Assembly: GCA_963920765.1 (NCBI GenBank)
Contig: OY987249.1
Span: forward strand, 1,676,501-1,740,500
DNA from: Ulota crispa
Taxonomy: Eukaryota > Streptophyta > Bryopsida > Orthotrichales > Orthotrichaceae
Direction: 5' to 3'
DNA: 64,000 nt
Below, in pieces: positions 1-64,000 of the stretch (position 1 is its first letter; every line of letters begins with the position of its first letter). The notes below the pieces were generated by a model. That model was not told the DNA's origin. It saw only the letters and a program-made list of their open reading frames with translations, and made no database searches. The position numbers and the translations under genes were made by a program.

Positions 1-430
1 TAGGTAGTATTTTGCAAGGAAATGTGGCACGGCATACACTGTTTTATTAACCACACTAATTTATGCATCTTGATATGCATTTTGTTAATCAATGTGTGAT
101 ATTAATGTTTTGATGAAAAATAGTGAGTGATAGTAGTAGATTATATATTAACAGCTGTATAAAAGTTCATCCTTCCATACAAATAGTGATTTGTAAGTGT
201 GAGGCCTAACTTGATTTTGAAGTGAAATGTGCATAGATCGATGCTCAATATGTATGTAGCTCCATTAAAAGAAGTTACCAAAATTAAGAAGCCTATTGGT
301 AGAAGGAAGAAAAAAAGGAGCAAAGTTTAAAACATAGTTTGCAAATAATGCTATTTGTTGCTTTTCTATAATTACATTTTTTCCCCTTCAAAAATCTCCC
401 TAGATCAACTTACAAGGTAGACTATTTTAT
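1..430. other. AT-rich intergenic sequence, nothing recognised
   Basis: No gene, repeat pair or RNA signal was seen here. Reading frames are short and of random composition. Confidence 0.5.
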
Positions 431-842
431 AGGGAATTACTATAGCAACACCCTAAATTGCTAACGGGACACCCCTTTGAGCATGAAAATGTGATTTTTA
501 ATGCTGATTTTGATGAATTTTTTATTTGGATTAAAATATTTGTTTTGCCTTTATCATTCTAAGGCTATATTTTAAAAAAAAGGTGTGCTTAAATTGTCAA
601 ACTAAAAATATAGGAATTTTGAGTTACTTAAAGCAAAAATATTTTTTCAAAAAATAGTATTGGTGTAATAATATTTCAATAAAAATTTGTATTTGTCATA
701 TTTTGTTTCAAGAAAGTGATAATGTTGTGATTGAATGAATGATGGACCACTTAATAAATAAAAAATAGCACTAAATTATCAAATTTCATGCTCAAAGGGA
801 GTGTCTCGTTAACAATTTAAGGTGTTGCTGTAGTAGTTCCCT
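431..842. mobile_element. Foldback MITE, TA-flanked
   Basis: The ends AGGGAATTACTATAGCAACA and GGTGTTGCTGTAGTAGTTCC are inverted repeats, and complementarity continues inward (TTTGAGCATGAAA pairs with TTTCATGCTCAAA). Both ends abut TA, which could be a two-base target duplication. There is no coding capacity and no second copy was noticed. The superfamily is unassigned. Confidence 0.75.
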
Positions 843-2386
843 ATTTTATATTATAATTGATAGACTAGTATCATAATTTGGTACTCCTCTTTTTATTTTT
901 GCGAATTTGTAAAAGCAAGGCCTCAAATTGATTTACCCAGAAATCTCAATTCCTACCTTCTAGACAATTGACCCTTTGCAAATCAAGAGAAGAAAGTATT
1001 GTCATTTCGTGATAGCAAATTTCTATTTGTTGCAAAATAAGAATCATGATAGTAATGATGATATCAACAACATCATCAATAACAATATGTATGTGTCAAA
1101 GTAATAAGATGGTAATATTTCAACCTACACTGGTTTCAATGTTTTGTAAATAATATCACATGGACACACTCTAATAGGATGCATAAAAAAAATATCGTGT
1201 TTATAAATATAGGTGAAACTTGTAAGACATAGAAGAACTAATTTCTCTTCAACTAAAAGCAAGCAAATTCATCAAAAGTGTGGCATTTTTCATTGACAAA
1301 AAATAAATTTTGTACTACTTATCATCTAAAGATTTTCATATTTTTCATGCATTAGAAATTTTAGTTTGCATGCAATAGTATGGTCCAATAACAAAAAGTT
1401 TTAATTGCACATGGCATATTAACCTTTAAACTTTTCAGCTATTTTCAAGGTGTTTGGGTCTTGATTTTGTAAGTTATGAAAGGGTGAAGCTTGAAGTACA
1501 ATGAGTCATTTTTAAGCCAAAGTAACCATAAAATCTTGTAGAAAGCCAAGTCCTTATCATTTCTACAAAGTTTGGTTTCAATCCAAGGGTTAGATTGGAA
1601 GATTATAACAAAAATGTAAAGGGTACTACAAGGAAACCAATATTTTGGAGTAGTTCAAATTGTGCTTTGATTGGCTCTTTTGGACACATAACATATTAAA
1701 AAGTTGGTGTCTTACGCTCATTCTCAAGGCAATCAAGTTCCACATGCATAGAAACAAGTCTTGTATTTTGAGGATAAAAAATGAGTGAGAAAATGGTCTT
1801 GCAATAGTGACCATTTCCACCCTTTAATTTCAAAATTTGTGAGTAAAATAGAAGATTTTCACAAATCTTGGGCCAAAATTTAACATTACATCTCCAAGAC
1901 CACCCATGGTTTGAATTTTTTGGTAAATTCAATAGTAACTCTTTTTCTAAATTTGAAAACACCACTACAAAACTAATTTGTTTCTCCTTCAAATGAGTCA
2001 AAGTTCAAGTGACTCTTTACATTCCTAAGTTCATAAATGACTGTCTTAAAAAACGATTGACCCATTTTGGGTTGTTGGAAAATTTAAGGGTTAAAGAACC
2101 AGAGTTTGTAGTTCTCAACAAGGAATCAACCCTAGTCATTTTGGCTATTTTGAGTAATTACTATTTTCTTTCTATAATAGAACGGGGTGTTTGTATGTAT
2201 ATATTAGTTAAGAGGGGGTTGCATGATAAAATTGCACATGGGCCATGGGGGGCATGCATGGGGCCATGACAGGGTGATAATAATAATCATAAAAAGTTCC
2301 CAGATTGATATCTCACATGTAACACATTAAAAAAACAATCAAAATAAGCCTCACCTACCACACATTAAAAAAAAATGATTAAAAAA
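843..2386. other. AT-rich intergenic sequence, nothing recognised
   Basis: Open frames near 1696-2001 (minus) and 2009-2269 (plus) show no family motif and look like chance frames. No inverted repeat pair was found. Confidence 0.45.
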
Positions 2387-2796
2387 GGGAATTGATATGT
2401 GCACACCAGAGATTGATATTTGCACACCACCTTGGGAGGTAAATTGTAGATTTCTACCATCAAAAATCTGAATTTGAGAATTTTGAATTCCGATTTGGAC
2501 TTAGAGACCATGGTTAACTGTAGAACCATTAAAAAGTTTGCAATTGAACAACACCCAATGAAAAAGCTTATTTTTTTTTACAAACAAAAATAAAAGTAAC
2601 ACTTTTTCCCCTAGCTAAGCTTTTTCACTGAGTGTTGTTTAATTGCAACTTTTTTTATGGTTCTAGAGTAAACCATGATCTCTAACTCCAACTCTGAATT
2701 CAAAATTCTCAAATTCAGCTTTTTGATGGTAGAAATCTACAATTTACCTCCTAGGGTGTGCAAATATCAACCCCCAGTGTGCACATATCAATTCCC
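2387..2796. mobile_element. MULE-like MITE, family GGGAATTGATAT (copy 1)
   Basis: This is a foldback element with ends GGGAATTGATATGTGCACAC and GTGCACATATCAATTCCC. The arms pair through most of the element, and the centre has a poly(A/T)-rich turn. It is flanked on both sides by TTAAAAAA, a probable 8-9 base target duplication. Other copies lie at 20466-20882, 44913-46151, 49499-49946 and 50469-50856. The long duplications and long inverted repeats fit a Mutator-like origin. Confidence 0.85.
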
Positions 2797-3921
2797 TTAA
2801 AAAAACAGTTAGCATCACTTGTTACAAAAACCATTAAAGAAAGCAAAAAATGATTAAAATAAGCGACAACATGACGTGATTAAGCAAGCAAGAAAAAATT
2901 AAAATAAACAAAACAATAAGCAAGATTACAATAAACGATTAAAATAAACAACAAACAAATCATGATTAAAGTCTTCACTCTCAACTTATGTGTTTGGAGT
3001 GGGCGTGAAGGGTGCACGGATCCACTAGTAGCTTAATAAAAATCCTCTAATTTCATTTTTTGCTTCCAAAAGCTCATTGTGCAGAGACCAATATATTGGG
3101 ATGTCTTTTGCAAGTCATGATTTTGTGGCTACAAAATCTCAATGTAAACTTTTCAACATACGTTCATTTATCTTCTTGTGTATATAAACAACTTTCAAAA
3201 TAAAAATGAATGGATACCTTACCTTATAATTTATTTCGTATAAGGAGAACTGTAGTTTCCAATTACAATTTATTTCAAAATTTTACATAACTACACATGT
3301 ATTGATCACAATATCAACAGGCAAGTCAAAGTAAATGTTTGCAATAATGACTATAGGTAGAATATTTCACAGTTGTCACACTTAATTCTAATTCCTAATT
3401 GTTATTACATTTTTGTTTGAATGATGAACAACTTCAAAGACACACATGTTGTGTACAAAGACTCCTATTTTCTTGTCATTCCAATAATTTGTAAATCTTC
3501 ATGATTTTTTTTCATTATTATACACCATGGTTTTTTTAAGCTCTTTTCCACAAGGGTCGTGTTCTTCAAAAGCAAACACATTTAAAAACAGACATTTTCA
3601 GTACAAAAAACGATCTTCATAAAACAAAGATCCTAATAATCTCAAAAAATCGAGCTTATTCCATATTCAAGATTTTGAATTTATGTAAAATAATAATTAA
3701 AATGTCCATTCTATACAGTACAATAACCATTTCAAAAGACTCATAAACTTCATTAATAAAGATGAATGATTGTGAAAACAGCTCCATAGGTTATGGTTAT
3801 TACCCTTCGTTAGAAAACATCATTACACTACTCTCATAACACTTTATGATGCATTATGTTTTGAAAACGGCTATCATTGAACCCAATTTGCTAAACAAAT
3901 ATCAGCTACAATTATCTTAAC
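2797..3921. other. AT-rich intergenic sequence, nothing recognised
   Basis: There is low-complexity A/T-rich sequence with repeated GATTAAAATAAGC-like motifs just after the preceding element. No gene or clear repeat pair was seen. Confidence 0.4.
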
Positions 3922-3923
3922 TA

Positions 3924-4237
3924 CACCAAATAGTGCATTTGGGTTGCCCCATACTAATTTCTTGACGTTTCACACTATTCAAATATTTTATCATAACAAT
4001 AGTAACTTTTGTTAATATTTATAGCAATAAAAAATGGAGGAAGTCAATAGAAGTTAAATGTAGCAAAAAATGCAAAAGTCAACAAGTAGAGAAACTTGAA
4101 CTTTGGACATAACCAAGAGTTATTGTAGCATAAAGAAAGTTGCATGCCCCTCCAGGTGACCAAGGGTGAGTCATGAGGTAACTTTGTCAAGGTAAGGCAA
4201 CCCAACTGTTAAGGCAACCTAAATGCACTATTTGGTG
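3924..4237. mobile_element. TA-flanked MITE, family CACCAAATAGTGCATTTAGG (best copy)
   Basis: The ends CACCAAATAGTGCATTTGGG and GCAACCTAAATGCACTATTT...GGTG are inverted repeats flanked by TA on both sides. The internal motifs TTTCTTGACRTTTCACACTAT and TCATGAGGTAACTT recur in every copy. Other copies are at about 6655-6865, 30974-32305, 32308-32596, 32595-33648 and 36248-36552. The TA duplication suggests the Tc1/mariner supergroup, but no transposase is present to prove it. Confidence 0.85.
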
Positions 4238-4828
4238 TACAGTATTTACGAGACTATTTATTCTATAGACTAGTTTGATATTACAACATACAAAAACAAT
4301 TCTAATATTATTTCATCTTTTGTTAGTTTATGTACACATAACAATTTCTTGAATATAAATATTACAAGTTTAACCCCTAAAGTTCTTTTGTGTTTAGAGG
4401 CCCAAAACTGCTTCAAAATACTAGTCCCCAAAGCAAGGTCAAAATCTTCATTGAAACTTACATTTTAACAAATCCAACCGCAGGATCCCTTGGTTGACTT
4501 GCACAAGTACATTGTCCCAAAATTTTAGAATGAACATCCACACCAATTGCAAGATTGATGTGCCTAAACTTCAAAATGTAGGCTTTTCTAATCCTTCTAG
4601 AAGGTGAAGTTTTGTTTTTCAAACTTTTAAGAGAAAAACATGTATGTTGTATTTCTTAGGCAATTTTGACAATATGTTGGAAAATGGGTTGAAAGCATAT
4701 ATATAAAAAGTTAACCAAAAAAAATTTTGGATTCATTTTTACAAAAATTGTACAGTGAAAGGTATTGATGAATGAAAAATATAACTAATATGCTAATAAG
4801 TTTTAGAAGAATTTGAAAATTGTTAATC

Positions 4829-5557
4829 GGGTGATTGCAAGAAACACTTCACAGTTTTGGCTCAAACACTAATAGTACTTGTAGTACTAGTAGTACTACC
4901 GAGCTTTTGGAATAATTTTTTAAAGATAAAATAAAATATGGAAAATTTGTAAAGCACTTAAAATAGCATACTTGTGAAAATTCAGATCTAAATTTTTTTT
5001 ATTCTAAAAATTATGCACAAAACAAAATCACCAACAAAAAGCCAATTTCTTTCTTGCTTTTTAGAAAATAGTAAAATAATTCAAAAAAAAAAAAAAAAAA
5101 TTAGCCATTTGAGAACCCATTAAACACATTCACATGGTACAATTGCTTTGTTGAGGAATTTTTTTGTATTTTGCCAATGAAGGGAGATAGGATGCCCACT
5201 TTGAGACAATGTAGATGCCATGGATTTTATAATTTTTCAAAATCCTTCTACAAATGTGTGTAAGTATGCTCCATAAACAATATCCCTCATTTATAGCCCT
5301 AGAAATGCTTTTTTGGACCCAAAAGAGTAAAAAAAGCCCTAAAATGGCCAAGGTAGACACCTATTTGGGGGCTATTTAAAAATAGTAAAATAACTTCAAA
5401 AAAACTGCAGAAATTATAGAAGGTTTGTAACTATGACATGTACCTTCCTTTGAAATTTCAGCTCAAAAGAACTTGCTGCGCAAAAGTTACAAGCCAAAAA
5501 GCACTTGCAGGAGGTGAAGGGGACAAGAAATAGTACAAGTGTTTCTTGCAATCACCC
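4829..5557. mobile_element. MITE, family GGGTGATTGCAAGAAACAC (copy 1)
   Basis: The terminal inverted repeats are GGGTGATTGCAAGAAACAC and GTGTTTCTTGCAATCACCC, a perfect 19-base match. A second copy (45213-46034) is nested in another element. The two copies share internal stretches such as GGGAGATAGGATGCCCACTT. Target duplication is unclear at this copy. It is non-coding. Confidence 0.85.
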
Positions 5558-5869
5558 AATCCCAATGGTGAGAATGCTCTAACAAACAATTAGAAACTTT
5601 GATTTTCATTTTCATTTGAAAATTTTCAAAATTGAGATTAAAAGATAACTTTATATGTTTTTTCTACCATCTTCCTACCTTCATTGCCCGCAAAATAAAA
5701 CTCCTTCTAACTCTTACCTCATTATTTGGAATTGAGTGAATCAATATTTTATGAGTAGGTATCAATCTATACAATTCTATAAATATAAAAACAAAAAAGT
5801 AAGAATATATTTGTTGCTGCCCAGTTTGACATTGAAATTGAAACAACCTTATAACTTTTGCATTAGTTA

Positions 5870-6018
5870 TTGGAATGAAATGAAATAAAGCTTCACATGT
5901 AGATTATGATGAGTAGCATCCATCCTAAAAAATTCATGAAAAACTTCCAAATTATGAATCAATAGAGCCTGCCCAAATTCTCATAAAGCCCAAAGTGGGC
6001 TCCTTGGTCCTTTAGGGG
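5870..6018 (+). mobile_element. Right-end remnant of TTAA-flanked family
   Basis: The right terminus GGTCCTTTAGGGG is followed by TTAA and preceded by the family's typical CCCAAA...GGGCTCCTT stretch. The left end is missing, so this is a truncated copy. Confidence 0.6.
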
Positions 6019-6654
6019 TTAAAGTCAATACTAGAAGATATTGGGTGGATGCATGGTTGGTTGGACCAAAATGCATGTCCCATTCAATTTTCAAGAACAT
6101 GTTTTGATTGCATGGCTTATTTCTTATAGAAGAAAGAGCTTAGAAACATCCTAAATTAGTGAATATATTCTATACTTGTACAAAATTTGTAATCAATGTT
6201 TATTAAAATTGATAATATAAAAAATAAGGGACTTTTCAATGAATATATTTGGACTGTCCCATTCACAACATCCTATGAAAATGATAGACATAATGTATCA
6301 AGTTAGCTATAATGCGTACCTAGGGACTACATATGTGATTTAGCATCTTTTAAGTATTTCAAAAACATGCTATAATTTTAGAGAAGTGATATACAATAAA
6401 AGCTATGGACTTTTTAGTGCCCAAATTAAGGTTGAATGTTTAAGCGGCAATATCTTAATGATTTTAACATTTTTTTAGTTAATTTTTTTCCCTTTGCAAA
6501 AGCCTTCCTAATGGCTACATGGGCTTGGGTGTTTTTTTTTATATATATAATGTAAATATTTTTATAAAGGAAAACAAACACTTTGTGATCCATACTCGCA
6601 AAAATCTCAAAATTGTGGACTTTTTATGAGGTTTTATTCACCATTTTTGGTCCA

Positions 6655-6865
6655 CTTGACCATGCAAATGCCCTAATGTAAAGGTTGTCTTGACAATTAG
6701 GTTGCCTAACTTAAGAAAGTTACCTCGTGATTCATTGCTTGATCACTTGGAAGCACATGCACCATAGTAACAAGAATTGATGAAAATTACTATAATACCA
6801 ATAAGTATTTACACAGTGAAAAATGTCAAGAAATTAGTGGGAGGCAACCTAAACGCAATAATCAG
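6655..6865 (-). mobile_element. Degenerate CACC-ended MITE copy
   Basis: It holds the family internal motifs on the minus strand: GGTTGCCTAACTT, TACCTCGTGATTCAT, GTCAAGAAATTAGTG and GGCAACCTAAACGC. The terminal bases are not well preserved. Compare with 3924-4237. Confidence 0.55.
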
Positions 6866-7666
6866 CATAGAAAATTTAACAACATGAAAAGGATCATAAC
6901 AACCCTAAGAATGTTAACAATCAAAGCCAACCAACTCATTCAAAGACGAATCAAAACATAAAAAACACAATGTACCCATCGGTTGTCTTATTTGGGTTAC
7001 GAATTTTAATAGCTGCATGTAAATTAACATTTGCATGGACCATAAAGTAACACACCCCCATTCCAGGAGCTTAATATTTGCAAATACTTTTTTTTTTGTT
7101 AGAAGAGTACCGCATAGAGCATCTTCAATCCAACTGGTATGTCAACTTTGTGACAGTATTTTGCAGTGGGTCTTACCTTGAGATTTGCAAACCTGGTCCG
7201 CTGTATGTTGCATGTGAAAATTGATTTTAAAGGGGACAACAAAACTTGGGCTACATTTGATAGTTTTAATCATTGTCAAAGAGTCCATCAAATTTTTCCA
7301 CAAATATTGTTGTTAATCCCTAAACGTTGAGGAGGACAAAAAACATCCTCCGGCTCTGTAAAAAGATTTTGTGATTTAGAAAAATGTTGTTTTTCATCTA
7401 ATTTTCTTCAGAAGTGACCATAAACACATGGTCCATCTTGGAAGACAAAAAGTTACCTCTTAAGATGTTTTTGTTTTTTTTGTAACCCAATTGTGATAAG
7501 ATTCAAAAACATGGTGTTAGCTCCCAAGCTGCCCTTCTTGCAATTTTCATGAGAGCACCATGCATTGTTGACTTTTTCAACTTTTTGAAGCAATCCTATT
7601 GGTGCCCATGTGCAAAACATTGTAGATTGCTATAGGCAGGGCAAGCCATGGCAATCCATTTGTCCT
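6866..7666. other. Intergenic sequence, nothing recognised
   Basis: No convincing coding frame or paired repeat was seen. The motif GAGCATCTTCAATCCAACTGG near 7117 resembles a MITE terminus, but no partner end was found nearby. Confidence 0.4.
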
Positions 7667-7670
7667 TTAA

Positions 7671-8074
7671 CCCCTGAGTGCCCAAGGGGCCAAAATATGG
7701 CCTCTCTGTTTTGAAAATTATCCACAGTTGACTCTCATCTTCTTCTTAATGGTAAAGTCAAAGGACTTGTACTTTTTCATGTACTTTCAAGCATGTGTCT
7801 ACTACCACTCAAAAAAATTTCAAGCTATTTAACTCTATTTAGGTAATACTTTTATTGGACTAAGGGCCTTCTTCCATGTAAGGGGGGGTGGCCGGTCATT
7901 CTGAAAATACCCCACCAATAATCGGTCGGATGGGGTTCCAATTTTTTTGGACACCTATCCGACCAATTATCGATGGGGTATTTCAAGAATGACCGGCCAC
8001 CCCCCTTGCATGGAAGGAGGCCCTAAATACACAAGGGTATGGATTTGAGTGAATATGACTTGGGCGCTCGGGGG
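7671..8074. mobile_element. TTAA-flanked MITE (subfamily CCCCTGAGTGCCC), with nested insertion
   Basis: The ends CCCCTGAGTGCCC and GGGCGCTCGGGGG are inverted repeats, and each abuts TTAA. A second MITE (7864-8023) lies inside. Without it the element is about 240 bases, close to the size of its relative at 12468-12711. The TTAA target plus CCC...GGG termini fit piggyBac-type elements. Confidence 0.8.
7864..8023. mobile_element. TAA-flanked MITE (GGGCCTTCTTCCATG), PIF/Harbinger-like
   Basis: This is an almost complete palindrome. The arms GGGCCTTCTTCCATGTAAGG and CATGGAAGGAGGCCC continue inward as GGCCGGTCATTCT / AGAATGACCGGCC. It is flanked by TAA on both sides, a typical three-base Harbinger/Tourist target duplication. 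The related copy is 12005-12166. It is inserted inside 7671-8074. Confidence 0.85.
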
Positions 8075-8163
8075 TTAAGGGTTAAAAAAATGATAACTAC
8101 TTTGCAAGTCAAGAATATAGATTTTGTCAAAAAGACTTTCTACACAAAATAGTTTTGTGATTG

Positions 8164-8205
8164 CCCATTACCAAACCCCGATGTAGGATTGGGGTTTGGT
8201 AACAG
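8164..8205. repeat. Short hairpin
   Basis: GCCCATTACCAAACCCC pairs with GGGGTTTGGTAACAGGC across an eight-base loop. It may be a tiny MITE core. No function can be assigned. Confidence 0.4.
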
Positions 8206-9079
8206 GCAAAGGATACCCTCACTTGTGAGTTGGGACACCTTGACCCTTGTCTAGCAATTAAGCTCAATATAAATCATCCATCGTACTAATTTGCAGCATC
8301 AAATATTTCTATGTTTGATTGCAGTGTACACGTAAAGGGGTTTGAAGAATCATTTAATTTTTGCCCAAGAATCAATTGATTCCCCGTGTGCTTATTTTTA
8401 CTGTGAACGGACATATATGTCTAGCCGATGTCCACATTTATTGGTTCTTTCTGTGATGCTTGGGGTTGTCCCACCCGACTTTAAAATTTTCATGACAATG
8501 TTACATTCTCTGTGGACTTTTAATCCAACATGGAAAGGTTGCAAGACCTACTCTCTCCATTCCCAATCTCGCACTGTTTATGCACTACCGGTTTCTCTAC
8601 CGATAATATATTTTGTCTACATAATTCGGACATTTTCACTTTTTTTTGTAGTAACTTCTCCAATATACGTAAATATTTACTAGTGGAAGAGAACTCCTTG
8701 TTCGTATAGACAACTATCGTATTTCAGAACAAGACGTTTGCATTACCAATTAGAGTTACTACAACAAAGTTCTCACGGAAAGTTCTGCATTTTTTTCTAA
8801 CGATTTGACAAGTATTTGGTGACAGAGGATGCATATTTGTAGATCCCAAATCTTATCCTATTCATTCACACGTTGGCAAGTAAGGAGTAAAAAAAATGCT
8901 CATACAGAAAAACTCAAAAAGTATTTTCATTAATACCACACCAAAGTTGTCATCATACATTGATATTACAACCAAAGATACATAACCAAACTTACTCTAA
9001 ACTCTCTATTTTTTTCAGTGCCGAATAGTTTCTGAGTCACGACCTTCAGATATTGACACAGTTTGTGAGTACTTGAGGT
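8206..9079. other. Spacer and probable 3' flank of the HdeD-like gene
   Basis: A 113-codon frame at 8342-8683 (plus) has no recognisable domain and hydrophobic, random-looking composition. It was not called. The segment nearest 9079 would carry the 3' untranslated region of the minus-strand gene. Confidence 0.4.
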
Positions 9080-11012
9080 TTAGACAACGCCGTGTTGGGC
9101 CAATAGGGGCTGATGCGTTTCCTTGGCGTGTGATCCCAGGCGAGCCATGAAGGCAATGAGCAAAAGCGATATTCCTGTGAAGATCAAATCACCTCCGATG
9201 AAGACGCCCAACAGCTTGAGACTCTCCTTGAACATCCACGAGCTGAACGCCAGCACCACAAATGCAAGGATCACGGACACCAGGCCGCTGGTCAACACAG
9301 CCGGCCACGTGACCAGTGACCGCACTTGGCATGCCATCAGCAGTTTCAACACACCCTGATCACCAACCACCATTCAATCAGAACCCAAATAACAACCTCT
9401 GACACTGAATATCCAATGCCACTAAAAACAAGTTCATATTTGTTGTTAGGATATGTTCATACTTTGATACTTGTAATATGAATCCAATCTAAAGGTATGT
9501 CCAAATGCATCAACTTATCCTTAGCTATTACTATTAACAGCAAGTGTGAACATACCCTAAGCATATGTGCATTGAACGTACATACACTAGTTCAAGCATG
9601 ATACATATACCATTATAAATATATGCTACAGGAGTATACGAAAGTACAAGTTTGAACATTAAGGTTAATCCACACGTTGTATTAGATACTGACTCCCGAA
9701 CATGACAATGACTCCTATTGACGAGACTCTATACACAACAGCGATTCGTTTATTCCAATCAACACTAGTTTAATATTTAACTGGCATGTGAGGTGTATGG
9801 ACAACTTGTATAATACTGTTAATAATCGTTCATTTACTCATGGAGACTATAGATTCAATGCTCAGTCTTAACTGTTATTATTTCAACTCGATTGAAATTT
9901 TTTTGATGTTTCAAATTCAAATATGTTATAACTTTTTTATTAAATATAAACTAATTCAAGTCGCTTTAGAAGTGGTAGCTGCTTGCACACATCATTTTAG
10001 GAAGTAGTAAACGACATATTAAATAATATAGGAATATTTTACTTACATGAATGAGGAACCAGCCACAGACGATGAAGACGAGTGCGCGGGAGTTAGGAAC
10101 CGGCTGCAACAGCATCCATAGACCAACGGACAAGTGTAAAGCGCCCAGTAGAAGGAAGGCTGTAGTGCCGGGTGCACCGCACACGAGGAAGAATTGGAGA
10201 AGAGTGATAGCCCCACCCGCCACCAGCAACCATGCGATCATCTGGTCCAAAGGCCATCCCTTGAAGAACAGGGGGAACAAAATGGCTACCACTCCAACGA
10301 TACCGAATACGGCACCATAGACGGTGTAGTACAGCGACAACCTGTCCAAATGCTCATCTGCTACCTGAGACACCATAAGAATATCACCACCAAGTCAGAT
10401 AAGAACAAATTTTTCCACATCGTGGCCAAGTACAAATTAAATTTAACACAATAACAGTTTATAATTCAGCATGGAACGATATTGTACATAGAATTTTACA
10501 TGAAAAGCAGGAATAAATTCTATGATTGATCAACTGCTAGCTACTCTGACAACTTAAAATTTAAATTCATACTAAAGTAGGGACTTGCAATTAGAACCAA
10601 TGATGATTCAAAAGCTTCTCGTTGTAAACATAGTACACACATTGACTAACCAGAAGCACACCACCTCAGCATCTAATAAAATAGCGACATTAGACTCATT
10701 ACCAAATGAACATTACATCTATAGCGCACAAAATCCAAAAGACATTTTGAAAACGTTTGAACTGTCTCATTACTGTCAATAAGAAAAGACTTCCAGAAGT
10801 TAACCAGTCATGTAACAGAACATACAGCCGGGAGCATTATAAATTTGCCGATCCCATATATCTCAAAAAGAAAGATAAGTTTGTAGAGAGGTGCTTGCAA
10901 ATACCTGGCCAGTGAGTGGATGGATAGGAATGTTGATGTAGTATGTTCGCTCATCAGGCAAGGTCACCTCCCTCCCATCAGGAGTTGTCGCTGTATTCGC
11001 TCCGTCCGCCAT
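9080..11012 (-). CDS. HdeD/DUF308-family six-span membrane protein
   Basis: There are three exons on the minus strand: 10905-11012, 10047-10364 and 9080-9355. All junctions fall between codons and use consensus sites (CAG|GTATTT, CAT|GTAAGT; acceptors TCTCAG and ATCAG). The product is 233 residues. Residues 1-46 are hydrophilic and start MADGANTATTPDGREV. Six hydrophobic spans follow at about 48-70, 77-98, 103-122, 129-150, 161-180 and 188-212, ending in a short cytosol-like tail. The paired-helix layout, with GxxxLxxGxxxLxxF-like spacing and motifs such as WLLVAGGAITL and LLLGALHLSVGLWML, is that of HdeD/DUF308 proteins. Bacterial HdeD is an inner-membrane acid-resistance protein; the plant role is not established, so function is left open. 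The start ATG is the first in frame after the GC-rich leader. Splicing and length look intact. Confidence 0.85.
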
Positions 11013-11720
11013 TTTTCCGCTCCTTACTCCACAGAAATCCTTACACCTCTACCTACTCAATCCACAAACAATCAATGCCATTAGAAATTACAAATCCTAC
11101 AAATCGAACAAAACCTCTCCGAGTTCAAAAAATCAAGATCACTCTCAACCATTATATTTTCAAGAAACTTCAACATTCGGAACGTTGCGAAAAAATTGTT
11201 TACTTACGAGGTAAAAACACTCAACAACAGATTCGAACGTCCTAAAAGAGGAGTGAAAGACTCACAAACTACGAGAAAAAGCTCACCGACAACAATATGC
11301 CTACAAATATTTTGAAAACCCTGAAGGATGAGGTGAAGGCGATGTAGCAAATACCGAAAGATGCTGCTGGACCAGAGGATCAGAGTCGCTGCTGCTGCGA
11401 TGGACAAAGCAAAGGAAGGCCCAGGGAAGCAATTGTAAGGGACAGAGAAAAAGAGCAAGCGGAGAGCAGACGAGGACACGTGGCAGTATCTGGTGCCACG
11501 TAGAGGCCGAGGCGCGATCTGAGGCTGCTCTGGAATCGACGCCCTGCCAGGGTGGCATTGAGTGACGGTGGAAGGGGTCAAGTGGCTGGAACTGCCAGGT
11601 GGCGGCTTCTCCGAGCAGAGCATCTGTTCCCATTACGCACATCCAAGTGGGACAAGGCTTTTGACTGCCGAGCACAATTCTTATGCATGCAATGATATTT
11701 GTTTTGGTCAATGGGCTATA
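11013..11720 (-). promoter_or_regulatory. GC-rich leader and putative promoter of the HdeD-like gene
   Basis: About 11300-11640 is far richer in G+C and CpG than its surroundings, and it ends near the start codon side of the minus-strand gene. A consensus donor (CTC|GTAAGT, minus strand, intron starting at 11207) and pyrimidine-rich sequence before an AG near 11055 suggest an intron in the 5' untranslated region. Overlapping open frames on both strands here have no domain and probably reflect base composition. Transcription start is not determinable. Confidence 0.5.
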
Positions 11721-12004
11721 TTATTTTTGTTTGTCAAGACTTTGCACCACATGATTCCCCTATTACATTTTAGGTGCCTCTCAAAAACGGGCTTTGTGGT
11801 GCAGTCCATGCACACTAAATGGGTTCGATAAGTGTATTTTTTGCAAAAAGTAAATGAGAAAGTGAAAATCAACTGTTACAGAATCAGCACTCTTGCATGC
11901 AACCTAGAGCACTCAAAAGTAGGTGTTTGTGGTGCAATCACAATCACGGGCTTGTTCAAATCTATGATGCCCCATCGTTGCCCTCAAGTATAAACAAGCA
12001 CTAA

Positions 12005-12166
12005 GGGCCTCCTTCCATGTGAAGGGGGTCATTGGCGGAGTTAAATTAAGCCCACCCATAATCAGTCAGATGGGGGTTCTAGTAACTAGAACCCCCATTT
12101 GGCTAATTATCAGTGGGCTTAATTTAATTTTGCCAATGACCCCCCCCCCCACATGAAAGGAGGCCC
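12005..12166. mobile_element. TAA-flanked MITE (GGGCCTCCTTCCATG), PIF/Harbinger-like
   Basis: This is a near-complete palindrome. GGGCCTCCTTCCATGTGA and CATGAAAGGAGGCCC form the arms, pairing inward through GATGGGGGTTCTAGT / ACTAGAACCCCCAT. Exact TAA flanks sit on both sides. It is the sister of 7864-8023. Confidence 0.88.
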
Positions 12167-12467
12167 TAAGAGTTTATCATAGAGTAAAGTTGTCGAGTTT
12201 CAATTGTGGACCTCTTATGCCAACCAATTGACAAATTTCAATTGTTCAAGATTTGGGGCTGTTAATGATTCATCCAATTCTAAAAGTTTGATGTTTGAGA
12301 TACAATTGAACAAACCTTGGCTTACATATGGTGTTGGTGCTAGGTGGTGAGGTGCGCTGAGTGGAGCGGCCATGCCAAGTGCTGTTGAAAGCCTATTTAA
12401 TCCTTTAACAACCAGCTAACTAGAATGTGGTCGACTTCTCATGTATTTTCAGAACCTTGGTTGTTAA

Positions 12468-12711
12468 CCCTCGAGCACCCAATCGACAGTATATTGTCAA
12501 TGGGCCCACAAACTTTATCTCACTTTTTCTTTTAATTTGTACGGTGAAAACAGTCATGGTTGATCCCATCAGCAAAGAAGGTAATCCTTTTTCAAATCCT
12601 GCGATCAATTTTTTTGAATGTAATTTCCAAGCTATGGTGGCCATTAAACTCCCCAGCCATTAAACTCCCCATTTTCTCTTAAATCTTAAAATAACTCTGG
12701 GCGCTCAAGGG
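12468..12711. mobile_element. TTAA-flanked MITE (subfamily CCCTCGAGCACCC)
   Basis: The ends CCCTCGAGCACCC and GGGCGCTCAAGGG are inverted repeats, each abutting TTAA. At 244 bases it is a short relative of the nested element at 7671-8074. It is non-coding. Confidence 0.8.
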
Positions 12712-12898
12712 TTAAAGGGTTAACAGACATACCAAGGTGCAGATGCTCTTACGATTTTCTGGTTTCATACTTTTGTTATGAATAATTATCGTTATAGAGG
12801 TTAAGTATTCATAAATTCGTACACTATATATAGAGTCCAATAAACAAAAGTAGTGCAAGAATGTGAGAATGCTCTGAACCAATCTACGCTAAGTTATG

Positions 12899-13240
12899 AC
12901 TGAGGGCTATGCCTTATGGCTGGGTACACTGCACATACGTGTTTGTGGGGGCCAGGGTGAAAACGCTGAGCTTTTTGAACAAACTAGTGGTAAAAGTGAG
13001 ATTATTCCCTCTGAGTCTGTGGTGTACTGTAGTTATTTCTGTAGTAGGTCCATCATATCTCCATCCACGGTTCCTGGAAGAATTTGGGTCCATGAATCCA
13101 AATACAAATTCAAAATTCTCAAGTTCAGTGTCTTGGTGGTAAGTTACTAAACGACTACATTTTCTGTGGTAGGTGAAAGATCTGAGCTTTTCCAGCCTGG
13201 TCCCCACAAACACGTCTGCAAAGGATATCCCATGCCTTAT
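12899..13240. repeat. Imperfect foldback repeat
   Basis: TATGCCTTATGGCTGGG and ACGTGTTTGTGGGGGCCAGG on the left pair with CCTGGTCCCCACAAACACGT and CCCATGCCTTATAA on the right. The arms are about 80 bases around a looser core. It is probably a MITE, but termini and target duplication are not clear. Open frames crossing it on both strands are by-products of the inverted structure. Confidence 0.6.
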
Positions 13241-13539
13241 AACAACAATACCGTATCTCGCTTTTCAAGTAAGATTCGCTTTTCAGAGATAAAATCTCCT
13301 CGAACGTTTCAGATGCCCATTTCAGATGCCATTTCCTAACAAAGTTATCTATCCACGACCCATCCATCCATGCAACAAAATCTACGTGAAATTCTTCATC
13401 CATCCTCCGAGGTGGACCTTTCAGGCAGTCTTGGGACGCACCCTATTTTATCCCCAAGGAAACTACCTCCCCAGTGGACATTTCGAAATGTGGGACCGGT
13501 TTTTCCCCCCCGACCCGGGCCTTTTGCACCGGTGTGTAC

Positions 13540-13600
13540 GGTAGGCCTCGTGGCCCACAACCAGCAGGTCTCGGGATCGAACCCTGATGGAGGCACTGTC
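13540..13600 (-). repeat. tRNA-like B-box, possible SINE fragment
   Basis: On the minus strand GGTTCGATCCC matches the RNA polymerase III B-box exactly (plus-strand reading GGGATCGAACC). A convincing A-box, cloverleaf or terminal A/T tail was not found. It could be a tRNA-derived SINE remnant or chance. Confidence 0.3.
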
Positions 13601-13647
13601 GTCAGTCGTCTTCCTCATTTCTGGGCTTCTAACTTCGTCGCCGTGCA

Positions 13648-14366
13648 CAAGGTAGGAGGCTCATAAACCGACCATGTAAGGGCTGATACTGAATTTTACT
13701 GAATATTACTGAATTTTGGGAGGTAAAACTTATTGAAATAATTTTCAGTAAATTTTCCTTGAAAGACAAAAGGAATTGGCATCTAACTCAAGTTGTTTCA
13801 TATTTGTTGGAGTTTTGTGGAATTAGTTATGAAAATTTGAAATTGAAGTGGCATAAGGCTCTAAAAGCATACACTTCCTAAAAAGTACTATGCTTGTAAA
13901 TTAGGGGGTTTTATTTATCTCAAAAAAATGATGAACGAATGGTCGTGAACAATTTTTTGTTTACTGGTGAATACGCTATGACAACCTCAAGGAGGTCGTC
14001 ATGGCTCATTCACGCCGTGACTTGCCCACTTTTTTCACGAATCTCATTTGCGTGAACAAAATTGGTGTTGAATGGCATATTTGAAACCCCCTATTAGGGG
14101 GTTTCAAATATGTTGTTCACCACCAATTTTGTTCAAGTGAATGAAAGTGGTGAATAACCCGTTTAAGTCACTCCATGCACAAGTCATAACAACCTCCTAA
14201 GGTCGCTACAGTAAATAAAAACTCGATTCATGAACATTTGTGCACTGCTTATTTGAGATATTTGAACTCTTAGTTGAAACTTATGAAAAGTAGGATGTAC
14301 AAATGAACTACATTTGAGAAGGTGAACGGTTTTAGAGCTTGAGCGGTTTATGAGCCACCTACCTTG
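13648..14366. mobile_element. MITE, family AGGTAGGAGGCTCATAAA (copy 1), with nested foldback
   Basis: The ends CAAGGTAGGAGGCTCATAAA and TTTATGAGCCACCTACCTTG are inverted repeats. Internal sequence near both ends matches 51004-51334, for example CCTTGAAAGACAA and GTGGAATTAGTTATGAA on the left and GATGTACAAA on the right. This copy is over twice as long because another palindrome (about 13945-14225) sits in its centre. Confidence 0.82.
13945..14225. mobile_element. Foldback element nested in MITE
   Basis: A long imperfect palindrome is centred near 14095: GTGAACAAAATTGGTG pairs with CACCAATTTTGTTCA, and TTTGAAACCCCCTA with TAGGGGGTTTCAAA. Outer arms pair through AACCTCAAGGAGGTCGT / GGTCGCTACAGTAAA. 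It is absent from the shorter sister copy at 51004-51334, so it looks like a later insertion. Confidence 0.7.
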
Positions 14367-14734
14367 ATTGTCATAGAGGTACAAATCTTACCGACATTCT
14401 TAGAATGCGACATTTTTTCTCGTGATTGAGAGCCTATGTTACTCCCAGAAGCTGTCCTTTGCAGTCGGGAAGAATAACACTTGAATCGTTTCATCACAAG
14501 CTTTGATTCAAGCAACGTATTTGGAAAACAAGAGGCTTCAACAACTGAAGAGCTTGAAAATCTTGTAGTGTAGAGTGCAATTCAGTGGTGTTAGCACAGA
14601 GCCAGTGCATGCAAATCACTTGGCAACAGCCCGATTGCGACTGTGGAGTGCGTTCATACAAACGACATTTGTGATTAGCCAGGTTCTGTTCCTTGCACAA
14701 TCCTCTCTTGTTGTTTATATACAATCTTATTCTA
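14367..14734. other. Unique sequence upstream of the glycosylase gene
   Basis: This stretch is of higher complexity than the surrounding AT-rich DNA. An open frame on the minus strand at 14494-14724 lacks any recognisable motif. It could belong to the promoter of the downstream gene; no stronger statement is possible. Confidence 0.3.
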
Positions 14735-15280
14735 GGATTTAGATTTTAGGGTTTAGGGTTTAGTGTTTAGGTTTTTAATTGCAAATCCAATTTAATGCGT
14801 CGTTATCTGTGAATTTTTTTGAGGATTCATGAGAATTTTGACTATCGAGATGTGTGTGGAGTTCATTATGTGCCTAATTTTCCCTTGCTTCATGTCAGCG
14901 GAATTCAGGAATTAGGGTTTAGGGTTTAGGATTGTAAGGTTTAACTGCAAACCCGCATAATCTAGGATTGAGAATTAGGGTTTAGGATTGTGAGGTTTAA
15001 TTGGGTTTAGGCGTAATCTAGGATTGAGGCTTAGGGTTTAGGAATGTAGGCTTTAATTGCAAATCCAATTTCATGCGGTTGTGTCTTGGATTATTTTGTT
15101 CTGGTGCATGAGGATTCTGAAAATCGACATGTGGGGATGTGTGGAGATTATTTGCTGGATACTGCAGCAGTTGTGGAATGCGTGTTTGGAATGAGTTGTA
15201 ACTTGCCCATTACTTTTAAGCGTAATCTAGGAATTAGGGTTTTAGGGTTTAGGGTGGAGGGTATGTTTGCAAATCCAGTC
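14735..15280. repeat. Interstitial telomere-like TTTAGGG repeats
   Basis: At least five clusters of TTAGGGTTTAGGGTTTAG-type sequence occur. They are embedded in a degenerate, longer tandem unit carrying AATCTAGGATTGAG and TTTAATTGCAAATCCAATTT. TTTAGGG is the plant telomere unit, and short runs (telo-boxes) are known promoter elements in plant genes. The cluster lies just upstream of the glycosylase gene, so it may be regulatory, or a relic of telomere repeat capture. Confidence 0.8.
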
Positions 15281-15389
15281 ATGTGAGAAAACTGCTTCAT
15301 CATTTGTGGATACTCTGATTCTGATGCATGAGATGTCGGCGATGGAGATGTGGATACACAAGCAAATGCATTGACAGGAATATCAGGGG

Positions 15390-18300
15390 ATGCAGATCAG
15401 GGACATGGATCTCAAAGGCGTCAGTGGCTCCGCATCCGTGAATGGAGTGCTGGAAGAGTCTCAGGATTTGCGACGATCTCTGAGGGTGGCAAAGACAAGA
15501 GCAACAAACCCCATGAGAGTAGTGTCACCCTATTTTGGTAAGAAACCAGCTGGTGGGAAGATCGTGAAGAGGAGCTTGGCAGTCTCAGCGAAGAAAGAGG
15601 CAGGTGCTGCATTTTCTTGCCTTTCATTCAACATGTGAATTCTATCTCTTCCCATGCAGGACAGTGATAGCACAGAGGACTATGATAAAAGAATTTTGAG
15701 ATCAACCCTCCCATAACGTTCTTGAGCAGTAGTGAGAATTCACCCTTCTCTACTACTCCCTCTGTCCCTCTAAAAACGTCCAAAAAGCTTCCTTGCAAAG
15801 GATTAACTGTGTTTTTAGTGTTTGTGCTAGTAACACATGCGTTCTATATACCATCTATAAAATGTATGCAAAATCTCTAGTTTTGATGTTGCCGTTTAGG
15901 CACCCAAATTCCATGCAAAAAGTACCATATTTGTATATAGTTTGTGAATGTTGCCAGCTCCTCATTATTTTAGTCTTTGTGCTAGTGACACATGCATTCT
16001 GGAATCAATATACCACCTACCAAATGTATGCAAAATCTCTAGTTTTGATGTCGCCATTTAGGCACCCAAATTCCATGCAAAAAGTACCATATTTGTGCAT
16101 GCTGCCAGCTCTTCGTTATTGGTGATTTAAAGATTAGTAGCAACAATGGTACCTCATATGGGCAATGCCAAGCTTGTGAGGAGAGGAGTGCTCTCTAATT
16201 GCTTAACTTGCCCCCATGGGATCATTGAACATGGCAAACGCTTTCTCAACGTTTGAAATCAGCAAAAGGGAGTTTTTTTTAGGGGTTCAAGAAATGTGTC
16301 TGATTTGGAGCTTTTTAGAGGGACAGAGGGAGTAGATGAAAACCCCAAAAAGAAAAACTCAAAAAGCTTCACGTTTGCTAAACCTAACTGTGCAAAAAAA
16401 TCCGATAGCAACTGGATTTTTTTGTTGCAAGGATGTCAGCGCACTTGTTTAAGTATGTTGTGCAAGGGACCTTTTTTAGTAAATTGTTTATTAAACCCTA
16501 AGCAGGATTGATTGCATGACTTATGAGCCGCTTTAGTCTTATCATAAACACTACTTGCTTTATGCTGTAGGATTTGTGCTTAACGAAGGTCTTGGAAGAA
16601 TACCTGAAAGCTGGAATGGGGGTCTGCTGAGGTCTTCGAAGCAAATCCAACTTCTCGATTCTACAAACTAGTTCCCAATCATGCAATTGTGTCTCTGCAG
16701 TTTGACATGTTTATTGCTAAGTTTATTGAGAAATTTTTATATCAGGTTCCTGAGCAGGAGTCTACTAGTGTTGAGGATCAAGCAGCTGTTGTTTCATCCC
16801 TACCTGTCGACAACTACAGACTCCTGACGGCGGACTTTTACGCTTGTGATGCTTTGGACCTTGCTCCTCGGCTTCTGGGGAAGCTCTTACGCCACGAGGA
16901 TGTGGTGTTGCAAATCACTGAGGTGAGAACCTGTGTTTCCTGCAAAAAACAGTCCTGACTTCAGTACTCCTTTTCACCATAGTTGAAATGGACATTCCCA
17001 CACGTCGATTCTGAGGTCCATATTTGTCACATAGATTTAGTAAAATATAGATTGTTTCAAGAGTTTGTAGACAGTTTCATGGGGAGGCAAGATATGCATG
17101 ATGCAATACCTTGATACTTAGAACACGATATTCGTTAATTTGGGAAAAACGCTTTCCCAAAACGGATTTTGGGGATACTGAATTTTGCATTTGCGAGAAT
17201 AATTTGGTGATTTAAAGTGGGTTTTGATAATTCCTTCAAGATATTTCATCAGTGATGTAAGGTCTTGAAGAGATGATCATAAAATTCACTCTAAATCACC
17301 TTAAAACTCTTAAAATGAAAAACTCAGAATTCCCATAACCGGGGTTTTTTCCCAATTTAACGAATTTTAACTAATAGTTAATCTTCCTTATTATCATCAA
17401 CTTGTATCTACTTGCAAGATTCTTACGTCACTATCTAAGAATTCAATTTAGGACTATTTAACAACTTCAATGAATCGAGTGGGGGGGGGGGGGGGGGGGT
17501 TCTCCATAATTAACCATCTAAAGTTGCCATCTTTGAGTTGCACTCCTCCGTATAATTGGTACTTCATAACCACTGAAAAATCCAGTATTAATTAAAACCC
17601 TAATAATGATTTTACTTCAGCTGGATGAAAGTTGTTCTTTATCTATTGCATTACTTCTATGAGAACGCTGTATATGCTTTTTTTTCTTGACATTATTTGG
17701 TCTTTCATTTTTTTTAAGTTATTACCTCAGGTGACTTGAGATGAAGCTTAGGGAGTACCTCTGTCTTTGCGAATGCTCACATTCCACGTCACTGTAATGG
17801 TTGGCCAGGTAGAGGCGTACAGAACAGGAGATACAGCATGCCACGCACGATTTGGTCAAACAACTCGTACAGAAGCCATGGTGTATTATCTAGCTATTCC
17901 TGATACTCCATTATGATTGACTTTAATCAACTCCTAAGTACTCAAACTACAAATAGACGGTGCAATTTGAAAGCCAACGGTTGACTGCAGTAACTTTCAA
18001 TACATATTTTTTAGTGTGTTTAATAACGTAGGACATGATTTCTTCTTCCTGTGGATACCTCTCATTCCTTTTTCTTAAAGCTTCCTGCCTAAGTTATAAT
18101 CAACTTCTATAGCTGCATAAGCCGCTACATTTTACCATATGGACAATTTGGGGTTAACTTACAGGTATTGTTGGTAGTTTGATCAAGTTGTGCTTGGGCT
18201 GGGGGTTGATGCAGTTCCGAGCAGGAGGCCATGCTTACGTGTTCCTGTGTTATGGCATCAACGTTATGCTCAACGTGGTAGCTGACAAGGCCGGGGTAGG

Positions 18301-21212
18301 CGCTGCTGTTCTCATCCGAGCATGTTCTCCAGTGGCAGGTGTGTATTTTGGGGATAGGAGTATTATAGAGAACCCGGCGTTCTATAGTGTATGACACTTA
18401 TAACCAACAACTATTGGCCAAACAAGAAATACTAAGGCACAACACATATACTCAGCTCAAAAGTAATTCCACCACCAAGCGGGACAAACCCTAAGCTTCA
18501 TCTTAGTGGACTTGAATTTTTGATAACTTTTTTTTGACAAAGCCTTAGGCTAATCACTTGAATTGGGAGTTATTGGTTGTAAGTGTCATGCACCATATAG
18601 AATACTAAAGGGGAGAAAGTCCTATCCACAGTATAGAGGACCCTAATGTTTTTATAAAATCCAAATGACAATGAGATCAGCCCCTATGCAAATCGTTTTT
18701 TTGTCAATTTTGTATTAGATCCTAAGCATCTTACCTTATCATAAACCTTACTTAAACTGAAAATCCTGTTTTCTCGTAAATTTTTCATCAGACCTTAAGT
18801 GAAACAATTGTTTCAACTTTATTACAAATCCTATTAACTCTGTTCCTTAAGATTTACGATTTGCAGTATGTGAGGGTTTTCAAAGGATACCTTGAAGCCG
18901 GAAATATCCTGAGTTGTCAAAAACCTAAGCCAAGTTGGGTTCCTCCTTCAGCGCTACTTCAGTACAAAATAGGGAAAATTTCATGGATACTCCTAAAATT
19001 TGCTATATTTGCATAGATACCCCTGCTTTTTCAGAAATTGCACACATACTCTTGGACCATAATTTTTAGGTATTTACTTGTTGTGCTCATACTTCCTCCA
19101 TGACCAACATTGAAGAAGGGAATGTAATGAAACAAAAAAGAAGTAACGCGCGTACAAACGAGGAAGGAAAGTGGCATGCACAACAAAACAAACGCCTGAA
19201 AATTTTGGTCCAAGGGTATTTGTGCAATTTCTGAAAAAGCAGGGGTTTTTATGCAAATATTGCAAACTTCAGGGGTATTCATGAAATTTTCCCTACAAAA
19301 GATTAGCTGTATTTTTTACAGCACTCAGATTTCCTTCTATTTTGCGATATCTGGCACTGATGCTATAAATCCTTCAACTTGCAGGTTTGGCAACAATTCT
19401 GCAACGTCGGAAACAGAGTGCGGTGAAGCCTGTGCTTCTCACAGGACCTGGCAAGGTATGCACAAACGACAGTTGAGTACTTCGGTTTCATTTTAATGAA
19501 GTGCCGAGCTGCTTTACACATTCATACTACTTGGCTTTTATTTTATTACATTCTGTGTACATAATGCAAGCCTCAATATTCAAAGTCTATTTCTGTTGTT
19601 GGAACTGGAAGGTAGGTCAAGCCCTGGGGATAACAACGGACTGGTCGTGTCATCCGCTTTTCTTACCTGGTCAGCATTCTAACCATTGTTAGTATTTATC
19701 CGCTCTTTGTTTTGCCAAGCATTGCGCCTTTAGTACGCACATTCTAAACGCCTGAAAATTATGGTCCAAGGGTATTTGTGCAATTTTTGAAAACTATGGG
19801 TTCTATACAAATATGGCAAACTTTAGGGGTACCCATAAAATTTTCCCATTTTTGTAATAGCTTGTAAACCCGAATAGAAACAGTTACTTTAGCCCTTTCA
19901 GGGTAGAGTTATAATGGGGAAAAAATAGTTATGTCATCCATTAATGTTTCCTTGCTGGAAAAACCTATTTGAAAGGCCATACTCTTCACGAAAACCTTCT
20001 CAATTTGGGGTTGTCAATTTTTTCACTCCCGCTCCATAGTTTGCAGGTTGTTACCATATACAGTAGAACCTCCCTAAACTAATATGGTTGGAATTCCAAG
20101 AATCACATTAATTTAAGTAAGTTATTAGCTAATTTTGTGGAAGTGTAAATGAAGTAATCTTGAAGTTAGTGCCGGGATAGCATTATAGGTAGCTTGGGTT
20201 TTTTATATTATGGCCTTGACATTGAGATTTGTGTTATACATTAGTTTATAGAGCATATTAGTTTAGAGAGGTATTAGTTTAGGGAGGTTCTACTGTAGTG
20301 AGCGTTTCAATTTTCCTTCTTGAAAACTCGAAAATACTAGCCTCTCCTGTAGATATTTGGAACCCAATTCTGTAATTCTCTTATTTCTGTAGGCCAGCTT
20401 TGACGCCCCTAATTTCTGATATTTTTCTTGGGCAACATTTGCAAAGCATTGGAAATTTAGTATAAGGGAATTGATATATGTACCACCCCTTTTCAACTAT
20501 TCTACCACACCTACTATATATGGCCAATATTTACAATATTAAAATAGGTATGAACCACGGGAAAAAAATCACTAATATGAAAATACAACTTCACATAGAA
20601 GTTGCAACTTTAATTTTGTTTTTCAGCACTTGATCCCGCTCATAGAATCAATTAAAAAAGAACTAAACTAAACTAAGCATATTTTGGATGTTTGGATTGA
20701 TACTATGAGCAAAATTTGGAGCTGAAAATAATAATTAAAGTTCAGGTTTCTATGTGAAATTGTATTTTCATATTAGTGATTTTTTGCCTGTGATCCACAC
20801 CTATTTTAATATTGTAAATATTGACCATATATAGTAGGTGTGGTAGAATAGTCAAAACGGGGTGATACAAATATCAATTCCCTTAGTATAATTGGTACGT
20901 AATTAGCGTCTCAGACGGTACACATGTTTCAGTTACTGCCCTGATTGTTGACGTGTGGTAAACTGATATTAGGTCAAAACGATGTGAGCAGGTGGGTTAG
21001 AGATTTTGGATGGTCCCGCACCGGAAGCAATCCTTGCAGGACCCAGAGTGGGCATCGACTATGCAACACCTGAAGATGTGGCAGCTCGATGGCGTTTTGC
21101 TGTGGCAAATACTCCCTGGGTTAGTGCACCCCGTGCTACTTTGCAACCATTTCAATGGTGCTCAAATACAATCTGCACTGATGTTGCAGCTGGTAACCAT
21201 GTGGTTACCTAA
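15390..21212 (+). CDS. Alkyladenine (3-methyladenine) DNA glycosylase
   Basis: This base-excision repair enzyme removes alkylated purines from DNA. Conserved exons are 16746-16922, 17809-17880, 18215-18338, 19385-19455, 19612-19669 and 20992-21212; phases agree at every join and give 240 residues. Family motifs in order are DALDLAPRLLGK; ITE|VEAYR, whose Glu matches human AAG Glu125; ACHARFGQTTR; AYVFLCYGINVMLN; AAVLIRACSP; LLTGPGK|VGQALGIT; and AGPRVGIDYA. A basic, nuclear-style N-terminal exon is proposed at 15390-15603 (MQIRDMDLKG...), but its clear donors are phase 1 while 16746 needs phase 0. So the first join, or the start, is unresolved. Plant relatives usually have GPGG where this reads FRAGG after the fourth junction. 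The C-terminus runs about 19 residues beyond the usual family end. The introns are heavily loaded with MITEs. The plant symbol MAG is commonly used for this family. Confidence 0.9.
15756..16332. mobile_element. Stowaway-like MITE in glycosylase intron
   Basis: The ends CTCCCTCTGTCCCTCTAAAA and TTTTTAGAGGGACAGAGGGAG are inverted repeats with TA on each side, a classic Stowaway (Tc1/mariner) terminus. Inside, a block of about 130-150 bases occurs twice (about 15814-15940 and 15968-16105), sharing ATGCAAAATCTCTAGTTTTG and TTAGGCACCCAAATTCCATG. A 110-codon open frame over this block is a result of the duplication. Confidence 0.88.
17481..17499. repeat. Poly(G) tract
   Basis: A run of 19 G sits in the intron between the second and third conserved glycosylase exons. 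Its length may be unreliable in assembly. Confidence 0.9.
18380..18602. mobile_element. MITE, family ATGACACTTATAACCAACAA (copy 1)
   Basis: The left end TTCTATAGTGTATGACACTT pairs with the right end AAGTGTCATGCACCATATAGAA. The internal block AAAAGTAATTCCACCACCAA recurs on the opposite strand in the copy at 57165-57365. It lies 41 bases after a glycosylase splice donor. Confidence 0.82.
18971..19294. mobile_element. Foldback MITE, family AGGGAAAATTTCATGGATAC (copy 1)
   Basis: The arms are about 120 bases: AGGGAAAATTTCATGGATAC pairs with ATGAAATTTTCCCT, continuing through TTTTTCAGAAATTGCAC / GTGCAATTTCTGAAAAA. Other copies are at 55221-55542 (full) and 19747-19848 (one arm). It lies in a glycosylase intron. 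Confidence 0.85.
19747..19848. mobile_element. Single-arm copy of the AGGGAAAATTTCATGG foldback MITE
   Basis: Only the right arm is present: GCCTGAAAATTATGGTCCAA, then GGGTATTTGTGCAATTTTTG, ending AAAATTTTCCC. It closely follows the full copy at 18971-19294 and was probably left by partial insertion or deletion. It sits in the next intron of the glycosylase gene. Confidence 0.75.
20061..20295. mobile_element. Emigrant/pogo-like MITE in glycosylase intron
   Basis: The termini CAGTAGAACCTCCCTAAACT and AGTTTAGGGAGGTTCTACTG match, flanked by TA on both sides. CAGTARAACCTC termini with a TA target are typical of plant Emigrant elements, which derive from pogo-type Tc1/mariner transposons. At 235 bases it is non-coding. 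Confidence 0.88.
20466..20882. mobile_element. MULE-like MITE, family GGGAATTGATAT (short subfamily)
   Basis: The ends GGGAATTGATATATGTACCA and ATACAAATATCAATTCCC are flanked by the direct repeat TTAGTATAA (nine bases on each side). A nine-base duplication is the Mutator-like hallmark. The core carries TATATATGGCCAATATTTAC on the left and its complement on the right. The closest relative is 50469-50856. Confidence 0.88.
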
Positions 21213-21977
21213 TTTATGTAGTAAATTACTAGTATAGGCACCCATCGGTCCGACGGGATACAAAATAAAATCAAGCCCATTTATGTAAAATATTTCCTCC
21301 GCAAGAAAAGAATTCTTACTTTTTGTTAGTGCTCTTCAATTTCAAATTTTACCCATGCACTAAACATTTTTCTTTGTTTACAACACATTCCCTTGCACTA
21401 CAGCAATTTTTGTTCTATACCCATAGAGATTTTTACCCAAGCAATAAAAGGAGCGTCACAACTTCTTGTACAAAAATTTATTATTATTTTCTACCAACAC
21501 AATTTTTACCCACATAGTAATAATTCATGCAATTTTTTTATTTTTTTTATTTTTTTATCCATACAATTTTGTTACATTTTTGTTTTTTACTCACGCAGTT
21601 TTTTAGACATACAATTTTTTACCCATACTTTTTTTTCTCATGCAAATTTTTACTTATACAAATTTTTACCTATGCAATTTTTTTACCCAACCAAGTTTCT
21701 ACCCATGCAAGTTTATTTATCCAAACGGTAAAAATATCACAATAAAAGGATTGCCAAATTGATATATCGTATTTTGTTATATAGATAAATATAATAGATA
21801 GATGGTAGGTAAGACATGGCAAGACGGTAAGTGGTGGTAGGTAGGTCGGTATGTAGGTGGTAGGTAGGTCGGTAGGTAGGTGGTAGGTAGAAAGGATCAT
21901 GTACAAAGGATCATCGTATTTTTTTATATATATAGATAAATGAGATGTGAGATTCTTTTGAAAATTTATAATGCTCA
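21213..21977. repeat. Cryptic T-rich tandem repeats and GGTA repeats after the glycosylase gene
   Basis: From about 21330 to 21725 the phrase TTTTTACCCATGCAATTTTT recurs in many degenerate variants. From about 21797 to 21893 there is a (GGTA/GGTC)n-type array. The 3' untranslated region of the glycosylase gene should end within the first few hundred bases, but no poly(A) signal can be chosen. Confidence 0.7.
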
Positions 21978-22542
21978 GAGCATCTCCACTGGTGCTTGCC
22001 ACACAGTTGGCTCGTTTAAAGGTTTCCATCTATTTTTGAAGGGCCTACAAGCTCCTCAAATCTCCATTTATGCTCTTTTTCCTTGCTCTTCAACATGTCC
22101 CATACATAATCATTCAAGAATAAAATCTGTAGGATTAGCCTTTTAGCAAGCTATCACGGAACATAATTTTTGTGGAAAAAAGTATTGTAGATTGCTTTAT
22201 ATTAAAACGTAAAGTTGCAGCTCATAGGGTCCCTAAAAGCAACTCTAGACTACCCTTGGAAGCAGTGTTTTTTTTTTTTCGGCTATTTGGAGCAAAAAAA
22301 CACCAATTTTTTTTGACTGGCACCAAGAAAAAAAAAACATGACTATGTGGATGAAATCGGCAAGAAAGCTTCAAATGAAAAAAGAAAATTGAATGAAATC
22401 TCCAAATTGTGGATGAAAACCAAATTATAGACATGTATTATGTGCTAATGTGATATTTTCAATCCAATATGTGGATGAATGTTGAAATTTGGAGCACCAC
22501 TATAACATTTTAAGTTGCCACTTTAGCACTTCTTAAAAAATG

Positions 22543-22578
<36 letters not shown>

Positions 22579-22974
22579 TGCTTGGAAGTGTTTGAATGTG
22601 TTCCTATACATGTACTTGACAGTCCCAATCCCAACCCTCTAGAACTAGCTCTTGAGCTAATATGTGGCAACAGTTGCTTGTGCAAGTAGCATTCACTGCT
22701 CCACTTTGGGTTCACATTGAGTGGTGGACACCCTAAACATATCTCAAACAATAGGGATTGGATTTGGGGACCAGTTAGAGATGGGTGTACATACCTTACC
22801 AAGGGAAGTAGATGATAAAGTTCACTAACTTTTAGGATGTATAGTGTTTTGAAGGGCCATTGCTAGACATAGTAGGACAAAGTATCTTTAAGAGGCTTTT
22901 GTGAAAAGGCTCTCTGCACTTTACTTTTCATGCACTTCGTGTTAGATCCTGGGAGGGCACCGGTAGAGATGCTC
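21978..22974. mobile_element. Element with GAGCATCTCCACTGGTGC termini
   Basis: GAGCATCTCCACTGGTGC at the left and GCACCGGTAGAGATGCTC at the right are inverted repeats about 1 kb apart. GAGCATCTCC-type ends are common in plant PIF/Harbinger-like MITEs. A 34-base poly(A) lies inside (22543-22576). No clear target duplication and no transposase were seen. Confidence 0.6.
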
Positions 22975-23544
22975 CTACAGCAAATCATCGCACGATGTCG
23001 TACGCACGGGTTGGTAGAAGTAGGGTTATGTAACGCGCCAGTCGGACTGTGCAGCGTCTAATCATTCATGAAACTGCTCAATTCCTTTTCTATTTTGCCG
23101 ACATGTTCATGCTCTGTGTGTACACATCTGTGGCAGACCATCAGTTTGTTTACGATACATTATGAGTAGTCTGAATATGGTCCACAGATGTTGGAAATGC
23201 CCGTTTTTTATTCCAGCTCTTTCCCTACGCTTCTGCAGCTGGGATGGTCGGAACTTCGCGGATTTGTTTCAACCTGATCATACCTACCTACCTTACATAT
23301 GCTACATTTTGTTCGACCACTTCACTAGGACTACGTAGATTTTCTCTTGAAAGGTGCATCCGCACAGTCCCAAGGGGTATCCTGTACCAGGCACTACGAA
23401 GCTTGTAAGTTCAGAGTATACAAGCTCTGAAAGATCATATCCGAGGATTGTCCAATTATTCCGGCCTTTGACACTACAGGGTGAATCGATTCCTCGGATA
23501 CGATCTTTCTGCTTTACAGTATGAATGGGTAAAGAATTAGGAGT

Positions 23545-26500
23545 TTAACTGGTGAAGCTTGTCGAACGGCTACAACGACCTTTCAAATACTCCTCAAGGT
23601 CAGCACTTGAGTGTGGTATAAGGACCCCGCTTTGATCAAAGACTGATGACTCGTCATCAGCACCATCATCAACTCCGAGCATTGCAAGTGCCAAATGTGC
23701 CTGGATGTCTGTATCACCGTAGTCGGGAGCCCCATCCACAATGTGGCTGCTAACATCTTCCATGTCCATCGACTTGTTGGCTAACTCTTGTCGAGGCCAA
23801 TAACCAAGGCTTTCGCCTTCTCCAGACAAAATTTTGAGTACCTACATGCCACCAGTTCAAAGCGCAAACGTGCTGTTAGGTTCAGTTTCAAGGGCCGTGA
23901 ATATGATGGAAATCTGTCACGCTCGTACTGGCCCCATGAACAGGATCAGATGCAGATTATGTAATTGTCTTTCACTCTAAACAATTCTATTTCCAGCTGA
24001 TGTCAAGTCAGACGTGCTCATATCACAGGATCATTAGCAGCTCACCGTGCTCATTGGTGGTCTTCTGTGAGCAGAGTGACGGATGCAGAGTGCCGCTGAA
24101 AGCATCAAACTTTTAAATTCGTTGAGGTCATATTTGCCCTCAAGTCGTGTATCAGCCAATATGTCAATGTTTTTCTCCTCTAACAATGGCCGCGCCTGAA
24201 TGAAGATAAAATCAATCTAGTTAAGTTGGTATAAAAGGAAACGTGACGATTAATATAGTACAATGTGTGGCAGTGAAATTTGTAATTCGTATCAGGCTTA
24301 ATTTAAAAACATCACATCCGGCAGAACTGCACCAAAATAAGTCTACAGGTGTTCCGAGTTCATGTCTCATATATCGCTGCAATTAAGTACAGTAGAAATG
24401 GCATAACAATAAGCCTCGAATCCAATTTCGTAAGGATATAACCATACCCAGAGCACGAGATTCTCTTGTCCTTTTGGTTTAGTTGTATCAATGGGCTGCC
24501 GACCGGTAAGAAGCTCGAGTAGGACCACACCGAACGAGTACACGTCTGTTCCCTCATGTAGTCTTCCATACATAAAGTACTCAGGCGCCAAGTAGCTGCA
24601 CTCAAGAAAACCACCAAAGTTCGCCATATAATCAGTTAAAGTAACAAAATTGTCATGAAATCCCTCAGCAGATCGGCTGACGAACTCCATTTTCGAACCG
24701 AAAGAAAATTCGTGGAAAAAAATTCCGAATTAACAAATAAAAATATACATTATTGAGGACAGATGAGGCATTACCCAAATGTGCCCTCCACATCATTACA
24801 TCGTATGAATTGAACATCTGTAGGAGCCCATTTTGCTAATCCAAAGTCTGACAGCTGCACAGAGTAGCTTGTTAGAAATCTGGTTTCTAAGCAATTCAAA
24901 GCTCTCAATTTCAGAACTAAACGTCCAGGCTGGGACGATCATACCTACCAAACAAAATACTTCTAAACTGCAATACACAAAGATTTGATTGAAAAAGGAC
25001 ATAACTTCCACCTAAGGATAATGAAGTACATGGAATTCTACAGAATCAGGCATCTATCGATACAAGTCATTTCAACTTACCTGAGCATCAAAGGTTTCTG
25101 TTAACAGAATGTTAGAAGCCTTTACATCCCTGTGCACTACTGGCTTGGGGCATCCATCGTGAAGGTAGTCCAAGGCTCGAGCGATCCCAACAGCAATTCT
25201 ATAGCGCACCTCCCAGGAAATCACAGCTGAGTCCTTTGCACCTAAATTCCCGCTCCAGTACCCAAGGTTAGGCACAATCAGTTCAACAACAAGAACTCGT
25301 GTAACAAGTTCTGGAGTTTAAGAATTTGTTCAATTATGGACAAATGCGAAATTATATAGAAATTACCATGAAGGTGGTCGTCCAAATTGCCATTCGGCAG
25401 AAGTTCATAAACAAGGATGAGATGACTGGCGCCCACGGAATAGCCGAGTAACGCAACAATGTGGCGGTGTTTCAATGAGCTGTTGATCTCTATGTCTGTC
25501 AAGAGTTCCTCTTCTGCTTGTGGCCGCCCTTGGTTCAACAGCTTGACAGCCACAAGGCAGCCATCATGTGTCTCCCCACGGTATACGTGACTCCCACCAC
25601 CGATCCCGATCAAATTACCTGAGCACTCACAAATTCAGTAAGGACCATCTACACATTCTTGCTGAACTCAGCATGGTTATTCGGTCCTGAAAATATATAG
25701 CACAAGACTAAATGCATCGACTCTTCAACAAAGAATTTGTGTTAAATCCCAATTATAGCCAAATGGCTTAAAACACTGCATAAAATGACTGATCAAGGAC
25801 ATTTTGTGTCAGCAGAAAAGGAACAAGGCTGGGTACATGAAAAACAACTAAAGAAGAAAAAGGCAACGTGAAAATACTTGGAGAGAAGCCCAAAGTTGCT
25901 TTGTCGAGTTCTTCATAAGTGTATACTCGGGGGCGGTCTCGACACAATTGATGAATTTGGTCCGTCAATGTTCGTAGTCGATCCGGTTCAAATCTGCCCA
26001 ACGTACGAGTCCTGACATGTGGAAGGCTAAAAGAAAGTCTGACTTGAGCGCGACAGAATTCCTCCCCGCCAGACTGCAAGTGATTAGAATGATGACCACC
26101 TTTCCGAAGATCCTGACGCTTACAAACTCTCTCTGTAAATTCTCCACTCCGTTCGGGCAGCTGCAATGCCCAATTTACAACTGACATGCTGCGATCCAGC
26201 TTTTTACCAAGTTGCAAGTTGAAGGTATCAAGGCTTAAAGAACGGTGCATAAGGGGCCAACCTTTCTGAATGCTGTCTTCAGTGTCAAGTGATAAAAGAG
26301 CCACAGAAATATCACTGCTTAGAGAACGCTGCACGACGTGCCGATCTTTCTGCATAGTCTCCTGAGTCTCAAGGGAAATTACGGCCTCCGAAACAAGGTT
26401 CTCAGTATACACTGGCACAGAACATCGTAATTCATTATCGTCAGAATTATAAGCTTCCGTTGGGTAAGGATCTAATTCTTCAACTGAATCATCTTCGTCC

Positions 26501-29463
26501 CCTTCACTCTCATCCCCGCAGAGTCTCCGCAGATTTTGTTTCTCAATCCTCAAGGAACTTGAGCGTTTCGACACTGTGCATTCTAATCGACGCTTCGAGT
26601 ATGAGAACCGGAAGGCCTCAAAATCACTCAACGAACTCTCAATCCGACTAGATGGAAGGACACTAATCGGCGATCCTAGGTCTGACTTTGACCTTGATGC
26701 AGCCGAGTCGTCATTCAATATCGTGGAGCTCGATGACGAAGCAGAATCAAAGTCATTGACACTAACACGGTCGTCATACTCCCGAATGTTAGAATCTTTC
26801 GCCTCAGTCGTGGTTGTTGGCGTAGACACTGTGGACATAGTTCCATCATCATCCATGCCCGATGTAGCTCCAGCGACCTTCCTGCTCCTCCGGATGCTTT
26901 TCACACTTCGCCGCAGAATTTTCATCACTGAGACTCCTACAATAAAATAAAACGGTTGAAATACTCAGCCTCCATCACTGCAGTAATGATTGACATCTGC
27001 CTAGAAACATGAACTGATTGCAAAATCGTCAAGGATTCGTATCAATCAAGCGACCAGTCACACGACGACGTATCTTAAATTGTCTAGAGTGCCAGCTAAT
27101 TACAAAAGAAGAGTTTCTGAGCGTGCAGGATTGAGCAGGAACAATGTGCACAAAGCTCTTTACCATCGATAAAGTAAACGACGGTAGAGTCTTCCCATGG
27201 ACGTCACTTAATGAGACTTGTGATTTAGTACAGATTCACAAACACAACTACCCAGTTTCACTGCGATAGCTATGCATTTAAGGACCAAATCAAAGATTCA
27301 ACTCGTATAGAAGCTTGGCGAACTGGAAGTGACAAAAAAGGGTGAGGCGCTCACCAGGCGTCTCTACTTGTGCACCCTTTTTATCGAACATGATTTTCCA
27401 CTGATCCACAATAACAACTGAACATGTGGACGGGAGTCGCTTTATACAGTATTTCCCGAGCGATGCACACCATCTGGAAGAGATCCGCCAAAGGCGAGAG
27501 AACTGCAGATTAGCTCACATTCGAACAGAAGTAATTCGCAATTCCACAGGTTCACAACTAAAACGAGACGCTGCATCCGCTATTCCTCCTACACCGATCC
27601 TCTGCTTCGATTTTGTGGAGATTCCCATCAGGGACAGAATTGGGTTTGAAGAGGCCAAGAGCATCCACAAAAAGGTCCTGGATCACATACCCTGCCGTAT
27701 GGTGCCTGGTAGTTCCCAGAATCAACTTATATGCCTCGTAGTTGCGCGCCTCCTCTAAAAGTGTTTTCCTCACCTTGATCCCGTTCACAATCTCCAACTG
27801 CAATTTGATCTGGCATGTGGAATCAAAGCCTCAACATGAGTTCAATCATACCGTTCTTCATGAAACCTGATCTAAGAGATCAACTTCATTAAGTAAGATA
27901 TCTCGAATGCACCTATGCAAGAATCCAAATGCGGCCGACGATATAGGTTGCATAGAATGCGGCGGTTATTCGCCATTGCCGAAGTAATCGGCTCTTTTGA
28001 GAATCATGGTAGTGTAAATCATGAGACTTCAAGAACACTTCAGTTTTTATCACAAATTTTTGACATATAAAATTTTTATATTGGATATGGAGTCCATACA
28101 CCACTTAAATGTTGATATGTGCTTTAGACGGGGGAGAGAAAAGTGTACCTGTTTGAGGTTACAAAGGCCCTCGTACACAGAAAGGACGGTGTGCAATGAG
28201 CTTGCCAATTGCTGTTGATCTGAGCAGCCATCCTCACCGCTGCAATCTGAAACGTCCATGAACTAGCATGTCAGTTAAAATTACCGAGACCTCGGGGAAA
28301 GGAAGAGACCATTTCCTAACTTTTCCATGGAAGCGGAAAATTAGAAGTAGCGAGAACTCACAGAAGGACATACACGTTTCGAAAACAGCACCGGTCATAG
28401 TGCAGACGATCTACTCAGATTTGCAATCAAAAAGAACTGTCCGGCAAACTTTAATTGAGCAATATCCACTTTCTCGAGCACAAATTGATCTCGAGAGAAT
28501 ATACAAGTTTCAAATTGGTATGAAGCTTAAAAATGAGCAAACGAGTGCCAAACTCATGGCCACAACGGAGACTTCTAATGAACGAGATCAAAGTCCTACT
28601 TCTCGGGACGAGATATTGCATGATTGTAAAGCATGCCACTTCGGTAAAGTGGCGGTAGTAGATACCGCACTAGGCCAACCATCACTTTCAGCTTCCCGCT
28701 TGATCAATAAGATTTTCATTTTTCAAAAGCTCTTGTCATAACCTTTCATTCCTTTGGCGTATTATACAATGTACTTTTTCAAGAGGTATGTACGTAGCGT
28801 GGGTTCTATACGAACGGATTCCTAATTCGCGACGGTTTCATAGCAGAGTTACTCGTCATCTTTACATAATTCGAACCTTTTATTTCCACCACTCACAGTC
28901 TATAACCACTCGGTCATCTTTCTCCCGAACAAGTCAGATTACCGACAAAGATTTCAATGGCCTTTAACGAAAATTCAAATTTCTCTGCCTATTTCTTCTT
29001 GCAAATTAATATGGACTCGTAAAAACTGAAGCTCGAGTGGCTAATGAAGTAGCATTCAGACGGTTCTACTTCGCTCTACTCAATCGTACGAAGCCGGAAC
29101 TCGCCTTCGTACTACCGAATCGCTCGAACTCAATTTCAGAGCAATGTACTAGAAATGGTTGGACAAATGTCGATTACCTGAGGGTGGTGATAAAGGAGCG
29201 ACGTGGAGGGCAATCACAAGGTCACCCGGGTGCGCAACCTTGGCAATGGTCCATGTCAAAACCTCTCGGCACGTCGCAGCGAGCTTCATTCCGACGACAA
29301 TTCTCCTACCCCCGGTCAGCTCCTTCTTCCTCTTCTTCCTCTTTCCGTCGCTCTCTTGCTCCTCATACTGCCCGGTGGCGCCAGCAACCTTCTTCCCCTC
29401 TCCCATCGCGCCTCTCATGCTAGGATGGTAAGTAGTGCCGTCCATTACACTCTTTGTGTCCAT
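23545..29463 (-). CDS. USP-domain receptor-like cytoplasmic kinase (RLCK VI type)
   Basis: Eleven minus-strand exons: 29178-29463, 28149-28246, 27691-27809, 27355-27473, 25878-26927, 25367-25618, 25081-25241, 24775-24854, 24448-24595, 24046-24195 and 23545-23841. Every phase matches, giving 919 residues. Residues 1-52 are polar with a basic KRKKRKK patch. Residues 53-207 form a universal-stress-protein domain ([38 protein letters not shown]). Residues 208-545 are a serine/acidic linker with a basic start ([16 protein letters not shown]). Kinase, about 559-830: GIGGGSHVY loop, Lys583 (VAVK), HRDVKASN with Asp680, DFG at 698-700, APE at 725-727, DVYSFGV. It phosphorylates Ser/Thr and is cytosolic or nuclear, with no signal peptide or membrane span. 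The position of the helix-C Glu reads Asp599. USP-kinase fusions are known in plants; the ligand and pathway are unknown. Confidence 0.92.
26180..26440 (-). repeat. Internal duplicated segment in kinase linker
   Basis: Within the large exon, two neighbouring segments of about 35 residues resemble each other: [20 protein letters not shown] and [20 protein letters not shown]. This suggests a tandem duplication in the linker between the USP and kinase domains. It is serine-rich and likely unstructured. Confidence 0.6.
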
Positions 29464-30170
29464 CACGCTTGTTATCCAACAGGCTTCATAACAGCTTCCT
29501 CACCCTACAGGATTCCCTAAACGTGTCTGCAGGTCTGGCTCAAAGGTCAATCAAGCATCTCCTCGAGCTCAGCACAGAGTCGCTTAACACAAGTACGTCG
29601 AATAACCAAACGCATTCTCAAACGTCCGCACTGAATCACGAACTCCCGGAAGCAGTCGAAACGTCAATTGCGTGGCGCTCAATCAAGAAAGCTGATAGTA
29701 ACACGAAAACATTTCTCCGAAGTAGAAATCGAGCATTTCTTCGCTCCTCCGGGAGAATGCACACTCTCAACATGCAGGTTAACAACGAAAGCGAAAGTCA
29801 ATGAGAGATAGCAACTGGAGTTCCAAGAATCAGCCCCTGCAGGTTGAAGAACGGCCTTGTAAGTACACGAGGTGCACAAACCAGAAAAAGGCCTCCTCCT
29901 CTGCGCAAAATAATAAAGCCGCTCCGAGGAACGAGCCAGGCCGATACAAAAAAAGAAGTTAAAATTAGAATCCAATAACTCGAGTGAAAAACAACGATAA
30001 CAGGACAAAATTCGGCGCCTCCTCGATTGCGCAGCTTCGCAGAGTTCACAATAAGTCGCTCTCCTCACCTCACTCACTCACGCACAATCATCAATGCAAG
30101 CAAATCGAACTGTTAATAACTCCTCCTCCTCCTCATCATCATTATCATAAGACAAGAAACACCTCAACCT
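29464..30170 (-). promoter_or_regulatory. Upstream region of the USP-kinase gene
   Basis: Directly upstream of the start codon at 29463 (minus strand) is unique, mixed-composition sequence. Frames on both strands lack domains. The promoter and 5' untranslated region should lie here, but no TATA box or start site can be chosen. Confidence 0.35.
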
Positions 30171-30412
30171 TTCCTCTCCTGTACCAAACTCGATCAATCT
30201 TTCTCTCAAGATCGCTTCTACTACTAACCTTATTCCCCCCTGCGCCAGAACACAATCAACGAAATCAATCTGATGACAATAGTAAAAAAATCCGTCTCCT
30301 GTAACATACTCGATCAATCTTTCTCTCAAGATCGCCTCTAACTAAGCTTATTACTAAAATTATTTCCCCTGCGCCAGAACACAATCGACGGAATCATAAC
30401 AATAGTAAATAA
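30171..30412. repeat. Tandem duplication, 120-base period
   Basis: The phrases ACTCGATCAATCTTTCTCTC and CCCTGCGCCAGAACACAATC each occur twice, 120 bases apart in the first case. The copies differ at several positions. It lies about 0.7 kb upstream of the kinase start. A CTC/ATC-rich tract (30120-30150) precedes it. Confidence 0.8.
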
Positions 30413-30973
30413 TTCTTAGCCAGGAATGAGCTTAACTTATTCACGAATGCGTGCGTGGTTGATGCACTGTCCGTCCAAGTCATTGCCACCATTGTTAACG
30501 TGATTCTTGACAAGTAAGAAAAAAGCCTCAATGCAAAAGGTGTTGAAAGTGCAAGAGCGAATCAATTTTACCGGTAATGAAGCCTATTATAGAAAGATCT
30601 TTCGCCACCATTCCGGGAGGCCTACACTACAGTGCAGAAGACATCGATCGTGACGGAGCGTAGTTCTTTTTCCTTTTTTTTTACTAGAATAGTAATGCAT
30701 TGTGTTTTTTTTTTAAAGAAAAGTGAAGGAGAGAAGGGATGGAGCTCGCACGCAAGACAAGACAAAGCTGGATTTCTGTGACTTCTGTGTTGTCACCGAA
30801 ATGAACGGAAGAGCGATTCCATGGCACTCTCGCAGGCACCGCGAGAAGAGGACAGTGGCGTAAATTGGCTTGCCAGAGTTTGTCAGAAGCGCAACAATCA
30901 TGTGAGATTTTGTGTAAGAGGACGGGCACTCGGGCAGGGGCAGCCATTCTTTTATTGCGCGCCCAAACTATAG
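30413..30973. other. Intergenic sequence, nothing recognised
   Basis: Moderate-complexity DNA. A minus-strand frame at 30684-30947 has no recognisable family. No repeat pair was noticed. Confidence 0.35.
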
Positions 30974-31098
30974 CTACACTGAATTCTGCGTTTAGGTTGC
31001 TCCCACACTAATTTCTCGACATCTTACACTATTTAAATACTTACTGTTACTAATAACAGTAGCTTTTATAAATAATTATTGTGGTAAATAAACATTAT

Positions 31099-32112
31099 CC
31101 CCTAAAGGTCCAAGCCCTTTTTTTTAATGAGAATCACTCAAGACTACCACTTTTGGGGGAATGAGGAGAAATGTAATTTATTATTATTTTTTGAAAATTC
31201 AATCGGAAGATCTTGCCCTAGACTATGGGAGGTACTTGTGGGAAAAAAATCAGCTCATTCTAGTTGTAGAGGAGTAAGATATTGACATCTGAAGTGGGAA
31301 AAAAAAGTTTTTTTCCATGCTGCCCAAAAATTTTAGAAGCCTTTGACGGCTCCTATATCAAAAAAATTGCTCTACGCAAAGCTGAGGTTTATTTTTCCCA
31401 TGTAGAAGACCAAGTTAGGTAAATGTGGGAGAATTTTCAAATGAAACAGAGGTGTGGATCATACTTTGTAAGATCTGAAATGCCGTAAGGTCATGAAATT
31501 TGCATATACACTAGGCAAAATTGAAGGATTTATAAAAATTTCAAAAAAGTGAATTACTTTGATCCAAATGGTGAAAACCAAGGAATCTTAGTCTACTCTC
31601 AAAAAAAAAACAAAAAAAAAAAACAAAAAAACAAAAAAACAAAAAAACAAAAAAACAAAAAAACAAAAAAACAAAGAAAAAAAGAAAAAAAAAAAAAAAA
31701 AAAAAAAACACACAAAGAGCTCAAAAAAGTAAAGCAACAAGTTTTACAAGGGGGAAAAGGAATGGAGGTTTGGGAGTCCCATACCTACTCGCAAACCAAA
31801 ACCTCTCATAACTTTCATCTCATTTATCAAAATTGAATGATTCAAAGCTTCCCAAATATATAAAAATTTAAAGAACCAATTTCAAGATTTTATTTAAAAA
31901 AGTTGCAATATTTTTTTGCTGCTCGATTCTCCCTTGTTTTTTGGATATTCATGCATAACTTCTTCAATAATTGTCGAAATGAAGGAAAAATTAAATTCCC
32001 ACGTAGATCTTATAATTCTCCATCTTCAATAAAAGTTTCAAAAAATCACGCAAAGTAGTTTAGCCATAGGTACCTGCCCAAAATCCCATTTGTCCCGAGG
32101 GGACTTTAGGGG
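31099..32112 (+). mobile_element. TTAA-flanked long MITE (piggyBac-like ends)
   Basis: It starts CCCCTAAAGGTCCAAGCCC (left target TTAT, a decayed TTAA) and ends GGGGACTTTAGGGG followed by TTAA. The shared family phrases are CTACCACTTTTGGGGGAATG, GACTATGGGAGGTACTTGTG, CATGTAGAAGACCAAGTTAG and TTTGATCCAAATGGTGAAAA. It has no transposase; the frames inside come from A-rich tracts. Confidence 0.85.
31598..31708. repeat. A-rich minisatellite (AAAAAAAC)n
   Basis: CAAAAAAA units of eight bases repeat about eight times and end in a pure A run. The array lies inside the element at 31099-32112, at the A-rich site that is much shorter in sister copies. Confidence 0.85.
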
Positions 32113-32307
32113 TTAAAAGATTTGACAACTATTACAAACATGTAGAAACACAAACTAAACAACATCCAAGTTGTAAACCAATTGAAATTTTAATATATAC
32201 AAAGAGTTACATGTACTTTCAAGTGGGAGAGTGGTGGGTCATGAGGTAACCTTCCAAGGTAAGGCAACCTAATTGTTGAGGCAACCTAAATACACTATTT
32301 GGTGGTA

Positions 32308-32596
32308 CATTGAATACTGCGTTTAGGTTGCCCCCACACTAGTTTCTCGACATTTCATACTATTTCAATACTTACTGCTGCTATAGTAATTTTAGCAATA
32401 ATTACTGCTATAAGCAGCTTTTGAAGGCCTTAACAATAATAAAAAAAGCTACGTAAAGACAAATTAGTGGTGTCTATGTTGTAAAATCATGTGAAATCCT
32501 AAAATCTAAAGAGTTACATGCACCTCCAAGTGGCCAAGTCATGAGTCATGAGGTACCTCTTCATGGTAAGGCAACCTAATTGCACTATTTGATGTA
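32308..32596. mobile_element. CACC-ended MITE copy
   Basis: The left arm ACTGCGTTTAGGTTGCCCCC and the right arm GGCAACCTAATTGCACTATT match the 3924-4237 family. It abuts a further copy on each side, making a three-copy chain from 30974 to 33648. Confidence 0.8.
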
Positions 32597-32891
32597 CCAA
32601 TAGTGCATTTAGGTTGTCCCCACACTAGTTTCTTGACAATTTACACTATATACATACTTATTGATACTACAATAACATTTTCATTAGTAATCTTTGCAAT
32701 AAGCAGTTTTTAAAGCGTATGGCATATCTAGAAAGTAGTGTGCGCCTCCAAGTGACCAAGTGTTGAGTCATGAGATAAATTTTCATGGTAAGGGCATCAT
32801 CGACCCATACACAAGGTTCGGGATTGGGAACTGGCCGCTCTTGCTTTGCTCCCTTTCTACATAATTTTGCAATCCCTTTTATTGGACAATC

Positions 32892-33023
32892 CACTACAAA
32901 AAAAACCATGGTCAAATCTACAAAAAGTTGACAAAGATTGTGACCTAATCTATAGTATACTATAGATTAGGTCACAATCTTTGTCAACTTTTTGTAGATT
33001 TGACCATGGTTTTTTTTGTAGTG
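32892..33023. mobile_element. Perfect 132-base palindrome with CACTA-type ends
   Basis: It starts CACTACAAAAAAAACCATGG and is an exact reverse complement of itself: two 66-base arms, no loop and no mismatch, centred at 32957/32958. CACTACAA is the terminal motif of plant CACTA (En/Spm) elements. No three-base target duplication is visible. Compare with the CACTA mini-element at 54757-54906. Confidence 0.85.
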
Positions 33024-33104
33024 GTTCTTGCCAACCTTATCGCAATTCCCATCTCAAATTTAGGTGCATGAGAAGACATTTGTGAGCACTTGCAAGTTGT
33101 TAAC

Positions 33105-33355
33105 ACCATATTTGTTATATTGGAAAAAAACTACATTTTGGGACTTTTGAAGGTTTTAGGTGATCACCTAAAACCAAGCTCGCAAAGTTTTTTTTGGTAC
33201 GCGTGCCCTCTCCTGAGAGGAGGAATTTGCAAGAGAAAAAATCTTAGTGGCTCAGACTGAATCTAATACCTTTGAATCTGGTTTAAGGTAACTTTTTGGA
33301 TTTAAAGGGGGGTACAAAATGGTACCTCTATTTTTCCCAATTTAACAAATATGGT
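33105..33355. mobile_element. MITE with CCATATTTGTTAWATTGG ends (copy 1)
   Basis: ACCATATTTGTTATATTGGA pairs with TTTAACAAATATGGT. The body carries TTTTGGGACTTTTGAAGG, CCTCTCCTGAGAGGAGGAAT and AAGGTAACTTTTTGG, which recur in inverted orientation at 34432-34692. Confidence 0.75.
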
Positions 33356-33648
33356 GTTTGTTGCTTAGAAGTTGCGAGTTATTGCAAGCAATGTGTCATT
33401 CTAGCAGCAAATGCAGTGGAAGTCCTAGGGCATTGGGAAATGAGCAAATTTGCAATTTGAGAAGGTCATTTGGACGAGGTCATCTCTTGTTTATGCGTTG
33501 CCGTGGTGGTTGCATTGGAGCCCTAAAGGAATCTCATTCTCCCACACAATTGGCCCTACCATGAGAAATGAAGTGTTACAATCCCATTCCATGTCTTGGG
33601 TTGATGATGCTCTAAGACAACCTAAATGCAATGTTTAGTGTAGTTTTT

Positions 33649-34431
33649 TGTTCAAATTTTTGCTCATCCTGCTTCAAATTCTTAAAAGAGGGAGAAAATG
33701 CAATTAATTTGATTTCACATAAAATGATTCTCCAATGGTGAGAAGGTCCTTAGTAAGGTCAAGTTACAGAGATAGAAGTAAGAACATGTGATAAGATAGC
33801 CAATAAAATGAACCTTGAAATTTTAATTAAATGTTTATGAAAAATGAAGTATTCTTCGATTTTCTTACATAAACCTCGTTGTCGTTGTATTACAATGTTA
33901 TGATATGATATTTTTGTTGAGAACTTGTTATAAATGGTTCCATCAGGAAAAATATGGGCCCCAATAAGGTTCTGAGTTTGGGGTCCGTAGTCATGGGAAC
34001 TCGGTTCTCAATAAAATCATGCGTACGTTAATGTGGCATCATTGATGTCATGTTAGCTTTTTTGATTTTTTAAAAAACAAAAACAAAAAGTTTTTGATTT
34101 TTTCTAAGAATTTTTTTTTTCTTTTTTTGGATTTTTTTAATTAATTTTTTCTGGCCATCAGTAGGGGCTAGTTCCCCACATCAGGAACCAAAAAAATGGA
34201 GTACTAGAATTGTTTATAAAGGCCTTCTTGAGGCCCCATGTTTTTCCTAACAAAGGGCGTGTTCTATGTACCAAAAGTAAAAACTCATTGAGCAACGTTC
34301 ACCAAAGTATGTAGCTTCATCCAAATTTTGGGAGCCATCCAAATAAACAAAAAAAAAGGAAAGACAAATGCATAATTCCAAAAATTAAAAAAATTAAATT
34401 AAAGGAAAACAATGGCTTTATTGCTCATAAT
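33649..34431. other. AT-rich intergenic sequence, nothing recognised
   Basis: No gene, repeat pair or RNA signal was seen. Confidence 0.4.
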
Positions 34432-34692
34432 CATGAACGTCATATTGGGTATATTGGGAAAAACAAAAATACCATTTTATACTCCACCTCAAACCCAAAA
34501 AGTTACCTCAAACTAGATTCAAAAGTATTAGATTTAGTTTAAGCCACTAAGATTTTTTCCCTCACAAATTCCTCCTCTCAAGTGAGGGCATGTGTACAAA
34601 AGAAAATGCTGGAACTCAGTTTGGGGTGATCCCCAAACCCAAAAGTCCCAAAATGTCCACTTTTTCCCAATTTATCTAATATGAGGTTCATG
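34432..34692. mobile_element. MITE with ATATTGGGAAAAA ends (copy 2)
   Basis: It is the inverted relative of 33105-33355: CCAAAAAGTTACCTCAAACT, TTCCTCCTCTCAAGTGAGGG and AAAAGTCCCAAAATG match on the opposite strand. The termini CATGAACGTCATATT and CCTCATATTAGATAAATTGG (the right end read on the minus strand) pair. Confidence 0.72.
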
Positions 34693-34815
34693 GCTCTTAC
34701 TATTTGTTGATGGCTTACCTTCTTTTGAGCTCCTACGAATGTGTCCCCTATAATATTTTTAGAAAGTATTCATTCCTCTTGACTTTATTGCTGAAGTTTT
34801 GACTTTATTGTTTAA

Positions 34816-35697
34816 CCCCGAAGCTACCAAGGCCATTTTCTGCCAAAAACCACTCAAAATTGCCCCTATTTCTGCGTTCATCAAAAATTCCAACAAAGTG
34901 ATTTTCTTGTAAATCTAACCATAGGATCTTGTAATGCACTTGTAGAAGAAGTGGTAAAATTTGTGACATTTGACCGCATGGATTGAAAGTTATGAGCATT
35001 TGAAGGGATTTTTTTTTTTTTTTTCCATGGACCTCAAAAATTTCAGATGGCTTTGACCGCCATTTGCTTATTATTTTTGCTCTACCAACCGTGAATCTAT
35101 AATTTTCTTTTATAGGTAATCAAGTTAGACCTTTGTACACCAATTTTCAAGGCAATCAAAGACACGGAACACATCCTAAAAAATATTGCAATGCCACTAT
35201 ATGACAAGTTTTGCAAATACACTACAGCATTTTTGAGTGAAGTTTTTCACCACGTGTTTTTAGATATGGAAAATCCAAACGGTTCATTTGAAGATGAACA
35301 TGTACTTCAAATGTTAAAAAAAAAAAGTTAAAAAACTCAAAATCTCTAAAATTTAGAAGCTCTCAAAGCCCAATCTGACCTCCTAATTGGAAATGAAAGG
35401 GGGCAATTATGAATTATTGGGAACCACCAAAGCAACATGTGGCAACCCCTCCTTGCTCCCTCCCCTCCAAAGCCAATATTTTTCCCTTGCCCAAACTGCC
35501 CCTCGAATTGCTTTTGGCCAAAAAAAGCCCATAACTTGTGAATCGTGTGACATAATTACATGATTTTTTGCATCTACAAACATTATACATTCCTATACAC
35601 CTATAAAAAGTTTTTAAAAATTATGTCAAAAATTGAGGTCACACGAGCCTACCCAAAATCCCAAAAGTTCCCCAAAGGGACTTTGGTCCTTTAGGGG
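34816..35697 (+). mobile_element. TTAA-flanked long MITE
   Basis: It has TTAA then CCCCGAAGCTACCAAGGCC at the left, and GGACTTTGGTCCTTTAGGGG then TTAA at the right. The internal order matches 31099-32112 but sequence divergence is greater. The right TTAA (35698-35701) is also the left flank of the next element. Confidence 0.82.
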
Positions 35698-35701
35698 TTA
35701 A

Positions 35702-35945
35702 CCCATGAAAGGCCCTTTGGCTCTGGAGCTATGGTACCAAATACGATTGTAACCAATATTTAGAAGTTTGAATCAGCTAGAAATTAAGTGTTACAACCAT
35801 ACATATTGAAGGATTGTATGATGGTCAATGCATTGTTTTTTTGTTTGAAAAACCCTCAAAGCATCTCAAATACGTCTGTACCTGTACATATGGCCATACA
35901 TACGGCCGTACATACGGCCGTAAAGAGCTTTCATGCGTTTAGGGG
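35702..35945. mobile_element. Short TTAA-flanked MITE (CCCATGAAAGGCCC)
   Basis: It is 244 bases, between TTAA at 35698 and TTAA at 35946, and ends GCGTTTAGGGG. The body phrase GGTACCAAATACGATTGTAA is shared with 53860-54083. Confidence 0.78.
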
Positions 35946-35949
35946 TTAA

Positions 35950-36183
35950 TCCTTAAAGGACAAGGCTACCATACTACATACTATGTACGCTGCTGTATAA
36001 CTGCCATTTGCTACCAACAAAAAGTTTTAATTTGGGATCTTGACTACCTCACTAGAACAACATTGATCTATATTCTAACTTCTTTGTTGAACTCAAATGT
36101 AATAAAAGTGTGGATGCACTCCAAATACAAGAAAAATACATCGTATTGTATTGGTCGCAAAGAGCTGCCTCGTCCTTTAGGGG
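35950..36183. mobile_element. Short TTAA-flanked MITE (TCCTTAAAGGACAAGGC)
   Basis: It starts after the TTAA at 35946 and ends CGTCCTTTAGGGG followed by TTAA. It is the third member of the chain 34816-36183, in which neighbouring elements share a single TTAA. Confidence 0.75.
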
Positions 36184-36247
36184 TTAAAGTATCGTTGACG
36201 TTTGCACCTTTTTTTTAACCTATTTTATCCATGCGTTTTACAATGTA

Positions 36248-36552
36248 CACCAAATAGTTCATTTAGGTCCCCAGCCCCACATAATATCTTGATATTTTAC
36301 ACTATATGAGTACTTACTACTGCTACAGTAATTTTCAACAATTATTCTTGCAACAAGAAACTTTTAAAGGCCTTGTCAATAACAACACAACTGCAAAAAG
36401 ACAAATTAGTAGTGTCCATGTGGTAAATCATGTGCAATCCTGACATATAAAAAGTTACATGTGCCTCCAAGTGACCAAGCCATGAGTCATAAGGTAACTT
36501 TCCATGGTAAGACAACCTAATTGTTAAGATAACCTAAAAGAACTATTTAGTG
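36248..36552. mobile_element. CACC-ended MITE copy, TA-flanked
   Basis: The ends CACCAAATAGTTCATTTAGG and ACCTAAAAGAACTATTTAGTG pair, with TA on both sides. It has the family internal motifs. It is full length (305 bases). Confidence 0.82.
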
Positions 36553-36604
36553 TAGATCACACCAACAATAATACAAATGTATGTAAAAAAAAAGGTGATC
36601 TTAA

Positions 36605-37669
36605 CTCCTAAATGCTTAAGCCCTATTTGAGCTTCTTAGAATCTCCATAAAATAGAACAATCAACCAACCTTTTCAAAAATTTCATCAAGATTTTTTCAA
36701 TTGTAACCATACAAATTTAAACTAAACATGTTAGAGATTACATGGGAAAAAAAAACACAGCAATATCACTTATAGTTTGAAAGATTATAATGTTTGAACA
36801 TGAGGGTGTTAAAACTGCAAAAGCGACTTCTAGTTTTCTAATCCTCATTTCACATGTCAAGTCTAAAAAGTTGGTTACCAAAAAAATATGAGGTTTAAGG
36901 TCATGACATGTTTAACTTTAATCAATTTATGGCTTTCAAAATCTACTCCTATATATATATATATATATATATATACATACATACATATATACATACATAT
37001 GGATTTCTAATGTGATTTTTTCTCCAAGGTCTAGTGTGTTTGAGGCTCATTTTCAAGATCTTCCAACAGTAGAAAACTCAAGATTGCAGTGAATACCCTT
37101 GTACAAATTCTTAAGTAGAAAATTCATCAATTTTCATTTTCAAAATCAGATTTTTGATGTTGAAAATAGTCTTCAAAACCAACTCATATTGAAACAAATA
37201 TACTGAAAATAGTGATTTCATAAGGTTTTATTCATCTTCAAAGTTTTGTTGTGACCCAAATCTGGTTGTGTGGGCATTTAGGGCTGAGGTTAGATGGCAT
37301 GCCGTTTTGGTTGGGGCCCAGCTGCTTTTCTAGTGTGGCCCTGCCCGCTCTTCCTGCCCAACCCCTCCTCTAGCTCGCTTCCTTTGTCTCTCCAACTCGC
37401 TTCTTTCCTTCCTCCGGCTTCCTCCCTACCGCTCGCTTCTTATTAAGTTGTTGTAGGAATGTCAAGAAGCTAGCAACACCAGGAGCAAGCGACATGGAGC
37501 AACACAACAATAGCTTAACATGAAGCGAGCAAGAGGGAAGAAGCCAGAGGGAGGAAGGAAGCGAGTAGGAGGAGGGGTCGGGCAAGAAGAGTGGGCAGGG
37601 CCACGCTGGAAAAGCAGCTGGGCCCCAGCCAAAATGGCATGCCATCTAACCCCAGCTGGCAGTTAGGGG
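36605..37669 (+). mobile_element. TTAA-flanked MITE of subfamily 2, with GC-rich insertion
   Basis: It has TTAA then CTCCTAAATGC at the left, and GTTAGGGG then TTAA at the right. The internal phrases TTTTTTCTCCAAGGTCTAGTG and GAGGCTCATTTTCAAGA match 48378-49023. A GC-rich palindrome (37283-37656) sits near the right end. A (TA)n run lies at about 36951-36974. Confidence 0.72.
37283..37656. mobile_element. GC-rich foldback element nested in TTAA-family copy
   Basis: GTTAGATGGCATGCCGTTTT and GGCCCAGCTGCTTTTC at the left pair with GAAAAGCAGCTGGGCC and AAAATGGCATGCCATCTAAC at the right. Arms of about 150 bases surround a short core. Flanks GGCATTTAGGG and GGCAGTTAGGG could be an 11-base target duplication with one mismatch, suggesting a Mutator-like element. 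Open frames here are base-composition artefacts. Confidence 0.8.
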
Positions 37670-37673
37670 TTAA

Positions 37674-38597
37674 CCCCTAAAGGACCAATGAAGCCCTTTT
37701 TTCTTCCAAAATTATTGAAAACTGCCACTTCTAGGAGATTTAGTAAAAAGGGATTTTATGTTTTCTTTTTGGATAATCCAATCATAGGATCTTGTCCCAG
37801 ACTAGAAGAGGTACTTGTGGGAAAAAAAGCAGCTCGTTCCAAATGGAGATGAGTGAGATATTCACATCTAAAGTGAAAAAAAAAAATTCCATGCTGCCCA
37901 AAAATTTTAGAAGCCTTTGACCACTCTTATAACAAAAAAATTGCTCTACCCAAAGTTGCGCTTTATTTTTTCCATGTAGGAGATCAAGTTAGGTATGTGT
38001 GGGAGAACTTTCAAATCAATTGGAACTTTACAAGATATGTGAAAAAATAGTAAGTAAAAAGAAGTAGAGAATGAGTCAAAACACTAAATTGTTAAGAATT
38101 TAATTATGGAAATGAAAAATGCTAATCCCAACGGTGATAATGTTGTGATAAACAATTTTCTTCCTTTGGTTTAATATTTTTTCCAAAATATTGAAAACTG
38201 AGTAAAATAAAGGACTTCAAAGTTTATTTTAGAGGAGAGATTCCATAATTGCTTGCAAACAAAAACTCCTCATAACTTTCAAGTCCTTGATTGAAATTGA
38301 ATGATTCAAAGCTTCTCATGAGTAAAAAAGTCTAAAGAACCAATTTCAAATTTGCATTTAAAAATAAAGTAATTTTAAAAAAGTTTTAGGGCTGCCCAGA
38401 CGGGCAGTCATCCCCAAATGTTCATAAATTCATGCATAACTTCTTTGTCAAATATCAGAATGAAAAAAACTAGATGCCCAAGTAGATCTTTGGATTCCTC
38501 ATCTTAAATAAAAGTTTCAGAAAATCACACAAAGTAGTTTAGCCATAAGTACGTGCCCAAAGTCCAACCTATCCCTGAGACAACGGTCCTTTTGGGG
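37674..38597 (+). mobile_element. TTAA-flanked long MITE
   Basis: It has TTAA, CCCCTAAAGGACCAATGAAG at the left and CGGTCCTTTTGGGG, TTAA at the right. It shares its left TTAA with the end of 36605-37669. Its right half matches the inverted remnant at 51900-52478 closely. Confidence 0.85.
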
Positions 38598-39403
38598 TTA
38601 AGAGATGCACCCCTAATATATGCACACTACCAAAACTATAGCAATATGAATTACATTGTTCACCAAAGACACCTCATGAATCACTTTCGGGAATAACGAT
38701 ATGGTGTAAATGAATGAAGGATAGACAGCAGCCAATCCTGTAATTTATTAGACACTCCTAGAGTTGGACTTGATCCGTTTGTATTTTGCTCATATTTTCA
38801 TGGCTTTATATTCCATTCCAATGGCATCCTCCCCCTATTTCAGAAAACCTTATGCGTAGTATCAATAATTGCATGTGTGCCTCGTAATAGATAGTTTAAT
38901 GGACGGAATTGTCCACGTAGATGACTTGGTCCATTTTTCCCCTCCATGCATGCATTCTGGGGTACGTGTCGTTCGATCAATGGAGAACTTCAAAAATTAA
39001 AGTCCTGTATCCTTAAAGTTGGTCCATTGTGGAAAACACACATTTCTTTCTAAGCGTGACTTTTCAAACAAAGCAAGCTATTCTATAATTTGGTGTTTTG
39101 TTTTTAGCAAGAAAACAGCTGCAGATTGGAATTATTATTTTGGCCTAGGGTCTCGGTCCATAGCACCGGCAAAGCCTCAGGGGTGGTCAATTATTGGTGT
39201 GAAATCCTATTGAATACGCTCTTGCTTTCTTGGAAGTGCGAGAAAGCGTCTCATGCAGGGCTAAAATTGCTTTTATTTTTGGAAACTGCTAAAGTCATCA
39301 TACATTTTGCTAAATTCACCACATCCCACCATAATTAAGAGCTTTATAAAGGTTTTATAAAGAAAAGAAGGGTCGACTTTCTATTTATTGAATGATCATT
39401 CAA
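38598..39403. other. Intergenic sequence, nothing recognised
   Basis: Frames near 39019-39338 have no domain. No paired repeat was noticed. Confidence 0.4.
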
Positions 39404-39468
39404 CCCTTAAGGATTGAGCCTTTTCTTCTGCAAATTTATTTGAAAATGGCCACTTCTATGGCAATGAA

Positions 39469-39512
<44 letters not shown>

Positions 39513-40364
39513 CTGACTGTAGGATCTTGCCCTAGACTATGGGAGGTACTTTTAGGAAAAAAATTAGCTCATTCTAGATGTAGAGCAATGAGATATTGAC
39601 ATCCAAAGTTTAAAAAAAAGTTTTTTGCCCTGCTACCCAAAAAAAAAAGAAAAAAACCTTTGACCTCTTCTTCAAAAAAATTGCTCTACACAAATTGATG
39701 TTTATTTTTTCCATGTAGCAAACCAAGTTAGGTAAATATGAGAGAATTTTCAAATGAATTGGAGGTGTGAATCATACTTTGTAAAATCTTGCAATGCTCT
39801 AAGGCCATGAAATTTGTATATACACTAGGCAAAATTGGAGGATTCATGTAAAATTCAAAAATGTGAATTACTTTGATCCAAATGGTGAAAACCAAGGAAT
39901 CTTAGTCACCTACAACTTAAGAAAAAAAAAAGTCAAAAACAAATACACAAAGAGCTCAAAAAGGTAAAGCACCAAATTTTACAAGGGGAAAAAGGAATGG
40001 AGGTTTGGGAGTCCTATACCTACCTGCAAACCAAAACTTCTCACTTATCAATCAAAGTTGAATGATTCAAAGCTTCCTACATATATATAAATCTAAAGAA
40101 CCAATTTCATTTTTTTAATTTTAAAAATTACATTTTTAAACAAGTTTTTTGGGCTGCTTGAATTGCTCGCCCTCCCATATTTTTCAATTATTCATGCATA
40201 ACTTCTTTAATAAAGGTTAAATTAAGAAAAAAATAGATGTGCACGGACATTTATGAATTTGTCATCTTCCTCAAAAGTTTCAATTTTTTATAAAATACGG
40301 TTTAGCCATAGGTACATGCCTGAAGTCCCATTTGTCCCTCAAGGGGACAACAGTCCTTTAGGGG
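39404..40364 (+). mobile_element. TTAA-family long MITE with decayed flanks
   Basis: The left end CCCTTAAGGATTGAGCC (flank TCAA) and right end CAGTCCTTTAGGGG (flank ATGA) are family termini. The body contains GACTATGGGAGGTACTTTTA and TTTGATCCAAATGGTGAAAA. A (TA)n microsatellite at about 39472-39510 interrupts the left part. Confidence 0.78.
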
Positions 40365-40394
40365 ATGATAATGATAACAAAAGTAAATATTTTA

Positions 40395-40670
40395 GGATTA
40401 TGTTAGATGTTGGCACTTGCTAAGTTACGCATTCATCATTAGAATTTTATTATGATTTTCATATGTTATATAGAATGCAAAGTAAATATTTTAGTAAGTC
40501 TTCAAATTGTATCTATGTGATAATACCACAAAGATTGGATACATGACATTACAAAGGTCACTATGATTGTATCTAGTATCATATAGATTGGAGAAACAAT
40601 ATTACAAAGGTTGAGGTGTGATATTACAAAGGTCATTGTGATTTTAGTAATACAATATACTCTAAGTTAT
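40395..40670. repeat. Dispersed repeat (copy 1)
   Basis: ATGTTGGCACTTGCTAAGTT, AATTTTATTATGATTTTCAT and TATCTATGTGATAATA match 60786-61050 in order. It contains short internal subrepeats (GATTGGATACATGACATTAC and variants). Termini and class are unknown. Confidence 0.7.
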
Positions 40671-40749
40671 TGAAGTTAAGTCAAGTAAAAGAAAATAGAA
40701 AGGGAAAAGTGAACAAAGAAAAGAAAAAAGAAGGAAAATAGTGGAGTAC

Positions 40750-41099
40750 GTTTACTATCACCATTTAAGGTAGGAGCACCCATATACGTCAAACTAAGGG
40801 TTTTCAACATCATGACTATTAATAAACAACTAGCAAATTATAGGATCCAATTAGGAACAAAAAAAAACAAGTTTGCACTTTCAATTGTATTATTTGGATA
40901 CTGTGAGAATAAGTTTTGAATTTTTAAAGAGCAAACTGCCATTGCACCCATAACCACTTTTAAGAATTCATGTTCACACGTTGTACATTCTTGTCATTGC
41001 ATCTATTAACTTTCACAGATTTTCCAAGATTTTAGAAGTGACGATTATGGGAACACTGACACTTATGGGTGCTCCTACCTTAATGGTCATCTAGTAAAT
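40750..41099. mobile_element. MITE with TTAAGGTAGGAGCACCCATA arms (copy 1)
   Basis: The left arm TTTACTATCACCATTTAAGG, then TAGGAGCACCCATA, pairs with the right arm TATGGGTGCTCCTACCTTAA, then TGGTCATCTAGTAAA. A relative with the same TTAAGGTAG-type ends lies at 54084-54485. Confidence 0.78.
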
Positions 41100-41993
41100 A
41101 CATAATTTTCTCTTCTTTTCTTTATGGAACTCCAAAACATGGTGCAATGTAATAGATTTAGGAAAACATGTGATAAATTTAGCAACTACCTTGTTTTTTA
41201 AAATTGCAAATTTGAAAGTGTTTGAAGGTAAATTTTGTCTTCACAAGCTAAAATTTGACATTTTCCATTTTTAATGAATATTTTCTATATTTATATCGAA
41301 GTATACTACAATTAGTTTCTGAGTAAATTAGTTTAGTTTTTAAACAATTAGTTTCAAAATCATCTGACATTTTGAACCTGCTGACCATACACTAAATGCC
41401 GGTTCTACTATTATTCAATAAATTTTCCTTAAGAAAAAACGGAGGTTGCTTGCTGTGGTACTACACGTTTTTGTTTTTTTTCTTCGAACCCATTTGACTT
41501 GATTAATTTAGTTTTTGTAGTTGAAAAAACACGAGGCTCTCCAAAAGAAGTTCGTTCACTATAGATGCTTTGAAAATTGTAGTACATACACCAATGAGAG
41601 GACACTTTTAGAACCAAGGTGTGTTTATAATTGCCTACTTGCAAAAGTAAGCACGGAAAAAAAATACATAGCAATAATTTCAACCAAATGGTCGAAGTTG
41701 CTAGAAAAGAAAACTCTTAACAACATATGTTATTTGAATTAGTGTCAGAATAGTGCAGGATCCCTTCACACATATCCAGGGGATCTTTTTGAATCAATGT
41801 GAAAACGTAGCATGCCTCTTGCTATTGGTTCCAAGTAGGATTTTGGCTACAACTTTTTGTTACCCTTCAAATAGCAACTTGGTGGCAGTGTCTTTGTTAT
41901 GCAACATCCTTCATCCTTTTGCTAGTTGAGTTGTTTGTTAGCAAAATCTCCCTAGATTTTGGTCACATTAGTCATTATTTGAGATTTATTTAA
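41100..41993. other. AT-rich intergenic sequence, nothing recognised
   Basis: Overlapping frames at 41429-41742 on both strands have no family motif. Nothing else was recognised. Confidence 0.4.
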
Positions 41994-42344
41994 TCCCTAA
42001 ATGCTCAACTGACCATTTTCTGGTCGATACCCTTTTTGTGGGCTGCCCAAAATGAAAAAATATATTTTTTGAAAAATAAAAAATATTTTCATGTAGGAAA
42101 GCAAGTCTACTTTCCAACCCAATTTGAATCATGTCAATCCAAGTTGAACTCCACCAAGTAGAAATTTTCAAAGACAAACACTTCAATATTTGCTAGTATT
42201 TCAAAATTTTACTATTTTGGGAAACTAATGATGTTCTCTCCATCAAAAATATTGCATTTTTTAACTTTCAAATAGAATGTCTATTTTTAGCCAATCATAC
42301 CAAATTTTAAACTTTGTGAATAATTTTTTGAATTTTAATGAATA
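41994..42344 (+). mobile_element. Left-end remnant of TTAA-flanked family
   Basis: TTAA then TCCCTAAATGCTCAACTGACC starts a family-like copy. No matching right end occurs before the next element, which begins at the TTAA at 42345. It is a truncated or interrupted copy. Confidence 0.5.
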
Positions 42345-42348
42345 TTAA

Positions 42349-43138
42349 CCCCTAAAGGACCATGGCCTTTATTTTGTCAAAAAACACTCAAAACTGCCAT
42401 CTCTATGGCAAAGAGTAAAAAGGTTTGAAAATAAGGCATTTTGCATATCGAACTGTAGGATCTTGTGCTAGACTACTATAAGAATGTGTCATACAAAACT
42501 CAAGAAGTTTGACCTCACAAATTGGAAGATATATGCATTTAAAGTGCAAAAAAATACTTTTTTTGCACCTTGCTTGACTAGATTATTTAACTTTGAACAT
42601 TTTTAACTTAAATTTTTGCACCACAAAGTTCGGAATTCTATTTTTGCATGGTGGGAAGTTGAGTTGGGAATCTTGGGAAATTAAAAAAATATATACTTAG
42701 TTTTCATTCTTTAAAAAAACATTTGGTAGAAGAAGGTATGAAATTGAACAAAAACTTAAATTGCTAATAACCTTACAATGGAATTGAAATGCAATAATCC
42801 TGATACTAAGATTGTCCATAACTTTCTCATAATTAGTCCAAATGGAATGAATCAAAGCTTCAGATGTAGACAAAGATATAATCTATTAGAAAAATTAATT
42901 ATTTAAAAAAAAAAGTTTTTATAAGAATTTTTTTTGCTGCCCCTAGTCCCCAATTTTGTGCTTATTTGGGCATAACTTTTGCTCCCTGGCATCAATTGGA
43001 ATAAAAAATATATTCCCCAAAAGCTAATGTGTTTTTCTAAATTCAAACAAATTTCAAGAAATTACGAAAAAAATTGAGGCCGTAGATACCTACCCAAAAT
43101 CCCATTTGTCCCCCGTAGGAACAATGGTCCTTTAGGGG
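42349..43138 (+). mobile_element. TTAA-flanked long MITE
   Basis: It has TTAA, CCCCTAAAGGACCATGGCC at the left and CAATGGTCCTTTAGGGG, TTAA at the right, with both targets intact. The internal order (ACTGCCATCTCTATGGC ... CTACCCAAAATCCCATTTG) matches the family. Confidence 0.87.
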
Positions 43139-43905
43139 TTAAATGATAAATGCTTCTAACTTCATTAAAATAGGAGTACAATTTTGTTTTTGAATGTTTG
43201 ATCGTATGATTAATTACTAAGCATCATAATTTTTGTTTTCTATTTAGAAACAAACTTCATTGAAGTTACAAAAGCATCATTTTAAAACATATTTATAGTT
43301 TGCCCTTACCCCCTTGGGCATTTAGGGGTTTTAAATGTACATTGATTTGATCTAAATCTATTGTGAACTTCTTTATTAGTGTGCCTTGCAAATTCACTTA
43401 TTTCTTAAATTAGTGTAAGCTAAATTAGTGTAAGGTAAGGTTATTAGTGTGGGGCAAAGTAAATGAAATAACTTGTCTAGTTTCACCAAAGGAGACTCTT
43501 ATAAGCAAATTTGCTACCAAAAACAATCAAATTAAACCAGAGATGCTCTAAAACATTGTAATATATACTACGAATTTGTTCACATCATACACAAAGTTCT
43601 ATTTTTGAATGAGTATCAGAAGTATAATGAATATTTTACAATTTGGCTGATTTGGAAGAAACATGATAGCTTTGTTATAAGTAGAAACATGATAACTTTT
43701 GTTATAGGTAGAAACATGCTTTCAGTAATTAAATTTTGAGAATCACACGTGGTTTATAATGTCATAAAAATGACAATTTATACCAAATGTCGTTCTTAGG
43801 GCTTAGTCTATGCGGACCATGCCTATTGCAGGTGCCTGATGTTGTTCACGGATTCAGAGGAAAAAGCAAAAGGGAGGGTGTAAACTTACTGCATGCAGCG
43901 TTTAA
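43139..43905. other. AT-rich intergenic sequence, nothing recognised
   Basis: No gene or paired repeat was seen. Confidence 0.4.
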
Positions 43906-44851
43906 CCCGTAAAGGACCAAGGGTGTTTTTTGAGAAAAGATCTCAGAAACTGCCAACTTTTAGTGCATTGTCCAAAATTGAAATTAAGAACCTTTTTTCT
44001 CAATTTCAACCCTACAAAAGTTTGCAAAACATATAAAATAATATGTGCAAAAAAATTCAGCTCATTTGACCATGGGATTGTAAGATTATAATGTTTGAAG
44101 TGAGAAAAACTACTTTTCTTTATTCCTGTAAAACAAGGTCAACAAACTTTCACCCTTCCTAGATTAAATTTTTTGCTATACACAAATTTGAGCCTTTTGT
44201 CCCTAAACAAGCATATGATGTTAGGTTCACTCACAAAAAATTTCAGATGCAAAAATACAATCTAGTTTGTTCAAAATTATCCTCCAATGCAAGGAGATTT
44301 AGAGAATTGGCAATACATTAGTCATTCTTTCATGATTTCTTGTGCAATGAGGAAGTCTTTTATTTGAAATCTGAATAGTAAAAAATTAGAGGCAAACATT
44401 TGAAATATATGAAAAAAAGTTTGAAGAGCTTTGGATCTATAGATTGAAAGATAACATGGCTTGAAGTTAGAGGATTTTTTTTTTCTTGAAACTGCCCAAA
44501 CATAGTTAACTAAGTTTGACTCCCTTCAAAATGTGATGTGAGAGCTCTATTTTTTAAAAAAAAACTGGACAATTGTACACCATGTTTTATCAGTAACATA
44601 CTTGCCAAATTTCAAAAGTTGATGAAAGTTTTAGCATAAGATTCTCCAAAGATGCCCAAACTGCCCAATTCTTTTGGGCAACATAACTTTTGAACTAGGC
44701 ATCTGATTGGCAAAAAAATCACATTTCCACTTAGGGAATACTTATCCACACCTTTTGTAACAATTTTGAGAACATCCAATAAAAATTGACTCCATAAGAC
44801 CCTACCCAAGTCCTCAAGTGGCCGTTGAACAGCTTCGTGGTCCTTTAGGGG
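43906..44851 (+). mobile_element. TTAA-flanked long MITE
   Basis: It has TTAA, CCCGTAAAGGACCAAGGGTG at the left and CGTGGTCCTTTAGGGG, TTAA at the right. The body is clearly diverged from other copies, so this may be an older insertion or a separate subfamily. Confidence 0.85.
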
Positions 44852-44912
44852 TTAAACATGCAAAGTTCTTTTTCCCTGTTTTTAACAACTTTTGTTTGTA
44901 TACTTATGCTTA

Positions 44913-46151
44913 GGGAATTGATATGTGTACCACACCCTTTAAACTACTGTACCACACCCCCGGGGTAAATTTTAGATTTCTACCATCAAAAAGCTAAATT
45001 TGAGATTTTGGAATTCAGATTTGGACTTAGAGACCATGATTTAGTCTAGAACCATAAAAAATAGTTGCAATTCAACAACATCCAATGAAAAAGTTTAACT
45101 AGAGAGAAACGTGTTACTTTTACTTTTGTTTGTAAAAAAAAATAAGCTTTTTCATTGGGTGTTACTGAATTGCAACTTTTTTGATGGTTCTAGACTAAAT
45201 CATGGTCTCTAAGGGTAGTTGCAAGAAACACCTCACAATTTTGTCTCAAAATGCCTCTTTTTGGGTGTAATACTAGCAGTGCTACCAGTATTATAAGTAC
45301 TACACAACATCCTCATACTGAAAATCTGAATCTATTGAAAATGAGGCACGTGGCATGTCATTTAGGAAGGCCAAGTATCAATAATGGCAATTCAATGAAT
45401 GGATGAAAAAAAAATTCAGATCCTCAAAAGATGTTAGTGGTCAGTGGTACTACGTAGTGCCAGTAAATGGAGGGGAGTACTACATAGGCATGTGGACAAG
45501 AAATTACTAGAATTTCTAGGCTGCCATGTTTTAATTCTTAGTAATTACAAAAGAACCAAAAAAAATAAAACAAGAATTGGCCATTTGTGGCCTCCTTGAT
45601 TTGCTTGAAATGTTGAACGTACTTTTTCTAGGAAGATTTTTATCTATCACCTAGGCAGGGAGATAGGATGCCCACTTTGAGAGAACGTGCAAGGCATAGA
45701 ATTTTGAGATTTGCAAAATCGGTCTACAAATTTGTGTAATGATGCCTCCTAAATCACTACCCTAATTTGTGGCCAAAAATTTGCATTTTTTGACCCAATG
45801 TAGTACTGAAAACCCCCAAAACAGCAAAAGTAGACAAATTATCTAAAACCCAAAAAAAATACTACAATAATTTTAAAAAATACTTAAAAATCAGGGAATG
45901 TCTGCAACTTTGATGTTCATGTTGTCCTAAAATTTCAGGTGAAAAGGTCTTTTGAAGCAAAAGATACAACACTAAAACATGATGTCAAGGTAGTAGGGGG
46001 AAAAATGTAGTACACGCGTTTCTTGCAATCACCCCTAAGTCCAAATCTGAATTCCAAAATCTCACATTTAACTTTTTGATGGTAGAAATCTAAAATTCAC
46101 CTAGGGGTGTGGTACAGTAGTTCAAAGGGTCTGGTACACATATCAATTCCC
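44913..46151. mobile_element. MULE-like MITE, family GGGAATTGATAT, with nested insertion
   Basis: The termini GGGAATTGATATGTGTACCA and TGGTACACATATCAATTCCC pair. It is flanked by CTTATGCTTA and CTTATGTTTA, a ten-base duplication with one difference. An 822-base element (45213-46034) splits the right arm; without it the element is about 417 bases, the family norm. Confidence 0.88.
45213..46034. mobile_element. MITE, family GGGTGATTGCAAGAAACAC (copy 2), nested
   Basis: The ends GGGTAGTTGCAAGAAACACC and GCGTTTCTTGCAATCACCC pair. It is flanked by CTAA on both sides, and the host phrase GGTCTCTAAG/TCCAAATC is restored when it is removed. The body matches 4829-5557. Confidence 0.85.
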
Positions 46152-46161
46152 TTATGTTTAA

Positions 46162-47449
46162 ACCCTACAGGCCCAAGTGGTCCCTTGGGGGCCAAATGGG
46201 TTTTTGCGCATGTACTTACAGCTAAACTATTTTATGTGATTTTTGAAACTTTTATTGAAGGTAAGGAATTAAAAGATATACCTAGGCATCTAACTTTCTC
46301 TTTGTTTTGACATTTATTGAAGAATTTATGCATGAATAACTGAAAAACATGGGAGAAGCGAGCATGCCAAAAAAAAAGTTTGCGTTTATTTTGAATAAAA
46401 TCTTGAAACTGGTTCTTTAGATTTTTACATATGTGGGAAGCTTTGGATCATTCAATTTTTGGTTGATGAGATGAAAGTTATGAGAAGTGTTAGTTTGCGG
46501 GTAGGTATGGGACTCCCAAACCTCCATTCCTTTTTCCCCTTGTAAAATTTGGTGCTTTACCTTTTTGAGCTCTTTGTGTATTTGTTTTATGACTATTTTT
46601 TTTCTTAAGTTGTAGGAGACTAAGATTCCTTGGTTTTCACCATTTGGATCAAAGTAATTCAAATTTCTGAATTTTACATAAATCCTCCAATTTTGCCTAG
46701 TGTATACAGTGGTGCTTGGTTAGCGTCAACACTTTGGGCTAGTAAAAAGTGTTGACCTTATCCAAGCATTGATCATAAACAAACACTCCATTTGTGTTAC
46801 TTTCCCTAGTTCTAAGGGTTGCAATCTTGGAGATGCTTTCTCACCCATGTTTTTAGTATACTAACCAAACGCCTTTCTAACTAAGGAGTCAAAATGGGAA
46901 TTGATGAAATGAAAACGTTGACCATATGCAAGCACTTGACCTTAACCAAGCTCATAAGACATGCTTTTGAGCAAAACGGGAGTGGGGTTGTGATCTTATC
47001 CAAATGTTGCTCTTACAAAGGTTGACGCTAACCGAGCACCATTGTATACAAATTTCATGGCCTTACAGCGTTGCAAGATTTTACAAAGTATGATTCACAC
47101 CTCCAATTCATTTGAAAATTTTCCCACACTTACCTAACTTGGTCGTCTACATGGGAAATTAAAAACGTCAATTTTGCGTAGAATAGTTTTTTTTATATAG
47201 AGGTGGTCAAAGGCTTCTAAAATTTTTGGGCAACAACAAAAAAACTTGTTTTTCACTTCAAATGTCAATATCTCACTCCTTTACATCTAGAATGATTTGA
47301 TTTTTTTCCCACAAATATGTCCCATAATCTAAGGCAAAATCTTATGGTTGGATTTCTGAAAAAAACTTTTTTCCTACCCATCTACTTATTCCCCAAAAAG
47401 TGGCAGTTTTCAGTGAAATTCACAGAAAAAGGGCTTGGGCGTTTAGGGG
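46162..47449 (-). mobile_element. TTAA-family long MITE, inverted, with nested insertion
   Basis: The element reads on the minus strand. Its CAGTTTTCAGTG, AAAGGGCTTGGGCGTTTAGG end lies at the right (flank TCAA) and its other end CCCTACAGGCCCAAG at the left, after TTAA. A TA-flanked MITE (46707-47044) sits inside. Confidence 0.8.
46707..47044. mobile_element. TA-flanked MITE with CAGTGGTGCTTGG ends, nested
   Basis: CAGTGGTGCTTGGTTAGCGT pairs with CGCTAACCGAGCACCATTG, flanked by TATA on each side. CAGTG termini with a TA target suggest the pogo/Tigger branch of Tc1/mariner. The host phrase CTAGTGTATA/CAAATTTC is restored on removal. Confidence 0.85.
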
Positions 47450-47975
47450 TCAAACAGAAGTGGAAACAATACAATACATGGAAATGTTTTATTACATGAA
47501 GAATAACCATTTGAGCATGACCTCATTTTCTGTGTCAGATGTGCCTTTGCAGCATTCCAGTGCTTCGCCACCGCATGCTACAGTATATAAGTTCGAAGCA
47601 AAAAGTTTCTGTGCTTAATGAACTTCGCAATAATGTTTAATCAGTGTAGCAATAATATGAAGATTTACCCAACCTGAAATTTTTATGGTTTAGCCTTTAA
47701 TACTTTTTAATTTTCTTAAGAGCAGTTCGCTAATTTAATAAAGTAAGTGAGCCTCTTTCCCACCAGATTTTTCTTAGTTTGTTATGGAAATTGAGTCACT
47801 TAAATTATGTGTTTGGCTACTTGACCCTGGGCCCTAACCTAATGCCTCACTCCTCTTTCCTGGGAGCAATGTTGTGTATATCACCCAAAGTTTCTACTAG
47901 CCGGTTGTACAATATATTCCCTTGTACTTAATACTTGTACTTGAACAACACCGTCATGTGAACGTTCATTAACAC
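47450..47975. other. Intergenic sequence, nothing recognised
   Basis: Two short frames at 47317-47618 run out of the preceding element and carry no motif. Nothing else was seen. Confidence 0.4.
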
Positions 47976-48377
47976 TTAAGGTAGTCGGCTCTAATTGCGA
48001 CCCTCGCATTCAAAGCGATCTATAACCCGTCCAAGAATGGATATGAGATGGTTCTTGAATGGACCCTTATTAGTCTTAAAAGAAATGGTGTATTTCATTG
48101 CAAGAGTCAATCATATTCCTCTATTCACTTGATCTCTTTACAAGTTGCAAGGGGACACTTTATGGGAGACCTAGGGCCACAGATAGGTGCCTACTACAAA
48201 AACTTTGAAAATTTATCAACAATTCAATAATGCTTCAAAAAATATGGAAAAAATTGGGTTACATTTAGCATCCATTTCTCTTTGACAAAAAATTAGGCAG
48301 AAAATCTTCATGTCTTGAAAAGCTCATGAAAATCCAAAATAGCCCTTAAAGTGATAGTTTTAGAGCGACTACCTTAA
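47976..48377. mobile_element. MITE with TTAAGGTAGTCG ends
   Basis: TTAAGGTAGTCGGCTCTAATTG at the left pairs with TTTTAGAGCGACTACCTTAA at the right. Its last TTAA is also the left target of the TTAA-family element at 48378. The ends resemble those at 40750-41099 and 54084-54485 only in TTAAGGTAG. Confidence 0.7.
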
Positions 48378-49023
48378 CCCCTCACCGCCCATGGTATTTT
48401 TGAGTATCTCATATTTTGCTTTAAAGTGGATAAAATGCTGGCATTTTGACCAATTTTATCAATTTTCTTTAAAGCGCAACCATACAAATTTAAAGTAGAC
48501 ATGTTATAGATCACATAGGAAATGAAATCACAACAATATCACTTGTGGATTGAAAGATTATAATGTTTGATCATGAGGGTGTTAAAACTGCAAAAGTGAT
48601 TTGAAGTCTTTCAATCCTTTTTTTGCATCTCAAACCTAAGATTAAGGGTACCAAAAAATTACAAGTGTGTAAAGTATAACATGTATAAGCCCAATCACTT
48701 TACGGCTTCTCAAAATCTATTCTACAAATTTTTAAACTGAATTTTTAGTGTGATTTTTTCTCCAAGATCTAGTGTACTTGAGGCTCATTTCCAAGAGCCT
48801 TCAACACTAGAAAGTGAAGATTTACAATGGACACCCTTGCACAAAATCTTGAATAGACAAATCACTTTAATTCATTTTCAAAATCAAGACTCCTAATGTT
48901 GAAACTAGACTTCAATAGGAATTTTAAAATTAAAAAAATCACTAAAAAAATCTTGAAAAAATGTCACGCATCTCTAAATAAAATTCAGAGAGGCCCAATT
49001 TGGGCCCGTTGGGCGGTGAGGGG
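48378..49023 (+). mobile_element. TTAA-flanked MITE of subfamily 2
   Basis: It has TTAA, CCCCTCACCGCCCATGG at the left and CCGTTGGGCGGTGAGGGG, TTAA at the right, giving a good inverted pair. The body matches 36605-37669 without the GC-rich insert. Confidence 0.87.
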
Positions 49024-49027
49024 TTAA

Positions 49028-49263
49028 AGGATGTTGCCTACCAAAAATCTTGGCCCTATTCATACAAGGATCTTTTAGTATTTGAAAAAATGGATTTATG
49101 ACAAGTGTCAAAAAATTCCTAAAATATCCTAAATGACCAATAGTATGTTTGTGGTTTGGTTTAAAATTTACAGCTCCACTGGGGTGCATGTGCTACCCAA
49201 ATACCCCATCCATATACAACGCAACGCAGGAGAGCATATACATACAACAAGATCCTTTAGGGG
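49028..49263. mobile_element. Probable short TTAA-flanked element
   Basis: The right end GATCCTTTAGGGG with TTAA is a family terminus. The left boundary is taken at the shared TTAA (49024), where AGGATGTTGCC is a poor match, so the left side is uncertain. Confidence 0.5.
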
Positions 49264-49498
49264 TTAAATAATTATTGGGTTTATCATTTGCAGCATAACA
49301 AGCTATTGTAATGCCTTTGTGTGTAACAAATGCAACTTCAACATAATTATGCGGTTTTAGCACTATGCAATTGTTTTAACAACAGTATGGTTATGGTTAA
49401 GGTTGTGATTGCCAAAACTTGCAAATATGTATTTACAACTCTTGTATTTTTAAGGGATCCTTACAATTTCCAAAAATCAAGGACATCCATCAAAATAA

Positions 49499-49946
49499 GG
49501 AATTGATATGTGTACCACACCCTTTGAACTATTGTACCACACCCTTTGAACTATTGTACCACACCCTTTGAACTATTGTACCACACCCTAGGGTAAATTT
49601 TAGATTTTTACCATCAAAACATTGAATTTGAAAATTTGGAGTTCAGATTTGGACTTAGAGACCTTGAATTAGTCTAGAACCATTGAAAAAGTTGCAATTC
49701 AACAGCATCCAATGAAAAAGTTTAGCTAGGGAGAAAAGTATTACTTTTTCTTTTGTTTGTAAAAAAAGATAAGCTTTTTCATTGAGTGTTGTTGAATTGC
49801 ATTTTATTAATGGTTCTAGACTAAATCATGGTCTCTAAGCCCCAATTTGAATTCCAAATTCTCAACTTTTGATGATAAAAATCTAAAATTTACCCTGAGA
49901 TGTGGTACAATACGTAGTTCAAAGGGTGTGGTACACATATCAATGC
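49499..49946. mobile_element. MULE-like MITE, family GGGAATTGATAT
   Basis: The foldback arms GGAATTGATATGTGTACCAC and GTGGTACACATATCAATG pair and are flanked by CCATCAAAATAA on both sides (12-base direct repeat, 49487-49498 and 49947-49958). The phrase ACCCTTTGAACTATTGTACC is present three times in tandem at the left end. Confidence 0.88.
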
Positions 49947-50468
49947 CCATCAAAATAATGCAGAATACAGAGGCATCTATTACATTTTCCCATAATCATA
50001 CTGTAGCTTGGAGAGCTGTCCAAGCATGCACGAGTTTGCGTTCATTTTTATTTTATTCTATAATTTTTAAAGGAAATCCTTTGTTTTAGAGTTTTGGAAT
50101 GGCACAAATAACATACCTGGTACTGGTGCCACATCTGCAAAGATATATTGCAAAAGTATTGATATTTTGAGGAAGAAGGCGTGAAACAGGTCGAAGTGAC
50201 ACTGCTTTGAAAGGAGGTGGTGAGTCACCAGCTTCAGAATCCTTGAAATCTGGAACTCACACAATGGACAGGGTTTTTGTGTGCGATACCATACTACGAG
50301 TGACAAGATTGGCAAAGAAAAAACCAAAAACCAAACAACCAAAACACTCAAAGACCAATAAAGAATAAAATAAACTCATATTCCAACTAGGATGGGAATT
50401 ACTATTTTCAGAAATAAAACAAATTCTGAAGAAATAAGAATTTGCAAAACGATTATGATTTTGATATG

Positions 50469-50856
50469 GGAATTCATATTTGTACCACACGCTTTAGATT
50501 ATTCTACCACACCTATATGATCAATATTTATGATGTTATAGCAAGCATGGACCACGGACAAAAAATCACTAAATTGAAAATATAGTATTATATAGAAGTT
50601 GCAACTTTAGTTTTGATTTTCAGCTCTAAATATTACTTAAAGTATTGATTCAAAGATCTAAATTAAATTTAGCATAATTTATGTTTTTTCATTGTTACTA
50701 TGAGCAAAATTTGGAATTGAAAAACAAAATTGAAATTGCAACTTTTATGTCAAACGATATTTCCAAATGCAAACCAAGTCTATTGTTACATAAGATTGGC
50801 CATATATGGTAGCTATGGTAGGATAGTAAAAAGGGTGTGGTACATATATCAATTAC
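50469..50856. mobile_element. MULE-like MITE, family GGGAATTGATAT (short subfamily)
   Basis: GGAATTCATATTTGTACCAC at the left pairs with GTGGTACATATATCAATT at the right. The core ATTATATAGAAGTTGCAACT matches 20466-20882. No clear target duplication remains. Confidence 0.72.
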
Positions 50857-51003
50857 CTATTGATGTTTATCAAACAACGTTTAAAAAAAAAAAAAAAACC
50901 AAATATTTGGCTGAAACGTTTTGACCTAATTGTAATCAAAAGTTGACGTTACAAAGCCAAAGGAATTTTTGTTTTGTTTAGAAACCATGACTTTTCGATC
51001 CAT

Positions 51004-51334
51004 AAAGGTAGGAGGCTCATAAATGGAGCATCTAAGGGCTGAAATTGAATTTTGGGTAGGTGAAACTCCTTGAAATGATTTTTAGTAAACTTTCCTTGAA
51101 AGACAAGAAGAATCGGCATCTAACCCAAGCTGTTTCATATTTTTTGAAACTTTGTGGAATTAGTTATGAATATTTGAAGTGGAAAGGCCATAGGGCTCTA
51201 TAATGGAGCACCTCCTCAAATGTACATGAGCTGTATATTGTTGAAGGGCTATGAAAAGCAAGATGTACAAAAAGAGTACATTTGAGGAGGTGCTCCATTT
51301 TAGAACCTGCTCCAAATTTGAGCCTCCTACCTTA
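51004..51334. mobile_element. MITE, family AGGTAGGAGGCTCATAAA (copy 2)
   Basis: AAAGGTAGGAGGCTCATAAA and TTTGAGCCTCCTACCTTA are the ends. This short version (331 bases) gives the uninterrupted structure of the family; compare with 13648-14366. Confidence 0.82.
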
Positions 51335-51899
51335 CCGGTAATTAGTTTTACAGAAGTACTCATTTTTTACTTTGAGTTTTATGAATGGACATTAGGAATT
51401 AGAAAGATGCACATAACATTCAATAATTTGAAGAGAGGCTGCCTTTCCCTCTCTTCAAGTATCATCCATGAACTTCATTTTGAAAAAATATAAAAAAATA
51501 AAAAAATAAAGTTTTTATTTTTTATTTTTAAATTTTATGACATGGCTGGCCCCCACAGTGACGTATGTGCACTAAACTGAGCCTCTTTTTCATAAACTCT
51601 TTAACAAATTGAGCCAAGTGTCCCCATAGCTAAAGATGAGTGTGGAATATTCCACACCATTTCATCCAAAGGGAGGCGCTGCCTAGTAGCGCTAATGAAC
51701 GTTATGCAATGATATGACCTATGTGCCATATTCTAAAAATGTTATTCAAAAATTCATCAGTTCATTATTATAATGCAATGCTTGGAGCTTTCATAGTGAA
51801 AACAAACCAATATCCAAGTAGATTCTAGAAATGAAATCTTTATCTTTGCAAGCTTTTTTTATTTTCCATTTTTACAGTATTAGTTTAGAGCCTTGGTAC

Positions 51900-52478
51900 A
51901 AATGAAGCTTTCACTAATCAAACACTTTGAAGTCCTTTTATTTTACTCAGTTTTCAATATTTTGGAAAAAAAACAAAATTGAAGGATGTAGATTGTTTAT
52001 CACAACATCATAATTGTTGGGATTTGCATTTTTCATTTTTATGACTAAATTCTTAACAATTTAGTGTTTTGACTCATTCTTTACTTCTTTTTGCTTGCTA
52101 TTTTTTCCCATGTGTTGTATAGTTCCAATTGATTTGAAAATTCTCCCACACATACCTAACTTGGTCTCCTACATGGGAAAAATAAACCACAACTTTGTGT
52201 AGAGTAATTTTTTTGATCTAAGAGTGGTCAAAGCCTTCTGAAATTTTTGGGCAGCAGCAAAAAAAAAAACTTTTTTTGGCAATTTAGATGTAAATATCTC
52301 ACTAATTTTTGTGTAGATTCAGCTGAATTTTTTACCATGTGTACCTCTTGTAGTCTACTGTAAGATCTTATGGTTGAATCCTTGTAAAAAAACTTTTTTT
52401 CTTATCATTGTACTTGCTTCCCCAAAAGTGGCAGTTTTCTATGTTTTTCACAGAAAAAATGGCTTGGTCCTTGAGGGG
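51900..52478 (-). mobile_element. Truncated TTAA-family MITE, inverted
   Basis: The right end GGCTTGGTCCTTGAGGGG is followed by TTAA. The body mirrors 37674-38597 (CACACATACCTAACTTGGTC, TGGTCAAAGCCTTCTG). The other end is missing. Confidence 0.78.
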
Positions 52479-52813
52479 TTAATTTCATGAAAATTCCAAG
52501 AAGCTCAGAAAGGTCTTGGGCATTTAGTAGTTAAAATCATGCATCATCCACATCTTCAATCTTCACACTCTTAAGGGTTAACCCCTAAAAGATATTAATG
52601 TATTGTATATGCTCTTACGTGTTGTATGTGGATGTGATATTTGGATAGCACATGAATCTCATTGGAGTTATAAAATTTAAATCAAGTCACAAACATACTA
52701 ACATACTACTAGTCAATTAAGTTCTTTTGGGGAATTTATGACACTTATCATAAAGCCATTTCTTCAAGTACTAAATGATCCTTGTATAAGTAACTTATAG
52801 CCAATACTTTTGG

Positions 52814-52998
52814 TACATAACATTGTTAGCCAGCAAAAATCATTCCCCCTAAGTGAAGGAATAATACTCCCCAGATTCCTGGGAGATGATTTGAGTTATA
52901 ATATGCTTTGTCTCATTGATCGGGCTGCCCCAGGAATCTGGGGAGCATTATTCCTCTACCCGGGGGAATGATTTCTGCTGGTTAACAATGTTATGTAT
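52814..52998. mobile_element. Foldback MITE with TACATAACATTGTTAGCCAG ends
   Basis: Long arms pair: TACATAACATTGTTAGCCAG with CTGGTTAACAATGTTATGTA, AATCATTCCCCC with GGGGGAATGATT, and CTCCCCAGATTCCTGGG with CCAGGAATCTGGGGAG. The whole is about 185 bases with a short loop. The family is unassigned. Confidence 0.85.
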
Positions 52999-53859
52999 GC
53001 AATGCCCTGGGTAAGTATGCTTTTGGGGCAACCAAACATTTTTTTTTAAAAGAAGCGTACCATCAGGGTTTCTTGCAATATTCCTTGCAAAATCCCTCCA
53101 CATGTCACTATAAATAAACCCGGTTTTAAGGTGGATAAAATGTCCATAGTAGGTACCGTTACGTTAGATGGCTCGTGAAGCCAGCTCAGCTGGTTGCTGG
53201 ATGTGACTATTGAGCCACGTGTGTACTTAGAACTACACGTAAGCTAAATCTGCCACATATTGGTACTGTCATGTCCATGCAAGCTTGCTTCCGAAGAGCA
53301 CTAAAACTCATGCTGGATTTAATGATTTTGACACCTTGTTTGTGGGGTGAAAAGGTTCTATTCTCTCACATATAAAAAATACAACAACTTCAAAAGTTAC
53401 TATGATGACTATGACTAGGTTGAATTTGAGAAATATTAATTTGCATTTTGGTTCAAAAACCTTGGTTTAGGGCCGCCCTACACAACAAGTAGATGTTGGT
53501 TTCTAGTACCTAACAACTCCAATGTTTGGTTGTGATTGGTTGATTTTCCGAAAATGGCCTCAAGGTCTTAATACTAGGAGTGAAAGCCAAATTTTCATAA
53601 CATCATTTTGACATTAAAACAACAAGGTCTAAAACAACCCCATACTTCAAAAATTGGGTCCTTCTAAAATGGAAAGGCAATTCTTTGACCCTTATCAAAT
53701 TTTATCAAAATATGATTGTTTGGATTAAAAACATTCTTTTGAGATAATCAACACTTTAGGGTGGAATAAAAAATATAAATGGCTCTCCTTGGTCTCATTA
53801 TCCATTTTCTCCTAAAATATTCAAATTTTACTCTACTGATCCCAAATTTTTAGCCTTAA
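52999..53859. other. Intergenic sequence, nothing recognised
   Basis: A short palindromic phrase (AGCCAGCTCAGCTGG near 53179) was noticed. No gene was seen. Confidence 0.35.
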
Positions 53860-54083
53860 CCCCTAAGGGGCCCTTGGGCTTTGGAGATACGGTACCAAAT
53901 ACGGTCGCAACCAATATTCAAAAATTTGAATTAGCTAAAAATTAAGTGTTACAACCATACACATTGAAGGGTTGTATGATGGTGGGTGCATATAATAGTT
54001 TGAAAAGCCCTCAAAGCAACTCAAATATGTCTATATATATGGTCATACATACATCCACAAAGGGCGTTTGGGTCCTTCACAGA
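53860..54083. mobile_element. Short TTAA-flanked MITE (CCCCTAAGGGGCCC)
   Basis: It starts after TTAA and ends near TTAA at 54084, with a decayed right terminus. The body GGTACCAAATACGGTCGCAA matches 35702-35945. Confidence 0.72.
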
Positions 54084-54485
54084 TTAAGGTAGTAGCATCC
54101 ATAAGCATTGTGTCCCCATGGGCATCAATTGACAGTGGCATGGGCTAATTAATAAAAAATCAAATGGTTGTGGGTGACGGAGTGATGGTTATGGGTGATG
54201 AAGTGATGGTTGTGGTGACTAGCATGATGGTTTTAAGTACCTATCTCACTATTTAAGAACCAACAAGCCTTGTTTTTAGCATCTCTTACACATGATTCTT
54301 ACAATATGAGTGATTCTAGACTTTGAAAAATCTTTGTGAGCAAATGCTTGCAGTTGAAACCTTGAAATTGATGCCAATATTTTTGGTTTCTACTTCTTAA
54401 CTTACAGTATCTTTTTCAAAGTTAGTCAATTGTTTTACCTACTCCAAAACCCTTATTTCCACGCTTATGGGTGCGCCTACCTTAA
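54084..54485. mobile_element. MITE with TTAAGGTAGTAGCATCCATA ends (copy 2)
   Basis: TTAAGGTAGTAGCATCCATA pairs with TTATGGGTGCGCCTACCTTAA. It is related by its ends to 40750-41099. The left TTAA is shared with the decayed right end of 53860-54083. GTGATGG-type short repeats lie inside (about 54170-54235). Confidence 0.7.
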
Positions 54486-54756
54486 GGCCTTTACACACAG
54501 GGAGAATTGACCCTCATTGTTCTCTTAGTATAATGGGCACTTGGGGATGGACGGCACTATTTTGTGAGCGTAGAATGGTGAGCTTGTGAGCAGTGAGCCA
54601 AGATTTTGTGAGCAAGAATCAATTTTGATCTCAAGATTAATAGAAAATCTTAATAAAATCAAGTTTATCAAAAGATAAAAGTTTAAAATGTACAATTATA
54701 GGGCCCTATGTACACAATTATAGATGAATTGAGTATTTTGAAAAAAAATCTCACAC

Positions 54757-54906
54757 CACTACAAGAAATTGTGTCCTAATTGACATGTCCAAATTGACTA
54801 AATATGTCCAAAATGACAAAAGACTGTCAAATTGAACAATTTCTGTAGATTTAGCCATGTTGATTTGGACATATTTTTGTCATTTTGGACACTTTCCTTT
54901 GTAGTG
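54757..54906. mobile_element. CACTA-type mini-element with CAC target duplication
   Basis: CACTACAAGAAATTGTGTCC and GGACACTTTCCTTTGTAGTG are the ends, with CAC directly duplicated on both sides. CACTACAAGAAA termini and a three-base duplication are diagnostic of the CACTA (En/Spm) superfamily. At 150 bases it is non-coding. It pairs internally (TTTGGACATATT). Confidence 0.88.
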
Positions 54907-55220
54907 CACGGCTCACGGATCCCTGCTCACAAAATAGCATTCCTTGCTTTCACTCTTGATGTAAAGCAACCCTTAATATTGGAAACATGGAAGGAAATGA
55001 GAATGACCAAATCTAAAATTGACCCAAATTCTTACTTTTACTCTTGTTCATAAAATAGCAAACTTATTTCACCATGGCCCCATAAACAAGGTCTCAGAGT
55101 CATTAAGTCTAGGGTGGGTTTTAGTGAATCTCTCAAATACTAGTTTAGGGAGCATAAATATGTCAAAAGTACCTGTAACTTTGTCCAACCCTTCTGCTAT
55201 GGATACCAAAAAAATGAATA

Positions 55221-55542
55221 TAAAATTTCATAGATACCCTTGAAAGTTTGCAATATTTACATAGATACCCCTGTTTTTTCAGAAATTACATAAATACCCT
55301 TGGACCAATATTTTTAGGCATTTGTTTTGTAGTGCATGTCACGTCTCTTCTTCCTTTGTGAAGGGGTTGCTTCTTTTTTTCATTCATTACATTCCATTTT
55401 TCAACATCTGTCATGAAGGAAGTACAAGCACAACAAATAAGTACCTAAAATTTATGATCCAAAGATATTTGTGCAAGTTCTGAAAAAGCAAAGGTATCTA
55501 TATAGATATTACAAACTTCAGGGGTATCTATGATATTTTCCC
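55221..55542. mobile_element. Foldback MITE, family AGGGAAAATTTCATGG (copy 2)
   Basis: AAAATTTCATAGATACCC pairs with GGGTATCTATGATATTTTCC. The arms carry TTTTTTCAGAAATTACATAA and TGCAAGTTCTGAAAAAGCA. The layout is the same as 18971-19294, with more divergence. Confidence 0.8.
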
Positions 55543-57164
55543 AAAAATAAACAAGTAAATAAACAGTTATTGTAATAACATGTGATACTTTCAGAATCCG
55601 AATCATGCAGACCGCCCGGTGCCCACTGAGTGAGTGTGTTGGAAATCTCAACAAAAGATACCAAATGCTAAGGGAGTATGGTTGTTTGTGCCGAATTATT
55701 GTTGTCTTGGGTTGTGATATCCGGTACTACCGGTAGACTGATAGTAGTCGGAGTCATTGACATTAAAGACCGGAAAAAGTTGAGAATGAAAGGCTGTTGT
55801 AATCCAAGCTGTGGAAATTATCTGTTGCTAGAGTTTATGAAATATTCCATCGGGGTCAAAATCACCTTGGTATATTTGGTCAAACTTCTTTTTCCACAAC
55901 ATTGTTCCTCATGAGGGCGTCCTCGCTTTGGCCGGGATGAGGATATGTTAGGGGTAGAATGGAGATGGGTCTAAGCATAACAAGAGAAAATTACTCTACA
56001 ATGTCAAATAGTCAAATGAGAAATTCATGGCTCTGATTGGGAGTGATCCTATCTCACACTTAGAGAAATTTGCAAAGTTTGTAGACCTAGTTGTTATTAG
56101 CCTAATTGGCAAGTGCAAGTGATTTTTTAACAATTCTTTCCACAAACATTTCATTCTTCTTGCAATCAACCTCCAAAATTAAAAGTTCCCATGTCTTTAG
56201 GCAACTCCAAATTTGGTTGTGCATTGGAGCTACAGACTCCTCGAAGAAGACACTACAAAAATTGCACACATAATAGGTAATTCTTTTTGTTGTTTTCAAG
56301 ACTTTTACATATGCTTTGATTAAGGACACTACAAGATTTTTTTAGGCAAGAGCATAGAATGAGTACTAGAATCTAATGAACCTTATAATATGTGAATGAA
56401 AGAGCCACTAATAAGAATAACAAAAGGTTTGTTCAAGTCTTTTGTGAAACAAAAATTCCTCTTTGCTAATTTTGCAATATCAATAAGTCTATAATGTTTT
56501 GTTTGTGATTATGTAATTGACAAGGACTATGCTAGTTGATGAAAGAACGCAATGATGGTTGTTTGGCATGTACGTGCTTTTCAAGTGTGCATACATATTG
56601 GTCTTAGAGTATGTAGTGTTAATAATTTTGATTGTAAAAAAAACACATGTTTGTCCTTGAAATAATGGATTTGGTTTGTCACAAAATTGGTTTTTACTAC
56701 AAGAGCTAGGATATGTAGTTGTATAGATGAGATTGAGGTAATACCAACATGTTTTGGATATCCAAAGAAATTTGGCTCCTTGTAGACTAGGTGAAATGTC
56801 AAATATAATACAACAACCAACAAAACTATAAACTATCTAGGGATAAAGTTTTATTTTAAAATCATGAATTTGTTTGGAGGGTATTTAACAAAATTTGGAA
56901 TTGAGGTACTTCCTTATATTGTATTATTAATACCTATGAACATTTACAAAATACAATCATCCAAGTTTTGGAAAACAACAACTTAGCAATAATTCAAGAA
57001 GTAAGCCAACTTTAGTAGAGCTGCATTTTGTACTAGCCATTATAAATGGACATAATATCCATAAAGCAAAAGAATGAATAGATGCTCCGTAAAAGATAAA
57101 TACTTCCTATCGAAAAAATGAGAAAGCAAATTGATTTTTTTAGAATATCTTTCTTATACAATAT
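55543..57164. other. Intergenic sequence, nothing recognised
   Basis: About 55600-55950 is less AT-biased and holds a 78-codon frame (55678-55914) without recognisable motif. The rest is AT-rich. Confidence 0.35.
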
Positions 57165-57365
57165 ATGACACTTATAACCAACAACTTCCAAATTTGAGTA
57201 AACAATCTACTGTTTTGTCGAAAATGAAGGTACCAAAAACCAATTAGATGAAGTTTGGGTTTTGTTCTTCTTATTAGTGGAATTACTTTTAAACTAATGG
57301 GTGTATGTATTGTACTTTAGTAATTTTTGTTATGGCAATTTTGTTGGTTATAACTTAAGTGTCAT
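57165..57365. mobile_element. MITE, family ATGACACTTATAACCAACAA (copy 2, inverted)
   Basis: ATGACACTTATAACCAACAA and TTGTTGGTTATAACTTAAGTG, then TCAT, are the ends. GTGGAATTACTTTTAAACTA matches the 18380-18602 copy in reverse complement. Confidence 0.8.
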
Positions 57366-58521
57366 TCATACATACCCTAGAAAGTTACATCTCTTACAAC
57401 AAAAGTGCATTTTGACAATCCTACTTTCCTTGCATATCATGCATGCCTATCTAGTGTGTTGTCCACTAATAAATTTTGCCATTTTTTTTTTGCTTAAAAA
57501 CATTTGTAGTGCATAATTGAAATTGCTTTCAATATGCTTGAATACCCACTCAAAATTTGTTTTTTTCCCATGAAATGTTTTTGGTTGTTTAATTTGCAAA
57601 ATAGTATATGTCTAATTTTGGTGATATTGTGTTTTTTGAGATGTGTCCTACAAAGATTACATTCTCTCTTGGAACTTCTTTCATCATTGTTATTTTATTT
57701 TATTTTTTAAAACAACAACAACATGGGGATAATTGTGGTGATACCACTAAGATAATTGGTACTTTTGAAGATTAATCGCTTGGTGACACATCAACAAGGC
57801 ATTGCCTTTCATCATTGTTACTAAAGCTTTTTTTAAAAATTCATGTTCCAATCAACTTCTAATTTCTACATGCTGTCTTATTGCCTTGCACAAAATTATC
57901 TGTTTTCCCTAAAGTATTTTTCTAATATTATTACAAGTATGATATGCACACGCTTTGAGCCATCTCTCTTAATTTATGGCAACTTTTCCTCTTCCTCCTC
58001 TTGAATTTCATGTTAATTATTACCCTTCCCTTCCCTACTTTTTTCTTTTCCTCCCTCTTTCTTTCTTTGAATCTCATTTTTCATGTGATAGACGGACACC
58101 CAATGCTTGATATTAGATGCTTTTAAATAAAGAATCTTGAACTTGTGGTGTTAATAGAGAATTTTGAATATTACACAACATATAGAGAGTAGGGACTTGA
58201 GGCTTTAGAATATACATTGATCATTGTGTAGTCCGTTGGAAGATGTTAAACAATTTATTTTTTTCAAATTCTTAACATGAATGCTTCAAAGGATTCAAGC
58301 AACTCTATTTTTGATTTGAAGAAAAGAAATATTATTGTAATGAAACCTTGAAATGAAAGTAAATGAAAGTAAAAGACAATCAATCCATCAATGGATTAAA
58401 ATGGTATTTTCATTTTATGTTAGACATGCAATCAAAAAACATTGAAGTGACACAAGTACAAAATGAGTCAATGATCAACTAAAGCACTCTCATTTTAAGA
58501 CTATAATATTGTGGAAGGTAA
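57366..58521. other. AT-rich intergenic sequence, nothing recognised
   Basis: A CCTCTTCC/TTTCTTTC-rich stretch lies at about 57985-58075. No gene or repeat pair was seen. Confidence 0.4.
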
Positions 58522-58626
58522 GGGCCTCACACAAGGGCATTTTCAATTTCTCACGTGCCATGGTGTACAAGGGCAAAGCCTAAGTAACAAATGGTGCAAA
58601 TGTAAGATTGCTTGTGTGTGAGGCCC
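58522..58626. mobile_element. Small TAA/TTA-flanked MITE (GGGCCTCACACAAG)
   Basis: GGGCCTCACACAAG and CTTGTGTGTGAGGCCC pair, with TAA at the left and TTA at the right. The terminal GGGCC is shared with 7864-8023 and 12005-12166, but the interior is unrelated. It is 105 bases. Confidence 0.75.
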
Positions 58627-59571
58627 TTAGTTTGCATAAATGTTGGTTGAAGAAAATATTGTTCCTTGTCCTTTTTGTTAGAAAGAGTGACATTATGCAG
58701 CATAGCATCATTCAACAATTTACGTCATTACATTCACAAGTATAAGGACATCCAAAAATGCAAAGAAATTTGTTTACGTGACGCTTACAAGTGGCTTTGA
58801 TTGGCTTTTGTCACTTTGTTGACTTTAAAATTGTCATGAAAAAATTTAAATGTCAAGTGCACCACGTAGAGTTTTTCATACAAATCTAGTTTTTCCTGCC
58901 TCTTTTGAAACAAAAATTTTCAACAAATACTCAACTTATGTTTAAACGGTTTTTTTTGCAATGAATGCTCATTCGAAGTTGAGCTTGGCAAAGTGCCATA
59001 ATTCAATTATACAACTAGGTTTCACACAGCAATGGTGTAGGACAATTCATCACTTGCGCATTACCAAACTAGAATACGAAGTGAATATGTTTCATATTTG
59101 TTGTGATCCTCATTAATTTTGTCTATTGTTGCAAAATTACACCCAAAAATCTGCAAATACGCATTCAAATATGGTTTTTACTATTAAGTTATTGTTAAAT
59201 ATGTAGGATCTTCTTGGTCAAACGACCTTGTTGTGAAGTGAGGGCCGCATAAACTTTTGGGGAAGAAATTTGTTGGTTTTTTATAAGGCCTACGTCTTAA
59301 CAAAGACATCAAGGATGGAATTTATCATTTAGGTTCATGAGATTTTGATAGTTAAACCATTTCCAAAAGATCCTTCATTCGCATCAATTTTGAGATCATA
59401 ACTCACCTTTCCTATACAAATTAAAAAGGCATGGCTTCAAACAACCTTAGTGTATATCCTTGAAACTTGTTAATTACCCTTGTGGAGCAAATTATGCCTA
59501 CAGCTCCCAAAATCACACTAGCAGAATAGTTGGTGATACAGCACCAAGCTACAATGTCACCATCAAAATTT
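58627..59571. other. AT-rich intergenic sequence, nothing recognised
   Basis: No gene or repeat was recognised. Confidence 0.4.
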
Positions 59572-59652
59572 GGTGCCCCAAGCCCTTTGTACCAAGATGG
59601 TGCCCCAAGCCCTTTGTACCAAGATGGTGCCCCAAGCCCTTTGTACCAAGAT
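59572..59652. repeat. 27-base tandem repeat, three units
   Basis: The unit GGTGCCCCAAGCCCTTTGTA (27 bases in all, ending CCAAGAT) occurs three times exactly. Two shorter GGTGCCCAAAT units follow. The length is a multiple of three, so frames stay open on both strands, but no start context or family supports a protein. Confidence 0.92.
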
Positions 59653-60785
59653 GGTGCCCAAATGGTGCCCAAATGGGCCTCAAGCATTGTAACTTAGTGC
59701 TTCAACACCATCTTCTTCAGGAGTGATGTAAAAAGATATCCATCACCATTTACAATATCACAATGCTAACAATAACGTGTTTCATAACCATGAAAAGAGC
59801 AAGGATTACAAGAGTGTGTTTTCTTCTAAAATCCATTGTTAATGAAGCTGAAAACAACTTTTCACAAAAATGGAGCAAAATAATTAGTAGGCTTAGAACT
59901 TGGCTATTGGTATGGCACTTGGGACTTAGAGTTGGAATTTTTACCTTCACACTTGGGTGCCTTTGGTTCTTACAAATACTTTTTATTGCACTTCTTGAGT
60001 CCCGATTTTTAAAGATTCGGCACTCCTATGGGACTTGATCACATGGGACATAATATAGTGCAAGCCAGTGTCCAAAGAGAATTTGAGTTTCCTTAGTAAA
60101 AATCCTAAATTTCTCATTTTCAACCTATTTTTTTAATGCATGCGTTAAATATTGCATGCATATACATTCAAACATTTTCCAAAAATCTAGCCAATTTTTA
60201 TTCAGATGAATAAAATTTCAATCGGTTTTTTTGGCATTTCAATTGGGTGATTATCTAATTGTTATTTAGATCTCCCCGCTCTTTGGTGTGAACTTCCCCT
60301 TAGGGGATAATTTTAGAACACAAATGATGTTATAGCACCTCTTGTTTTGCTACAACATTAAGTTTATAAAATTTATAGTGCAACCAATGTTGCTGTTAAC
60401 CACTTGAGAGAAGCTTAAAATATATATATTGGGATCCAAAGAATAAGTTGAGAGATTCATAAACAATAGAAAGTTATATGAATGAATTACCAAAAAAATT
60501 GGTTTAATTTTAAATCAACCGGATAAAGACCCACTAAATTTTGGAAATTATATAAATATAATTAAACATGTGGCAATATATAATTTATTCTTAAAAAAAC
60601 CAATTGAAATAAGAAATGTACAATTTTTTATCAAAGAAGCTCAAAATCTCCCCAGAGGCCGTTGGGTCTAGAACAATGTTTGAGGAGAAATTTCAGATGA
60701 GATCCGGCCTTTCCCAATTTCAATTGGATTTTCACACTAGCATGCATCAATTATTTCTTTGTAAATTTCTATACTTTTACTTTAA
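59653..60785. other. AT-rich intergenic sequence, nothing recognised
   Basis: A 91-codon frame at 59763-60038 is open but has no recognised motif. Nothing else was seen. Confidence 0.35.
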
Positions 60786-61050
60786 TACTAGATGTTGGTG
60801 CTTGCTACGTTGCACATTCACCATTCAAATTTTATTATGATTTTTTTATGTTAAATAGAATGTAAAGTAAAAATTAGTAAGTTTTCAAATTATATCTATG
60901 TGAATAATATTGTATAGATTGGAAATGTGATATTACAAAGGTCCATATGTTATATATAGAGGTTACTACAAAAATCAATGTGATTATGTTTATAGTATCA
61001 CAGAGATTGGATATGTGATATTACAGAAGTCACTCTGATTTAAATAATAA
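60786..61050. repeat. Dispersed repeat (copy 2)
   Basis: It matches 40395-40670 in order (ATGTTGGTGCTTGCTACGTT, TTTTATTATGATTTTTTTAT, GATTGGATATGTGATATTAC). Short internal subrepeats around TATCACAGAGATTGG occur. Class unknown. Confidence 0.7.
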
Positions 61051-61465
61051 TATGTTATTATTGAGTTTTTGAAAAAAAAAATGAACTATTTTTTATCTGG
61101 TAGTTCAAACACACTCCAGAATGCAGGCCCTGGGGTCACACACTCCAAGACCAAAGCTTGTCACCATTCATTTAAAATCAGGTCAACTATTTCTCTGAAG
61201 CCCAGTGCCAGTACTGAGTATTGTTGTCGGTAGGCACATATGCTAGTTTAGTGTTTGGGAAGAACAAGCATTTAGTGAACTGTCAGTCAGTTGAAACTGC
61301 AAAAACACCCGTTGAATTTTGAAACTAAGGTAAGTACCCAAATCCAATCATGTACCTAACGGCGTCCATATGTACACAACATGGTCATTTTACAACCTAA
61401 ATCTAGATAAGTCACATATAACTTATCTTTTGTTACGTACACAAGGTGGTCATTTTACAAATTAA

Positions 61466-62397
61466 CCTTTAAAGGATTATTGTCTTTTTGGAGGAAAAAT
61501 AGGATTTTGGGCATGTATCTATAGCTAAACTACTTTGTGTGATTTTTGAAACTTTTATGGAAGACGGGGAATTCAAAGATCTATGAAGGCATCTTATTTT
61601 TTCTTCATTTTGACATTTATTGAAAAAGTTGTGCATAAATTTCTAAAAAACAAGGGAGGGCGTGCAGCCCAAAAATTTCTTTAATTTTTTTGTTTTTTTA
61701 AGACATAATTCTAAAAATTCATTCTTTAGGTTTATATGTATGTGGGAAGCTTTGAGTCATCCAACTTTGATTGATGAGTGAGAAGTTTTTGTTTGCGGGT
61801 AGGTATGGGACTCCCAAACCTCCATTCCTTTTGCCCCTTGTAAAATTTGGTCCTTTACATTTTTGAGCTCTTTGTGTTCTTTTTTTAACTTTTTTTTCCC
61901 AAGTTGTAAAAGACTAAGATTCCATGGTTTTCACCATTTGGATCAAAGTAATTCAAATTTCTGAATTTTACATAAATCCTCCAATTTTGTCAAGTGTATA
62001 TTCAAATTTCATGATTTTATGGCATTGCAATATTTTACAGATTATGATTCATACATCCACTTTGTTTGGAAATTCTCTCACACTTACCTAACTTGGTCTT
62101 CAACTTGGAAAAAATGAACCTCAACCTTGAGTAGAGCAATTTTTTTGATGTAGGAGCCGTCAAAGGCTTCTGGAATTTTTGGGCAACTAGGGAAAAAACA
62201 TTTTTTCACTTCAGATGTCAATATCTCAATCCTCTACATCTAGAATGAGCTAGTTTTTTTTCCAACAGGTACCTCCTGCAATTTAGGGCAAGATCTTATG
62301 GTTGGATTTCTAAAAAAAACTTTTTTTCCCACCTTTCTACTCATTCCTCCAAAAGTGGCAGTTTCAATATCTTTCACAAAAAAAATGGCTTGATCCT
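61466..62397 (-). mobile_element. TTAA-flanked long MITE, inverted
   Basis: The left flank TTAA is followed by CCTTTAAAGGATTATTG. On the right AATGGCTTGATCC meets the TTAA at 62398. The body is the reverse complement of the family order. It lies head to head with the next element; its outermost right bases are missing at the join. Confidence 0.83.
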
Positions 62398-62401
62398 TTA
62401 A

Positions 62402-63318
62402 CCCCTAAAGGACCAAGCCCTTTTTTCAGTGAAAGTTATTGAAAACTGCCACTTTTGGGGGAATGAGTACAAAGATAGGAAAAACAATTATTTTTGGAAA
62501 TCCAACCATAAGATGTTGCCCTAGACTATGGGAGGTAATTGTGGGAAAAAAATTAGCTCATTCTAGATATAGAGGAGTGAGATATTGACTTTTGAAGTGA
62601 AAAAAAAAGTTTTTTTCTTTGCTGCCCAAAAATTTCAGAAGCCTTTGATTGCCTCTAAATAAAAAAAAATGCTCTACGCAAATGTGAGGTTTATTTTTCC
62701 CATGTAGAAGACCAAGTTAGGTAAGTGTGGGAGAATTTTTAAATGAATTGGAGGTGTGAATCATATTTTGTAAAATCCTGCAATGCCATAAGGCCATCAA
62801 ATTTGCATATATACTAGGCAAAATTGGAGGATTTATGTAAAATTGTGAAATGTGAATTGCTTTGATCCAAATGATGAAAACCAAGGAATCTTAGTCTACT
62901 ACAGCAAGGAAAAAAAAAAGTCAAAAAACAAATTCACAAAGAGCACAAAAAGTATAGCACCAAAGGCAAAAGGAATGGAAGTATGGGAGTTCCGTACCTA
63001 CCCGCAAACTAAAACTTTTCAATCATAAGTTGGAATTGAATGATTCAAAGCTCCCCACATATGTATAAATCTAAAGAACCAATTTCAGATTTTTATTTTT
63101 AGAAAAGTTTTTAGCTGCCCAATCTCCACCTTTTTGCAGATTTTCATGCATAATTTCTTCAATAAATGTCATAATGAAGAAAAAATTAGATGCCCACGTA
63201 GGTTTTTGAATTCCTCATCTTCCATAAAAGTTTCAAAAAATCATGCAAAATAGTTTAGTTGTAAGTACATGCCCAAAATCCCAATTGTCCCCCGAGGGGA
63301 CAGTTGGTCCTTTAGGGG
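62402..63318 (+). mobile_element. TTAA-flanked long MITE (best-preserved copy)
   Basis: It has TTAA, CCCCTAAAGGACCAAGCCC at the left and CAGTTGGTCCTTTAGGGG, TTAA at the right. At 917 bases with clean ends and both TTAA targets, it is the best reference copy in the window. It contains no transposase or other protein-coding frame. Confidence 0.9.
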
Positions 63319-63807
63319 TTAAGGATTAAATCTAAATCAGTCACATGTAGTTTATCTTTTGTGTCACAAAAGGTAAGCTATCTATGACTTACTTAGATTA
63401 AGTTGTAAAATGACCACCTTGTGTACATACAAACGCTATTTAGGTGAACTTGCCTTTCTTGATAAAAGAACCGATCAAAATTCTTAAATTTTGTATAGTG
63501 TGTTATGATATAAATATTGGAAATATATTGCGCATGCCTGTGATAAATCAATTAAAAATGGAAAATGACTAGTTTTAACTGGTGAAACTTTTGAATTCTC
63601 CCCAAATAGAATGTTCATATGTATTACTAGTGTACGGACACACACTTTGAGCAAATTGGAGATGTACTAGCAATGCAGCATTCAACTTTATAGAATATCA
63701 ATATCTCACAAATCAATTGGTCTAATATCTAATCTTGATGTACTTTACAAAAATTAGTATTTCACAACTAGTTTAGAATTTAAGTAATTTTGATGCATCA
63801 TTGTTAA

Positions 63808-64000
63808 CTACTCCCTCTATCCCAAAATGATCTTCGTATTGACCTTTATTTAGTGTCCCAAAATGATCTTCTTGTTGGAAGAGGAAGGGAGTTAGTGACA
63901 CTTGCACATAGTCCAAAAGCATGGGCATGCTAACCAATCCCATGCCATCAAGTGAGTGGCCACTAGTGCTCTTCAAAAATGCCTCAAAAATTCAATTTTC
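63808..64000. mobile_element. Partial Stowaway-like MITE at window edge
   Basis: ACTACTCCCTCTATCCCAAA opens in the Stowaway style (compare with 15756-16332). The phrase CCCAAAATGATCTTCGT is repeated about 50 bases on. The right end is not in the window. Confidence 0.5.

Follow-up and report, generated by a model that had tools for sequence, protein, structure and literature searches.

Which class of transposase stands behind the short, TTAA-bounded elements that recur in the window, i.e. the whole stretch of 64,000 nucleotides of Ulota crispa DNA analysed here? The question is asked of the element at 62402-63318, which starts with CCCCTAAAGGACCAAGCCC and terminates in the reverse complement of CCCCTAAAGGACCAACTG. 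We consider it very highly probable that this element and its kin are non-autonomous miniature elements (MITEs) that arose by internal deletion from piggyBac-superfamily DNA transposons and were mobilised by a piggyBac-type transposase.

TTAA-bounded elements of the window

TTAA on both sides of nine elements had been reported in the initial annotation, and exact TTAA directly outside both ends, together with a CCC start on both strands, was indeed present in 9/9 of them (Table 1). A CCC start agrees with piggyBac termini, for which CCCT or CCCTTT is given as common in passages of PMC12732532. Ends matching TTAACCC[CT]TNANNGNCC with at most two mismatches numbered 39 in the window; the reversed sequence had 4, and each of 20 mononucleotide shuffles had 0-4. 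Several end types were found among them (AAAGGACC, GAGTGCCC, CACCGCCC and AAATGCCC-like): CCCCTAAAGGACC-like ends occur on both sides of elements 37674, 42349, 43906 and 62402 and on one side of 34816, CCCCTGAGTGCCC-like ends in 7671 and 12468, CCCCTCACCGCCC ends in 48378, and mixed CCCATGAAAGGCC / CCCCTAAACGCAT ends in 35702. Given these end types, what had been annotated as one TTAA/CCC transposon family is a group of several related piggyBac families with a common end motif; the piggyBac part of that proposal stood, the single family did not. In keeping with the annotated lack of a transposase in the window, no piggyBac transposase (PF13843) match was located inside it among the 116 of 528 genome candidates scored.

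The element 62402-63318 interrupts an older relative within the latter's terminal repeat; where it used TTAA, the usual end of the family reads TTAG. Neighbouring elements often have one TTAA in common (window cases at 35698-35701 and 37670-37673), and the TTAA at 35946-35949 is probably common to 35702-35945 and another element ending at 36183.

Table 1. Elements of the window and one transposase-bearing relative, with their ends and flanks.
Position	Strand	Description	Flanking sites
62402..63318	.	MITE, CCCCTAAAGGACCA family, 917 bp	TTAA at 62398-62401 and 63319-63322
61466..63325 (about)	.	Older decayed relative, 62402 family, interrupted by 62402-63318	Own TTAA at 61462-61465 and 63326-63329
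7671..8074	.	MITE, CCCCTGAGTGCCC-type ends	TTAA on both sides
12468..12711	.	MITE, CCCTTGAGCGCCC-type ends	TTAA on both sides
31099..32112	.	MITE, same family as 62402	Left TTAT, right TTAA
34816..35697	.	Element	TTAA on both sides; 35698-35701 common with 35702-35945
35702..35945	.	MITE	TTAA on both sides; 35698-35701 common with 34816-35697
37674..38597	.	MITE, CCCCTAAAGGACC type	TTAA on both sides; 37670-37673 common with end of another element to the left
42349..43138	.	MITE, CCCCTAAAGGACC type	TTAA on both sides
43906..44851	.	MITE, ends CCCGTAAAGGACC / CCCCTAAAGGACC	TTAA on both sides
46162..47449	.	Decayed copy, same family as 62402	TTAA and TTGA
48378..49023	.	MITE, CCCCTCACCGCCC ends	TTAA on both sides
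L082, C1:661100-668450		7.2 kb element	Exact TTAACCCCTAAAGGACCA at both ends

Copies across the genome

The assembly comprises 275 Mb in 157 contigs. At least 43 matches to 62402-63318 were obtained with 40 scored of 9408 first-look candidates; among the matches listed, 40 rows (the window copy included) covered nearly the full length at 90-100% identity, and a further 3 reached 79-81%. Exact CCCCTAAAGGACCA ends occurred 8876 times genome-wide, and 7555 of these (85.1%) had TTAA in front (TTAACCCCTAAAGGACCA), with reversed controls giving 0. The corresponding figures were 3235/3868 (83.6%; controls 0) for CCCCTAAATGCCCA ends and 570/635 (89.8%; controls 2 without and 0 with TTAA) for CCCCTCACCGCCCA ends. 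The share of positions that begin a TTAA was 0.7% for the window and 0.4% for the fetched loci. Most exact ends of all three types are therefore TTAA-bounded, as the genome-wide check proposed in the initial annotation anticipated, and about 15% have no TTAA in front. At two ends per element, the exact AAAGGACCA ends amount to an estimated 4400 or so element equivalents, a count that excludes mismatched ends.

Twenty copies were fetched, the 20 best after the window's own, and their flanks were read with a 2-base shift allowed for end indels. Both sides were TTAA in 16/20, and one side had a changed base in the remaining 4/20. Divergence from the majority, calculated for these copies and the window copy (n = 21), averaged 2.3% (range 1.1-3.4%) in what is a sample of top hits biased to young copies. 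With that bias towards young copies, the mean divergence suggests that the MITE burst was fairly recent.

A very short version of 71 bp with CCCCTAAATGCCCA ends also recurs; the first 100 places listed include five pairs of such ends (e.g. G000:C1:241516-241586). The element-TTAA-element junction TGGTCCTTTAGGGGTTAACCCCTAAA was counted 101 times, at about 98 separate places, against a rough expectation of 20-50; from this excess, the elements may preferentially insert into TTAA sites of copies already present.

Transposase genes and their link to the MITEs

PF13843 (DDE_Tnp_1_7) had at least 120 matches in the genome (116 of 528 candidates scored; best E 1.3e-73) and none in any of 14 control genomes. 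Stop codons interrupt 110/120 match rows. An open frame of 476 aa at L083 matched PF13843 at 8e-60 and, among solved transposases, piggyBac (6x67, E 4e-20) and piggyBat (9c0f, E 6e-17). Twenty sampled transposase domains, read through stops, showed pairwise identities of 26-80% (median 34%) and formed nine groups when linked at >50% identity. In these 20 domains, most of them from broken copies, the first aspartate motif had D in 18 and N in 2, the second was found in 14 (D in 11, N in 3), and the third was recovered in 20/20 with one substitution allowed. The three catalytic aspartates of piggyBac are assigned to these motifs.

Kolobok and Sola3 likewise prefer and duplicate TTAA, and on target choice either of these superfamilies could have given rise to the elements. 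Such an origin is very unlikely, as elements with these ends encode a DDE_Tnp_1_7 domain, whose solved relatives are piggyBac and piggyBat, and the ends are CCC, as in piggyBac. The assignment to the piggyBac superfamily made in the initial annotation was thus borne out: the longer relatives found with the same termini encode a PF13843 transposase rather than one of another class.

A transposase gene with shared termini, which had been suggested as a further check, is carried by three elements of 7-9 kb (L082, L025 and L075). L082 matches the MITE right end over its left 198 bp (84% identity) and the MITE left end over its right 537 bp (74%), with a decayed transposase in the interior that is 57-59% identical to L025 in three main pieces. 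Its two ends also matched the window element 31099-32112, at 86% over 170 bp and 76% over 531 bp. L025 (8.8 kb) and L075 (8.0 kb) are ordered as MITE right end at the 5' side, transposase, and MITE left end at the 3' side, with TTAA outside; their 5' ends match the MITE right end over 182 bp at 88% and 202 bp at 79%, respectively. Compared with the 7-9 kb elements, the left ~560 bp of 62402-63318 represent their 3' end and the right ~200 bp their 5' end. Since transposase elements carry the MITE right end at 5' and the left end at 3', 62402-63318 is, judged by its sequence, an internally deleted piggyBac derivative. It also belongs to a group that is short, without transposase, high in copy number and equipped with termini common to a transposase-bearing element, as expected of MITEs.

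The MITE left half, continuing to the terminus and TTAA, was recovered at five distinct loci (L082, L025 = L070, L071, L074 and L075). At each of them it has the orientation of the transposase match and lies 1.3-1.9 kb downstream of it. Among 13 loci compared (L070-L081 and L026), it extended to the terminus in four, namely L070 (the L025 place), L071, L074 and L075; L026 had its inner part at the border of the fetched stretch, and within the stretch fetched it was not seen in the other eight. At L071 no matching 5' end was seen within the stretch fetched.

Nesting is common, as illustrated by 62402-63318 inside an older copy and by the approximately 98 element-TTAA-element junctions, and unrelated piggyBac copies might by chance have inserted into MITEs, which would make the shared termini accidental. 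This explanation has next to no probability given that in L082, L025 and L075 the matching 5' and 3' ends each lie on the correct side and are bounded by TTAA, that five distinct loci, L071 and L074 included, have this 3' end in common downstream of transposase DNA that is homologous between them, and that the stretches between the coding part and the end align between copies (e.g. L025 vs L071).

Under the preferred derivation from piggyBac, internal deletion would leave ~200 bp of the 5' end and ~560 bp of the 3' end, with the CCCCTAAAGGACC terminal repeat kept. A piggyBac-type transposase supplied by full-length elements elsewhere in the genome would act on the MITEs in trans, cutting them out and pasting them into TTAA, which would thereby be duplicated. 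The origin of the elements and their choice of target are evident at the sequence level; action in trans and the cut-and-paste chemistry we infer from insect piggyBac.

The ends of the transposase elements are only 71-88% identical to the MITE while the MITEs are young, which suggests that the direct partner of the recent burst is missing from the elements examined; the matches listed yielded no element that combined MITE ends with an intact transposase. Two further candidates for a long parent were rejected: L052, with 5.1 kb between two exact ends, matched neither the MITE nor the transposases (13 queries), and L053 (3.4 kb) has MITE-like ends and no transposase match (13 transposase queries). 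L013 and L021 had no window match, and L016 matched other repeats; none of these three had a tie to the window MITEs.

Other transposase regions have other end types of the same motif. L009 and L018 are 5.0 kb transposase elements, 90% identical over 5059 aligned columns in an alignment with 14 and 30 bases doubled at the seams of joined stretches. They stop at TTAA-type edges, one of the four being TTCA, with ends CCCCTCATCGCC / CCCCTCATTGCC and CCCTTCATTGCC. L014 is a transposase element of 5.1 kb with ends CCCTTGACCGCCC and CCCTTCACCGCC, and L022 has CCCCTAAATGCCC ends on either side and flanks TTAA and TCAA, the boundaries of both being drawn from a single copy. The end type of window element 48378-49023 is close to that of the 5 kb elements L009, L014 and L018.

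Three side observations concern these regions. In the long elements an upstream reading frame, far 5' of the transposase domain, shows ~40% protein conservation (L082:1263-1835, L091:2274-2879) and is present in the L075 and L071 elements too; by eye it is acidic and serine-rich. It gave no Pfam match (4 pieces, E up to 5) and only chance-level hits to solved structures (2 pieces, best E 0.38 and 1.1), and it may be the first exon of the transposase or a second gene. The L009 region contains a palindromic element of 726 bp with TTAA flanks (C3:13128829-13129554), in which the MITE right half is present in both orientations; it is a fold-back derivative with two 5' ends. A repeat family that is palindromic, with self-matches in either orientation, occurs at window positions 49493-49953, 44911-45213, 2437-2760 and 20465-20511 and in the L022 and L025 regions; it has ends like TTTACCCCGGGGTGTGGTA, adjoins two transposase genes and is not of the TTAA-CCC type.

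Target duplication, known systems and the host

Joined flanks of 29 sites (9 window elements and 20 copies) were searched against the fetched sequence, and a comparator spanning the junction was found for 3/29. The joined flanks of L034 aligned ungapped to L004 and to window 38137-38291, and those of L041 and L043 had no gap at the junction with window 42078-42197 and with L068, respectively. In a fourth comparison, found by eye, the joined flanks of 62402-63318 aligned ungapped to its own family's end. The comparators read TTGA (L034), TTGG (L041), TTAA (L043) and TTAG (62402) at the target. All four comparisons fit a duplicated 4-bp target of which one copy is present at the empty site; the target read exactly TTAA in 1/4.

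These alignments bear on a PIF/Harbinger (Tourist-like) origin, in which a 3-bp TWA duplication would look like TTAA through an A/T at the element edge. Tourist MITEs are described as common in plants, with TTA/TAA duplicated, in parts of PMC10004981. In the empty-site comparisons, taking out exactly four bases gave ungapped alignments of the joined flanks, i.e. a four-base rather than a 3-bp target. TTAA is a palindrome and by itself cannot separate 3-bp from 4-bp duplication, which limits this comparison; the class of transposase encoded by the long relatives carries more weight. Given the piggyBac transposases of long relatives that share these termini, and the four-base targets, we rejected the PIF/Harbinger origin as extremely improbable. 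Tourist and Stowaway MITEs of angiosperms resemble the elements described here in being short and numerous and in having terminal inverted repeats; they belong to PIF/Harbinger and Tc1/mariner, whereas the present elements are piggyBac with TTAA. TTAA-flanked MITEs of plants, as a warning, need not be Tourist-like.

With the piggyBac superfamily (IFP2 of Trichoplusia ni, structure 6x67) the moss elements share TTAA as target and duplication, CCC...GGG termini, and the domain family of the transposase; aspartate motifs can be made out in most, though not all, of the 20 sampled domains. Seamless excision, by which TTAA is restored, and a cysteine-rich domain at the C-terminus of the transposase also characterise the superfamily. 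They differ from IFP2 in their host, a moss, and in that many transposase lineages live side by side, as the 26-80% identity of the 20 sampled domains indicates. Non-autonomous, TTAA-flanked piggyBac MITEs are also known from insects (e.g. Helicoverpa), again a different host, and the superfamily is known mainly from animals. Six elements here measure 5.0-8.8 kb (nested repeats included), compared with 2.1-3.5 kb for piggyBac of beetles in passages of PMC12732532.

The label PiggyBac already exists in plants, being attached to 1230 copies in a fern repeat table (PMC6890710) and listed with the MITE superfamilies of angiosperms (PMC10004981) and with the DNA transposon superfamilies of plants (PMC10794571). 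In a search of titles and abstracts, with most subscription papers outside it, no paper on piggyBac elements native to land plants was found, and we make no claim to a first report. The addition made here is a chain, traced in sequence, from a TTAA-bounded MITE to a transposase-bearing parent in one plant genome, on which we found no paper. A moss genome in which thousands of TTAA-bounded ends occur together with transposase genes and long elements, and in which MITE and parent are linked in sequence, also offers plant piggyBac lineages for comparison with the animal tool. Tentatively, the moss lineage may have hosted a long, home-grown piggyBac radiation, with about nine transposase lineages in 20 sampled copies, some unusually large forms of 7-9 kb with a further conserved upstream coding stretch that may be a second gene, thousands of MITEs, some of them recent, and a tendency to target the TTAA of copies already in place; we regard this wider picture as possible rather than likely.

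The host is photosynthetic, as the assembly contains intact plastid photosystem I genes: on contig 157, two reading frames of 740 and 750 aa that belong to the PsaA/PsaB family are intact. One of them is PsaB, with best PDB chains 7ksq, 6l35 and 8htu (1681 bits), which we take to be photosystem I of the moss Physcomitrium, and with next sequences at 1643 and 1603. Nuclear contigs additionally contain many short psaA/psaB-like fragments, some without stops, which look like plastid DNA transferred to the nucleus.
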